47,726 bases of DNA from Phycisphaerae bacterium (lineage in GTDB: Bacteria; Planctomycetota; Phycisphaerae; UBA1845): contig JABWBH010000033.1 of NCBI GenBank assembly GCA_013360585.1, positions 1 through 47,726 on the forward strand, given 5' to 3'. The notes beneath the pieces were generated by a model. The model made no database searches and had not been told where the DNA came from. It saw only the letters and a list, made by a program, of their open reading frames with translations. Made by a program: the position numbers and the translations under genes. Positions within the stretch are counted from its first letter, which is position 1. Every line of letters begins with the position of its first letter. Shown one piece after another: positions 1-47,726 of the stretch.

Positions 1-1416
1 GGACCGCACCCGGGCGTCCGCGTCTTCCGCAGCTGACAGCGCTGCGTCGACGGCGACCCCCGCCTCTCGCCGGCCGAGCACCTCGAGCAGCGACGCACGC
101 ACCCCCGCCGACGTCGACGCCTGAAGCGCCCTCACGAGCGCCGCCTCCGCTCCGTCCGAACGCAGCGCAAAAAGTTGTGCCTCCAGCCGCACCCGCCCCT
201 CGGGAGCAGTCGACTCCAGCACGGGGATCACCGAAGCGACCGCATCCGCGCCTCCGAGTGCCAGGCACGCCCGCGCCGCGGCCACCCGCACGTTTTCGTC
301 CGACGCCGCGAGAAACTCGACGCACGTCGGAAGCGCCGCGCTCTCATTGCGCCGAGCGAGAATGTCCAGCAACCGCGCCTGCATCGACGGCGCTGCACCC
401 GACAAGGCCTCGCAAAGCCGCGCCCCGACGCCCTCCGCACGCAGCTCGATCAACGCGGCCTCCGCCGTCGCCGCCAGCTCGACCTCGTCTGAGGCGAGCG
501 CCGCCAACACGTCCCCCGTCGCCTCGCCCTTCAATACCCGCACCAGCGCAACGAGAGCCGCGCACCGCAAGTGAACTTCGCCGACCGGGCTTGCCCCACT
601 GAGGATGCCTCGCAGGCGCACCACGCGATCCGCGGCATCCGCGTCGCCGCTCGTCCGCTCGACGAAGCTCAGCGCCAGATCCCGCTCATACGACTGCTGA
701 TACCACGACGCTCCGCCCTCGTTCGACGGCGCCGCCAGCATCATCTCGAGCAATCCGTCCATCGCCGGCGAACCCGAGGCGCTCAGCGACCACAGCAGCG
801 TCCGCCACAACTCCACGTCCGCCGGGTCAGCCGTCGCCACGGCGTCCGTCGCGCTTTGCCCGTCCTCCAGCGCCGCCAGCGCGTGAAGGAGGCACACCCG
901 CGCCTTGCCCGTCGCCGTCGTCAGCGCGACGCGCAGAGCCTTCACCGACGCCTCGCCCCCGACCGTCGTTAACACCATCGCGGCGCGTTCGACCAGAGCC
1001 TCCTCGTCCAGCAGCGCCGACACCGGCTCGACGGACTCCGCCGTCGCGATGAACCGGAGTTGCTCGAGAAAAAAATCCTTCACCTCGGCGGGCGCCTCCT
1101 CGGTCAGGCGCCGTTGCAGCGCGCGCTCCACCCTCGCCCGTAGCGGACCGGCGTCCGACCGTCCGGCCAGACCGATCAACGCGTGAACCGCAAGCCGGGC
1201 CTGCGCGTCCGCGCCGCCCCCGCCGCTTCTTACTCGTCCGCACAGGTCGGCAAGCTGCGCGTCGTTCAGCGCCGCCAGATCGGTCTGCAGCGCGGAACGC
1301 GCTTCCGCGGTTTCGGCCGGCAGGCGACCCAGAAGGGACGTTACGACCTCATCCTGAGCCGCGAACCCCGGATGAATCACAACGCCAAGAAAAGCGAACC
1401 AGCAGGCCCTTTTCAT
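1..1416 (-). CDS. Secreted HEAT-repeat-like protein (3' end beyond window)
   Basis: The reverse-strand frame is open without a stop from the ATG at 1416 to the left edge (472 codons seen), so the C-terminus is missing. The first ~20 residues (basic MKR, then a hydrophobic stretch ending near GFAAQ) look like a signal peptide, so export is inferred. The rest is Ala/Leu-rich helical sequence with repeated patterns such as ALVALVRVLKGEA and AARACLALGGADAV, typical of HEAT/armadillo repeats that act as protein-binding scaffolds. A strong GGAGGTG ribosome site sits 6-7 bases upstream of the ATG and fixes the start. No catalytic motif is visible and no specific function can be given. tRNA-Ser(GGA) lies upstream on the same strand. 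Confidence 0.75.
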   Translation of the reverse strand, partial: MKRACWFAFLGVVIHPGFAAQDEVVTSLLGRLPAETAEARSALQTDLAALNDAQLADLCGRVRSGGGGADAQARLAVHALIGLAGRSDAGPLRARVERALQRRLTEEAPAEVKDFFLEQLRFIATAESVEPVSALLDEEALVERAAMVLTTVGGEASVKALRVALTTATGKARVCLLHALAALEDGQSATDAVATADPADVELWRTLLWSLSASGSPAMDGLLEMMLAAPSNEGGASWYQQSYERDLALSFVERTSGDADAADRVVRLRGILSGASPVGEVHLRCAALVALVRVLKGEATGDVLAALASDEVELAATAEAALIELRAEGVGARLCEALSGAAPSMQARLLDILARRNESAALPTCVEFLAASDENVRVAAARACLALGGADAVASVIPVLESTAPEGRVRLEAQLFALRSDGAEAALVRALQASTSAGVRASLLEVLGRREAGVAVDAALSAAEDADARVRS

Positions 1417-1469
1417 TGAACGCACCTCCGTGAAGCCGGACGACGACGCCCGCCGGCAGGTTGAAGGAT

Positions 1470-1556
1470 CGGAGCGGGAGGGATTCGAACCCTCGGTGCA
1501 GTTGCCCGCACACCGCATTTCCAATGCGGTCCCTTCAGCCACTCGGACACCGCTCC
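1470..1556 (-). tRNA. tRNA-Ser(GGA)
   Basis: An 87-nt class II tRNA reads on the reverse strand. Acceptor arms GGAGCGG and CCGCTCC pair fully, the discriminator is G, the T-arm carries GGTTCGAATCC, and a long variable arm marks it as serine-type. The anticodon loop TTGGAAA gives anticodon GGA (forward positions 1520-1522), reading UCC/UCU. CCA is not encoded. Confidence 0.96.
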
Positions 1557-1566
1557 TGCGGGAACA

Positions 1567-1582
1567 CGATCCGCGCGGATCG
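1567..1582. repeat. 16-bp perfect palindrome upstream of tRNA-Ser
   Basis: CGATCCGCGCGGATCG reads the same on both strands. It sits about 11-26 bases upstream of the 5' end of tRNA-Ser(GGA), where a regulator or promoter element would be. Function unknown. Confidence 0.4.
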
Positions 1583-1720
1583 GGGGTGATCGTACCTCGC
1601 CGCGGAAACCCGTCAAAACACCGGTTCCGGGGTGCGATCGTGTTTCAGGTTGTTCACCAGAACGCGCGCCCCGCCGCAGATGCCGAAGGTGGCGTCCGGA
1701 ATCCTGCGATGCGTGCAGGC

Positions 1721-2977
1721 CTACGTCCGCGCGACGAGACCTTTGACCGCGCGCTGAAGGTCGCCGACGCGGTTCGTTTCTTCCCACGTCAGCCCCGCAC
1801 CGGTCCGGCCGAAATGCCCGTAACGGGCCGTGGACAGGTAGATCGGCCGCTTCAGCTTCAGGTACTCGATGATCCCGCGCGGCGTCAGCGGCTTGAACAC
1901 CGTGCGTACCACCTCGGTCAGCGCCTCGTCGGGAGCATCACCGGTTCCGAAGGTGTCGACGCGGATGCTGACCGGTTCAGCCACGCCGATCGCATACGCG
2001 AGCTGAATCTCGCAGCGCCGGGCGAGCTTCGCGGCGACGATGTTCTTCGCAATGTGACGCGCCATGTACGCGGCCGACCGGTCCACCTTGCTGGCGTCCT
2101 TCCCTGAGAACGCGCCGCCGCCGTGGCGCCCCCAGCCGCCGTAGGTGTCGACGATAATCTTGCGTCCGGTCAACCCGGCGTCGCCGTGCGGTCCGCCGAT
2201 GACGAAGCGCCCGGTCGGATTGATATGAAACTCGATGTCGTCCGACCACAGCGCCGGACACTCGCGCTGCACGACCGGACGGATGACCTCCTGAATCAGG
2301 GTGCACCGGGCCGCGTCGCTCATGTGCGCTTCCGGATCGTTCGGGTCATCCAGCGCCTCCTCGGTATGCTGCGTCGAAAGCACGATCGCGCGCAGACCGA
2401 CGGGTTGATCATCCTGATACTCGACGGAGACCTGGCTCTTCGCGTCCGGGCGCAGCCACCTGATGATGCCTTTTTCGCGAACCTCTGTGATACGGGCGAT
2501 GATCTGACGGGCCAGGTGGATCGGCATCGGCATCAGACCGCTGGTTTCATCGCAGGCGTATCCGAACATCAGTCCCTGATCGCCGGCGCCTTGCTCTTTC
2601 TGCGTTGCGCTGTCGCTGGTGACGCCGCGGCTGATGTCCGCCGACTGACTGTGAAGCGCGCGGAGCACGGCGCAGCTTCGGTAGTCGAAACCCGTCGTCG
2701 GGTCGTCGTAGCCGATCTCGCGCACCGTCCGTCGGGCGGTGTCCTCAACCTTCGAGAGCGCCTTTTCCGCCGCCTGATTATGAACCGTCACCTCACCCGC
2801 GAGCACGATCAGACCGGTCGTAACGAGCGTTTCGACGGCGACTCGGGCGTCCGGATCGTGTTCGAGGAGGCTGTCGAGAACCGCGTCGGATATCTGGTCC
2901 GCGACCTTGTCCGGGTGCCCCATCGAGACGGATTCGGAAGAAAAACAGAATGTTCCGCCGCCGCATGATCCCTTCAT
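1721..2977 (-). CDS. metK: S-adenosylmethionine synthetase
   Basis: Makes S-adenosylmethionine from ATP and methionine in the cytosol. The 418-residue product carries the family motifs in order: GHPDK near residue 20 (ATP/metal binding), [11 protein letters not shown] from about residue 130, and [19 protein letters not shown] with its phosphate-binding loop in the C-terminal half. It is slightly longer than usual (~385-400). The frame continues upstream of 2977, but the ATG at 2977 gives the normal N-terminus and has AGGAG 8 bases upstream, so the longer start is rejected. The gene stands alone, divergent from the sigma-factor operon across a 545-bp spacer. I saw no SAM riboswitch motif in the leader. 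Confidence 0.96.
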
Positions 2978-2985
2978 GCCAGATT

Positions 2986-2990
2986 CTCCT
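2986..2990 (-). promoter_or_regulatory. Ribosome binding site deciding the metK start
   Basis: AGGAG on the reverse strand, 8 bases from the ATG at 2977. It supports the 418-residue MetK start over longer in-frame starts that have no such site. Confidence 0.6.
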
Positions 2991-3315
2991 GCCGCGCCTC
3001 GGACCTCCGTCCGCAAGCGCGGATAACGCTCAAGGCCGCCGCCGATGCCCCGCGCGATTCCGGCGGCCTCCTTCGGAATATCGACGCCTCGACGGACGCC
3101 GCGCCAGTCCGGCATCCTAGCCGCACCGCCGGGTCCGCAAAAGCGGTCGGCCTGGTGCAATTTGTCGCAGGGCACAGCGTCGAGACGTCCAGGTGAGCGA
3201 GCCTACCCGCAGCGGCGGTCGAGCGACCCTTGCCGACAACCGGGGCTTTCGGTGGATCCGGGACGCGCCGTGAGGACCGGGGCGAATCCGGAACGAACGA
3301 TCGAGGCCGCAGGCC

Positions 3316-3344
3316 TTGCGCGGGGCGTCCCGCCGCATTACGAT
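3316..3344 (+). promoter_or_regulatory. Candidate promoter of the ECF sigma operon
   Basis: TTGCGC (3316-3321), 17-bp spacer, TACGAT (3339-3344): a fair match to the housekeeping -35/-10 pattern. It would give a leader of about 170 nt before the ATG at 3523. Found by eye only. Confidence 0.4.
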
Positions 3345-3522
3345 GTCGCACGTGAAGCCTCGAAGGCAGCGCGAGACGGCGCGGTGACGCCGCGCATCGG
3401 GGAGCGCGGGTCGCGCGGATCCTCGCCCGCCCGGAAGTCCGGGAGAGGGTTCCCGGCTGAAAACGCCGCCGTCGAACGTCCGCAAGGTCGGCGACGAAAC
3501 TTATCGGGTGGTCGTGCTCTCA

Positions 3523-4164
3523 ATGTCTAACCCGTCGCATGAATCCGTGTCTTATTCCGTGAAGTCGGAGGCGCCGGGGGACAGCGACGCGGTGGCGGAA
3601 GCACAGGAGGTGATCTGGGTCCAGGCCGCTCAGGGAGGCGATCTGACGGCGTTCAGCCGGCTGGTACGGATTTACGAGCGTCAGGCCGTGGCGGTGGCGT
3701 ACCGGTTTCTCGGAAATGCGGCGGATGCCGCGGACGTGGTGCAGGAAGCATTCCTGCGGGCGTTCCGGAAGCTGGATCAACTGGATGACGGGGCGAGGTT
3801 CCGGTCGTGGTTGATGCGGATCGTCACGAATCTCTCGCTGAACTTCCGACGCGGCCGAAAGCGGAGCGAAGCGGCCCAACTCGAGGACGCCTTTGAACCG
3901 GAGGCGCCGGGAGACTGGAAAGCGCCGGGGGGAGGCGGCTGGGCGGATCGATCCGCGTCATCGGACGAGCTGAAGACGCGGATCGACGAGGCGATCCGGT
4001 CGCTGCCGGAAAATCAGCGAGCGGCGCTGATCCTTTTCAGCATCGAGGGGCTGCCGCAGAAAGACGTGGCGGAGATTCTCGGGTGCAGTGTCGAGCTGGT
4101 GAAGTGGAACGTGTTTCAGGCGAGGAAGAAGCTCAAGGAATTGCTGGCGGACATGATCGGCTGA
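3523..4164 (+). CDS. ECF-type RNA polymerase sigma factor
   Basis: A 213-residue sigma-70 factor with only regions 2 and 4, the ECF plan. Region 2 spans about residues 38-110 (DLTAFSRLVRIYERQ, then DAADVVQEAFLRAFRKL, FRSWLMRIVTNLSLNFRR). Region 4 spans about 151-205 (LPENQRAALILFSIEGLPQKDVAEIL and the DNA-recognition helix after LGCSVELVKW). It directs RNA polymerase to a specific promoter set. The next gene encodes a likely membrane anti-sigma factor 30 bp downstream, so the pair probably forms a signal-responsive switch. A GTG at 3508 is an alternative start; neither has a clear ribosome site. The signal and regulon are unknown. Confidence 0.88.
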   Translation: MSNPSHESVSYSVKSEAPGDSDAVAEAQEVIWVQAAQGGDLTAFSRLVRIYERQAVAVAYRFLGNAADAADVVQEAFLRAFRKLDQLDDGARFRSWLMRIVTNLSLNFRRGRKRSEAAQLEDAFEPEAPGDWKAPGGGGWADRSASSDELKTRIDEAIRSLPENQRAALILFSIEGLPQKDVAEILGCSVELVKWNVFQARKKLKELLADMIG

Positions 4165-4194
4165 CGCCGGAGGCGGCGGAGTGAGGAGCGTGCG

Positions 4195-4782
4195 GTGAAA
4201 AAGTTCGAGAGACAACCTGAGCCGGATTTCACAAGCCTGGAATTCCTGATCAGCCGCGCGCTCGACGATGATGCGACGTCGCAGGAGTTGCGAGAACTGG
4301 AGGCGCGTATGAAGTCCGACCCTGATCTTCAACGCGAGCACGAAAGCTACCGGAAGCTGGATCACCTCCTGGATCGGTGGGCGGCGGACGAGCCTCGCGT
4401 CGACTGGACGAAATTTCATACGTCCGTGATGGCGGAAGCGCGCCTACGCGCTGACGTGGCGAAGCGGCAGCGCCTGATGTTCCGGATTGCCGGTCCGCTC
4501 GCGGCGGCGGCGGCGGTCCTGATGCTGATCTGGCCGGGGGGGAGGATCCCGAGCGGACCGGGCGGATCGGGGCGAGGCTACGTTCACGTTCAGGTTCAGG
4601 CGCCGTCCACTCTGGTTGCGCTGACGTCCGAGAAGGCGGCGCCGATGATTCACGTGGCGTTCGCGCGGGATCGGAAGGTGGAGCTTCCGCCGCCGGCGAC
4701 GCCGAAGATGATGATCGGTCTGGTGGAACGCGCAGACTCGAGCGGAGGGACGCAGATCGAGGAGGCGCTGGGCACGTTTTAA
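4195..4782 (+). CDS. Putative membrane anti-sigma factor
   Basis: A 195-residue protein starting at GTG with GAGGAG just upstream. The first ~90 residues are charged and helical (a stretch like ALDDDATSQELRELEARMKS is common in anti-sigma N-termini), followed by one membrane span at about residues 95-113 and a ~80-residue outer part rich in Pro and Gly. No HxxxCxxC zinc anti-sigma motif is present. The position directly after the ECF sigma gene, the single span and the helical N-terminus support an anti-sigma role: the N-terminal part would hold the sigma factor at the membrane. This is inference from layout, not from a recognised family motif. Confidence 0.6.
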   Translation: MKKFERQPEPDFTSLEFLISRALDDDATSQELRELEARMKSDPDLQREHESYRKLDHLLDRWAADEPRVDWTKFHTSVMAEARLRADVAKRQRLMFRIAGPLAAAAAVLMLIWPGGRIPSGPGGSGRGYVHVQVQAPSTLVALTSEKAAPMIHVAFARDRKVELPPPATPKMMIGLVERADSSGGTQIEEALGTF

Positions 4783-5024
4783 GCGCCCAAGGGTTTAAGC
4801 GCCTTGCATTGGAACTTGGATTGCGGAGTTCTGCTTCGCTTACGCGGTTCGCAGCGCCGCACCGGCGGAGCGGAGGTCCGCGACCCTCAGCGGTGCGACA
4901 AGCTTGTCGCATCGGACCCTGAGGAGGTTGGCGAGGGAGCAGGCGGAAGCATGTGCGTAAGAGGCGGAATGATCGGGGCGACCGAGCGCCGTCTGGTGAA
5001 AGTTGTGACGGCAGGAGGGTTCGG

Positions 5025-6131
5025 ATGATGTGGACGATGTTGATAGCCTGGATGGCCGTCCTTCCGGGAGCGGCGCAGGAGCAGGCCGACATGCAGGGAC
5101 TTCTGCAAGCCGTGCTTGATCAGCCGGCGAAGCTCTCGCTGACGGACATCAAGCTGGCGGACCTGATCGCGGTGCTCGAGCAGGAGACGGGCGTGGCGGT
5201 GCGGATGTCTCCGGAGGTCATGTCGATGCTGCCGCACGGACCGGAGACGTTGTTCACGCAGGCCGAATTCGGCAACGTGCCGCTGCGCGAGGGTCTCGCC
5301 GGATTGTTCGCGGAACTAGGCATGACGCTTGAGGTGCGCCGCGATCATGTCGAGGTCGTGCCGACCGCAGGACTGTTGCGGATCGGACGACGGGCGACGT
5401 GGGAGGAACTGGACGCGCTTCGTCAGGTCGCCGCTCTTCAGCCGGGTCTGAACGACGCGGACGTCGAGTCGCTTCGGGCGAGGATCCAGTTCCGCGTTCC
5501 GCAGCGAGAGCCGTGGGGGGCGCTGGCGGCCCGGATGCGCGAGGTCGGGGCGGGCGCTGGCGACGAAGTAATCGAGATCGCCTGCGGCAAGCTGGGGTGG
5601 AGCTGGTATCCGGAAGGGGCGAAGATCGTGATCGTGCCCCGCGCCGATCAGTTCGCCCGGCAGTTGCAGCGCGTCGTGACGGTCCGGTCCCAGCGCCGAC
5701 CCTTTGCCGAAACCCTCGAGCAGGTCTCGGCGCAATGCGGCGTGCCGATCATCGTTGATCCGGGAGCGCTGTCGGCGCTGTCGCCGGACGCCCGTCAGCG
5801 GTTTGTGTTCAGTTCTGAGGGCTACGCGGCCGGCGACGTCCTTAACGCGATCGCCGCGCAGGCGCGGCTGAGCTACCTCATCGGCGACGAGGGTGTTGTT
5901 TTCTACGACCCTGCCTCGGGCGCCCAGCGTGTTCCGGTTTCCGGCAACGGCGCCCGAAGCCCATCGAGCAGCGATCCGGTGGTCGGACTGGTTCCGGTGA
6001 CGATCGGACCGGGGGCGGTCATTCACCTGCTGGTGCGCGAGTCCGACCTGCCACCGGACGTGATCGAAGAACTGAAGAACCGCAAGGCCGAGGTCGTCGA
6101 GACGATCCGGTCGTCGCTGAAGCAGCCTTAG
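5025..6131 (+). CDS. Exported protein with STN/secretin-N-like modules
   Basis: 368 residues. The start at 5025 is chosen because AGGAGG lies 6 bases upstream and the product then opens with a signal peptide (MMWTMLIAWMAVLPGAAQ). Residues ~38-112 and ~220-296 each follow the secretin/TonB short N-terminal pattern: an LxDLIAVLEQETGV helix, a V-P-L-R-E-G-L helix, then a short strand ending V-E-V-V-P. A weaker copy may lie between them. Such domains bind partner proteins in the periplasm. There is no secretin pore domain, so it is probably an adaptor or sensor. It is the third gene of the sigma/anti-sigma run, with a 242-bp gap before it, and could be the periplasmic input or a regulon member. 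Confidence 0.6.
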   Translation: MMWTMLIAWMAVLPGAAQEQADMQGLLQAVLDQPAKLSLTDIKLADLIAVLEQETGVAVRMSPEVMSMLPHGPETLFTQAEFGNVPLREGLAGLFAELGMTLEVRRDHVEVVPTAGLLRIGRRATWEELDALRQVAALQPGLNDADVESLRARIQFRVPQREPWGALAARMREVGAGAGDEVIEIACGKLGWSWYPEGAKIVIVPRADQFARQLQRVVTVRSQRRPFAETLEQVSAQCGVPIIVDPGALSALSPDARQRFVFSSEGYAAGDVLNAIAAQARLSYLIGDEGVVFYDPASGAQRVPVSGNGARSPSSSDPVVGLVPVTIGPGAVIHLLVRESDLPPDVIEELKNRKAEVVETIRSSLKQP

Positions 6132-6178
6132 CGCCGCGCCGCAGCGGCACGGTCGCGGGCGACTCTCGTTGCGTGCCG

Positions 6179-7243
6179 TCAGATGCGGGTGATGTGGCAG
6201 GGGTGGCGGCGCATGTGCGCTTCCAGGTTAGCGACGTACTGCGCCATCGCCCGACGAACGCAGTCGTCCTCGTCTCCACCCTGCTGCGGGTCGTGCAGGG
6301 GTCCGTGAAACTCGATCGTGTAGCGGAAGTCCCGCCGGGGCACGACGAACGCCTGAAGGATCGGCACGCGGCAACGCACCGCGACGTGCAGGGGCCCGGT
6401 CAGGAACTCCCGCCGACGCCCGAAAACCGTGACGTCCTGCGTGCGCAGGTGTGCGCTGCGGACCCGGGCGACATCGAGGGCGCTGCCCAACACGTATCCC
6501 TCCTCCAGGCAGCGGAAAATCATCCGCGGAAAAGCTCCGGAGAAAAACACTTTCATCCGGGTGCCGCCGCGGCGGTCCAGTCGGCGCTGAACGTAGCGCG
6601 TCAGCCCGCTTTCGTTCGGATCTCTCACCGCCGCCATCCGGTACCCGATCTGCGACAGGAACATCCCGCCGATCTGATACGGCCCCACGTGGGACATTGC
6701 GATGTACACGCCCTTGCCCCGGGCAAGCGCCGCATCCAGCAACTCCTTCCGGACCAACCGGAACAGGCCCTCAAGCCGCTCGCGCGGAAGGACGTCAAAG
6801 AGAAGGAAAAAGAGTTTGTTGCACCGGTTGTACCCGACCCACTCCCGCGAGGCGCGTTGCAGATCGGCCGGGGCGATCCCCTCCGGGAACATCTCGCGGA
6901 CCGCCTGACGGAAACGACGGCGGCGCTTGTAATTGATCGCCCACTCCAGCGCGGAAAACGCCTGTCCGAATCGGAACACCCCCGCCGGACCGATGATTCG
7001 CACCAGCCCCGAAAGCACCGCGTGTACGCAATCGAAACTGACGCGCTCCCACGCCGTCAGATCGTTGGTCGTGTGATCCCGGACCTCAGGCGCGTCCGAA
7101 GGTTGGGGTGCGACGCGGCCGCCACCCACCGACACCGCGTCCGTGTCCGCTGCCGCGTCTGCGTCCGCGTCCGCCGCCGGCAAGCCCGGGATCGACGCCC
7201 GCCGCCGACTCGTCGCCGTCTCCTCTTTGTGTCCGGAAATCAT
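6179..7243 (-). CDS. LPLAT-family acyltransferase (LpxL/LpxM-like)
   Basis: 354 residues. From about residue 65 on the sequence fits the bacterial lipid A lauroyl/myristoyl acyltransferase family: a WERVSFDCVHAVLSGLVRI opening, NYKRRRRFRQAVREMFPE, the GVYIAMSHVGPYQIGG block, and a late FLTGPLHVAVRCRVPILQAFVVPRRD block. Enzymes of this family transfer fatty acyl groups to lipid A or related glycolipids at the inner membrane. The usual catalytic HxxxxD/E reads HVGPYQ here, so the acidic residue is replaced by Gln. The first ~60 residues are low-complexity (Ala-Asp alternation) and probably disordered, so a later start is possible. It is divergent from the hydrolase gene at 7333. No ribosome site is clear. 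Confidence 0.72.
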   Translation of the reverse strand: MISGHKEETATSRRRASIPGLPAADADADAAADTDAVSVGGGRVAPQPSDAPEVRDHTTNDLTAWERVSFDCVHAVLSGLVRIIGPAGVFRFGQAFSALEWAINYKRRRRFRQAVREMFPEGIAPADLQRASREWVGYNRCNKLFFLLFDVLPRERLEGLFRLVRKELLDAALARGKGVYIAMSHVGPYQIGGMFLSQIGYRMAAVRDPNESGLTRYVQRRLDRRGGTRMKVFFSGAFPRMIFRCLEEGYVLGSALDVARVRSAHLRTQDVTVFGRRREFLTGPLHVAVRCRVPILQAFVVPRRDFRYTIEFHGPLHDPQQGGDEDDCVRRAMAQYVANLEAHMRRHPCHITRI

Positions 7244-7332
7244 CGTGAGTGCGTCGCGCCACCTTGTGCGTCGCCAGGTTCCGAAGGAGGGCGCGGCGTG
7301 GCCGTCGGCGCGGTCCCGGCTACACTGGGGAC

Positions 7333-8199
7333 ATGCTACGCATCGGCGACTTTGAAATCCACTCCGTCCTCAACGGAACGATGCGCCTCGACGGCGGCGC
7401 GATGTTCGGCGTCGTACCGAAGGTGCTCTGGCAGCGCAAGCAGGACGTGGACGATCTGAACCGGATTCTCCTGGCGACGCGGACGCTCCTCGCGCTCAAC
7501 CGTCGCGTCGGCGCCGTGATTCTCGTGGACACCGGTACCGGGTCGAAGTGGCCCGCCGACGAAGCCGACCGCTACGGTATCACCCCGAGCCCGGCGGCGG
7601 TGGACGACCGCCTGCGCGACCTCGGTCTTCAGGCCGTCGATGTAACCGATGTGGTCGTCACGCACCTGCATTTCGATCACAACGGCGGCGTCACGGACTG
7701 GGCGGATGCGGAAAAGTCGCACACGCGCCTGCACTACCCGAAAGCAAGACACTGGATGCACCGGAGGCACTGGGAGCACGCCCACCGTCCGACGCTGAAA
7801 GATCGCGCGTCGTTCCTCGCCCGGGATTACGCCGCACTCGAGGCGCCCGGCACGCTGACCTTCGTCGAACGAGAGGAAGATCGGGGGCCGTGCGAAGGCG
7901 TCTCCTGGTTCGTGTCCGACGGGCACACGCGGGCGCAGCTCCTGCCCGTATTTCACGGGGACGGCGGCCCGCTGGTTTTCACCGGCGACGTCGTTCCGAC
8001 CGCGGCGCATCTGCCCGTGCCGTGGGTGATGGCGTACGACCTCGAACCGCTCGTGACGATGCGGGAGAAAGAGGCGATCTACGCCCGATGCCGCCGAGAG
8101 GGACTCAAGCTCGCCTTCCCGCACGATCCGCACGTCGCCGGGGTCGAACTCGAACCCGCGGCGGACAAACCCATCATCGCGCGGACTCTCGAACTCTGA
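7333..8199 (+). CDS. Metallo-beta-lactamase-fold hydrolase
   Basis: 288 residues starting MLRIGDFEIHSVLNG. The zinc motif HLHFDH is at residues 111-116 (HxHxDH), preceded by the expected VILVDTGTG strand-turn, and later ligands are offered by DGHTRAQLLPVF and the FTGDVVPTAAHL strand. This is the layout of the lactonase/glyoxalase-II-like branch. The substrate is unknown; it may be an ester, thioester or lactone. The frame is open upstream, but the ATG at 7333 gives the normal start of the fold. Convergent with the aminotransferase gene, 41 bp apart, with a small inverted repeat (CGACGG/CCGTCG) between them. Confidence 0.85.
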   Translation: MLRIGDFEIHSVLNGTMRLDGGAMFGVVPKVLWQRKQDVDDLNRILLATRTLLALNRRVGAVILVDTGTGSKWPADEADRYGITPSPAAVDDRLRDLGLQAVDVTDVVVTHLHFDHNGGVTDWADAEKSHTRLHYPKARHWMHRRHWEHAHRPTLKDRASFLARDYAALEAPGTLTFVEREEDRGPCEGVSWFVSDGHTRAQLLPVFHGDGGPLVFTGDVVPTAAHLPVPWVMAYDLEPLVTMREKEAIYARCRREGLKLAFPHDPHVAGVELEPAADKPIIARTLEL

Positions 8200-8240
8200 A
8201 CCGCGACGGCGCGACCGTCGGCTTCAACCTCCGGGAGTGT

Positions 8241-9359
8241 TCAGCGGGCGCGGCTTCCGAAAAACTCGTGAATCGCGCCTGCGACTCTGCGGATCTCCTC
8301 CTCCGTGAGCATCGGATGCACCGGCAGCGAAAGCACGCGACGGCTCGCCGCTTCGGCGACCGGAAAGTCCTCCGTCCGACACTGCAGGTGTGCAAAGCAA
8401 GGCTGACGGTGCAGCGGGACGGGGTAGTACACGGCCGTGCCGATGTCCCGCTCCTTGAGGAACGTCATCAGTTCGTCACGGCGGTCGCAGTCGATCGTGT
8501 ACTGGTGGTAGACGTGGGTGTTTCCCGGTGCGACCGCCGGCGTCCGGACCGGCGCGCCCTTGAGCAGGGCGTCGTAAAGCGCCGCGGACTCCTGCCGCTG
8601 GCGCGTGAACTTCTCCCAATGCGGGAGCTTTACGAGGAGGATCGCGGCCTTGAGCGTGTCAAGGCGGAAATTCCCGCCGACGAACTCGTGCAGGTATTGC
8701 TGCGACTGCCCGTGGTTGCGGAGTTGGCGGCATCGCGCCGCCAGGGCCGTGTCCCGCGTGAGGATCATGCCGCCTTCGCCGAATCCGCCGAGGTTCTTCG
8801 TCGGGTAGAACGACAGGCACCCGAGTTCTCCCATCCCTCCGGCGACCTCGCCGTTGAAGCGGGCGCCGATCGCCTGCGCCGCGTCCTCGAGCACAAAAAG
8901 GCGGTGTTCGCGGGCGATCGTAAGCAGGTCGGACATCGCGGCGCACTGCCCGTAAAGATGAACCGGGATGATCCCTTTGGTGCGTGGCGTCAGCGCCGCC
9001 CGGACCCGCGCGGGGTCGAGGCAGAACGTCGCCGGATCGATGTCCACGAAAACGGGCTTCGCGCCGAGGCGATGCACGCACCCCGCGGTGGCGAAGAAGG
9101 TGAAGGTCGGAACGATCACCTCGTCGCCGGCGCCGACGCCCAGCGCCATCAAGGCGCAGAGCAGGGCGTCCGTGCCGTTGCTGACGGCGACGGCTTCGGC
9201 GATGCCCAGTTTCGCGGCGACCTGGCGCTCCAGTTCGGCGATGTCGGGACCGCCGATGAACTGCTGGCTTTCGAGGACGCGGTGGACGGCGGATTTCACC
9301 TGCTCGCCGAAAAGGGCGAACTCTGCACGTAAGTCGAGCATGTTGATCGGTTTCTTCAT
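8241..9359 (-). CDS. DegT/DnrJ/EryC1/StrS-type sugar aminotransferase
   Basis: 372 residues. A PLP enzyme that usually aminates a keto-sugar nucleotide with glutamate as donor. Visible marks: MLDLRAEF at the start, the SNGTDALLCALMALGVGAGDEVIVP block (57-84), VLEDAAQAIGA with Asp159 for the pyridine nitrogen, and SFYPTKNLGG with the Schiff-base lysine at Lys188, followed by FGEGGMI. The family's usual length is ~370, so it is complete. It is the last gene of the minus-strand polysaccharide operon, 95 bp after the Wzc-like gene, so its product is likely an aminosugar for that glycan. Exact substrate is not determined. Confidence 0.92.
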   Translation of the reverse strand: MKKPINMLDLRAEFALFGEQVKSAVHRVLESQQFIGGPDIAELERQVAAKLGIAEAVAVSNGTDALLCALMALGVGAGDEVIVPTFTFFATAGCVHRLGAKPVFVDIDPATFCLDPARVRAALTPRTKGIIPVHLYGQCAAMSDLLTIAREHRLFVLEDAAQAIGARFNGEVAGGMGELGCLSFYPTKNLGGFGEGGMILTRDTALAARCRQLRNHGQSQQYLHEFVGGNFRLDTLKAAILLVKLPHWEKFTRQRQESAALYDALLKGAPVRTPAVAPGNTHVYHQYTIDCDRRDELMTFLKERDIGTAVYYPVPLHRQPCFAHLQCRTEDFPVAEAASRRVLSLPVHPMLTEEEIRRVAGAIHEFFGSRAR

Positions 9360-9454
9360 GTGTTCGGACGCCGTCCGCGGACCGCGCGGATCGGTTGTGT
9401 GACGTTCCTCGAGGCGAAATCAGGCGCCACGAAGCGGGTTTGTTCCGCGAACCG

Positions 9455-11617
9455 TCAGGACTTCCCGCGACCGAGCTGGGGCGGCTGGTAGTCGTAGTAC
9501 GTCCGAAGCTGCTCGCGGAAGTATCCGCCGCGCGTCACCTGCGCCGCGTTGAGCACGGCGCCGAAGATATGCGCATTGACGCTGGCGAGCAAGGCGCAGG
9601 CGCGGCGCGCGGCGCCGCGGGAGTTGGTCTTCGCCCGCACCGTCATGATCACGCCGTCCACCTGGCTGCTGAGCACCGTCGGGTCGCTCGCCAGGAGCAC
9701 AGGCGGGGCGTCGAGGATGACCTGGTCGTACTTCTGGACCGCGCCAGCGAGGAACGCCTGAAAAGCGTCGCCGGCGAGGAGTTCCGCCGGGTTGGGCGTC
9801 ATCGGACCGCTGCCCAGCACGTGAAGGTTCGGGATCGGCGTCTTGACCGCCAGGTCCGTAAGGGCGCCTTCGCCGATCAGAAGCGTCGTCAAACCACGAT
9901 CTTCGACGCCTGCCCAGTGCTCCCCGAGGCAGGGGCGTCGCAGATTCGCGTCCACCAGCAGGACCCGCCGCCCAGCCTGCGCCGCGGCGATCGCCAGGTT
10001 GCAGGCGACGGTCGTCTTGCCGTCGCCGGGTCCGGGACTTGTGACGACGATCGACCGCTGGCGAGCGGCCGGAGCGCTGTACTGGAGGTTCGCCCGGATC
10101 TGGCGGAAGGCCTCCGCGGTCATCGATTGCGGGGCGGTGAGCAGCGCCAACTCAACGTGATCGAGGCGGACCTCCTCATCATCCGCGTCGGGCACGACAC
10201 CCAGCAGCGGAACCTGCACATACCGGACGATGTCCTGCGTCGTGCGCACCGACGTGTCCAGCAGATCCAGCCCGACGCCGATGCCGACCGACAGCATCAG
10301 GGCGAGCGCCAGGAGCACCGGCAGCATCAGCAGGCTCGGTTCGGCGCGCCCGAGAGGCTCGGTCGCGGGTTGCTGAACGCGGATCGTCATCGCCGTGTTG
10401 GCGGCGGTTAGGCGCTTCAACTCGTCGATGTAATCCCGAAGCTCTTGACGGTTCTGCTCAAGGCGGGCCAGTTCGATCTGCTGGAGTTGAAACGTGAATA
10501 ACCGGCGGTTGTTCTCTTTCTGCTCGGACTCGGTCTGCAGAAGATTCTCCGTCGCGGACGTCAGCGCGGCCGTGAGGTTGGCGTGCGCGGTTTCCACGGC
10601 GTCGATCATGAGTTCGCGGCGCTGACGGAGGGCGTCGCTGCGGGCCTCGTTCAGGCGCTGCTGGGCGATGCGGATCGCGTCATCGAACTGGCGGATGCCG
10701 GCATGCTTCGGACCCAGCCGCTGGAGGAGAACGTCGCGCTGCTGGGTCAGCGAGAAGACGCCGGCGCTGAGTTGAGCTACGTAGGGATCGGCCTCGGCCG
10801 CCGCGACGTCCTCCGCGGTCAACGCCGAACCGTCCGCGTAGAAGTTGCGCAGCGGAATGACCTGGGCGAGCTGCATCTGAAGTTCGGCTGCCTGCTGCGC
10901 ATACATCGCCCCCTGCTGGCTGATCGTGCTCCAGCCGGCGGGGACGCCGCCGCCCTGGATCGTCTCCGACAGCGCCAGCAGATCCGCCCGCTTCTGCACG
11001 AGCGTGTCATCGAGTACCTTCAGACTCGCATTCGCATCGCGCAAGTCCTTCTCATAAGGCTCGGCCGCCTGTGCAAGCACCGTGTTGATGTACTTCGTTA
11101 CGATCGTGTTGACGATGACGTCCGGATCCTTCGGGCTGCGCGTGGCGATCGAGACACTCAGGAAGTTCGTTCCGCGCATCGGGGCGCTGACCAGTTCATC
11201 CGTCAGCACCAGCAGCGGGTTGCGGTACACGGGGAGATCCTTGTACCACGACGTACGCTGGATGTCCTCGTCCTGAAGGGCGGCGCTGAGCACTGTCGGG
11301 CTTTTGACGACGAAGGACTGCGTGAGCATGAACCGCTCCTGCTCGCGCTCCGGAAGGTTGCGCAGCTCGACGCTCAGTTCGGTGTGCGGGCGGTTCGACA
11401 CCATCTCCACCAGGGCGGTGGCGCGGTACTTCGGAAAATACCGCCACCAGGCGTAGAATCCGCCGCCCGCCGCTCCCGCAAGGAAGATGAAAAGGATCGT
11501 AATGAGGACGATCCGGCGGCGGATGATGCCCAGCAACTCTCCCGGCGTCGGCGCCGATGTCGGCGCTGGACCCGGAAGGGCGAGGCGTTCCTGCACGGTG
11601 TTGGGTAACGTCGTCAT
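9455..11617 (-). CDS. Wzc-like polysaccharide co-polymerase / tyrosine autokinase
   Basis: 720 residues, a fused chain-length regulator and BY-kinase. Membrane spans at about 35-57 and 428-452 frame a periplasmic part (60-425) with long coiled coils from ~190 to 410. The cytosolic kinase has Walker A GPGDGKTT (529-536), Walker A' VLLVDAN (552-558) and Walker B VILDAPP (633-639), and ends in a tyrosine cluster (Tyr699, 707, 708, 710) that would be autophosphorylated. It sets polymer length and couples synthesis to export with the Wza-like protein. Four bases separate it from the exosortase gene upstream, so the two are co-transcribed. Equivalent to the EpsB+EpsG pair of exosortase-type loci, here as one chain. 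Confidence 0.93.
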   Translation of the reverse strand: MTTLPNTVQERLALPGPAPTSAPTPGELLGIIRRRIVLITILFIFLAGAAGGGFYAWWRYFPKYRATALVEMVSNRPHTELSVELRNLPEREQERFMLTQSFVVKSPTVLSAALQDEDIQRTSWYKDLPVYRNPLLVLTDELVSAPMRGTNFLSVSIATRSPKDPDVIVNTIVTKYINTVLAQAAEPYEKDLRDANASLKVLDDTLVQKRADLLALSETIQGGGVPAGWSTISQQGAMYAQQAAELQMQLAQVIPLRNFYADGSALTAEDVAAAEADPYVAQLSAGVFSLTQQRDVLLQRLGPKHAGIRQFDDAIRIAQQRLNEARSDALRQRRELMIDAVETAHANLTAALTSATENLLQTESEQKENNRRLFTFQLQQIELARLEQNRQELRDYIDELKRLTAANTAMTIRVQQPATEPLGRAEPSLLMLPVLLALALMLSVGIGVGLDLLDTSVRTTQDIVRYVQVPLLGVVPDADDEEVRLDHVELALLTAPQSMTAEAFRQIRANLQYSAPAARQRSIVVTSPGPGDGKTTVACNLAIAAAQAGRRVLLVDANLRRPCLGEHWAGVEDRGLTTLLIGEGALTDLAVKTPIPNLHVLGSGPMTPNPAELLAGDAFQAFLAGAVQKYDQVILDAPPVLLASDPTVLSSQVDGVIMTVRAKTNSRGAARRACALLASVNAHIFGAVLNAAQVTRGGYFREQLRTYYDYQPPQLGRGKS

Positions 11618-11621
11618 CGAG

Positions 11622-12542
11622 TCACGATCCGGCGGGGGTTCCGTCCTCCACCCACAGGTGCGTCAAGATCCAGTTCACGACGGCGAACATCCCGAGGGCG
11701 AGAAAAAGCGTCGCAATCCCCAGCAGCATGTGCGGCGTCCCTCGCGCCAGGTCGGGGCGCTCGTAAATCACGAACAAACCTGTCGCCACGACCCGCGCTG
11801 CGTTGCACAACACGGCGATCGGCAGGCATGCCAGCACGATCGCCGCCCGCCCCCACGCCGACGTCTTCGTCAGATGCGCGTACGCCAGCGACAACGCCGC
11901 GAACGACATCATCAGCCGCATCCCGCTGCACGCCTCCTCGACGTTGAGGAACCCGGCAGAACCCGTGTCGAAGCGCACGTAGTCGATGATGACGTTGTGA
12001 ACCTCGACCTGCACGTTCGGCAGCAGTGACAGAACCGCCCCCGCAAGCACCGACGCCAACTGGCGCAGCGGAAACGTCAGCTCGACGTAAACGCCCTGCG
12101 GCAGCGGCACGGCCAGCAGCAGATACGCGATCGCGAATCCGGTTTTGCGCAGATACGAGTATCCCCCCAGCAGCAGCACCGTCCCCGCCAGCGCCGCCAC
12201 CGGACAAAGCCCTTGCACATAACGGATCGGCTGGATCCAGGAGAAATACAGGTACGCCGCGACAGCCGCCGTCAGCACCGCGGCCCCGGTCCACGCCGGA
12301 CGCGCCTCGGTCCGCGCCAGGTCGTCCCGGCGGATCCAGAGAAAATACGCGGAAAGCAGCGGGATCAGCCAGCCGTGCGTCCAGTTCCCGTCGTGTGTCC
12401 ACTTGTACGCGAAGTGATTCGTGAACGTCCGCCAGAAGAACGCGGTGAACACCGCCGCGACCAGCGCGGCTTTCACCCACGCCGACACCCCGGAGCGAAA
12501 GCCCTCCAACGGCGAGCGTTTTGTCATCGGTGCGGCGGTCAT
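11622..12542 (-). CDS. Exosortase (EpsH/Xrt family)
   Basis: 306 residues with about eight membrane spans. The catalytic triad of the exosortase/archaeosortase family can be placed: Cys205 in EEACSG, Arg250 in CNAARV, His271 in TPHMLLG. The family is a membrane transpeptidase thought to cut C-terminal sorting tails (PEP-CTERM type) and attach proteins to the surface polymer. It lies between the Wza-like gene (18 bp upstream) and the Wzc-like gene (4 bp downstream), the classic exosortase/EPS arrangement. Starts GTG 12545 or an ATG five codons later are possible; no clear ribosome site exists, so translation is probably coupled to the upstream gene. I did not find a definite PEP-CTERM substrate in the window. 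The Xrt subtype is not assigned. Confidence 0.93.
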   Translation of the reverse strand: MTAAPMTKRSPLEGFRSGVSAWVKAALVAAVFTAFFWRTFTNHFAYKWTHDGNWTHGWLIPLLSAYFLWIRRDDLARTEARPAWTGAAVLTAAVAAYLYFSWIQPIRYVQGLCPVAALAGTVLLLGGYSYLRKTGFAIAYLLLAVPLPQGVYVELTFPLRQLASVLAGAVLSLLPNVQVEVHNVIIDYVRFDTGSAGFLNVEEACSGMRLMMSFAALSLAYAHLTKTSAWGRAAIVLACLPIAVLCNAARVVATGLFVIYERPDLARGTPHMLLGIATLFLALGMFAVVNWILTHLWVEDGTPAGS

Positions 12543-12560
12543 CACTGGGAGATCGTCGGC

Positions 12561-14219
12561 TCACGGGAAAAGCTGCTCGAATTTACTGGGGCGCGTCGCC
12601 GGGTTCGGCTGCACCGCGAACGAGTCGATGTCTGCGAAGTTCCGCGAGTACGTGAAAGCGTAGCCCACCGTCGCCGTCGGGTTCGGAAGCGTCAGCGCCC
12701 TCAGGCGAGCCAGCCACGGCGCAAAGGGACTCGTTCCGACGTTGATGATGTCGCCACGGAGGACCGTCACGTCGTCCTCCTTGCCCGCAAAGATGGCGTC
12801 GAGATCCACCTGGATCATCTGCTCACGCAATCCGTGACGACGGTAGATCGTGCAGTTCGTCGGCCACGCGAGAGGCCCCAGCCCTCCCGCCGCCGCGATC
12901 GCGGATTTCAGCGTCACCTGCTCCGAGTTGAACGTGAAAGGCCCGGTGCGCCCGACCTGCCCCATCACGTAGTAGACGCCGATTTCGCCGCTGACGATCC
13001 GGATCACGTCTCCAGGACGGACAATGACCTTGTATTCCGGATCGCCCGCCCGCAACGCATCCGCGGGAATCCGGATGATCCGGTAGGAGGTCTCTCCGGC
13101 GATCCGCGACCAGTCCACCGTCGACTGGATCGCCTCGTAAAGCGGAAGCCGCTCGACCGGGACGGGCCGAGGACGGTCCTCGTTTTCAGCCGCGCGCGCC
13201 GGATTCGGAACGAAAGCGCCGTCCTGATAGATGTAAAGCGTGTCGGGTGCGACGTCCGCATCCGAGTCGCCGGAGCGCCTCACGTCGGCGGTATCTTGAG
13301 GAGGACCGTCCGGAGGCGAGGCGTTGTCACCCTGCTCCGCAGCCTTGTCCTGAGTGATCACCGCTGCAAGGAGTTCCTCCTCTGCGGACTTCTCAGGTTC
13401 GGGCTGAGGCGCCTGCTCGACGTCCTCGCCGGGTTCGCTCGCGCCGGCCGCCGGCGCGTCGGCGCCGGGAGCTGCGATGTCAGCCTCACTTGGCGCTGTC
13501 GTGTCCAGCGAGGCATCTTGTTCGTGCGTTGCCCGCGAACTCGAAGGAGCGCCTTCCGGTTCACCCCGATCGACGGGCGGCTCCTGACGAAAAATGTACA
13601 CTTCCGTGACGAACTCGTTCAACCCGCCGACGTCATTGATCGCCTCAAGCACATCAAGGTCCGGGCGGACGATCGAAATACGTCCCGCGCGAAGCGGCGA
13701 GTTGTCTGACGCGCTGACCCCGACGCCGAAAAGCATGTACTTCGCCTCGTACACGTCGAGCGGGAGCACCAGCACTTTCGGGTCGGTGAGAATCTGGTCT
13801 TCGATCAGACGTTCGCGGATTCGATCCTCGATCTGCGGCGGCGTCATCCCGGCGACCTTGAGCCGCCCGACGACCGGCAGCGGTAGCTCTCCGACCTCGC
13901 TGACTTGAAACCGTCCCTGCCAGGGAACTCCGACCTGCCTGAGTTCTTCAATCTCGACAGCCACGATGTCCCCCGGTCCGAGGCGGTACGACACCGGTTT
14001 CGGAACCAGGTCGTCATGCGTCGGCTCGGTAGCACCCGGGATCGTCCCCGGGACATCCTCGACGGTGAGGGCGGTGCGGATTGACATCGTGCGGTTCTCC
14101 CGGAAATTGCCCGGGATCGAGGGGTTCAGCCACTCATTGAGGATCGAGTTGCAGCCCAGCACCGGCCCGAAAAGGGCGGCAACCAGAATCAACCGAACTG
14201 TCGTCTCACGGGACCGCAT
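12561..14219 (-). CDS. Wza-like polysaccharide export lipoprotein
   Basis: 552 residues from the ATG at 14219, which has AGGAG 8 bases upstream. A lipoprotein signal ends at Cys23 (GPVLGC). The polysaccharide export domain spans ~77-155 (YRLGPGDIVAVEI, then GRFQVSEVGELPLPVVGRLKVAG), a first SLBB region ~160-212, and a second conserved block ~395-500 with a GEIGVYYVMGQVGRTG strand typical of SLBB. It would form the outer-membrane exit channel for glycan, working with the Wzc-like protein encoded two genes downstream. A ~110-residue acidic, Pro/Ala/Ser-rich stretch (~215-325) splits the two parts and looks disordered. First gene of the minus-strand operon. Confidence 0.9.
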   Translation of the reverse strand: MRSRETTVRLILVAALFGPVLGCNSILNEWLNPSIPGNFRENRTMSIRTALTVEDVPGTIPGATEPTHDDLVPKPVSYRLGPGDIVAVEIEELRQVGVPWQGRFQVSEVGELPLPVVGRLKVAGMTPPQIEDRIRERLIEDQILTDPKVLVLPLDVYEAKYMLFGVGVSASDNSPLRAGRISIVRPDLDVLEAINDVGGLNEFVTEVYIFRQEPPVDRGEPEGAPSSSRATHEQDASLDTTAPSEADIAAPGADAPAAGASEPGEDVEQAPQPEPEKSAEEELLAAVITQDKAAEQGDNASPPDGPPQDTADVRRSGDSDADVAPDTLYIYQDGAFVPNPARAAENEDRPRPVPVERLPLYEAIQSTVDWSRIAGETSYRIIRIPADALRAGDPEYKVIVRPGDVIRIVSGEIGVYYVMGQVGRTGPFTFNSEQVTLKSAIAAAGGLGPLAWPTNCTIYRRHGLREQMIQVDLDAIFAGKEDDVTVLRGDIINVGTSPFAPWLARLRALTLPNPTATVGYAFTYSRNFADIDSFAVQPNPATRPSKFEQLFP

Positions 14220-14605
14220 CCCACCAACTCCTGCCCCCGAGGGCGCCGGCAGTCCTCTCACTGCCTAAACCCACACTGACCAGCGGTTTATCGGCACTCG
14301 GTCCCGATCGGCTCAGGCTGGGTCGTCGAATCCGTCACAATCCTCAAAGGCGGCAGGAAAGTCAACCGGCCGGCAGGTTCAAGCGCGCCTCCCGAGTTTG
14401 ATAGTCCGCCGGGGGTGGCGTACGCAGATCTTGACGGGAAACGAAACCCGGACGTACAAATCCGCCAGGCATTTACGCAGAATCTCCCGGCCTGAGGTTG
14501 TGAGACGGTCCCGTCCTCAACTCCTTCAGGCAGCAGGAGCCAACGCAATACGCGCCAGAAGGCGGAAAAACACGATCTGAGAACATTCCTCGGTCAGGGG
14601 CATCC
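14220..14605. other. Divergent intergenic region before the Gly/Asn lipoprotein
   Basis: 386 bp between the polysaccharide operon (minus) and the lipoprotein gene (plus). It should hold both promoters, but I could not pick a convincing -35/-10 pair. A short inverted repeat GACGG/CCGTC lies near 14505-14516. No gene is seen. Confidence 0.4.
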
Positions 14606-15127
14606 ATGAAAAAACAATTGTCTTCTTTTTTTGAAGCTTTACTTCTCGCTGCGGCTGTTGTGGCGAGCGTAGGCATCGGCTGTGGTGGGATTCTGAATCC
14701 GGACAACTTCCCCCCCGGCGGTGGGGGTGGAGGTGGCGGGGGTGGAGGTGGGGGAGGCAATTCCAACGTCAATCGGAATTCGAACCAGAACGACAACGCC
14801 AACTCCAACGACAACGGCGGTGGGGGTGAGGAGCCAAGCCTGGCGGTGCAATTGACCGTCAGCAACCCGACGCCAGGGTTGTTCGAGCAGGTGCTGCTGA
14901 CGTGTTCACTGACGGGCGAGCCTCCCGAAGGTGAGCAGGTGCTTTTCAATTTCTTCCCGGACGAGGAAGGACGGCTTCAATCCAACGCCTTCAGCGGAAC
15001 CGCCGTGTTCACGGTGCAGGAAGAGGATCTGGGCCGCACGTTCTCGTACACCTGCGCGGCGACGACGGATTTCGATGTCGGACCGGACTCGAACACGGTC
15101 GTGATCTCGCCGACACTCACACCTTGA
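14606..15127 (+). CDS. Small lipoprotein with poly-Gly and alternating-Asn linker
   Basis: 173 residues. A signal peptide ends in a lipobox at Cys26 (SVGIGC). Residues 38-51 are fourteen glycines; residues 52-70 place Asn at every second position; residues 71-74 are Gly again. The remaining ~95 residues form a compact beta-rich domain resembling an Ig-like fold, with two Cys (in LLTCSLTG and YTCAATT) placed as an Ig disulfide would be. A tethered surface lipoprotein with flexible arm is the likely picture. An AGGGG site lies upstream of the ATG. Function unknown; no enzyme motif. Confidence 0.72.
   Translation: MKKQLSSFFEALLLAAAVVASVGIGCGGILNPDNFPPGGGGGGGGGGGGGGNSNVNRNSNQNDNANSNDNGGGGEEPSLAVQLTVSNPTPGLFEQVLLTCSLTGEPPEGEQVLFNFFPDEEGRLQSNAFSGTAVFTVQEEDLGRTFSYTCAATTDFDVGPDSNTVVISPTLTP
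14717..14815 (+). repeat. Simple-sequence tract coding for Gly run and Asn-alternating run
   Basis: GGN-rich DNA (14717-14758, fourteen Gly codons) followed by AAC/AAT-alternating codons (14759-14815). The G-rich strand run is prone to replication slippage, so the linker length may vary between strains. Confidence 0.7.
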
Positions 15128-15166
15128 CGGAGCGGACACGCGGGCGGAACGGCGCGCCGATGAGGC

Positions 15167-15967
15167 ATGAGGCAAGTTGATATCCACCGGCGCCGGGACG
15201 AGACCGTGACGACGAAGGTCGATCAGCTCCGCGTTCTTCAGGACGAACCGCTCGCCGGGGTCGCCAACATGGCGCGAGACGAGGCTCTGCTGACGCGAGT
15301 CGGTCAGGGGTCGTCGCCGCCGACGTTGCGTTTGTATGAGTGGCGCGAGCCGACGATTTCGCTCGGGTACTTCCAGTCCGCAGATGCGACGTCCGCGCTT
15401 CCGGTTCATCTGCGGTCGCTGGCGGTGGTCCGGCGGCTCACCGGCGGCGGGGCGATTCTGCACGACTTTGAGCTTACGTACGCCTTCGCCCTTCCGCACG
15501 GACACCCCTTGCTGTCGGGCGGTCCGAATGCGCTTTACGAGCGGGCGCATGACGCGGTGATCGCATGCCTGTCGGCGCTGGGCGTTCCGGCATGGCGCGG
15601 ATGTGCGAACGACGACTCCGGTGCGGCGCGAGGGCCTTTCTTCTGCTTCGCGCGGCGGCATTGCTTCGATGTTCTCGTCGGCGATGACAAGATCGCCGGC
15701 AGCGCCCAGCGCCGCACGACTCGGGCGGTCCTCCAGCACGGAAGCATCATCGTCGCAAGCCGCTTCGCGGAGCAACCGGTCGCTCGGCTCGGGGTTTCAA
15801 GGACGGAGGCGGTGCGGTTTCTGCGCGAGGATTTCCCGCGCCGGCTCCTCGACGCGGCGGGCGCATCGCTCGGCGTTCGGGCGGGGACGTGGACGCCGGA
15901 CGAACTGGCCGAGGCGGACGCCCTCGCGCCGAAATACGCCGACGCGGACTGGACTCGCCGCCTCTGA
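15167..15967 (+). CDS. Octanoyl/lipoyl protein transferase (LplA/LipM family)
   Basis: 266 residues of the biotin/lipoyl-ligase fold. Motifs in order: WREPTISLGYFQ (59-70), RRLTGGGAILHD (89-100, the acyl-binding loop), ELTYAFALP, and DDKIAGSAQRR with Lys175. Cys160, in FFCF just before the DKIAGSAQ block, is placed like the acyl-carrying cysteine of LipM octanoyltransferases; a lipoate ligase is the alternative. The enzyme would load octanoate or lipoate on 2-oxoacid dehydrogenase E2 and GcvH proteins; an E1-beta gene of that class lies 30 kb away. The ATG at 15167 has weak support and a GTG at 15206 is possible. It is convergent with the acetyltransferase gene, the two stop codons sharing one hairpin. 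Confidence 0.82.
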   Translation: MRQVDIHRRRDETVTTKVDQLRVLQDEPLAGVANMARDEALLTRVGQGSSPPTLRLYEWREPTISLGYFQSADATSALPVHLRSLAVVRRLTGGGAILHDFELTYAFALPHGHPLLSGGPNALYERAHDAVIACLSALGVPAWRGCANDDSGAARGPFFCFARRHCFDVLVGDDKIAGSAQRRTTRAVLQHGSIIVASRFAEQPVARLGVSRTEAVRFLREDFPRRLLDAAGASLGVRAGTWTPDELAEADALAPKYADADWTRRL

Positions 15968-15980
15968 CCCCCCGGGTCAG
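15964..15980. terminator. Hairpin holding both stop codons of convergent genes
   Basis: CTGACCC and GGGTCAG, 3-base loop. The plus-strand TGA (15965-15967) and the minus-strand TGA (15977-15979) lie in opposite arms. It may work as a short bidirectional terminator, though no T-run follows. Confidence 0.45.
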
Positions 15981-16963
15981 ATTTCGTAATCCGGCATGAT
16001 CTGCCCCGGACGGTCACTCGTCGGCGCGGGGGCGCCGGCGGACTTCGTCTTGAAGTGCAGCTCGGGGGGTTTGAACGTGACCGTGCTCATCGGCGGCACG
16101 CTGGTGGTGACGAAGACGGAGCCGCCCACGATCGCCCCCTCCCCAACGACGGTGTCGCCGCCGAGCACGATCGCGTTGGCGTAGATCGTCACGTTGTCCT
16201 GCACCGTCGGGTGGCGCTTACGCCCACGGATGGCGCGGCCGCGCTCGTCCTTCGGGATCGACAAGGCGCCGAGCGTCACGCCCTGGTAGATTTTGACGTT
16301 GTTGCCGATGTCGGTGGTCTCACCGATGACGACGCCGGTGCCGTGGTCGATGAAGAACCCGCGCCCGATCCGCGCCCCGGGGTGAATGTCCACGCCGGTC
16401 ATCATGTGCGCCCACTCCGACATGATCCTCGGCATCATCGGCACGTGCAGGCGGTACAATTCATGCGCAAGACGGTAAACCGCCGTGGCGAAAAGACCGG
16501 GATAAGCGAGCACCACCTCGTCAAGGTTGAGCGCCGCCGGGTCGCCGTCGAACGCGGCCTGCACGTCGCCCCCGAGCATCTCCCGTACCGCCGGCATGCG
16601 TTCGACGAACTGAAGCGTCAGCTCTCGCGCCCGGCCTTCGCAGGCGGGTTCGTCGACGCGGCCCTCAAGCCTCGCCTCCGCCTCGTAGCAAAGGCAATTC
16701 AGTATCTGCGTGTACGTCAGCTCCCCGACCCGGGGCAGCAGGTCGCCGACGTGAAACGCCACGTTGTGCGTCGTCAGGTTCTGACGTCCGAAGAACCCGG
16801 GAAAGACCAGCTCCAGCAGCAGCTCCGTCAGTTCGATGATCCGCGCCCGCGACGGCAGATACTGCCGGTCGATGTGCCGCGTCCGGCCGTCCGCCCAGTA
16901 ACTCTGGACCACCTTCTCGACCAGCGGGCCGAGACGCTCTCCAAAATTGAAATGCTCGCTCAT
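15977..16963 (-). CDS. cysE: Serine O-acetyltransferase
   Basis: 328 residues. Acetylates serine with acetyl-CoA, the first step of cysteine synthesis. The C-terminal part is a left-handed hexapeptide beta-helix: TGVDIHPGARIGRGFFIDHG, then TGVVIGETTDIGNNVKIYQG and TLGALS, with the catalytic-type DIHPGA and DHGTGVVIGE stretches intact, followed by HPTVQDNVTIYANAIVLGG. The long helical N-terminal half matches the SAT/EpsC type and makes the protein longer than E. coli CysE (273). The ~25-residue Pro-rich tail is not part of the fold. It stands alone, convergent with the LipM-like gene. The symbol follows family membership. Confidence 0.93.
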   Translation of the reverse strand: MSEHFNFGERLGPLVEKVVQSYWADGRTRHIDRQYLPSRARIIELTELLLELVFPGFFGRQNLTTHNVAFHVGDLLPRVGELTYTQILNCLCYEAEARLEGRVDEPACEGRARELTLQFVERMPAVREMLGGDVQAAFDGDPAALNLDEVVLAYPGLFATAVYRLAHELYRLHVPMMPRIMSEWAHMMTGVDIHPGARIGRGFFIDHGTGVVIGETTDIGNNVKIYQGVTLGALSIPKDERGRAIRGRKRHPTVQDNVTIYANAIVLGGDTVVGEGAIVGGSVFVTTSVPPMSTVTFKPPELHFKTKSAGAPAPTSDRPGQIMPDYEI

Positions 16964-17052
16964 GCGCCTCTGCTTCCTGCCGCCGCGCGGTTGAAGGTCC
17001 GGACCGGCGAGGTCTTTTTCATGTTATCGGAAAACACGACGTGCGGATCATC

Positions 17053-18663
17053 TCACGGTCTCCGGAAGCGGGCGACAACCGCGCCCCCTGTCCGCCACCC
17101 GTCGATCGCGGCGCTGATGATACCCCCGGCATATCCCGCGCCTTCGCCGATCGGATAAAGACCGTCCACACCGCAGGCGACGCGCGTCTCCGGGTCTCGA
17201 ACGATCCGGACCGGAGCGCTGGCCCGGGTCTCGGGCCCCGTCAGGATCGCATCCGCCCCGGCGTAACCAGGCATGCGCCCGTCCAGCATCGGCAGCCCGC
17301 GGGCAAGCGCCTCCGCGACTTCCGCCGGGAGGATCGACCTCAGGCGTGTCCACGTGGCGCCCAGCGGGAAACTCGTCTCCAACGCCCCGTCGGACGCCCG
17401 GTCCGCCAGGAAATCCGTCGCTCGCTGCGCGGGAACGCGGTAGGTTCCCGCCGTCGCCTCGTACGCGAGACGCTCCCAGCGCTCCTGATACGCCAGTCCG
17501 TCCAGCGCCGACAGCCCCGCGATGCTGGGATCGACCGTGATGACCAGCCCGCTGTTGGCGTAGCGCCCGCCGCGCCGCGACCGGCTCGCCCCGTTGGTGG
17601 CGATCAACCCCGCGGATTCATTCGTCGGGAGAATCTCTCCACCCGGGCACATGCAGAAGCTGAAGAGATCTCCCGCGTCGCCGCAGGCGCCCTTCGCGAC
17701 GAGATGATACTCCGCTGGCCCCAGCCGGGAATGTCCCGCCGCCGCGCCGTACTGCCACCGGTCCACCAGCGCCTGCGGATGCTCGATGCGCACGCCGATC
17801 TGAAACGGGCGCGCTTCTAGCCGAACCCCACGGCGGTCGAGCATCCGGTAGGTGTCCCGCGCGGAATGACCGATGCCCAGCAGTACCGGACCCGTCTCCC
17901 ACCACACGTCGCCCACCCGAAGCCCCGCAAGCCGGTCTTTCTCGACCCGCACATCCTCGACCCGCGCCCCGAAGCGCACCTCGCCCCCGAGACGCTCGAT
18001 CGCCTCCCGGATGCGCCAGCAGATGCGCGGAAGGCGATCGCTACCGATGTGCGGCCGGGCGTTGACGAGGATGTCGGGGTCCGCGCCGTGCTGATACAGC
18101 CGGACGAGGATTTCCTTCGTCAGCGGGTCGTGGACGCGCGTGTAAAGTTTGCCGTCACTGTAAGTGCCCGCGCCGCCCTCCCCGAAAAGCAGGTTGGACT
18201 CCGGGTCGAATTCGCGGAAGCGGTAGTAACGCTGGAGAATGTCGCGATGCCGACGACGGACTGCTTGACCCCGCTCCAGCACCAGCGGTCGGTACCCCAG
18301 CTCCGCCAGGCGCAGCGCGGCGAACATCCCCGCGGGACCGAACCCGACGACGATCGGCCGGTTGACCAGCGGTTCCTGACCCTCTTCCGGCGCCTGATAC
18401 GGTGCGGCGCGGAGCCACGCAAATTCGGCGGGCCGCAGGCGCCGGACGCAGGTCCGCTCGCGAGGTTCGCCGCCGTCCAGCGCCACCTCAACCTGGTACC
18501 GGAAGTGAAGATCGTCCTTGCGGCGGGCGTCCAGCGCCCGGTGAACGATTGCGTAGGCGCGCACCGCCGTCGACGGAACACGCAGACGCGCGGCAACTCG
18601 TGCCGGCAGCGCCTCCTCCGGTTCCTCCAACCCAAGGCGGATATTGCGAAGCAGAAAAGGCAT
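17053..18663 (-). CDS. NAD(P)/FAD-dependent oxidoreductase (COG2509-like)
   Basis: 536 residues. It begins with an ~80-residue domain (LRNIRLGLEEPEE to RRKDDLHFRYQVEV) that precedes the dinucleotide fold in this family. The FAD Rossmann loop is VGFGPAGMFAALRLAELGY (GFGPAG at 107-112), followed by LVLERG, a second conserved GEGGAGTYSDGKLYTR block, and the C-terminal LYPIGEGAGYAGGII, the usual FAD-closing motif. Members are predicted dehydrogenases of unknown substrate. The family's full length is ~500-550, so this is intact. Single-gene unit on the minus strand; nearby genes give no hint to the substrate. Confidence 0.9.
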   Translation of the reverse strand: MPFLLRNIRLGLEEPEEALPARVAARLRVPSTAVRAYAIVHRALDARRKDDLHFRYQVEVALDGGEPRERTCVRRLRPAEFAWLRAAPYQAPEEGQEPLVNRPIVVGFGPAGMFAALRLAELGYRPLVLERGQAVRRRHRDILQRYYRFREFDPESNLLFGEGGAGTYSDGKLYTRVHDPLTKEILVRLYQHGADPDILVNARPHIGSDRLPRICWRIREAIERLGGEVRFGARVEDVRVEKDRLAGLRVGDVWWETGPVLLGIGHSARDTYRMLDRRGVRLEARPFQIGVRIEHPQALVDRWQYGAAAGHSRLGPAEYHLVAKGACGDAGDLFSFCMCPGGEILPTNESAGLIATNGASRSRRGGRYANSGLVITVDPSIAGLSALDGLAYQERWERLAYEATAGTYRVPAQRATDFLADRASDGALETSFPLGATWTRLRSILPAEVAEALARGLPMLDGRMPGYAGADAILTGPETRASAPVRIVRDPETRVACGVDGLYPIGEGAGYAGGIISAAIDGWRTGGAVVARFRRP

Positions 18664-18762
18664 GCGCGGCGGAGTGTACTCGCCGACCCCGCGCGCGTCA
18701 CAATGCCGCGGACCTCCCCTTTCAGGAGCGATTGCCGCAAGTCCGGACCGCTGCCGCGGGCG

Positions 18763-19809
18763 TCACCGCTCCCGAGGCTTCTTCGGCTCGCCCGACGGAA
18801 CGTCCTTCGACCCGTTCTTCTTCGCCTCGGCGCGACCGGCGCGGGCCTTCTGCTCGGACGTGGGGATCGGGTCCAGTCGACGCTGAAGCTCCTCGAACAT
18901 CGCGTCGATCGGGCCGTAAACCTTGACGAGCTGAGCCTCAATCTCCTTGAGTTCGTCCTCCGTCCCGTCATGCTCGGCGATCTTCTTTTCAAGGCGATCG
19001 ATCTCGGCCTTGTTGGCGTCGCGGTGAACGAGGGCCCGCTCTTTCATCTCCTTGAGGATCGAGTTGGCCGATTTCGTCTGCGCCTCATCAAGCTGGAACC
19101 GGCTGATGAACTCCTCGACGTATTTCGTCCACGCGTCCACTTCCGTCGCGATCTGATCGGTCGGCGACTCCCCGGCCTTGGCAGCCTCTTCAGCCTTGGC
19201 GCGCTCCGCTTCCGCCCGCTCCCGTGCTTCTTCGGCGGCGCGGCGCTCGCGCCGGACGGCCAGCGGCGGATCCCAGAATTCTCGCTCATTGAACTCACCC
19301 TGCTGCCAGCGCCCGAGCTGCGTGCGGGCGAACTGCATGCCGGCCTTGAACCCCAGCAGGTCTCCCTCGAATTTTCCGAGCTGGTCCTCGCGGAGGATGC
19401 CGCGCATCTCCTCAACGCCGTCAGCGATCTGCTTCTCGAAAAGGTCGAACGCCTTCCCCGCGCGCCCGCTCCACTCCACGACCTGCTCCTTCGTCGGCGC
19501 CTCCATCTGAAGACGCATCTCGATGAAGTCGTTCATCAGCGGTTTGAAGTCCTTCTCGTTCTCCCGTGCGAACCCGCCCCACCGCTTCTGCATCTTCGCG
19601 GTGAGGTCGCTTTTCTGCGCCTCGTCCAATTCGTACCGGTCCGCCACCATCTCCGCCCACCGGGCGATCATCAGGTCCATCATCCGCCCGGTCGGCCACA
19701 ACCCGCCGGAGTCCTCGCGCGACTCCCGCGCCACGGGCGGCGCGGAGCGATCCTGCGCCGGGTAAGAACCTGCAAAACCGCAGATCACGATCAGATTGAG
19801 GATCAACAT
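18763..19809 (-). CDS. Secreted coiled-coil protein of unknown function
   Basis: 348 residues from the ATG at 19809, chosen because it gives a signal peptide (MLILNLIVICGFAGSYPAQ) and has GGGAG 9 bases upstream. The body is highly charged helix. Two copies of a pattern occur: YELDEAQKSDLTAKMQKRW near residue 62 and FQLDEAQTKSANSILKEMK near residue 235, which resembles the LTxxQ-type repeats of periplasmic Spy/CpxP-like proteins. Between them is a Glu/Arg/Ala coiled coil (RERRAAEEARERAEAERAK). The tail is Lys/Pro-rich. It could be a periplasmic helical-hairpin protein; no function can be named. It is divergent from the glycosyltransferase gene, 77 bp apart. Confidence 0.68.
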   Translation of the reverse strand: MLILNLIVICGFAGSYPAQDRSAPPVARESREDSGGLWPTGRMMDLMIARWAEMVADRYELDEAQKSDLTAKMQKRWGGFARENEKDFKPLMNDFIEMRLQMEAPTKEQVVEWSGRAGKAFDLFEKQIADGVEEMRGILREDQLGKFEGDLLGFKAGMQFARTQLGRWQQGEFNEREFWDPPLAVRRERRAAEEARERAEAERAKAEEAAKAGESPTDQIATEVDAWTKYVEEFISRFQLDEAQTKSANSILKEMKERALVHRDANKAEIDRLEKKIAEHDGTEDELKEIEAQLVKVYGPIDAMFEELQRRLDPIPTSEQKARAGRAEAKKNGSKDVPSGEPKKPRER

Positions 19810-19886
19810 GATGTCCCGCTCCCAGGCGACCGGCCAGACCGGTTCACGCTGCACACCGCAAGCCGCTTCCGCCGATATGCGGAAGG

Positions 19887-20711
19887 ATGAACCAGGCGGC
19901 CTGCCACAACACTCCGGACGTTATTGTTTCCATCGTCGTCCCGACTTGCAATCGGCTCGACCGGCTCAAGGCTTGTCTGGACAAGATCACACACGCGGTC
20001 ACCCTCCCGCACGAGATCATCGTCGTGGACGGCGCCTCCACCGACGGCACGAGCGCGTACCTTCGATCCCGCCACGACGTCCGGACCATCTTTGAAGAAC
20101 GCCGCGAGGGGGCCGTCAAGGCGTTCAACCGCGGGTTCCGGGCAGCGCGCGGGCGCTACGTCACGTGGCTCAACGATGACGCTCGGCCGCTTCCGGGAGC
20201 CTTTGACGCCGCGGTCCGGATGATCGAACGACCGGATCTTGCCGACGTCGGCATGATCGCCCTGTATCACACCTGGCACAATGATCGGAATATCCTGCAT
20301 GAAATCCGACGGGACGGGATCCGGTACTGCATCTGTCACGTTCGAGGGCGTCCTTACGCCAACTTCGGCCTGCTGAGGCGATCATTGCTGGTGCGCGTCG
20401 GTTATGCCGACGAGGGCTACCGGTTCTTCGGTTTTGACCCGGACTTGGCGCTGAAGATACAGGAGGAGCACGGGCTCCTCGTCCTCGGGTGTCCCGAGGC
20501 GTTGATCGATCATGACGAACACCACGATGACCGCAAGCGGGCGGATCTGGACCTCGGTCGGGCCGATAACGAGCGTTTGTTCTCCCGCTGGAACCTCCCG
20601 GACCCCGGCGCGTACCCGGATCCGTGCCCGGCCTACCTCCAACGAATCCGCGATCGCGGCGTCTTCATCCCTGACGACTTTCACGCCCTGGCGTTAGCGC
20701 CCGCCGGCTGA
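19887..20711 (+). CDS. Family 2 glycosyltransferase
   Basis: 274 residues with a GT-A fold: SIVVPTCNR near residue 15, VVDGASTDGT (47-56) for nucleotide binding, AFNRGFRAARGRYVTWLNDD with the metal-binding NDD acidic pair near residue 97. It would transfer a sugar from a nucleotide sugar, probably onto a glycan or lipid carrier; the acceptor is unknown. No membrane span is seen, so it is a cytosolic or peripheral protein. The GGAAGG site is very close to the ATG. It stands alone, 10 kb from the polysaccharide operon and not next to other glycan genes. Confidence 0.88.
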   Translation: MNQAACHNTPDVIVSIVVPTCNRLDRLKACLDKITHAVTLPHEIIVVDGASTDGTSAYLRSRHDVRTIFEERREGAVKAFNRGFRAARGRYVTWLNDDARPLPGAFDAAVRMIERPDLADVGMIALYHTWHNDRNILHEIRRDGIRYCICHVRGRPYANFGLLRRSLLVRVGYADEGYRFFGFDPDLALKIQEEHGLLVLGCPEALIDHDEHHDDRKRADLDLGRADNERLFSRWNLPDPGAYPDPCPAYLQRIRDRGVFIPDDFHALALAPAG

Positions 20712-20820
20712 GGTGCCGGTCGTCGCTCGATCGACCCCTGACCGAACGCGGGTGGACCGCGCCCTCCTCCGTCACGTAACATGCGTCGTCGGTCGGGATC
20801 CGGCCGCCGGATGAGCCACG

Positions 20821-21861
20821 ATGAATGATCGCCTGTCCCGGTACTCCCGCCAGCTCCTCTTTGAACGCTTCGGAGAGGAAGCACAACGCCGCCTGATGTC
20901 CGCTCGCGCGCTGCTGGTGGGCTGTGGCGCGCTGGGAACCGTGATCGCGGACACCCTCGTCCGCGCCGGAATCGGCGCGCTGCGCATTTGCGACCGGGAT
21001 TACATCGAGCGAGACAATCTTCAGCGCCAGGTGCTCTTTGATGACGACGACCTGACGTGCGGCGAACCCAAAGCCGTCGTCGCCGCTCGGAAACTCCGCC
21101 GGATCAACCCCGAGGTCGACGTTGATCCGCAGGTCGTCGACTTCAACCCGGACAACGCCGCCGAGCTCGCCCGGGGTGCCGAAGTTTTTCTTGACGGCAC
21201 GGACAATTTCGAAACCCGCTTCCTCATGAACGATCTCGCCGTGAGCACCGGCCGGCCCTGGGTTTACGGCGCGGTCATCGGCGCTTCCGGACTGGTCATG
21301 ACCGTGCTTCCCGGAGAGACGCCCTGTCTGCGCTGCGTCTTCGAGTCCGCCCCGCCGCCGGAGATGAACCCCACCTGCGACACCGCCGGCGTGCTCGGCA
21401 GCGCCGTCAAAGTCGTCGCAGCGCTTCAGGCGCTGGAGGGCATGAAGCTGTTGTCCGGGCTTCGCGGCGAGTGCATTCGCGGACTCATAACCGTGGACGC
21501 CTGGACGGGGCGCGTCACGACGCTCAACGTCGCCGCCGCCCGCGACGCCGGAGACTGTGCCTGCTGCGGGAAGCGGCGCTTCGACTATCTTGAAGGACGC
21601 ATGTTCTCCAGCCACGTCACGCTCTGCGGGCGCAACGCCGTCCAGCTCCAGCCGCCGGCCGGGCTTCGCGTGGACCTGGACGTCATCGCCGAAAAAATCC
21701 GCCGGGCCAACACCGTACCCGCCCAGGTCAACGCCTTCATGCTTCAGACGCGGATCGGCGACCTGACGCTGACGCTTTTCCGCGACGGAAGGGCGATCAT
21801 CAAGGGCACGAAGGAACCTGAAGTGGCACGCTCCTTGTACGCCCGGTTTGTCGGGGGATGA
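20821..21861 (+). CDS. ThiF/MoeB/HesA-type adenylyltransferase
   Basis: 346 residues of the E1-like ATP-binding fold. Marks: RYSRQLLFERFGEEAQRRL (7-25), nucleotide loop GCGALG (34-39), DRDYIERDNLQRQVLF (58-73), DGTDNFETRFLMND (125-138). Zinc-binding cysteine pairs are Cys169/Cys172 and Cys246/Cys249. Cys186 (PTCDTAG) sits where MoeB/ThiF proteins have a reactive or conserved Cys. Such enzymes adenylate the C-terminal Gly-Gly of a ubiquitin-like sulfur carrier for thiamine, molybdopterin or cysteine synthesis. The last ~85 residues are an added small domain and the chain ends in Gly-Gly (FVGG), like a sulfur-carrier tail. No thi or moa gene is next to it, so the pathway is open. Confidence 0.86.
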   Translation: MNDRLSRYSRQLLFERFGEEAQRRLMSARALLVGCGALGTVIADTLVRAGIGALRICDRDYIERDNLQRQVLFDDDDLTCGEPKAVVAARKLRRINPEVDVDPQVVDFNPDNAAELARGAEVFLDGTDNFETRFLMNDLAVSTGRPWVYGAVIGASGLVMTVLPGETPCLRCVFESAPPPEMNPTCDTAGVLGSAVKVVAALQALEGMKLLSGLRGECIRGLITVDAWTGRVTTLNVAAARDAGDCACCGKRRFDYLEGRMFSSHVTLCGRNAVQLQPPAGLRVDLDVIAEKIRRANTVPAQVNAFMLQTRIGDLTLTLFRDGRAIIKGTKEPEVARSLYARFVGG

Positions 21862-21940
21862 CAAAGCAACGCAGCGGACCCCGCCGACCTGAAATACCCG
21901 AGCCTCACGGACCGAATACGGACAAGGAGTGCAACAACCG

Positions 21941-22663
21941 ATGAATCCTCTTCAGAACGATCCGAGCCCCGATCCGGAACCGCTGTGGACGCGCCTGCTG
22001 GCGACGGACCGTCCGGATTGGTTTGCCCGCCTTCTGATGAGTCTGGTGACTGCGGCGGTGTTCGGCGGCGCCGCGATGCTGGGGCTGGCCGTTTTCGACA
22101 GCGTCATGCCGCCGCGGACAGTCAGCTACACCGATCCGAGCGGGCGGCTCGTCTCGTATGCGATGCGGCGCGTGGATGAGGAGCACATTGCGCTTGCGCT
22201 GGCGATCGCCGGCACGGTCTGGTGCCTGACCCTTCCGTGGATCTGGCGCGGATACCGGCGCTTCCGCACCGGATTGACCGCGGTCTTTCAGGTCACGGCG
22301 ATCTGGGTCTGCGCCATCCCTCTGTGCATCTTCGTCGATCGGGCCGCGGCCAACGAGGAAATCTGGATTGCGGCGATCATCCTTTTTGCCGGCGGAGGAA
22401 CTTTCCTCGTCGTCGCCCGAGGGTACGCGCGGTATCGCGCCGGACGCTCGGTCTTGACCCCCGAGGGCGTCGTCAACGTCTCCTGTCCGCGATGCGGTTA
22501 CTCCCTCGTCGGCCTCAGCGAGTCCCGATGTCCCGAGTGCGGCGCGAGGTTTACGCTGGACGAGCTGATTCGCGAGCAACGTTTCGCCGGCGCTCGACTG
22601 CAACCGCCCCGCCGCACGGCGGAGGACAACCCGGACGGCGATTTCCTCCGCGCCGCACGATGA
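21941..22663 (+). CDS. Four-span membrane protein with C-terminal zinc ribbon
   Basis: 240 residues from ATG 21941, with AAGGAG 11 bases upstream. Membrane spans fall near 29-50, 83-102, 113-133 and 141-160. The cytosolic tail carries a zinc ribbon, CPRCGYSLVGL at 182 and CPECGARF at 197, a pairing that is very common in planctomycete membrane proteins. Function is unknown; zinc binding is predicted from four cysteines. It is convergent with the small exported peptide gene, separated by a 9-bp-arm hairpin (22681-22716). Confidence 0.82.
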   Translation: MNPLQNDPSPDPEPLWTRLLATDRPDWFARLLMSLVTAAVFGGAAMLGLAVFDSVMPPRTVSYTDPSGRLVSYAMRRVDEEHIALALAIAGTVWCLTLPWIWRGYRRFRTGLTAVFQVTAIWVCAIPLCIFVDRAAANEEIWIAAIILFAGGGTFLVVARGYARYRAGRSVLTPEGVVNVSCPRCGYSLVGLSESRCPECGARFTLDELIREQRFAGARLQPPRRTAEDNPDGDFLRAAR

Positions 22664-22680
22664 AGCGCCCGGAAAACGAC

Positions 22681-22716
22681 GCAGGCCGCAGAGACCCCCT
22701 CGTTTCCGCGGCCTGC
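22681..22716. terminator. Bidirectional hairpin between convergent genes
   Basis: Perfect 9-bp arms GCAGGCCGC (22681-22689) and GCGGCCTGC (22708-22716) around an 18-base loop. It sits between the zinc-ribbon gene stop (22663) and the minus-strand peptide gene stop (22741). T-rich bases follow weakly on each strand. Confidence 0.6.
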
Positions 22717-22740
22717 TTCGTTCCGATCCGTCCGCCGTCG

Positions 22741-22923
22741 TCACGGCGACAGAAGCTGCACGATCATGTTCAACAGCCAGCCCAGAAAGCCGTCCGCCGA
22801 CTCAATCAGCGCTCCCTGCCACTGACTTGGCACTTCTCCGGCGGCCAGCGCCGCCCCCGAACTGCCCGCCACCACCAACCCCGCCACAACCCCCATCCAC
22901 AGTGCTCTTCGCGCCTTCACCAT
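22741..22923 (-). CDS. 60-residue exported micro-protein after HTH-TPR gene
   Basis: A small gene with real support: AGGA 7 bases upstream of the ATG, and a clean signal peptide, basic MVKARR, a hydrophobic core (LWMGVVAGLVVAGSSG) and an AALAAGE cleavage region. The ~33-residue remainder (from GEVPSQWQ to VQLLSP) is amphipathic and ends hydrophobic. It follows the HTH-TPR regulator gene by 25 bases on the same strand and is probably co-transcribed. That layout recalls secreted pro-peptides of Gram-positive RRNPP regulators, but no homology is claimed. It could also be a membrane-active peptide or a small envelope protein. Confidence 0.62.
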   Translation of the reverse strand: MVKARRALWMGVVAGLVVAGSSGAALAAGEVPSQWQGALIESADGFLGWLLNMIVQLLSP

Positions 22924-22948
22924 GTCTGAGTCCTTTCAATAAAAGGGA

Positions 22949-24199
22949 CTAACCTGAATCCACCACTTTCGCCGTCCGGATGATCTGCCAGCCCAGCCGC
23001 CGGAACAGCGGGAACTGCCCGACCGCCCCGGTGATCAGCCGCAGGTCTTCCTCGTCAATGACGAAATCCGCCTCTTCCCCCGCCTGCTCCTTGAACGCCT
23101 GATACACGCGGTATTCCATGTTCAGCACCCGCTCGCGAATCACCCAGTTGTTCAGCCGGTTGGCGATCTCCAGCCCTTTGTTCGTGAACACCGCGATCGC
23201 CCGCTGCTGCTCGTCCCCCGTCAGGTGGCGGAAGGCGATGTTCGCCCCGAAGATGCACCACCACCCGAAGCTCTCCAGCAGGTCGCCGACCGGAAGGTCA
23301 TCCGTCTCGTCCAGCTTCGCCAGAATCCGCGCGACCGCCTCGTCCGGCGCCACGCCGCCGCGCGCCGCCTCGGCCTCGAGCAGACCCCCGGCGCACGTGT
23401 TCGCAATGCTGAACGTCTGCTCGTCGCCGAACTCGCCGTGGAGGGCGTTGAAAATCTCCCGTGCTCGCGCGAGGTCCGCGTACGCGGCGTCCGCGTGCGA
23501 ACGCGGATCCTCCAGCGGAAACTGAAGCATGCGCAACGAAATCCGCCCGCGCACGTAGTACGCAAAGCCCTGGGTGCCCGTGTCACGGCGGCCTTGCGGC
23601 GGGTGATCGTTGAACCAGTCCAGGACGAGCTGCGCAATCCCTCGCGCCTCAGTGATCTCGCCCTGCACGAGAAGCTCGTACGCCAGGTTCGACTCGAGCA
23701 TCAAACGCAGACCGTCCGAGATCGGCACCTGCTGAAGCCCGCGTCGCAGCATCTCCAGCGACTTGTGCGACTGACCGAGCAGATCCCACGCCCCGGCCTG
23801 CCGCTGGCACGCCAGCGCCCGCTGCTCCGGCGTCCGCGCCGCGGAGAACGCTCGCTGCGCAAGGCCCAGCATGCCGCGATAATCGGCGTTGCGGAACGCC
23901 GCCATCGCCGCTTCGTCAAGCTGCTCGAACGTCGCCCCTTCCGCCGCCGAACTCAGCGACGAGTCATCAAACCAGATGAAGTCGATGACCGTCTCGATCG
24001 GCCAGTCCAGCACCTGCGCCAGCCCGACGACGAAGTCCAGCTTCGGATTGCCGCCGGGATACAGCTTCGTCACGTGACGGTTCAGCGCGTCGGCAAGCTG
24101 ATGCTTCGTCCACCCGCGGTAGTGCAGCGCGAGGTCGATCAGCTTGTGCAGGCGGAGTTCCCGCTGCTCTTCGGTACAGGCGATCGCGCCCAGTTCCAT
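22949..24199 (-). CDS. HTH-TPR transcriptional regulator-like protein
   Basis: 416 residues from ATG 24199 (GGAG 8 bases upstream); a GTG at 24241 would add 14 residues but lacks a site. Residues ~12-75 look like an XRE-type helix-turn-helix: LIDLALHYRGWTKHQLADAL, then LDFVVGLAQVLDWPIETVI. The following ~330 residues are helical repeats of TPR type (for example GMLGLAQRAFSAARTPEQRA and NLAYELLVQGEITEARGIAQ). A DNA-binding domain plus long TPR array is the plan of RRNPP peptide sensors, but also of other regulators. It heads a two-gene unit with the 60-residue exported peptide gene. Regulon and ligand are unknown. Confidence 0.75.
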   Translation of the reverse strand: MELGAIACTEEQRELRLHKLIDLALHYRGWTKHQLADALNRHVTKLYPGGNPKLDFVVGLAQVLDWPIETVIDFIWFDDSSLSSAAEGATFEQLDEAAMAAFRNADYRGMLGLAQRAFSAARTPEQRALACQRQAGAWDLLGQSHKSLEMLRRGLQQVPISDGLRLMLESNLAYELLVQGEITEARGIAQLVLDWFNDHPPQGRRDTGTQGFAYYVRGRISLRMLQFPLEDPRSHADAAYADLARAREIFNALHGEFGDEQTFSIANTCAGGLLEAEAARGGVAPDEAVARILAKLDETDDLPVGDLLESFGWWCIFGANIAFRHLTGDEQQRAIAVFTNKGLEIANRLNNWVIRERVLNMEYRVYQAFKEQAGEEADFVIDEEDLRLITGAVGQFPLFRRLGWQIIRTAKVVDSG

Positions 24200-24564
24200 C
24201 ACCGGCACTCCGGACCGCGCCACGGCGTCGCGCCCCGGCACGGAATTCCGCCATCATAACAAGGTCGCGCGCCCCACCCGGCAGCGATAACCCTTTTTGC
24301 GCTAGAATTTCGATTGAAATGAGCAACCCACCCGATATCTCTCACCTCTCAACACTGCCGTCTTTCTCCAGTTTTACGCGCCGTCGCCCCTGACGCGAGA
24401 ACCCAGGAAACGCTTCGTCGGAGCAACCTTCAGATTGCAACCCCCCGCATGTCGTGGTCGTCGCGGCGCCGACCTCATGCCCGGAAGCGGCTGCGCGCCG
24501 CGGACACCTTGACGCGAAGCGCCGTCGGGGAAGAAGGGGGTTGCGTCGATCCGCTCACCACGCG
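24200..24564. other. Gene-free region between HTH-TPR and asnS genes
   Basis: 365 bp on the 3' side of asnS and the 5' side of the HTH-TPR gene. A TATGAT sequence on the reverse strand (about 24251-24256) could be the -10 box of the HTH-TPR gene, but no -35 at proper spacing was found. Nothing else seen. Confidence 0.4.
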
Positions 24565-26073
24565 CTACGGATAAAAGCGCCCCATCATGCGCGGGTAGGG
24601 GATCGCCTCGCGGATGTGCTTGAGGTTGCAGATCCACGCAACCGTGCGCTCGACGCCCAGACCGAACCCGCCGTGGGGAACCGAGCCGTACCGGCGCAGG
24701 TCGAGGTACCACTCGTAGTCCTCCTGCGGCAGACCCTCCTCATGAATGCGGTGAAGCAGACGGTCGTAGTCCTCCTCGCGCGCCGACCCGCCGATCACCT
24801 CGCCGAATCCCTCCGGTGCAAGGAGATCGAAGTTCTCGACAACCTTCGCGTTATCGCGGGCCTCGCGCATGTAAAAGGCTTTGACGTGTTTCGGATAGTG
24901 CGTCACGAACACCGGCCGGTCGTGCAGGCGGGAAATGATCGTCTCGTCCGACCCGCCCAGGTCGCCGCCCCAGGTGAACTCGGTGGCGAGTTTGAGGTGA
25001 TGCGGAATGTTGGCGATCTGCTCGGCAAGTTCGCCGCGCTCCTCGCGCAGATCAATGACTTCGGCGGCGGCCTTGTCCTTCTCCCACTGTTTGACGCCGC
25101 CCTGTTTCTGACGGTCCTCCAGCTCGGCGACGCGCTGGTCCAGCTCGGCGAGGCGAGCGGTCTTCGCGGCCAGATCCCGTTCGAGCAGCTCCTTCGGGCG
25201 CGGTCCGCGGAGAAGGTCCGCCGCGTCATCGTAGCGGATGCGGTAAAACGGCTTGCGAATCCGCTCAAGCTGCGAGACGTCGCGCCCCAGTTCAATCAGG
25301 TCGCGCTGATGATCGCGCAGCACGCGATCGACCAGGGAGCAGACGAAATCCTCGGCCACGTCAATGACGTCCGACAGGGAGGCGTAGGCGATCTCCGGCT
25401 CCACCATCCAGAACTCGGTCAGGTGGCGGCGGGTCTTGCTTTTCTCCGCGCGGAAGGTGGGCCCGAAACAGTACACCTTGCGGTGCGCCATGCAGGCCGC
25501 TTCGAGATAAAGCTGCCCCGTCTGCGCGAGGTAAACCGGTTCGCCGAAGTAATCCACCTTGAACAGCGTTTGCGAGCCTTCTCCGGCGGCGGGAGCGAAG
25601 ATCGGCGTGTCGATCAGGACAAAGCCGTTGTCGTTGAAGAAGCGGCGGATCTGATCGATGATCGTCGCCCGGATCCGCAGGATGATCCACTGCCGCTGCG
25701 AGCGGAACCAGAGGTGGCGCCGCTTGAACAGGAAGTCGATCCCGTGCGGTTTCGGCGTAATCGGATAATCCGTCGAGGCGCCGACCACCGCGAGGTCCGT
25801 CACGTGCATCTCGAATCCGCCCGCCGCCCGGTCTTCAGGACGCGCTGTTCCCGTGACGACGACGGCGGCTTCCTGCGACAGATGCTTGGCGGTATCGAAA
25901 AAACTCTCCGTCTTCTCCGTGCGCTCCACGACGCACTGGCAGACGCCGGTTCCGTCGCGGAACTCGAAAAAGACCAGTTTCCCGCTGGGGCGGTTCTTCA
26001 CCACCCACCCGGACAGCGTCACAACGGCGCCAACGCGGCGCGGCAGATCGCGGATTTCGGCGTGTTTACTCAT
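24565..26073 (-). CDS. asnS: Asparaginyl-tRNA synthetase
   Basis: Charges tRNA-Asn with asparagine. 502 residues: an OB-fold anticodon domain (1-100, GAVVTLSGWVVKNRPSGKL), then the class IIb catalytic core with motif 2 around YCFGPTFRAEKSKTRRHL (FRAE at 207-210), the TEFWMVEPE stretch, and motif 3 GGFGLGVERTV near 468-478. A ~70-residue inserted helical hairpin (about 288-358, LERDLAAKTARLAELDQR to EERGELAEQIANI) makes it longer than E. coli AsnS (466). The frame is open far upstream, but MSKHAEIRDL fits the family's normal N-terminus. Divergent from the PfkB gene. Aspartyl-tRNA synthetase is less likely given the insert and the TGQLYLEA motif. Confidence 0.93.
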   Translation of the reverse strand: MSKHAEIRDLPRRVGAVVTLSGWVVKNRPSGKLVFFEFRDGTGVCQCVVERTEKTESFFDTAKHLSQEAAVVVTGTARPEDRAAGGFEMHVTDLAVVGASTDYPITPKPHGIDFLFKRRHLWFRSQRQWIILRIRATIIDQIRRFFNDNGFVLIDTPIFAPAAGEGSQTLFKVDYFGEPVYLAQTGQLYLEAACMAHRKVYCFGPTFRAEKSKTRRHLTEFWMVEPEIAYASLSDVIDVAEDFVCSLVDRVLRDHQRDLIELGRDVSQLERIRKPFYRIRYDDAADLLRGPRPKELLERDLAAKTARLAELDQRVAELEDRQKQGGVKQWEKDKAAAEVIDLREERGELAEQIANIPHHLKLATEFTWGGDLGGSDETIISRLHDRPVFVTHYPKHVKAFYMREARDNAKVVENFDLLAPEGFGEVIGGSAREEDYDRLLHRIHEEGLPQEDYEWYLDLRRYGSVPHGGFGLGVERTVAWICNLKHIREAIPYPRMMGRFYP

Positions 26074-26175
26074 GCGGCGGAGGATAGGCGAGCCGGCGCG
26101 GGGCTTCAAGAATGTCCGGACGGCCCGCGCGCGACGCGCTTTTCGGCGCGGCGTCCGTCCGGTACAACGACCGTC

Positions 26176-27081
26176 ATGTCCTTGCTGGTTACAGGTAGCA
26201 TCGGGATCGACACGGTCATCACGCCGTTCGGACACGCCGAAAGCGTGCTGGGCGGATCGGCGGTTTACTTCTCTCTGATCGCCTCGCAGTTCACGCCGGT
26301 GCGCCTCGTCGGCGTCGTCGGCGAGGACTTTCCGCCGGAGTTTCGCCGCGTCCTGGAAGCGAGGCCGATCGACCTCGCCGGTCTTGAGGTGCGCCAGGGC
26401 AGCCGGACCTTCCGCTGGTCGGGGAAATTCGAGGGCGCGATGAACGAAGCCGAGACGCTCAACGTTCATCTGAATGTCCTCGCCGAAGCGCCGCCCCCCG
26501 TCCCCCACGCATTCCTCGACAGCCGGATCGTCTTCCTGGCGAACACGCATCCGGGGCTTCAGAAAGCGCTGATTCAGCAGCTTCACGCGCCGAAGCTGAT
26601 CGTCTGCGACACGATGAACCTCTGGATCCGGACCCAGCGAAGCGCCCTGCTGGAAGTGTTTTCGCTGGTGGACGGCGTCATCATCAACGACGCGGAGGCG
26701 CGGGAGCTGACCGACCGGGTGAATCTCGTCGAGGCCGCGCAGAAACTCCTGACCTACGGACCGAAGTTCGCCGTGGTGAAGAAGGGCGAGAACGGCGCGC
26801 TGTTGGTGACAGAGCAGGGCACGACCTCGCTGCCGGCCTTCCCGACCACCCGCGTGTGCGATCCGACCGGCGCGGGCGACACCTTCGCCGGCGGCATCCT
26901 CGGATACCTCGCGCAGTGCGGCGACGCGGGTCCGGCGTCGCTGCGCCGAGCGGTGGCGCGAGGGATGGTCGCGGCGTCGTTCACGATCGAGGACTTCTCC
27001 GTCGGGCGCCTGCGCACGCTGACCCGCCGCGAGTTCGACGCCCGGCTCGAGGAATACCTGCGGATGCTGCACATCGACTGA
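26176..27081 (+). CDS. PfkB-family sugar/nucleoside kinase
   Basis: 301 residues. Phosphorylates a sugar or nucleoside with ATP in the cytosol. Marks: GSIGIDT (7-13) at the N-terminus, VLGGSAVYFSL (25-34), VFLANTHPG, NDAEARELT near 171, VVKKGENGALL, and the anion-hole and catalytic motif DPTGAGDTFAGG (229-240) with Asp235 as base. Length is typical for the ribokinase-like group. The substrate cannot be read from sequence. The frame is open ~570 codons upstream but runs antisense to asnS, so the ATG at 26176 is chosen. It is divergent from asnS with 102 bp between. Confidence 0.9.
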   Translation: MSLLVTGSIGIDTVITPFGHAESVLGGSAVYFSLIASQFTPVRLVGVVGEDFPPEFRRVLEARPIDLAGLEVRQGSRTFRWSGKFEGAMNEAETLNVHLNVLAEAPPPVPHAFLDSRIVFLANTHPGLQKALIQQLHAPKLIVCDTMNLWIRTQRSALLEVFSLVDGVIINDAEARELTDRVNLVEAAQKLLTYGPKFAVVKKGENGALLVTEQGTTSLPAFPTTRVCDPTGAGDTFAGGILGYLAQCGDAGPASLRRAVARGMVAASFTIEDFSVGRLRTLTRREFDARLEEYLRMLHID

Positions 27082-27265
27082 CGCCCGGCGTCGGAAGCCT
27101 CGGCGCCGAACTGGAGGTTGCTCCGAGGCGGTGTTCCGCAAGAAGAGGGAACGCTTTCTTACGGGCGCCGCTCGGGGATAAGAGCGTGACATACGGGTGC
27201 GGTCTGGTTATGAGAAAAGGGAGCCGGTCAGCATCGCCTCAACGCGTGATCCGCGCGGAAACTTC

Positions 27266-27850
27266 ATGATCCCGTATCAACAGACGTTGCGGCTTTTTGT
27301 GGCGGTCGAGCTTTCGCCGGGGGTTCGGCGCAAACTGATGGACGCGCAGCGCCGGCTCGCGCCGGAGTGTCCGGACGTGCGCTGGACGCGGGAGGACGCG
27401 CTGCACCTGACCGTGCGTTTCATCGGCGACGCGCCGGTCGGACAGGTCGAGGCGCTGGCGAAGGCGCTGACGGCGCAGGCGCGGGAGGTCGAGCCGGTGG
27501 ACCTCCGCGTGGAGGGGTTGGGCTGCTTTCCGGCGGCGGGCCGAGTGCGCGTCATCTGGGCGGGTGCCGAGGAGGAGACCGGCGACCTCGCACGGCTGGC
27601 GGAGAACGTGGACCGCGCGCTGGCGGAACTGGGATATCCGTCGGACGGCAAGCCGTTTCGACCGCATATCACGCTGGGCCGGTTGAAGGAGGATCGCTCC
27701 GGCGGTGCGGTGCGGCGCGCGGTCGAGGGCGCGGCGTTCCGCGGCGGGGTCGAGGGGGTCGATGAGCTGGTGCTGATGGCGTCAGACCTCTCGTCGCGCG
27801 GTCCGAGATACAGCGTGATCAGCCATCACGCCCTCGGCGAAATCGAGTGA
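27266..27850 (+). CDS. thpR: RNA 2',3'-cyclic phosphodiesterase (2H family)
   Basis: 194 residues of the 2H phosphoesterase fold. Both signature motifs are present: HLTV (47-50) and HITL (134-137). The opening LRLFVAVELSPGVRRKL and the LRVEGLGCFP stretch match the ThpR/LigT branch, whose members open 2',3'-cyclic phosphates on RNA ends. The start at ATG 27266 gives the usual N-terminus; an upstream in-frame start at 27197 adds residues unlike the family. It follows the PfkB gene by 184 bp on the same strand. The biological RNA substrate is unknown. Confidence 0.88.
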   Translation: MIPYQQTLRLFVAVELSPGVRRKLMDAQRRLAPECPDVRWTREDALHLTVRFIGDAPVGQVEALAKALTAQAREVEPVDLRVEGLGCFPAAGRVRVIWAGAEEETGDLARLAENVDRALAELGYPSDGKPFRPHITLGRLKEDRSGGAVRRAVEGAAFRGGVEGVDELVLMASDLSSRGPRYSVISHHALGEIE

Positions 27851-28148
27851 CTCGGCGGGGTTCTTGAAGGCTGCGGGTCGTCGCAACAAAGGCCCGCTTG
27901 CTGAGCCCGCCTCTGACCGCGGGACTCCGTGTTCCGGATGCTCCGTCGTCGTGGCGCGACGTACATTTCGAGCGGCAGGGGCGGCGGCCGGCGCGGCCTG
28001 CCGCCGTGGGTCCGAACCCTGCGCCGCGTGCGGCGCTGGGTGGGCGCCAAACTCATCACCGGAGTCAGATGAAGACTCAGGTGAGGACAATCGCCTCCTC
28101 TGTTTCTCTCGCCGTCCTCCTTTTTTCAATCGTCCGATCCCGTCAACA

Positions 28149-29219
28149 TCAAAGGAATCGTCCGTCGAATTCCTGGCGCAGCTTGTCGACCAGTTCCTTA
28201 ATCCCCTGGGCGTCGCGCTTGGTGCAGATGAGCGTGGCGTCGGGGGAGTGGACGATGACCAGATCGTCCACGCCGATGGTGGCGATGAGGTGATCGTCTT
28301 CGGAGACAAGGATGTTTCCACGCGAGCCGAGGGTGATCGCGTGGCGGCAGGCGGCGACGTTGCCGAGGTCGTCGCTGTCGAGCAGCGACTCCAGCGCGGT
28401 CCACGCCCCGACGTCCACCCAGTTGCAGTCCATCTCGACGACGAGGACGTCCTCCGCCCGCTCGAGGATGGCGAAATCCACGCTGATCTTCATCAGCGTG
28501 GGGTAAAGGACGCCGAGCTTCTCCCGGCGCTGGGATGTGCCCCAGGCACGCCCGAGTTCTCGCAGGGCGTCGTGCGAGTTGGGCAGGTGCCGCCGGATCT
28601 GGTCGAGGATCGTCTGCGCCCGCCACGCGAACATCCCGCTGTTCCAGTAGTGCTGCCCGCTGGAGACGTATTTCGTCGCCAGCGCGATGTTCGGCTTCTC
28701 GGCGAACTCGCGGACCTTGTAGACGTTCTCCGCAACCCGCTCGCCGCGGGCGACGTACCCGTATCCGGTGTGCGGGCTTGTCGGGCGGATGCCGAAGGTC
28801 ACCAGCGCCTCCGGATGCGCCTCGACGGCCTTGATCGCCGTCTGCACCGAAGCCGCGAACCGCTCGATCGGCGTGATGACGTGATCGCCGGTGAGCACGG
28901 TCATGACGGCGTCCGGATCGCGCTCCGCGAGGATGGCCGCTCCGAGTCCGATGGCGTTGACCGTGTCGCGCCCGACGGGTTCGCCGATCAGGTTCTGTCG
29001 GGGGATTTCCGGGATCTCCTCCGCCGTAAGGTCGATCAGCGACTCGCCGGTGATGATGTGGATGCTGTCCGGCGGGAACACCGCCGTAGCACGCTCAAAC
29101 GCCTGACGCAGCAGGGTCTTGCCCCCGAACAGGCGCATCCACTGCTTCGGGCGACGGCGGCGGCTGAGGGGCCACAGGCGTGATCCGGCCCCCCCGGCCA
29201 TGATGAGCGCGTAATGCAT
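28149..29219 (-). CDS. manC: Mannose-1-phosphate guanylyltransferase
   Basis: 356 residues. Makes GDP-mannose from GTP and mannose-1-phosphate. The N-terminus has the nucleotidyltransferase loop ALIMAGGAGSRLWPLSRRRRPKQ, then LTGDHVITP (the sugar-nucleotide metal region), GYGYVARGE, VREFAEKPN and WNSGMFAWRA, then VDFAILERAEDVLVVE, which is the usual order in this family. The C-terminal half has the left-handed helix-like end VSEDDHLIATIGVDDLVIVHS. The ATG at 29219 with AGGA about 11 bases upstream gives the normal start. GDP-mannose is likely used by the surface-glycan loci. The symbol is by function; there is no fused isomerase domain. Confidence 0.9.
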   Translation of the reverse strand: MHYALIMAGGAGSRLWPLSRRRRPKQWMRLFGGKTLLRQAFERATAVFPPDSIHIITGESLIDLTAEEIPEIPRQNLIGEPVGRDTVNAIGLGAAILAERDPDAVMTVLTGDHVITPIERFAASVQTAIKAVEAHPEALVTFGIRPTSPHTGYGYVARGERVAENVYKVREFAEKPNIALATKYVSSGQHYWNSGMFAWRAQTILDQIRRHLPNSHDALRELGRAWGTSQRREKLGVLYPTLMKISVDFAILERAEDVLVVEMDCNWVDVGAWTALESLLDSDDLGNVAACRHAITLGSRGNILVSEDDHLIATIGVDDLVIVHSPDATLICTKRDAQGIKELVDKLRQEFDGRFL

Positions 29220-29301
29220 GACGCATTCATCCTGTGGGTCCGCTGGAACCGAGTCAAGCGGGCGCCTCGCAAACCTCAATCATGCGTGACAGGCCGCCCG
29301 C

Positions 29302-29742
29302 TCAGTACTTCTCAGATTGCGCCAGATCGAAACCGCGGTGGGACTCGTTGGCCGCCGTCCCCCGGTATTCGGCTCGGCAGGCGTAGCAGACCGTCACCGT
29401 CCCGATCACGAAGTAAATCGCCAGGTCGATCACCACCGCCGCCGCCAGGACGCCCCAACTGAGCAGCAGATTCGACTTGTACGACAGGAAACTGATGACG
29501 GCCGCCACGACGACGATCCCCAGCCCGAGGCGCTGCGGAAAGTCCTTACGTATGAAAAGCTCCCGACATCCGCACAACGCGCAGGCGTCGACGCGATTGT
29601 TCCTCAGGATGTCCTCCGACAGCGTCACCAGGTGACGGGTGCGGCAGCGCGGACACTCGATCCCGCCGGTTGCGCTTTGCAGGGGTTCCAGCTCGATCAG
29701 GGCGACACACCCTTCTTTCGGGCAGTCAAATCGTACGCGCAT
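29302..29742 (-). CDS. Small zinc-ribbon membrane protein
   Basis: 146 residues. Four cysteine pairs are seen: Cys7/Cys12, Cys30/Cys33 (CPRC), Cys54/Cys57 (CALC) and Cys119/Cys122 (CYAC). Two membrane spans lie at about 74-90 and 94-115, so the first three pairs face one side and the last follows the second span. The pairs probably bind zinc in ribbons before and after the membrane part. It resembles many planctomycete proteins of unknown role. A GAGGG site lies ~8 bases upstream of the ATG. No function can be assigned. Confidence 0.72.
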   Translation of the reverse strand: MRVRFDCPKEGCVALIELEPLQSATGGIECPRCRTRHLVTLSEDILRNNRVDACALCGCRELFIRKDFPQRLGLGIVVVAAVISFLSYKSNLLLSWGVLAAAVVIDLAIYFVIGTVTVCYACRAEYRGTAANESHRGFDLAQSEKY

Positions 29743-30198
29743 TCACAAACCCTCTTTTCCAACCCGGCGCGGCGCGCCCGGCTCGTTGTGGCGCCATCAT
29801 AAGGCCTTGCATTCCTCCTGCGACTACCTGAGCCTCAGGAAAACCCTTGCTTTATTTTTCAATCATAAGGTAAAATCCCACCTTTGACGCCTTCGGTGGT
29901 GGTGAGCGTCGCGAGGCGGAATCTGCCGTCGGGCTTCCGAGTTGTTTCAGGAAAGAGACCACGGACCGAATTTTTTTCGAAAAGGGGCTTGCCTGGACCG
30001 GCAGAAGCCGCCTATACTAGCCCGGCTAAGCGTTCCCCCTGGTTTTTCTCCCTCTCCGGTAACCCGGTCGCGGTTTTGCGGGTCTTAGACAGGTCCGGGC
30101 GGTTGGGCTGCGCGTCCGTAAAAACCGGTTAAGTCACGCGCACAAACCGTCCGGTCAAACGTATATAGGGGTGGGGGATCCTTGGGGGGAGAGATGTC
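29743..30198. other. Divergent intergenic region with sigma promoter
   Basis: 456 bp between the zinc-ribbon gene (minus) and a sigma factor gene (plus). Contains an AT-rich stretch around 29970-29985, the promoter described at 29989-30018 and a ~175-nt leader. No RNA family was recognised in the leader. Confidence 0.5.
29989..30018 (+). promoter_or_regulatory. Promoter of the sigma factor gene
   Basis: TTGCCT (29989-29994), 18-bp spacer, TATACT (30013-30018). Four of six bases match at -35 and five of six at -10. Transcription would start near 30025, leaving a leader of ~175 nt. It follows an A/T-rich stretch that could be an UP-like element. Confidence 0.55.
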
Positions 30199-31215
30199 AT
30201 GGTGACAAAGGAGCGGAAAGCCATGATGGTGCAAACGACAGCAAGACCTGAACAGGGGCGGCGAAAGAGTCCGGGCGTGGGGATGCCGCGAGCGGACGTG
30301 CTTGCCCGTTTGTCGGAGTCCGATCGGGAACTGCTCAGGCAGTGGGTCGAGTCGCCGACGGGCTACGTCGCGGACGCGTCGTTCAAGCGCCAGGGCGTTG
30401 AGGCGGAGTTGTTCGGGGTCAAGGCCGAGTTTCCGGACGAGGGCGTCCCGCGCTTCGTCGAGGCGACGCCGATCGTCAAGAGCGAGTTCCGTAACGGGGA
30501 TCTGGTGACGCTGACGACGGCGCAGGAGGGCGTGGCGTTCCGCCGGCTGAACTACGCCCGCTTCCGCTGCCACCGGATTCTGAACCGGGCTCGCGGCGGA
30601 CGGCTCACCAAGTCCGAGGCGTGGCGCCTGATCGCGTGGGCGCATCGGGCGCTGGACGCGCGCAGCCTGATCGTGCGGCTGAACATGCCGCTCGTCCTGG
30701 CGATGGCGAAGCGGACACGGCTGGTGAACGTCGATCCGAACGAGATGATCAGCGAGGGCAACATGGCGCTGCTGCGCAGCGTCGAGAAGTTCGACTGCTC
30801 GCGCGGGTTCAAGTTCAGCACGTACTCGTGCCGGGCGATTTTGAAGAGCTTCTCGCGGGTGGCGATGCGCACGAGCCGTTACCGGCAGGTCTTCCCGACC
30901 GAGTTCGACCCGGCGGTCGAGCAGAGCGACTTCCTCATCCGCAAGCGCGAGGACGTCGAGGAGGATTGTGTGGACGAAATCCGGCGCATCCTCCTGTCCA
31001 ACGCGGCGGGGCTGACGGACGTCGAGCGCACGGTCATCGAGGAGCGCTTCTCGCTGAACGAACCGCGCGAAGCCGAGGCCTCGCGCCGGCGCACCAAGAC
31101 GCTTGAACAGGTCGGCGACATCATCGGCGTGACCAAGGAGCGCGTCCGGCAGATCCAGAACAAGGCGCTGGACAAGCTCAAGAACGCCCTGATGGACGGC
31201 TACCTCGCGGCGTGA
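30199..31215 (+). CDS. Sigma-70 family RNA polymerase sigma factor
   Basis: 338 residues. Region 2 spans ~154-222: LIVRLNMPLVLAMAKRTRL, NEMISEGNMALLRSVEKFD, then SRGFKFSTYSCRAILKSFSR (the -10 reading helix). Region 4 spans ~271-332: LTDVERTVIEERFSL, TLEQVGDIIGVTKERVRQIQ. The linker between them (223-265) is short, so region 3 is reduced. The N-terminal 150 residues include a basic leader and helix-rich stretch and lack the typical region 1.2. Not a close copy of RpoD: a divergent sigma type of planctomycete-like genomes. GGGGAGAG lies 8 bases from the ATG; an ATG at 30223 is also possible. Its 3' end runs into a heptamer repeat. Confidence 0.88.
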   Translation: MVTKERKAMMVQTTARPEQGRRKSPGVGMPRADVLARLSESDRELLRQWVESPTGYVADASFKRQGVEAELFGVKAEFPDEGVPRFVEATPIVKSEFRNGDLVTLTTAQEGVAFRRLNYARFRCHRILNRARGGRLTKSEAWRLIAWAHRALDARSLIVRLNMPLVLAMAKRTRLVNVDPNEMISEGNMALLRSVEKFDCSRGFKFSTYSCRAILKSFSRVAMRTSRYRQVFPTEFDPAVEQSDFLIRKREDVEEDCVDEIRRILLSNAAGLTDVERTVIEERFSLNEPREAEASRRRTKTLEQVGDIIGVTKERVRQIQNKALDKLKNALMDGYLAA

Positions 31216-31295
31216 GGCGTGAGGCGTTAGGCATAAGGCGTGAGGCATAAGGCGTGAGGCGTGAGGCATGAGGCATGAGGCGTGAGGCATGAGGC
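31212..31295 (+). repeat. Heptamer tandem repeat, 12 units of RTRAGGC
   Basis: Twelve 7-bp units without gaps, mostly GTGAGGC and ATGAGGC with ATAAGGC and GTTAGGC variants. The first unit includes the stop codon of the sigma gene (TGA 31213-31215). A GCGAGCC/GGCTCGC hairpin (31294-31311) follows. The other strand gives repeated Met-Pro-His codons but no plausible gene. Confidence 0.85.
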
Positions 31296-31337
31296 GAGCC
31301 GCCTGGCTCGCAGACGACACAGGCGACGAAAGCAAAC

Positions 31338-31382
31338 AAGAACCCCCGCCGAGGCGAGCGAGCCGCGGCGGGGGTTTTCTTA
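31338..31382 (+). terminator. Rho-independent terminator of the sigma gene
   Basis: Arms AACCCCCGCCG (31341-31351) and CGGCGGGGGTT (31366-31376), 14-base loop, then TTTTCTT. A strong G/C stem with T-run, about 120 bases past the stop codon. Confidence 0.8.
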
Positions 31383-31522
31383 GCGATGTCCCCTTTGCAC
31401 CCGCGTCGTGGCGTCTGAGTTTGTAAGCGCCGCTGCGCCGCGTTTGACGCCGAATTCGGACCCAGGCTCGCCGTTGCGCTCGACGACACCCTCGAAGTTC
31501 GCTGGTCGCTGCGCCGCCGGGG

Positions 31523-31567
31523 TGGCGGGGTGGCAGGCTCTCGCGGTACGCCGCGTGAGCCTGCAAG
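31523..31567. repeat. Hairpin H1 after GGCGGGGTGGCA
   Basis: Arms at 31533-31546 and 31551-31564 (14 bp with one mismatch), loop TACG. Shares its 5' flank GGCGGGGTGGCA, the TAC-type loop and a 3' TGC with hairpin H2, but the stem sequence differs. Confidence 0.7.
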
Positions 31568-31635
31568 TTCATCCCCACCCGCTTATTGAAAAACACCCGG
31601 GGGACATTGATCGCGCGGGCTGGTCATCCCCGAAT

Positions 31636-31678
31636 TGGCGGGGTGGCATGGCCTGGTGTACTCACCTGGCCATGCTAC
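31636..31678. repeat. Hairpin H2 after GGCGGGGTGGCA
   Basis: Arms GCATGGCCTGGTG (31646-31658) and CACCTGGCCATGC (31663-31675) pair except at one position; loop TACT. Second copy of the flank seen at H1. Confidence 0.7.
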
Positions 31679-31745
31679 GCGCCGGCAGATCTCAGAATGC
31701 GGTCGCCCTGGGCAAAGGGAAGGGATTGCATGATCGCGTCGGGCG

Positions 31746-31894
31746 CCGCAACCCCGTTGGGGTTGCGGATCGAATGCGCCTCGTTTTCCCAGGGCAGGTC
31801 GCCTGCGGCGACCAACCCTGGGCTGGAGGACGCGATCCCGTTGGGGTCGTGCAGCAACCCTCGGCCTCGGGGCGCGACTCCTTTGGGGGCGTGC
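31746..31894. repeat. Three CCC-GTT/TTT-GGG hairpins (H3-H5)
   Basis: H3 31746-31768: perfect 10-bp arms CCGCAACCCC/GGGGTTGCGG, loop GTT. H4 31831-31851: nine pairs including two G-U, loop GTT. H5 31872-31894: nine of ten pairs including two G-U, loop TTT. Changes mostly keep pairing. Confidence 0.75.
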
Positions 31895-32216
31895 GGTGGG
31901 CGTCGTCCTCTGGGGATCAGGCGCTGACGTCCGGCAGACCAGATCGGCGAGCGGCGACAGGCTTTCCAGATATTTTGCGTGGCCATCTCAGAATTGCGCA
32001 GGACCGATGCGGACCTGAATCGGGGAATCATCTCCTCTACCGTAGCCGTGGTCGCTCATCTGTACCGGAGAAGCCCTTGAGTACGCCAGAAACATCAGAC
32101 TCCGCTCCCGCCGTACCGGTGTGCGCGACCGAGATTAGGGCGGCGTATACAGGAGAAAGGGACAGAGGGACACAAGGTGGGTGCGGTCGAGCCTCGAGGG
32201 GCGTAGGCAGGGTCGG

Positions 32217-32247
32217 TTGGCCGCTCCGACCACTCGCCGGGTATACT
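32217..32247 (+). promoter_or_regulatory. Possible promoter of the DUF6265-like gene
   Basis: TATACT (32242-32247) with TTGGCC (32217-32222) 19 bases away. The -10 is good but the spacing is long. The leader would be ~165 nt and includes the CACGTGG inverted repeat. Confidence 0.3.
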
Positions 32248-32417
32248 GTGGCACGGGGCGGATGCACGGCGCACGGCGCGGGCGCGCTGGGCTTGAGTTT
32301 CCTGTGACGCAGGTGCGCCGTTTGTACGACTCGCACGTGGTATTAAGACCCACGTGAAAGGCCCGAAAGGCCCGCTTCCTGGCGGGCGCGGCTCGGTTTT
32401 GCGATTGCGTCTTAAAC

Positions 32418-33404
32418 ATGCAAACATCAATTATGCGCTGGCGCCCCTGGTTCGTAACAGCACTCGCCCTTCTGGCTGCCCTCGGCCGGCTCTCGACGGC
32501 GTTGGCCTCGAGCGGGCTTTCGGCACAGGAATCCAGCGCGCCTTCGGGGCAGCCCGAGGGGTTGCGCGCGTTGGACGGAGAGTGGATCTACGTCGAGGAC
32601 CGCACCGAGGGCCGCGCACTGGAGCAACTGGGGCCGCCGATGGCCTCAAAGTTCTCGATGCGCGTTGAGGACGGGGCGGTCATTCTGGACGGTCACGGTT
32701 CCGGGCACCGTCATGTGCGCATCACGCTTGACGGTTCGATCACCGAAGTCGCCGATCCGAAGACGACCTCGCGCTACCGCGGCACGTGGAAGGACGGGAC
32801 GTTCGAGTACCAGGTCGAGTTCGTGCGCGCGTCGGACAACGCGCCCGACGGGTCGATCCGGATGATCCGGAGGAGCTTCCGCATGACGGCCGACGGACTG
32901 CTCGTGAACGTCGTGGTCGACCCGCCGGTGGTGAAGGATGCGGTGGGGCTGTACCGTCATGCGGAGGACATTGCGCTGCCCGAGCCCGCCAAGGCCGGCA
33001 TCGGCGATCTGGCGTGGCTCGCCGGAGCGTGGGTCGGAACGAGGAGCTCGGGGTCGTCGATCGAGGAGCGTTGGAGTCCGCCGCTCGGCGGCGCGATGCT
33101 CGCGGTGTCGCGCTCCGTCAACACGAGGGGCCAGATGTTCGCGTTCGAGTATCTGCGCATCGTCGAACGCGACGGCGGGCTGGTCTATATCGCCCAGCCC
33201 GGCGGCAAGACGCCGACCGAGTTCGTGCTCACCGAGACGGTCGCCGAGCAAGGCTCCAGGCGCGCCGTGTTCGAGAACCCGCGCCACGACTACCCGAAGC
33301 GCATCGCCTACGAGATCTCGGCCGAGGGTCGTCTGAGTGCCACGATCGGTTTCACCCGGGGCGGCACCCCTCAGCGCTTCGAGTTCAAGCGCGAAGGCAG
33401 CTAA
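32418..33404 (+). CDS. Exported protein with C-terminal DUF6265-like domain
   Basis: 328 residues with a signal peptide (hydrophobic 12-30, ALASSGLS). Residues ~48-185 are a beta-rich domain (LDGEWIYVEDRTEG to VDPPVVKDAVGLY). Residues ~196-325 match the DUF6265 pattern: IGDLAWLAGAWVG, IEERWSPPLGGAMLAVSR, FEYLRIVERDGGLVYIAQPG, then FENPRHDYPKRIAYE. This looks like a lipocalin-like barrel of unknown role. A start at ATG 32433 is possible. It is bounded by the hairpin block upstream and 456 bp of empty sequence downstream, so it stands alone. Confidence 0.72.
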   Translation: MQTSIMRWRPWFVTALALLAALGRLSTALASSGLSAQESSAPSGQPEGLRALDGEWIYVEDRTEGRALEQLGPPMASKFSMRVEDGAVILDGHGSGHRHVRITLDGSITEVADPKTTSRYRGTWKDGTFEYQVEFVRASDNAPDGSIRMIRRSFRMTADGLLVNVVVDPPVVKDAVGLYRHAEDIALPEPAKAGIGDLAWLAGAWVGTRSSGSSIEERWSPPLGGAMLAVSRSVNTRGQMFAFEYLRIVERDGGLVYIAQPGGKTPTEFVLTETVAEQGSRRAVFENPRHDYPKRIAYEISAEGRLSATIGFTRGGTPQRFEFKREGS

Positions 33405-33860
33405 ATCGTCATTCTCGGTTCCGCGGCGCGCTGCGAAACGAGCGTTCGCGCGGGGTGAAGCCCGCGGCTCGGAGGGCGCTCCACATTCGTGAATCTTGAT
33501 TTAGTGTCCTGTTTTGTGAATTCGCTTCATCCTTACGTCGTGAAACGCTCCGTTATGCGGGTGCAGACCGGAGGTTTGCGCTACGCGAATGATTGAGGGA
33601 ATTCATGAGACACCACGCTCACAGGCGCTGAGCCAACGGCGCGCGGGCTGACGGACGCTCCTCTCGGATGCGGGCGCGCGGCGCGCCCGCCCCTTCACGT
33701 TGCCGCTGTTTCCTGACCGATCCGCGTCCGCCTGTCCCTGATGTTGCGAAGCAGGATCAAGGGTAAGGACGCGCTCTTTTTGACGGTTCTCCGGAGGTTT
33801 TGAAACAGCGTCTTTGCCGCCGGATCTTCACCGTCCGCGGTCAGGGTTCTTCCGGTCAAG
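33405..33860. other. Gene-free stretch before tRNA-Arg
   Basis: 456 bp without a supported gene. A perfect 9-bp hairpin CGGGCGCGC-G-GCGCGCCCG lies at 33671-33689. The start (33490-33560) is distinctly A/T-rich against the window. Confidence 0.4.
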
Positions 33861-33934
33861 CGCGCCGGGCAGGACTCGAACCTGCGACCGTCGGATTAGA
33901 AATCCGATGCTCTGTCCACCTGAGCTACCGGCGC
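33861..33934 (-). tRNA. tRNA-Arg(TCT)
   Basis: 74 nt on the reverse strand. Acceptor GCGCCGG pairs with CCGGCGC, discriminator G, T-arm GCAGG-TTCGAGT-CCTGC, anticodon loop TTTCTAA giving TCT (forward positions 33898-33900), reading AGA/AGG. CCA is not encoded. Confidence 0.95.
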
Positions 33935-34457
33935 CGGCGGCGGAACCGATGCGGTCCCGGCTGGGTCCGCTGAGGTCTCGCGCTAAAGCCATCCCCGTCC
34001 GCAGGGTAGCCTGGCGCATGCCCGCCACGGCACGACGAAGGCCCCTCAAGGTTATTCTAACCCGAAGCACCGGATCTGGCGATTCCAGGCCGGCCTTGAA
34101 CCCTGTGCCGTACCGCCCGGTCCCGCAACCGTGGCGCTGACACGAGGTCGTGGGTGAGAACATGCCTTGGGGATCGGACGTGGAACGCGGATCCCGGGAG
34201 GAACATGCGCGATGTCGGCGTCGAGGCTTAACCGCCCGTTGAACAAGGGGTGCGCCTCCCTCCGGGAGGCGGATTTCATCGGGAAAAACCGGCATCACAA
34301 AGACCGATCCCGGGGGTTTCAACGGGTTATGCGAATCCAAAGCCCGCCAACCGCAGTCCAGTGGAGACTCAGGTCTGCGCATTTCCGCGAGAGTTACGGA
34401 ATCCGCCCCCCTGAAAAACGGCGCAAGTCGAGCTGCCGAGGGTTCACGCCCGGCTTC
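33935..34457. other. Gene-free stretch with repeat copy A
   Basis: 523 bp between tRNA-Arg and the 3' end of the zincin gene. Only repeat copy A (34234-34330) is recognised. Frames here are shadows. Confidence 0.5.
34234..34330 (+). repeat. ~100-bp dispersed repeat, copy A
   Basis: Starts GCCCGTTGAA and ends TTCAACGGG as inverted ends. Contains a perfect hairpin CGCCTCCC-TCC-GGGAGGCG (34253-34271) and the 18-base core GCATCACAAAGACCGATC (34292-34309) shared exactly with copies B and C. Confidence 0.85.
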
Positions 34458-36725
34458 TCACGGGCACACGATCGGAATCGGATCGAAGCAGCCCGCAGGG
34501 GAATCGAGACGGACCTGCTGGTTGCCCGAGAAACAGCAGACGTTCAACTTCGCCCTCCTGCCGCTGATCGGAACGGGGATGGCGTTGCCGCCGACGCCGA
34601 ACACCACCGGCACCCCGTCGAAATCCTCGTTGCGCAGGACGACTTTGCCCTTGATCGCCCCACTGTCCCGGCAGGCGGCGGTGAACTTCTTGATGACGCC
34701 GCACGTCACGCCCGTGAGGCGGCGCTCGACGACCGTCAGCGTGATCTGATCGCTGTCCGACCCGCCGTCGCTGTCCGTCGCGGTCACGGTGATGACGTGT
34801 TCTCCGAGCGACAGATCGTCGCGGGTCAGCAGCAGGCCCGTCCCGAGTTCCCCGTCCACGCTCGACGTCCAGACGACGTCGCCGCCGCTCAGCATCAGAT
34901 CCTCACGGTCCCACGCCGCGGCGTGGAAGGCGATCGGCGCGCCTTCGAGATGAGCGAAGCCGTGGTTCGGCGTGATCAGGTAAACGTCGGGAGGCGTCGG
35001 GTCGCCCATCACGCCCTGCTCGTCGTCGTCCACCGTCGTCACGTTGAATCCGTCGCTGACGACGAGTCGGATCCGGCCTTGCGGACCGCGGCTGTGCGGA
35101 ACGCTCGACGCGTCGAACTCGAAGGCTTCGCCGGTCAGGTTGACGCCCAGCGGCAGCCAGGACTCGCCCGCGTCGGGGCTGTAAAGAAGGTTGGCAGTGA
35201 GCGGGTCGTTGTCGGCGTCTTCGGCGACCCACTCCACCCGTGAGAGGCCGCTGAGGCGACCGTCGATCCACGTGCGCGTGAAACGGGCGGTCGGCGCGTT
35301 GGGCGAGCGCGATCGGCCTGCGACGACGGCGCCGGTGTTCACGTCAACGATGTCGATCCGGTGGATCGTCTCGCCGTCCGGCGACTCGGGAATCAGGACG
35401 TAGAACGACGATGTTGCGGCGGTCGCCGGTCCGGTCGTCGGGTCCGCCGCTTCGCAGGATTCCCACGGCGCGGGCGTCTCGACCTCGACATGGTAAAGGC
35501 GACGTCCGCCGGCGGCGTAAGCGACAACCGAAAGCCCGCCCGCCGGGTTTGTCGCGGTCATCGCGCCTCGCTCGACGCGGGTGATCGGGTCGAGATGCAG
35601 TTCGCCGGTGGCGTGGACGTACACGCCGCTGAGGCGCAGGACGCTTCCGGTGTGTTGCGGAGCCGGATTCGCGCAGCGCAGACGGCTGTCGTTCATGATC
35701 GAGTCAAACGTGGTGCGATCGATGTAAGCGGCGTTCGTAAGCTGGCCGGCGACCATGATGTCCCACTGACTGGACGGATGCAGAACCGGAAGGTCTTCCG
35801 TGTCCCACAAATGATGCTCGACGTCGATCCCGACGGTGCCGATCGTGCGGTTGTTATGAGCCTGGCCGAGCAGATGTCCGCACTCGTGCGCCATCGTCCG
35901 CTGATGCCGGCTTGTCTGAGAGTTGCCGAAGGCCACGTCGCCGGGGATGCCGATCGCGCGTCCGTTGCCGCTGTAAGGATTGCCGGGCAGCCAGCCGTAA
36001 ACGAAATCCGGTTGCGGAAAGCCGTTGCGCGGAAGCTGGTTGATGCGGATGTCACGGAGCGTGTTCAGGAGGGCGGTGTCGGAGTTGTTGATGTCCTGCG
36101 TCCAGATCAGGTCCGGCAGGGGGGATTTGTGATAGTTCCACTCTCCGGCCTTGTAGATGGCGCGGTGAAAGCCGTCGCCGATGCCGGGCTTGATGAGGTC
36201 CGGGAGGGGCGGGTTGCTGCCGCCGCCGCCGGGACGGTAGTCGATCGGGACGTAGACGATCTCGGTCAGTTTGCGGCACGCGAACACGCGATCGTTCAGC
36301 ACGCCGACGTTGTTGCCGTAGTTGGTTTCTCCGACGAGGCGATCCGGGTTGACCTCGACCTGAAAGTCCACGTTGTTGCTCTGCGGCACGATGAGCAGAA
36401 AGTTCACCGTGTCGTCGAGGTCTTCGCGACGGGGGGACAGTGGAGCGCGGATGTAACCGTTGAGCGACCGGATCGGCGACTCGGGGAGTTCGACGCCGTC
36501 CACGAAGACGCGCAGGACGGCGTCCACGTTGTCGACGTCGGCGGAAATCCCGCTTATCCCGATCGTCGCCCGGACATAGGTCACGTTGCCCGCGACCAGG
36601 ACCGTGCTTCCGAACTGCACTCCCTGATTCACCTCGACGTTCGACACGGTCAGGTCGATCGCGTCCGCCGGGCCGCACAGAAACGCCGCGACGATGATGC
36701 CTCCGAGGTGAATTGAAACGCGCAT
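34458..36725 (-). CDS. Secreted zincin metalloprotease-like protein
   Basis: 755 residues. Signal peptide (~1-23), then a CARDB-like N-terminal domain (25-145: VSNVEVNQGVQF, GNVTYVRATIG, LVGETNYGNN). The zinc site HECGHLLGQAH (280-290) is the extended HExxHxxGxxH of metzincins, and DIMVAG downstream suits a Met-turn. Later domains (~510-720) are Ig/cadherin-like beta, with HVITVTATDSDGGSDSDQITL. It is probably exported to act on proteins or surface polymers. AGGAGGAG stands just upstream of the ATG. The gene lies between inverted copies A and B of a ~100-bp repeat. The tail is Cys-rich. Confidence 0.82.
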   Translation of the reverse strand: MRVSIHLGGIIVAAFLCGPADAIDLTVSNVEVNQGVQFGSTVLVAGNVTYVRATIGISGISADVDNVDAVLRVFVDGVELPESPIRSLNGYIRAPLSPRREDLDDTVNFLLIVPQSNNVDFQVEVNPDRLVGETNYGNNVGVLNDRVFACRKLTEIVYVPIDYRPGGGGSNPPLPDLIKPGIGDGFHRAIYKAGEWNYHKSPLPDLIWTQDINNSDTALLNTLRDIRINQLPRNGFPQPDFVYGWLPGNPYSGNGRAIGIPGDVAFGNSQTSRHQRTMAHECGHLLGQAHNNRTIGTVGIDVEHHLWDTEDLPVLHPSSQWDIMVAGQLTNAAYIDRTTFDSIMNDSRLRCANPAPQHTGSVLRLSGVYVHATGELHLDPITRVERGAMTATNPAGGLSVVAYAAGGRRLYHVEVETPAPWESCEAADPTTGPATAATSSFYVLIPESPDGETIHRIDIVDVNTGAVVAGRSRSPNAPTARFTRTWIDGRLSGLSRVEWVAEDADNDPLTANLLYSPDAGESWLPLGVNLTGEAFEFDASSVPHSRGPQGRIRLVVSDGFNVTTVDDDEQGVMGDPTPPDVYLITPNHGFAHLEGAPIAFHAAAWDREDLMLSGGDVVWTSSVDGELGTGLLLTRDDLSLGEHVITVTATDSDGGSDSDQITLTVVERRLTGVTCGVIKKFTAACRDSGAIKGKVVLRNEDFDGVPVVFGVGGNAIPVPISGRRAKLNVCCFSGNQQVRLDSPAGCFDPIPIVCP

Positions 36726-36927
36726 CCGGAACTCCTCCTGATTGCAGGTTCTCCTATCGAGAACGACCGACGACCCGCCCCCACGGGTTGCACCGAGCTT
36801 CGCATATTTTAGTGAAACCCTGACCGGAAACCAACCCTCGCGCGGACGTTGATCTTGTCTTTTCCACCGGCATGGGCCTCGCGGGTCCGGAAAACCGTTG
36901 TGTTCGGTGTCTTCGCAATGACGCTTT

Positions 36928-37033
36928 GCCCGTAACGGCTCGGTGAAAAGCTTTCGATCGGTCTTTGTGATGCCGGTCTTCTCGGTGAGATTCGCGTCCC
37001 GGAGGGACGTGCGACCTTTTTCGACGGACGGGC
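36928..37033 (-). repeat. ~100-bp dispersed repeat, copy B (inverted)
   Basis: Reverse-strand copy. The 18-base core is at 36956-36973. Its hairpin reads CGTCCC-TCC-GGGACG, with the fifth base pair swapped (C-G to G-C) against copy A, so pairing is kept. Confidence 0.8.
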
Positions 37034-37061
37034 AACTTCGACTTTCGCACTCTCTGAGGGG

Positions 37062-37083
37062 TTGTTCACGAGAACGTGAACAA
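37062..37083. repeat. 22-bp inverted repeat TTGTTCACG / CGTGAACAA
   Basis: Perfect 9-bp arms with loop AGAA. No T-run follows on either strand in the right place, so it suits an operator or RNA hairpin more than a terminator. It lies ~340 bp upstream of the zincin gene. Confidence 0.55.
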
Positions 37084-37657
37084 AAAGGGCTTCCGGCCTG
37101 ATTTGTTGGATGTTACCGGCCAACGCTTCGCGCAAGGAATCTCACGGTGATGCGTGTACCGTCATCTCGGGTTCGAGTGCAAGAGGTTTTCTTGGTCATG
37201 ACCGCGCTGACGTTCGCCGGCTTTCTGGCGGTTCTGACCGGTTGAGGGTGTGCCCGCGACGGACCGTGGGCGGCATGCTCCTCGCGTGCGACGAGCTGCG
37301 ACATCCGGTCAGCGGAGCGCGCCGCGGAATTGAGAATGACGAATGAGAATCCGATCCCGGAACCCGACGAGCCGCGAACTTCAGTTCGCGCGGAGCCGGG
37401 AGTTTCCGGGGAAGTTCGTCAGACTTGCCTTGTCCGCAGGGGAACATCGACCGGCTTCAGGATCGGTTCTACCCATCCTGATTCTTGCCGTTTTCGGGGG
37501 GTGCGTGAATTTCGAAAGAAGCCGCGGGCGTTGGGGTCTGATTACGAGTCGAACCTCCAACCAGGGGAGCGCGCTTCGCCGAAATTCGAGCGACTCGCCG
37601 CATCGGCCTGTACCGGCGGGTTGACGTAACGTGCGTCACCGGCGCAGGTTCCGAAAC

Positions 37658-37730
<73 letters not shown>

Positions 37731-37972
37731 TCGATTCCGAAGATCGGGAAGCTTACCGGGATCCTCGGCGCAGGCAAGAGGGCCGCCCCAGGGGAAGATC
37801 CTGCGGAACAAGTCTCGGATCCCGGTTGACGCTGCGTTTTCGCGCCAGACTTGCCTTCCACCCGATTCCGATCGGTGGGACGGCGGCTTTCGCCAGGCGA
37901 CGACACAACCGGGAGATCGCGGCGACCGATAAGCCAGAGGTGTCGCAGGAGTACGAGGCGCAGGAGTTGCGC

Positions 37973-38806
37973 ATGCCGTCGGATGCAATACGTGCGGGGG
38001 ATGCGGGGTGGACCCGGGACACCGAGCGTTTCCTGAATCTGCTGTGGAGCCTGGCGTCGCGTGACGTGAAGGTTCGGTACAAGCAGTCCGCGCTCGGGGT
38101 GTTGTGGGCGGTGCTGGTTCCGACGGCGATGATGGGGGTGTTCACGTTCGTCTTCGCTCGCGCGGGTGAGACGTGGGCGATGGCGGGCTCGGCGCCGTAT
38201 CCGCTTTACGCCTTCGTGGGGCTGGTGGCGTGGACCTACTTCGCGTCCGCGCTGAACGGGTGCGTGCAGTCGTTGACCTCGAACCGGACGCTGGTCACGA
38301 AAGTGTACTGTCCGCGCGAGGCGTTTCCGCTGTCGGCGGTGGCGGCGAGCTTCGTGGATTTCGCGGTCGGATGCGGCGTGCTGGCGGCGCTGATTGCGTG
38401 GTTCAACCGGTCCGGCGCCTGGATGTTTGCGCCAGGGTGGAGACTGACGGCGCTGCCCGTTCTGGTGATGGTGCAGACGACGCTGACGTGCGGCATCGGG
38501 CTGGCGCTTGCGGCGGCGAACCTTTTCTGGCGGGACGTTCGTCAGGCGTTTTCAGTGGTGATCCAGTTGGGGATGTTCGTGTCGAGCGTCGTCGTGCCGC
38601 TGCCCGCCGAGGGGACGGCGGCGGCGATCGTTCGTGCCGTGAATCCGATCGTGACGTTGATGGACGGCTACCGGGCCTGTCTTCTGGGCGGCGAGTTTCC
38701 GAGTCCGGTCCGCCTTGCGGGGATGGTTCTGACGGCGGCGGGGGCGCTGGTCGGCGGAGCGTGGGTGTTTCGGCGTTCGTCTCACCGTTTTGCGGAGTGC
38801 GTCTGA
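37973..38806 (+). CDS. ABC-2 type polysaccharide export permease (Wzm-like)
   Basis: 277 residues with six hydrophobic spans, starting MPSDAIRAGDAG. The start has AGGAG 7 bases upstream; the frame is open further up but without signal. The opening FLNLLWSLASRDVKVRYKQSALGVLWAVLVPTA is the usual Wzm/KpsM/TagG-type amphipathic helix leading into the first span. It forms the membrane channel that moves lipid-linked glycan to the periplasm with the Wzt-like ATPase. Its stop (TGA 38804-38806) abuts the ATPase ATG at 38807, so the genes are coupled. Confidence 0.92.
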   Translation: MPSDAIRAGDAGWTRDTERFLNLLWSLASRDVKVRYKQSALGVLWAVLVPTAMMGVFTFVFARAGETWAMAGSAPYPLYAFVGLVAWTYFASALNGCVQSLTSNRTLVTKVYCPREAFPLSAVAASFVDFAVGCGVLAALIAWFNRSGAWMFAPGWRLTALPVLVMVQTTLTCGIGLALAAANLFWRDVRQAFSVVIQLGMFVSSVVVPLPAEGTAAAIVRAVNPIVTLMDGYRACLLGGEFPSPVRLAGMVLTAAGALVGGAWVFRRSSHRFAECV

Positions 38807-40111
38807 ATGAGCGGGCCCGTCGTTCGGTTCGAGGGGGTGTCAAAGCGATTCCGTCGAGGATCGGGGGCGCGCTCCGTGTTGACCCGGCTGATGCGGCAGG
38901 TGCGACGGCGGGGGACCACGGAAGCCGCAGAAGAGGCGTTCTGGGCGCTGAAAGAGGTCAGTTTCGAGGGGCGGCGGGGTGAAGCGCTCGGGATCATCGG
39001 TCCCAACGGCGCGGGCAAGAGCACGGCGCTGAAGCTGATGGCGCGGATTCTGCGGCCTGATGAGGGACAGGTTCACGTCAGCGGCCGGCTGGCCGCGCTG
39101 ATCGAAGTCGGGGCCGGGTTCCACGGAGACCTGACGGGACGGGAGAACGTGTACCTGCACGGAGCGATCCTCGGCATGTCGCGGCGGCAGGTGCGGGCGA
39201 AATTCGACGACATCGTGTCGTTCGCGGGGGTGGAGGCGTTCATCGACACACCCGTAAAGCGGTACTCGTCGGGGATGTATGCGCGGCTGGGGTTTTCGGT
39301 GGCCGCGCACGTCGATCCCGACGTTCTGCTGGTGGACGAAGTGCTGTCGGTGGGCGATGCGATGTTCCGCCTGCGTTGCATCGAGCGGATGCGCGAGCTG
39401 CTGCGTGGCGGGGCGGCGTTGGTGCTTGTGACGCACCATCTCGATCAGATGCACGCGGTATGCTCGCGGGCGGTGGTTCTGGAGGAGGGGCGCGTGTCGT
39501 GCGCCGGGACGACCGAGGAGGCGGCGACGGCCTATCTGCGGGCGATGTCGCGTACGAAGGCGGCGCACGCCCCGGATGCGTCGACGGGCGCTTCGGCGGC
39601 TTCCGGCGTGGCGGTGGACCGCGTGCGGTTTCTGGACGCGTCCGGGCGGGAGACGATCTGCGCATCACCTCGGCAACCCCTGACGGTCGAGGTGACGCTG
39701 GACGTGACTGCGGCGATTCCGCGCTGTGTGTTGGAGCTCAACATGCGCCGGCGGGTGCATGAGAACCTGCTCAGCTTCAACTCGGGACGGAGCGGACGAA
39801 CCTTTGATTTGCGGCCGGGGCGGCACGTCATTGCGCTGAATCTGGACCGCCTGTCGGTGTGCGGCGGAGAATATTTCTGGAACGTGCGAATCTGGGACGG
39901 GGAACGCACGACGTGCGAGCTGGACACGGCGTTCTCAACGCCGCTGCTGGTTGCGGCGGACGCCATCTCGACCGGACAGTGGTGCGTCGATCATGCGTGG
40001 GGGTATGCGTCGGCCTCAGCGGTCGCGCGCGAGGCGGGGATGACGCGGGGAGCGCAGATCGAGTTCCAGGCCGGCATGGCGGGGAGCGACCTCCGCCGAG
40101 TCGAAAGGTGA
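38807..40111 (+). CDS. ABC exporter ATPase with C-terminal carbohydrate-binding domain (Wzt-like)
   Basis: 434 residues. N-terminal ATPase: Walker A GPNGAGKS (65-72), a VGAGFHGDLTGRENVYLHG stretch typical of Wzt/TagH proteins, YSSGM signature (153-157), Walker B VLLVDE (173-178), and the VTHHLDQM switch histidine. The last ~170 residues (from ~265) are a beta-sandwich resembling the Wzt C-terminal domain, which reads the glycan's end group. Together with the permease it exports an O-antigen-like polymer, chosen by that domain. The glycosyltransferase gene starts 4 bases downstream of the stop. Confidence 0.92.
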   Translation: MSGPVVRFEGVSKRFRRGSGARSVLTRLMRQVRRRGTTEAAEEAFWALKEVSFEGRRGEALGIIGPNGAGKSTALKLMARILRPDEGQVHVSGRLAALIEVGAGFHGDLTGRENVYLHGAILGMSRRQVRAKFDDIVSFAGVEAFIDTPVKRYSSGMYARLGFSVAAHVDPDVLLVDEVLSVGDAMFRLRCIERMRELLRGGAALVLVTHHLDQMHAVCSRAVVLEEGRVSCAGTTEEAATAYLRAMSRTKAAHAPDASTGASAASGVAVDRVRFLDASGRETICASPRQPLTVEVTLDVTAAIPRCVLELNMRRRVHENLLSFNSGRSGRTFDLRPGRHVIALNLDRLSVCGGEYFWNVRIWDGERTTCELDTAFSTPLLVAADAISTGQWCVDHAWGYASASAVAREAGMTRGAQIEFQAGMAGSDLRRVER

Positions 40112-40115
40112 TCGG

Positions 40116-41219
40116 ATGCGGATCTGCGTACTCGGCGACGCCCGAAGCATACACCTTCAGCGGAATCTCTCCGGACTGGCGTCGCGGGGATGCACGGTCG
40201 TGCTCCTGACGCATCATCCCGCCCCGATCCCTGGAGTCGCCGTCGAGCGGTTTCAGGTTCCTCCGGCGGGGTGGCGCTACCCGGCGCGGTGGAAAGGACG
40301 GTGGCGGAAGTATCTTCGCAAGCTGCTGCGGGAGTTTGACGTCGTCAACGTGCAGTTCCTGCATGACTGGGGGCTGACGGCGGAATTGATTCAGGACGGC
40401 TGCGTCGTCATGACGCCGTGGGGTTCCGACATCGTGGCCCCTCCGGGAGAGACGCCGCCGACGGCGGAACTCGTGCGCAAGCGCGTGGACTGGCTTCAAT
40501 CGGCGGCGGCGGTGACGGCCTGGGGACCGACGTTCGCGGGCACGATTGCGGAGTACGCCGGGATCAACGTCAGCGATGTGACGATCATTCCGCTCGGCGT
40601 GGATGAGGCGTTGTTTCGCCCGCCGGATCGCGTCACCGACGGGGCGACCGGCGGACCGACTCATCGCGTCGGGTTCTTCAAGGGGTTCAGAAGAGTTTAC
40701 GGCGCGACGTATCTTGTGCGGGCGATCCCTTCGGTACTCGAAGTCCTTCCGGGGGTCAGGTTTATCATGATCGGAGACGGACCCGACCTGCCGAAGTGCC
40801 TCGAGATGGCCGCCGTGTACGAAGTCGAACATGCCGTCAAGTGGATCAAACCTCAGCCGCATCGGAACCTGCCGAATTACTTGGCAGGCTGGGATTTGTC
40901 GGTGATTTCGTCGATATGCGAAAGCTTCGGCGTTTCGGCGCTGGAGTCATGCGCCATGCAGGTGCCGGTGGTGGCGACTGACGTCGGGGGCGTGCGCGAC
41001 GCCGTCGTGGACGGAAGGACGGGCGTACTCGTTCCGCCGGCGTCGCCCGAGGCGACGGCGGACGCGATCGTGCGGCTGCTTCAGAATCCGCCGCGGCGAC
41101 GGGCGATGGGGGAAGCGGGTCGGGCGCACGTGCTGCGGCATTTCCGGCAGGAGGACGTGCTTGACCGGTGGATCGGGTGTTATGAGCGGGCGAGGGAGTC
41201 GCGGTGCGTGATGATGTGA
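40116..41219 (+). CDS. GT4-like glycosyltransferase
   Basis: 367 residues with two Rossmann-like halves (GT-B). The N-terminal half opens MRICVLGDARSIHLQRNLSGLASRG and holds VVNVQFLHDWGLTAE. The donor-binding half has VTIIPLGVD, GFFKGFRRVYGATYLVRAI, IGDGPDLPKCLE, then the ESFGVSALESCAMQVPVVATDVGG motif with the two Glu of the EX7E pattern (E in CESFG, E in SALE). Adds sugars to the glycan exported by the ABC pair in the same operon. The ribosome site AAAGG overlaps the ATPase stop. The sugar type is not known. Confidence 0.88.
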   Translation: MRICVLGDARSIHLQRNLSGLASRGCTVVLLTHHPAPIPGVAVERFQVPPAGWRYPARWKGRWRKYLRKLLREFDVVNVQFLHDWGLTAELIQDGCVVMTPWGSDIVAPPGETPPTAELVRKRVDWLQSAAAVTAWGPTFAGTIAEYAGINVSDVTIIPLGVDEALFRPPDRVTDGATGGPTHRVGFFKGFRRVYGATYLVRAIPSVLEVLPGVRFIMIGDGPDLPKCLEMAAVYEVEHAVKWIKPQPHRNLPNYLAGWDLSVISSICESFGVSALESCAMQVPVVATDVGGVRDAVVDGRTGVLVPPASPEATADAIVRLLQNPPRRRAMGEAGRAHVLRHFRQEDVLDRWIGCYERARESRCVMM

Positions 41220-41270
41220 CGCACGTCGCGAGGCGGCGAGCTTCCGGGTTACTCCAGGTGTTGAGGTCTG

Positions 41271-42698
41271 ATGCATCGCGCTGAAGTCGCATCCACGGAA
41301 AGTCTCGAAGACGTCGCGTCGCCGCGCCGATCCGTGCTGATCGTCGCCTGCACGTTCCCGCCGACGGGCGGTTCGGGCGTGCAGCGTCCGGCGAAGTTTG
41401 CAAAATACCTGGCGAGGCTGGGGTGGGACGTGCGGGTCTGGTGCGGAAAGGAGCTGCCGGGCTTTCCGGTCGATGCGACGCTGCTGGACGACCTTCCGGC
41501 CGGGGTGCGCGTCGAGGGGCTGCCGGTGCGGGCGGATCGCGCGGCGCGGCGGAGGAGGTTCTCGTGCGGCTGGCCGGATGAGCGGCTGGAGTGGGCGGCG
41601 CGGAGTTATCCGCGGTTGATGACGGCGCTGAGGCGAGAGCCGGTGGACGCGATCTTCAGCACGTTCAGTCCGCCGTCGAATCATCTGCTCGGGTGGGCGC
41701 TGGCGGCGCGGTTTCGGGTTCCGTGGGTGGCGGATTTCAGGGATTTGTGGACGGACGACTGTGCGTACGCGGGCGGGTCGCTGCTGCGGCGGTTTCTGGA
41801 TCGCCGGCTGGAGCGGTTCTTCATCCGGCATGCGGACGCGGTGACGGCGGTGAGCGACGCGCAGGCGCGGCTTCTGGCGGAACGCGATCCGGGACGTCCG
41901 CAGAAGTTCGTCACGATCACCAACGGCGTGGACCTCGAGGACTTCGCGGAGACGACGGACGTCCTGACGGGCCGGTCGTCTCATGCGGCGGAGCGAGAGG
42001 ATCGCCCGGCGCAGTTCATCCTGGCGCACGTGGGGCGGCTGGAGCGGCAACGCTTCGGACCGGAACTGGTGGAAGGGTTCGCCCGTTTCGTGAGGCATGA
42101 CGCGGAGCGCGGACGGTCGCTGCGCCTGCGGATTGTCGGACCGGCGAACGCCGCGGTCGTCGAGTCCCTGCGTGCGGCGGGGATCGACGTGGAGCAGACC
42201 GGCCCGATCGATCACGGCGAGGCGATCCGGCAGATGCGAGACGCGGACGCTCTGCTGCTGCCGGCCGCGCGCGGAAGGAACGCGGAGTCGCTCATTCCCG
42301 GCAAGACGTTCGAGTATCTTGCGAGCGGTCGGATGATCTGGTTCGTCGGGTCAGTGTCGTGCGAGGCGTGGCGACGGATCGAAGCGATCGGCGGCGGCGA
42401 GCAAACCGATCCAGCGCCGGAGGCGATCGCCACGCAGCTTGCCTCGCTGGCGGCGAGATGGCGCGGCGGGTTGTTCCCAGCCGGGTGCAGGCGCGAAGCG
42501 CTCGCGGCGTACACGCGGGAGGCCTTGGCGCAGCGGCTTGGGGAAGTGCTGGAGCGCGTCATCGAGGCCCGTCGAGGCAGGAAAGTCGCGCGGTACGAGG
42601 AGCCGCGGCATGACCGCCGACACAGCACGGGGGAGGAAGGCTTCCTTACCCTGGACCTCGCGGCGCGACATCAAGGGCAGGCAGGCGCCGCTCGGTGA
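41271..42698 (+). CDS. GT4-like glycosyltransferase
   Basis: 475 residues, GT-B fold. It opens with VLIVACTFPPTGGSGVQRPAKFAKYLARLGWDV, the typical acceptor-side loop, then FSTFSPPSNHLLGWALAARF and VPWVADFRDLWTDD; later FVTITNGVDLEDF, FILAHVGRLERQRFGPELVEGF and AESLIPGKTFEYLASGRMI, which is the KTFEYLA donor loop. It is in line with the ABC exporter and a first glycosyltransferase, 51 bp downstream. The last ~50 residues are low complexity and may be non-essential. Sugar specificity cannot be read from sequence. The AGG site before the ATG is short. Confidence 0.87.
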   Translation: MHRAEVASTESLEDVASPRRSVLIVACTFPPTGGSGVQRPAKFAKYLARLGWDVRVWCGKELPGFPVDATLLDDLPAGVRVEGLPVRADRAARRRRFSCGWPDERLEWAARSYPRLMTALRREPVDAIFSTFSPPSNHLLGWALAARFRVPWVADFRDLWTDDCAYAGGSLLRRFLDRRLERFFIRHADAVTAVSDAQARLLAERDPGRPQKFVTITNGVDLEDFAETTDVLTGRSSHAAEREDRPAQFILAHVGRLERQRFGPELVEGFARFVRHDAERGRSLRLRIVGPANAAVVESLRAAGIDVEQTGPIDHGEAIRQMRDADALLLPAARGRNAESLIPGKTFEYLASGRMIWFVGSVSCEAWRRIEAIGGGEQTDPAPEAIATQLASLAARWRGGLFPAGCRREALAAYTREALAQRLGEVLERVIEARRGRKVARYEEPRHDRRHSTGEEGFLTLDLAARHQGQAGAAR

Positions 42699-42789
42699 AG
42701 AAAGCGGGCGCAGCCGGCGCGGCCCTGAATTGTCAGGAGCGTGCAGCGGAAGCGGCGCCGCGCTCGTTCGCGGATAATGTCGTGTCGGC

Positions 42790-45030
42790 ATGAGTGAAAC
42801 GCAGGACAATCAGACCGCGTCGGTCGGTAGCGGCAAAGCCGGAACGCCTGAGGCGCGGCAGCGGTGGACGTTCGGTCTGTCGCTGTGCGCGGGGTTGGCG
42901 CTGGCGGATGCGACGCTGAGTCTGCTGGCCGGGCGGCTCGGGCTTGCGTCAGGGCTGGCGTGGTCGGCGAGCGTGGCGGCGGCGGCGGTCGGACTTGCGG
43001 CGGTTTTCGTTGCCGCGTCGAGCTTCGCCGGCGTCGCGTGGTGTCGCGGTGACGCACGGCGGTGGGATGCGGTAATGCAGCGCCTCGCCGTGGGGCTGGC
43101 GCTGATTCCCGCGCTGGTCGCGCTGCGTCAGATCCTGCGCGGGATGGCGGTGACCGGGACGACCGCAACGGGGGCGCTGCTGCTGGCGGCGTGCCTGGCG
43201 CTGCCGATCGTCGTGGCGCAGACGTATGCGGCGTGGCGCGTCGCCCGGAATCCCTCCGGTCTCGCGCTTCATCTGATCCTCCGCTGCGCCATCGCTGCTG
43301 CGGCGGCGCAGGCGGCGATCAGCGTCGGCGGTCTGCACCCCGCGTGGGCCGTGGCGATCGCCGCGGCGGCGCAGGCGGCGGCGGGGTGGATCGTCATACG
43401 GACGCGCCGCGAAGGAAGCGATCGCGCCGCGGGCACGCTGGTTCTCCTCATCTATGTGTCGCTCGTCGTGCTCCCGGCGGCGTTCATGCTGCCCGCGCCG
43501 CGAACGCCGCGCGCCGCACAGGCTAACGGCGCAAGCGCGCGTGCGACGCCGGTCATCCTCCTGACGGTGGACACGCTGCGATGGGACGCCGTGGGCTTCG
43601 CCCGTGCCGCACCCTCGCAAACCGAGAACCCGGTGCGGCCCCTGACGGCGTCCGGATCCCTCACGCCGAATCTGGACGCCTTCGCGCGCGACGCGATCGT
43701 CTACGAGCAGGCGCGGGCGTCGGCGCCGTGGACGCTGCCGTCATTCGCGTCGATTCATACCGGCCTCGCGCCGGATGTCCACGGCGCAACCCGGGCGGAG
43801 TCGCGCGTACCGTCGAAAGTCGTGACGCTCGCCGAACGCATGCGCGAGTCAGGCCGCACCACCGTGGCGTTCGGCGCCAACGCCTTCCTTCGCCCGCAGT
43901 CGAACCTGGATCAGGGTTTCGACACGTATGAGTTCTACCCGCGCCCGCCGGTGTCGTTTCTCGGTGGCTGGATTCTCGATCGCGTCCTCCCGCGGGCGTT
44001 CCGCACGGACGTGACGACGGCAGACCTTGCGGACCTCGCGTGCGGCTACGTCGCGCGTCGCGCCGCTGACGGGGCGCCGTTTTTCCTCTGGCTGCACATC
44101 TTCGACCCGCACGCGCCGTATGACCCGCCGCCCGAGTTCGCACCCGCCCGTCCCGACGACGTCACGATCCATCCGGCCAGCGAGTACGCGGACGCCTTCC
44201 GTTCCGGGCGCTTCGTTCCGTCGCTGGCGGAGCGGCGGTATCTGCGAAAGCTCTACGAGGCCGAGGTGCGTTACGTGGATCGGGAGTTGGGGCGCTTCTT
44301 CGAAGCGCTGCGCCGGTCGGGGTTGTATGACCGGTGTCTGATCGTCTTCGCCAGCGACCACGGCGAGGAGTTCTTCGAGCACGACGGCTTCGAACACGGG
44401 CACTCGGTCTACGACGAGGTGATCCGCGTACCGCTGGCGATCAAACTTCCGAAGGCGCCGGGCGCGGCGGCAGGCGGACGGCGCGTCACGACGCCGGTCA
44501 GCCTCGAGCAACTCATGCCCACGATGCTGGCTTGGTGCGGCAAGATAGAAGAGGAAATCTCGCTCTCCGAATCCACGCGGGGCGCACGTTCCTCGGCAGC
44601 GCCGCAGGGCGCCCGCGCCGGGCTTGGTTACACGCCGACGTCACCGGACCCGGAACGCGCGGGGCGCACCGACGCCGAGGCTTCGTCGCATGTGTTGCCG
44701 CTTCAGGATGGCGACGCTGCGGCGCCGGCGTTCGCCTCGGGTCTGCTTTATTACGAAAACCGCGACGCCGTGGTGTTCGACGGCTTCAAGTACACGCGCA
44801 CGCGCGTCGGGCGCGGCGAGGCGCTCTTTGACCTGGCCGCCGATCCGGGCGAGCACGTCAACCTCGCCGCAAGCCGCCCCGACCTCCTGGACCGCGGGGG
44901 ATCGCTCCTGAACGCTCACCAGGCGGCATCGAAGCGCACTCGCGAGGCGCTGGGCCTGACCGCGGGCGAGACGATCACGCTCGACGCCGAAACGCGCCGA
45001 CGGCTCAAGGCGCTCGGGTACATCGAGTGA
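42790..45030 (+). CDS. Membrane-anchored sulfatase-like enzyme (alkaline phosphatase superfamily)
   Basis: 746 residues. About six or seven membrane spans come first (~26-235). The catalytic domain starts near 255: LLTVDTLRWDAVGF (metal Asp261), the SAPWTLPSFASIHTG segment (~311-325), FASDHGEEFFEHDGFEHGH (metal-binding His/Asp cluster near 520), then VYDEVIRVPLAI. A true sulfatase has C/S-x-P-x-R; here the motif is S-A-P-W-T, so the Arg is Thr and formylglycine cannot be made from Cys. It may be a phospho- or phosphonotransferase acting on surface glycans or lipids. It closes the second surface-glycan cluster. Confidence 0.82.
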   Translation: MSETQDNQTASVGSGKAGTPEARQRWTFGLSLCAGLALADATLSLLAGRLGLASGLAWSASVAAAAVGLAAVFVAASSFAGVAWCRGDARRWDAVMQRLAVGLALIPALVALRQILRGMAVTGTTATGALLLAACLALPIVVAQTYAAWRVARNPSGLALHLILRCAIAAAAAQAAISVGGLHPAWAVAIAAAAQAAAGWIVIRTRREGSDRAAGTLVLLIYVSLVVLPAAFMLPAPRTPRAAQANGASARATPVILLTVDTLRWDAVGFARAAPSQTENPVRPLTASGSLTPNLDAFARDAIVYEQARASAPWTLPSFASIHTGLAPDVHGATRAESRVPSKVVTLAERMRESGRTTVAFGANAFLRPQSNLDQGFDTYEFYPRPPVSFLGGWILDRVLPRAFRTDVTTADLADLACGYVARRAADGAPFFLWLHIFDPHAPYDPPPEFAPARPDDVTIHPASEYADAFRSGRFVPSLAERRYLRKLYEAEVRYVDRELGRFFEALRRSGLYDRCLIVFASDHGEEFFEHDGFEHGHSVYDEVIRVPLAIKLPKAPGAAAGGRRVTTPVSLEQLMPTMLAWCGKIEEEISLSESTRGARSSAAPQGARAGLGYTPTSPDPERAGRTDAEASSHVLPLQDGDAAAPAFASGLLYYENRDAVVFDGFKYTRTRVGRGEALFDLAADPGEHVNLAASRPDLLDRGGSLLNAHQAASKRTREALGLTAGETITLDAETRRRLKALGYIE

Positions 45031-45338
45031 GTTCACCCACGCCGCGCGAGCGCCCTTAAGTTGCAAGTTCGCGGCCTCGACACGGATCGCGGCTCTCCGG
45101 TCCGCACGCCTTCGGTATCATGAGCGAGCGGCTCCGCGTCCGCTGCGGTTCATGTTCCTTCCGGTGCGGACGCACCCGCTTCCTGACCCGTGCGGGTCGG
45201 TGGGATCGCCCTCTGACGGTCGCGGTTCGGTTGAGGGAACGCCTTCTCGTAGGCGCCGATCGACGAGCGCGGGGTGGGCGTCTAGACTGACGGCGGACGG
45301 ATGCGGGGGCTTGCCAAGCCGATCGGGGAGTCGTTTCG
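45031..45338. other. Intergenic region before the E1-beta gene
   Basis: 308 bp with no supported gene. A TAGACT-like sequence near 45282 could be a -10 box but no matching -35 was found. Confidence 0.35.
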
Positions 45339-46319
45339 ATGGCGATGATGAACCTGGTGGAGGCGCTGAACCTGGCGCTGGATGAGTGTCTGCGGGAGCG
45401 CCCCGAGGCGCTTATCATGGGCGAAGACGTCGGCGTGGACGGCGGCGTTTTCCGCGTCACCAAGGGATTGATCGAGAAGTACGGCGCGAAGCGCGTCGTG
45501 GACACCCCGCTGGCGGAAGCGGGAATCATCGGAACGGCGATCGGGATGGCGGCGGCGGGGCTTAGACCGGTCGCGGAGATTCAGTTCTCCGGCTTCACGT
45601 ATCAGGCGTTTCATCAGATTGAGCAGAACATGGCCCGCCTGCGGAACCGGACGCGGGGGAGGCTCTCGGTCCCGATGGTCATGCGGGCGCCCTACGGCGG
45701 AGGCATCCGGGCGGTGGAGCATCACAGCGAGTCGCGCGAGGCGTACTGGGTGCATACGCCGGGCCTGAAGGTCGTGATTCCGTCAAGCCCGCGCGCGGGA
45801 CGCGCCCTGCTCCGCACCGCGATCCTCGAGGATGACCCGGTCATCTTCTACGAACCGAAGGCGATCTACCGCGCGTTCAAGGAGGACGTTCCGGAAGCGC
45901 CGGAGACCTGGCCGGTGGGACGGGCGCGGACGCTGCGCGACGGGGACGCGATCACGATCGTCGCGTGGGGGGCGATGACCCGTCCGGCGCTCGACGCGGC
46001 GGGGGAGCTGGCGGATGTGCATGACGTTCACGCGGAGGTGCTTGACCTTCAGTGGTTGAAACCGATGGATACCGAGGCGCTGGTCGCGTCGGTCCGCCGG
46101 ACGGGCCGGGTCGTTATCGTGCATGAGGCGCCGAAGACGTGCGGCGTCGGAGCGGAGGTGGCGGCGCGGATCGTGGAGTACGCGCTGGATCATCTCGAGG
46201 CGCCGATCCGCCGGGTCGCGGGGCATGACATCGTTTTCCCGTTTTTCCAGGTCGAGCGGTTCTACCTGCCCGACGCCGCACGCATCACCCGCGCCGTCCT
46301 TGAGACCCTTCAGTATTAG
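45339..46319 (+). CDS. Pyruvate dehydrogenase-type E1 component beta subunit
   Basis: 326 residues. E1-beta of a 2-oxoacid dehydrogenase (pyruvate or branched-chain): MNLVEALNLALDECLRERP, IMGEDVGVDGGVFRVTKGL (the thiamine diphosphate-side glutamate region), DTPLAEAGIIGTAIGMAAAGLRP, EIQFSGFTYQAFHQI, MVMRAPYGGG, and WLKPMDTEAL in the C-terminal domain, then IVHEAPKTCGVGAEVAA. It binds thiamine diphosphate with an alpha subunit, which is not in the window, so the partner must be encoded elsewhere. GGGGAG lies ~8 bases from the ATG. The repeat copy C begins directly after the TAG stop. Pyruvate or branched-chain specificity is undecided. Confidence 0.92.
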   Translation: MAMMNLVEALNLALDECLRERPEALIMGEDVGVDGGVFRVTKGLIEKYGAKRVVDTPLAEAGIIGTAIGMAAAGLRPVAEIQFSGFTYQAFHQIEQNMARLRNRTRGRLSVPMVMRAPYGGGIRAVEHHSESREAYWVHTPGLKVVIPSSPRAGRALLRTAILEDDPVIFYEPKAIYRAFKEDVPEAPETWPVGRARTLRDGDAITIVAWGAMTRPALDAAGELADVHDVHAEVLDLQWLKPMDTEALVASVRRTGRVVIVHEAPKTCGVGAEVAARIVEYALDHLEAPIRRVAGHDIVFPFFQVERFYLPDAARITRAVLETLQY

Positions 46320-46420
46320 CAGCCCGTTGAAAAAAGGAGGCGCCTTCCTCCGGGAGGCGAATTTCATCGGGAAAAACCAGCATCACAAAGACCGATCCCG
46401 AGTTCTTCACCGGCTGGCAG
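46319..46420 (+). repeat. ~100-bp dispersed repeat, copy C
   Basis: Begins AGCCCGTTGAA next to the E1-beta stop codon; the hairpin CGCCTTCC-TCC-GGGAGGCG (46341-46359) keeps all pairs with one G-U; the 18-base core is at 46380-46397. The end is TTCACCGGCTGG, a weaker inverted match to the start. Confidence 0.82.
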
Positions 46421-46608
46421 CGCTCATCCCAGCGCCCGGTGGATCACGGGCTTCAGCCCGCGCCGACTTCGCGCAGAATAAAGTCGTCATGCCCGCCGAA
46501 GCCGCCCGCGCGTCGCGGTTTGCCGACGCCGGAAAGCGTTTCTATGATTCGCAGGATCAGCAGGGGAATCCACCGTCCGAACGACCCCGGGCGGCGAGCA
46601 TCCTTCCC

Positions 46609-46695
46609 GGAGGCGTGGCCGAGCGGCTGAAGGCGACGGTTTTGAAAACCGTTGTGCGGGAAACTGCACCGGGGGTTCGAATCCCTCCGCCTCCG
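46609..46695 (+). tRNA. tRNA-Ser(TGA)
   Basis: 87 nt, class II. Acceptor GGAGGCG pairs with CGCCTCC, discriminator G; anticodon loop TTTGAAA gives TGA, reading UCA/UCG family codons; long variable arm; T-arm GGGGGTTCGAATCCCTC. CCA is not encoded. Confidence 0.96.
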
Positions 46696-46931
46696 TGCTT
46701 TTCTCTTGATCGACGCCGATTCCGCGCTTTCGCCTGCGCGGTCGGTCGGGGTGTCGTTGAGCCGGAAGTACCGCCCGCGTCGGCGGGGGGCACAGCGGGT
46801 GCGCCAGGTGCGGCGAGGCGTTGTCTGAAGGCGCCACGGGTTGCGTGAAGGCGCGTGAAGGCGCGGGGCGGCGCGTGTTCGGCGCGAAGAAGCGGGAACG
46901 CCTGGTTTCGCCTGACAGGCCGACAAGCTCG

Positions 46932-47660
46932 TCAATCGTGGGACGACGCGGCCCGAACCCCTGATCTCGGCTCCGGCGCACACAGCAGGAACACCGCCGC
47001 CAGCGCCATCACGCCGCACCCCGCCGACATCGCCAGGTGATCCGCCCGTCCCACGTCCGTCTCGCGGATGCCCGCGCACCCGCAGGGCACGACGATGCCC
47101 TTCCAGTGCAGATACGCATGAAAACCGCAGAAACACCCGAACTGCACCACCGAAAGCCCCAGCCCCAGCACCTCCACCCGCGGCATCGCCAGCAGAAGCG
47201 CCGTCACCGCCTCCAGAACCGGAACCCCCCACGTCAGCACCGGCACCACGGACGGATCGAAGAACCCCATCGCCGAAAGCGCCGCCGCGAACCGGTCCAG
47301 CGACGCGAACTTCCACACCGACGTCACGATCAGGACCGTCACCAGTCCCCAGCGCAAACCGCCGCGCAGCGCCGTCATCGGGAGCCGCCGCACCGGGCTG
47401 CGCCGCCCGCTGGCTGAATCGACCCGGGCCGCGGCTTCAGATGTACACGGTTCATCCCCGCAGCCGGGTTCCGCCGTCGCCGCTGGTTCCGCACCGCTGC
47501 GGTGCGAAGTCGCTCCAACCGTCGGTTTCGCGCCGCCGCCCGACATATCCGCGGCGATCGACGGTTCCGCGCCGACGCCCAACTTATCCGCCGCGACCTT
47601 CGGTTCCGCGCCGCCGTCGTGCGAAGCCGCGGCGCCCGCCGCTCCCGTCATCGTGCTCAT
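46932..47660 (-). CDS. MauE/DoxX-like membrane protein with repeated N-terminal tail
   Basis: 242 residues from ATG 47660. Four membrane spans near 103-118, 137-157, 164-185 and 211-227, with the FGCFCGFHAY and PCGCAG (192-197) cysteine clusters of MauE-type proteins, which help redox or disulfide maturation of partner proteins. The first ~95 residues precede the membrane part and contain four 13-residue units (16-67), each starting with a [G/V/S]GA[E/K]P core, and are not part of the fold. The gene overlaps translationally with the upstream partial gene (TGA 47666-47668). Redox function is inferred from the family. Confidence 0.72.
   Translation of the reverse strand: MSTMTGAAGAAASHDGGAEPKVAADKLGVGAEPSIAADMSGGGAKPTVGATSHRSGAEPAATAEPGCGDEPCTSEAAARVDSASGRRSPVRRLPMTALRGGLRWGLVTVLIVTSVWKFASLDRFAAALSAMGFFDPSVVPVLTWGVPVLEAVTALLLAMPRVEVLGLGLSVVQFGCFCGFHAYLHWKGIVVPCGCAGIRETDVGRADHLAMSAGCGVMALAAVFLLCAPEPRSGVRAASSHD
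47460..47615 (-). repeat. Tandem repeat, four 39-bp units in the MauE-like gene
   Basis: Four in-frame 39-bp units with GGTTCCGCG-like cores on the forward strand (GGAEP, VGAEP, GGAKP, SGAEP on the protein). Divergent copies, so the array is not recent, but the unit length is kept. Confidence 0.65.
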
Positions 47661-47665
47661 GCTCC

Positions 47666-47725
47666 TCACCCCCGTCGCAGACGCCGGATGTACAGCCCCA
47701 TCGCCGTCAGAACCACGCCGACCCC
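47666..47725 (-). CDS. C-terminal end of a membrane-anchored protein (5' part beyond window)
   Basis: Nineteen codons then TGA on the reverse strand: a hydrophobic stretch (GVGVVLTAMGLY) followed by RRLRR. That is a C-terminal membrane span with a positive tail. The TGA lies 5 bases upstream of the MauE-like ATG, so the genes look coupled. It recalls an exosortase-type sorting tail but no PEP motif is in view. Confidence 0.4.
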   Translation of the reverse strand, partial: GVGVVLTAMGLYIRRLRRG

Positions 47726-47726
47726 C

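Follow-up and report, generated by a model that had tools for sequence, protein, structure and literature searches.

A recurring pair of an HTH-TPR regulator and an exported partner in Phycisphaerae, with possible RRNPP-like peptide signaling

A two-gene unit in the window

The window analyzed here is a stretch of 47,726 nucleotides, contig JABWBH010000033.1 of a Phycisphaerae bacterium (assembly GCA_013360585.1), numbered along its forward strand. Two genes lie side by side on its minus strand. The first, at 22949..24199, with its ATG at 24199 and its stop at 22949, encodes a 416-residue HTH-TPR regulator that is a putative peptide receptor. The second, at 22741..22923, is an open reading frame (ORF) with its ATG at 22923; it encodes a 60-residue small protein with predicted export, a candidate peptide precursor. 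The gap from regulator stop to small-gene start is 25 nt, and it holds a ribosome site read from the sequence, GAAAGGA (22931..22937, minus strand), which ends 7 nt ahead of the ATG. A preliminary description of this DNA had reported a 416-residue regulator followed 25 bases later by a 60-codon gene with a ribosome site, and both reading frames are present as described.

Folding places a hairpin followed by TTTT, the probable terminator of the unit, at 22682..22716 on the minus strand. The surrounding stretch, 22660-22745, has a folding z of −4.9, and a consensus terminator scan gives a weaker match at this site that is not above shuffles. Since the hairpin and its T tract come after the small gene, regulator and small gene are probably carried on one transcript. 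A convergent ORF on the plus strand (21929-22663) faces the 3' end of the unit. Another terminator-like match, also not above shuffles, lies inside the regulator gene at 23158-23175 on the opposite strand. No sigma-70-like promoter was found, and the upstream alignment of the window genus yielded nothing usable as an operator.

The small protein and its predicted export

The first 28 residues of the small protein (22840..22923, minus strand) form a signal-peptide-like start. The signal peptide claimed for this product in the preliminary description stands as an export-type start, called on the rough basis used throughout this work, a hydrophobicity rule and inspection by eye. The mature part defined by this prediction is about 33 residues long, and its longest invariant run in an alignment of three congeners is PSQWQG (22813..22830, minus strand). 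The last 16 residues of the peptide are hydrophobic (mean 0.60, moment 0.33), its net charge is −3, and it carries no PEP-CTERM-like tail. No Pfam or NCBIfam family matches it above cut-off.

The small ORF is a real gene under purifying selection, as its retention in congeners, its dN/dS and its genus-limited profile matches establish. Two congeners keep the protein with 92% and 47% identity. Against congener G003, 15 of 177 nt differ, spread 5/1/9 over the codon positions (dN 0.047, dS 0.225); against congener G002, dN is 0.41 and dS 1.16. Of 60 genomes searched with a profile of the small protein, 3 give matches with E<1e-30, and these belong to the window genus without exception; the next best match has an E of 0.027. 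These three genomes are all the congeners with sequence behind the regulator, the contig of the fourth ending inside the regulator gene. Relatives that keep the regulator and lose the small ORF, which the preliminary description had named as evidence against a pair, are not seen within the genus: the small gene stands behind the regulator in 3/3.

Structure of the regulator

The predicted TPR-type superhelix spans residues 88-409 (22973..23938, minus strand) and is delimited by the model, fold searches, a profile search and helix conservation. The AlphaFold model of the full regulator consists of paired helices throughout (mean pLDDT 89.5), and the regulator family profile matches designed TPR proteins with an E of 1.8e-15; together these bear out the TPR-like repeats first read from the sequence. 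Pfam leaves TPRs undetected in the window regulator and finds TPR_2 in 4 of 43 relatives, and no Pfam or NCBIfam family matches the regulator above cut-off. Conservation adds modest support: with TPR helices assigned by eye from the AlphaFold model, the first helices of the pairs are somewhat more conserved than the second (2.51 versus 2.22 bits, permutation p 0.005).

The best PDB match of the regulator in Foldseek is PlcR with PapR7 and DNA, at an E of 3.7e-5 (TM 0.35/0.50, rmsd 19.4). LGN chains occupy most of the next ranks, and Rap stands at rank 23. VIA-align gives its top Z scores outside the RRNPP group to APPBP2 (22.2), TSK (21.8), an APC/C subunit (20.0) and MalT (19.9); the RRNPP proteins Rap, NprR and AimR reach 19.4, 18.0 and 16.8, so that APPBP2, TSK and MalT all outrank Rap. 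A profile search of PDB sequences listed 54 sequences, none of them RRNPP. The predicted fold fits an RRNPP-type receptor but equally fits generic TPR proteins, and does not single out the former.

The N-terminal XRE-like HTH, with a shortened third helix, covers residues 10-76 (23972..24172, minus strand) and is assigned by alignment, model and fold search. Modeled alone, the first 85 residues adopt an XRE-type fold (mean pLDDT 86.2). Fold searches with this part score modestly (best Foldseek E 0.0035, best VIA-align Z 8.0), and nearly all of the matches listed are XRE-type proteins, including PlcR, ComR and PrgX. In the model, the recognition helix (the third) spans only about a single turn. 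The XRE-like HTH proposed in the preliminary description is thus retained as a fold and qualified by its short recognition helix and modest scores, and DNA binding by it is putative.

Distribution of the regulator family

Searched with the single sequence, 40 genomes (the source genome among them) yield the regulator only in the window genus, in 4 genomes, and all four congener genomes searched have it. Profiles built from 7 regulators (A2) and from 43 regulators (A3) reach much further. The A2 profile matches 33 of 298 genomes of the class Phycisphaerae, two of them weakly, and 13 of 392 genomes drawn from the phylum; nine of these 13 are strong matches, all in Phycisphaerae, and four are weak partial matches elsewhere. 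With the A3 profile, regulators are found in 122 of 151 genomes of another Phycisphaerae family (f15), in 28 of 120 genomes of family f9 (seven weak only) and in 10 of 27 of family f4. The named records of the bearers are Phycisphaerae or Planctomycetota. Patterns taken from one relative matched nothing in viral contigs.

Some genomes carry many paralogous regulators: G680 has 12 matches, G802 has 9, some of them fragmentary, and G672 has 7. These paralogues are partly in tandem, with differing partners, and are well suited to testing insulation between pairs.

Upstream alignments of seven clusters of relatives show conserved stretches in some, and no common operator site is found across the seven. 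One cluster (L081, L090, L092, L093, L082, L096, L099, L100 and L101) has, just ahead of the regulator start codon, a conserved stretch that contains a small inverted repeat. This stretch could be an operator or a leader.

Pairing of the regulator with an exported protein

The layout of a regulator followed by an exported partner recurs through Phycisphaerae. The survey began with 184 raw hits from overlapping fetches, which reduce to 159 distinct regulators and, after removal of 3 truncated ones, to the 156 used, which have usable downstream DNA; the profile matches in the three families f15, f9 and f4 entered the survey in part (those of G680, for instance, with few of their 12). Clustering left 104 regulators less than 70% identical, among which G002 stands for the window genus, the window itself being outside the 104. 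For 91 of the 104, an ORF that runs in the same direction and begins with a signal-peptide-like hydrophobic segment lies at −25 to +50 nt. Three cation-efflux-type ORFs (L058, L061, L071) and two tiny ORFs (L208, L198) are counted here, which leaves at least five doubtful cases among the 91. The 13 regulators with no such ORF within 50 nt include G002, whose gap is 133 nt, and L196, with 79 nt; others are followed by another regulator, as in L008, L057 and L070.

Picking the partner by hydrophobic strength favors finding one, and one rule was therefore applied to regulators and to other genes alike. Under this stricter rule, 83 of 104 regulators have a partner, versus 36 of 188 control genes, which are other long ORFs of the same loci. 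Higher thresholds give 78 and 72 of 104 regulators versus 23 and 17 of 188 controls.

Gap lengths were taken from a set of 95 rows with a limit of +105 nt, in which two second regulators (L103, L182) are misread as partners. The commonest gap in this set is −4, in 27 of the 95. Within the genus, the gap is 25 nt in the window, 26 nt in G003 and 133 nt in G002. L058, L061 and L071 form a regulator subclade in which the next gene encodes a cation-efflux transporter (by Pfam for L061 and L071, by eye for L058), not a motif-bearing exported protein.

A short motif in the partners

Many partners share a short motif, H[ST]xQ[DEG]. It is present in 44 of the 91, where shuffling gives 0.29 on average and 3 at most, and in 4 of 1431 other ORFs of the same loci. 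The motif was fixed on the first loci before the later ones were fetched, and in these held-out loci, with regulators less than 70% identical to the first set and to each other, it recurs in 26 of 58 partners versus 0.17 expected. It lies beyond the signal peptide, at a distance of 9-61 residues from the hydrophobic core, and stands 23-494 residues ahead of the C-terminus. Ten of the 44 precursors hold two copies.

These results bear on a further explanation, in which GC-rich sequence and the choice among several ORFs would have produced the pairing or the small ORF artificially. High-GC DNA is indeed rich in spurious ORFs, and partners were chosen by hydrophobic strength. The control genes, the purifying selection on the window ORF and the held-out motif test nevertheless contradict an artefact, which is extremely improbable.

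The strict motif is missing from 47 of the 91 partners and from the window genus, which has SQWQG. From its corresponding position, SQWQG may be the equivalent of H[ST]xQ[DEG] in this genus. Smaller groups of partners carry HxDxP[ED] (7), HNEQG (3), PPWH (3) and DNEGP (2), and by motif class 30 of the 104 are 'other' and 9 'none'.

Conservation around the motif differs between classes. In 28 HxxQD sites, where H, Q and D are set by the search pattern itself, every flanking position carries at most 1.2 bits, N fills the free middle position in 19 of 28 and T the second position in 21 of 28. The flanks of 11 HxxQG sites reach at most 1.25 bits. The 16 sites of the HxxQE class show wider similarity in a helix-like context, and the pentapeptide is therefore not the sole conserved part in that class.

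Mapped on the regulator tree, motif class changes 35 times, versus 66.1 with shuffled labels (0/200), on a quick tree with 40 of 101 inner branches well supported and 29 open. Any gene inherited with its neighbor would cluster in this way, so the clustering shows lasting pairing, not binding. Regulator columns that covary with motif letters do not favor the groove over the back helices (mean nMI 0.104 versus 0.099, and 0.165 versus 0.178).

The occurrence of HTNQD outside the pairs was measured by a DNA-pattern scan of 14 genomes chosen for having HTNQD cassettes. The scan finds 26 sites, 19 behind a regulator and 7 elsewhere, and the reversed pattern finds 0. About 5 unlinked sites are expected by chance for a 64-fold degenerate 15-mer in 42 Mb on both strands. 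Judged by eye, an orthologous 562-codon protein accounts for two of the unlinked sites and a GGDEF-like protein for one; the other four are in ORFs of 44-74 codons. The 562-codon protein, in L251 and L259 (genomes G710 and G730), has AHTNQDGDC near its C-terminal part, the one unlinked occurrence shared by two genomes; it resembles a glycosidase by eye and may itself be exported. As HTNQD is near chance away from the regulator in these 14 genomes, a role for it as a general sorting or surface signal is not supported.

The exported partners

The partners are highly diverse in sequence and length, ranging over 68-554 residues in the 95 rows. Only 10 of the 95 have 100 residues or fewer, and outside the window genus most are longer. 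A PEP-CTERM-like tail is found by pattern in 38 of the 95. Ten of 32 motif-bearing partners were scanned with family models: TIGR02595 (PEP_CTERM) is above cut-off in 5 and the MYXO-CTERM model in one more. In a separate scan of relatives' partners, TIGR02595 is above cut-off in 1 of 3.

Such tails suit an ordinary operon, in which the regulator would control an envelope or surface protein without binding it, the motif would act outside the cell, and the hydrophobic window product would act on membranes or the envelope. The sorting models passed in 6 of the 10 scanned partners and the hydrophobic end of the window peptide fit this account. Typical membrane-active peptides are cationic, unlike the window peptide with its negative charge, and in the 14 genomes HTNQD away from the regulator does not exceed chance, bar the one orthologous large protein in two genomes. 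While an ordinary operon accounts for the sorting tails, it gives no reason for a motif retained next to the regulator, and we regard it as unlikely. PEP-CTERM/exosortase surface proteins resemble the partners in these tails, unlike the tailless window partner, and such a regulator is not known to be part of that sorting machinery.

Of the long motif-bearing partners, six were searched with Pfam: three gave beta-helix matches (two above cut-off, that of L076 below), one gave an M64 peptidase match and two gave none. In L076, L080, L156 and L198, the signal peptide is followed first by the motif and then by a large exported protein, which is of beta-helix type in three and an M64 peptidase in L198. 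The strongest argument against a plain pheromone precursor is that the motif can precede whole exported proteins. Together with the sorting tails, these domains lower the probability of a peptide signal and raise those of the ordinary operon and of recognition within the cell.

Recognition within the cell would make the regulator a TPR chaperone or secretion monitor that binds the motif before export. The unexported precursor would switch or titrate the regulator and so adjust its own expression, with no extracellular signal. TPR proteins often bind short client segments, which counts for this account; the overlapping genes with a gap of −4 suggest pairing at synthesis, and a motif that sits behind the signal peptide and ahead of beta-helix and M64 peptidase domains would be an N-terminal tag on diverse clients. 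TPR chaperones of type III secretion (SycD type) are likewise encoded beside their exported clients and bind them by a short segment, although they have no HTH and serve another secretion route. The two motif copies in some precursors and the short mature window partner speak somewhat more for a signal than for a client. Recognition within the cell is nonetheless a close rival, since it explains most of the same facts and the domains behind the motif better than a peptide signal does. We judge it possible, if somewhat improbable.

Comparison with RRNPP systems

The RRNPP criteria, as given in the available part of PMC10075063, are a propeptide of 10-100 residues, Sec export, a receptor of 250-500 residues, TPRs in that receptor, and adjacent genes at −60 to 400 bp. 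The window pair agrees in four respects (60 residues, 416 residues, TPRs, 25 nt), and its Sec export is called by the hydrophobicity rule only. The wider family departs from the propeptide size limit, with only 10 of 95 partners inside it. The mature RRNPP peptide is usually at the C-terminus, a position that the same part of PMC10075063 treats as usual and not defining; the strict motif, at 23-494 residues before the C-end, is elsewhere. Duplication of the signal segment has a precedent, as some RRNPPA propeptides carry one according to the available part of PMC11343458. In the parts available of PMC10075063, PMC9765709 and PMC12700828, RRNPP is treated as a system of Bacillota.

The likeness to RRNPP/RRNPPA systems (Rap-Phr, PlcR-PapR, NprR-NprX, AimR-AimP, ComR, PrgX) lies in the TPR receptor of 250-500 residues, in most cases with an XRE-like HTH, in the adjacent exported small protein, and in a short ligand-like segment that is sometimes duplicated. 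PlcR, Rap, NprR and AimR are also among the best bacterial matches of the predicted fold. The differences are as clear. The profile search of PDB sequences reveals no sequence relationship, the phylum is Planctomycetota, the motif follows the signal peptide instead of lying at the C-terminus, and the recognition helix is short. Unlike Phr- and PapR-type propeptides, most partners exceed 100 residues, many are PEP-CTERM-like and some have a folded domain. The best reading is that the planctomycete pairs would work like RRNPP systems, and we do not class them as RRNPP members.

The NsdA family of TPR-like regulators (NCBIfam NF053720) is matched weakly by one TPR stretch (E 0.004, 16.7 bits versus a cut-off of 75), and this match, far below cut-off, occurs in only 2 of 43 family members. 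A literature search made largely without subscription journals and without preprints found no paper joining planctomycetes with RRNPP, and one on HTH, TPR and secreted peptides in Phycisphaerae found nothing relevant to this family.

A model for the pair and its implications

The reading we prefer, with a probability of roughly 0.43, is that the window regulator is a receptor and the small gene encodes the precursor of a short peptide signal, in an RRNPP-like manner. A peptide read by the TPR groove is the first choice because the partners keep five residues and little else, the motif is duplicated in some, and the predicted fold is PlcR-like. In the mechanism that we infer, each two-gene cassette would encode a cytoplasmic receptor, built of TPRs and an XRE-like DNA-binding end, together with its own exported precursor on the same transcript. 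The ligand would come from the precursor, as a short stretch that follows the signal peptide and reads H[ST]xQ[DEG] in the largest classes and SQWQG in the window genus. It would be released after export and would re-enter through an oligopeptide importer; the source genome has one Opp-type binding protein (SBP_bac_5), which allows peptide import. Inside the cell the ligand would sit in the TPR groove and switch the regulator at its own and other promoters, possibly serving communication.

The peptide-signaling pair proposed in the preliminary description is upheld in part. The layout recurs in Phycisphaerae, and a short motif is conserved in many exported partners, but outside the genus the partners are mostly longer than 100 residues and have PEP-CTERM-like tails or domains. 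The window pair is not a one-off: it is part of a large unnamed family of such pairs in planctomycetes.

For the class as a whole, we propose, with more reserve than for the window pair, that the HTH-TPR receptors in the cytoplasm of Phycisphaerae may read pentapeptide signals from a large repertoire of the class's own. This would be communication or self-sensing outside Bacillota, in which the precursors of many lineages would be surface-type proteins with the signal near the N-terminus, and receptor and signal type would diversify together. If the pairs do not signal, the family is still an undescribed class of regulators tied to an exported partner. If they do, a diderm phylum would have peptide receptors of this layout, present in most of the genomes sampled from one family, and the motifs would offer concrete five-residue candidate ligands, ready for synthesis and testing.
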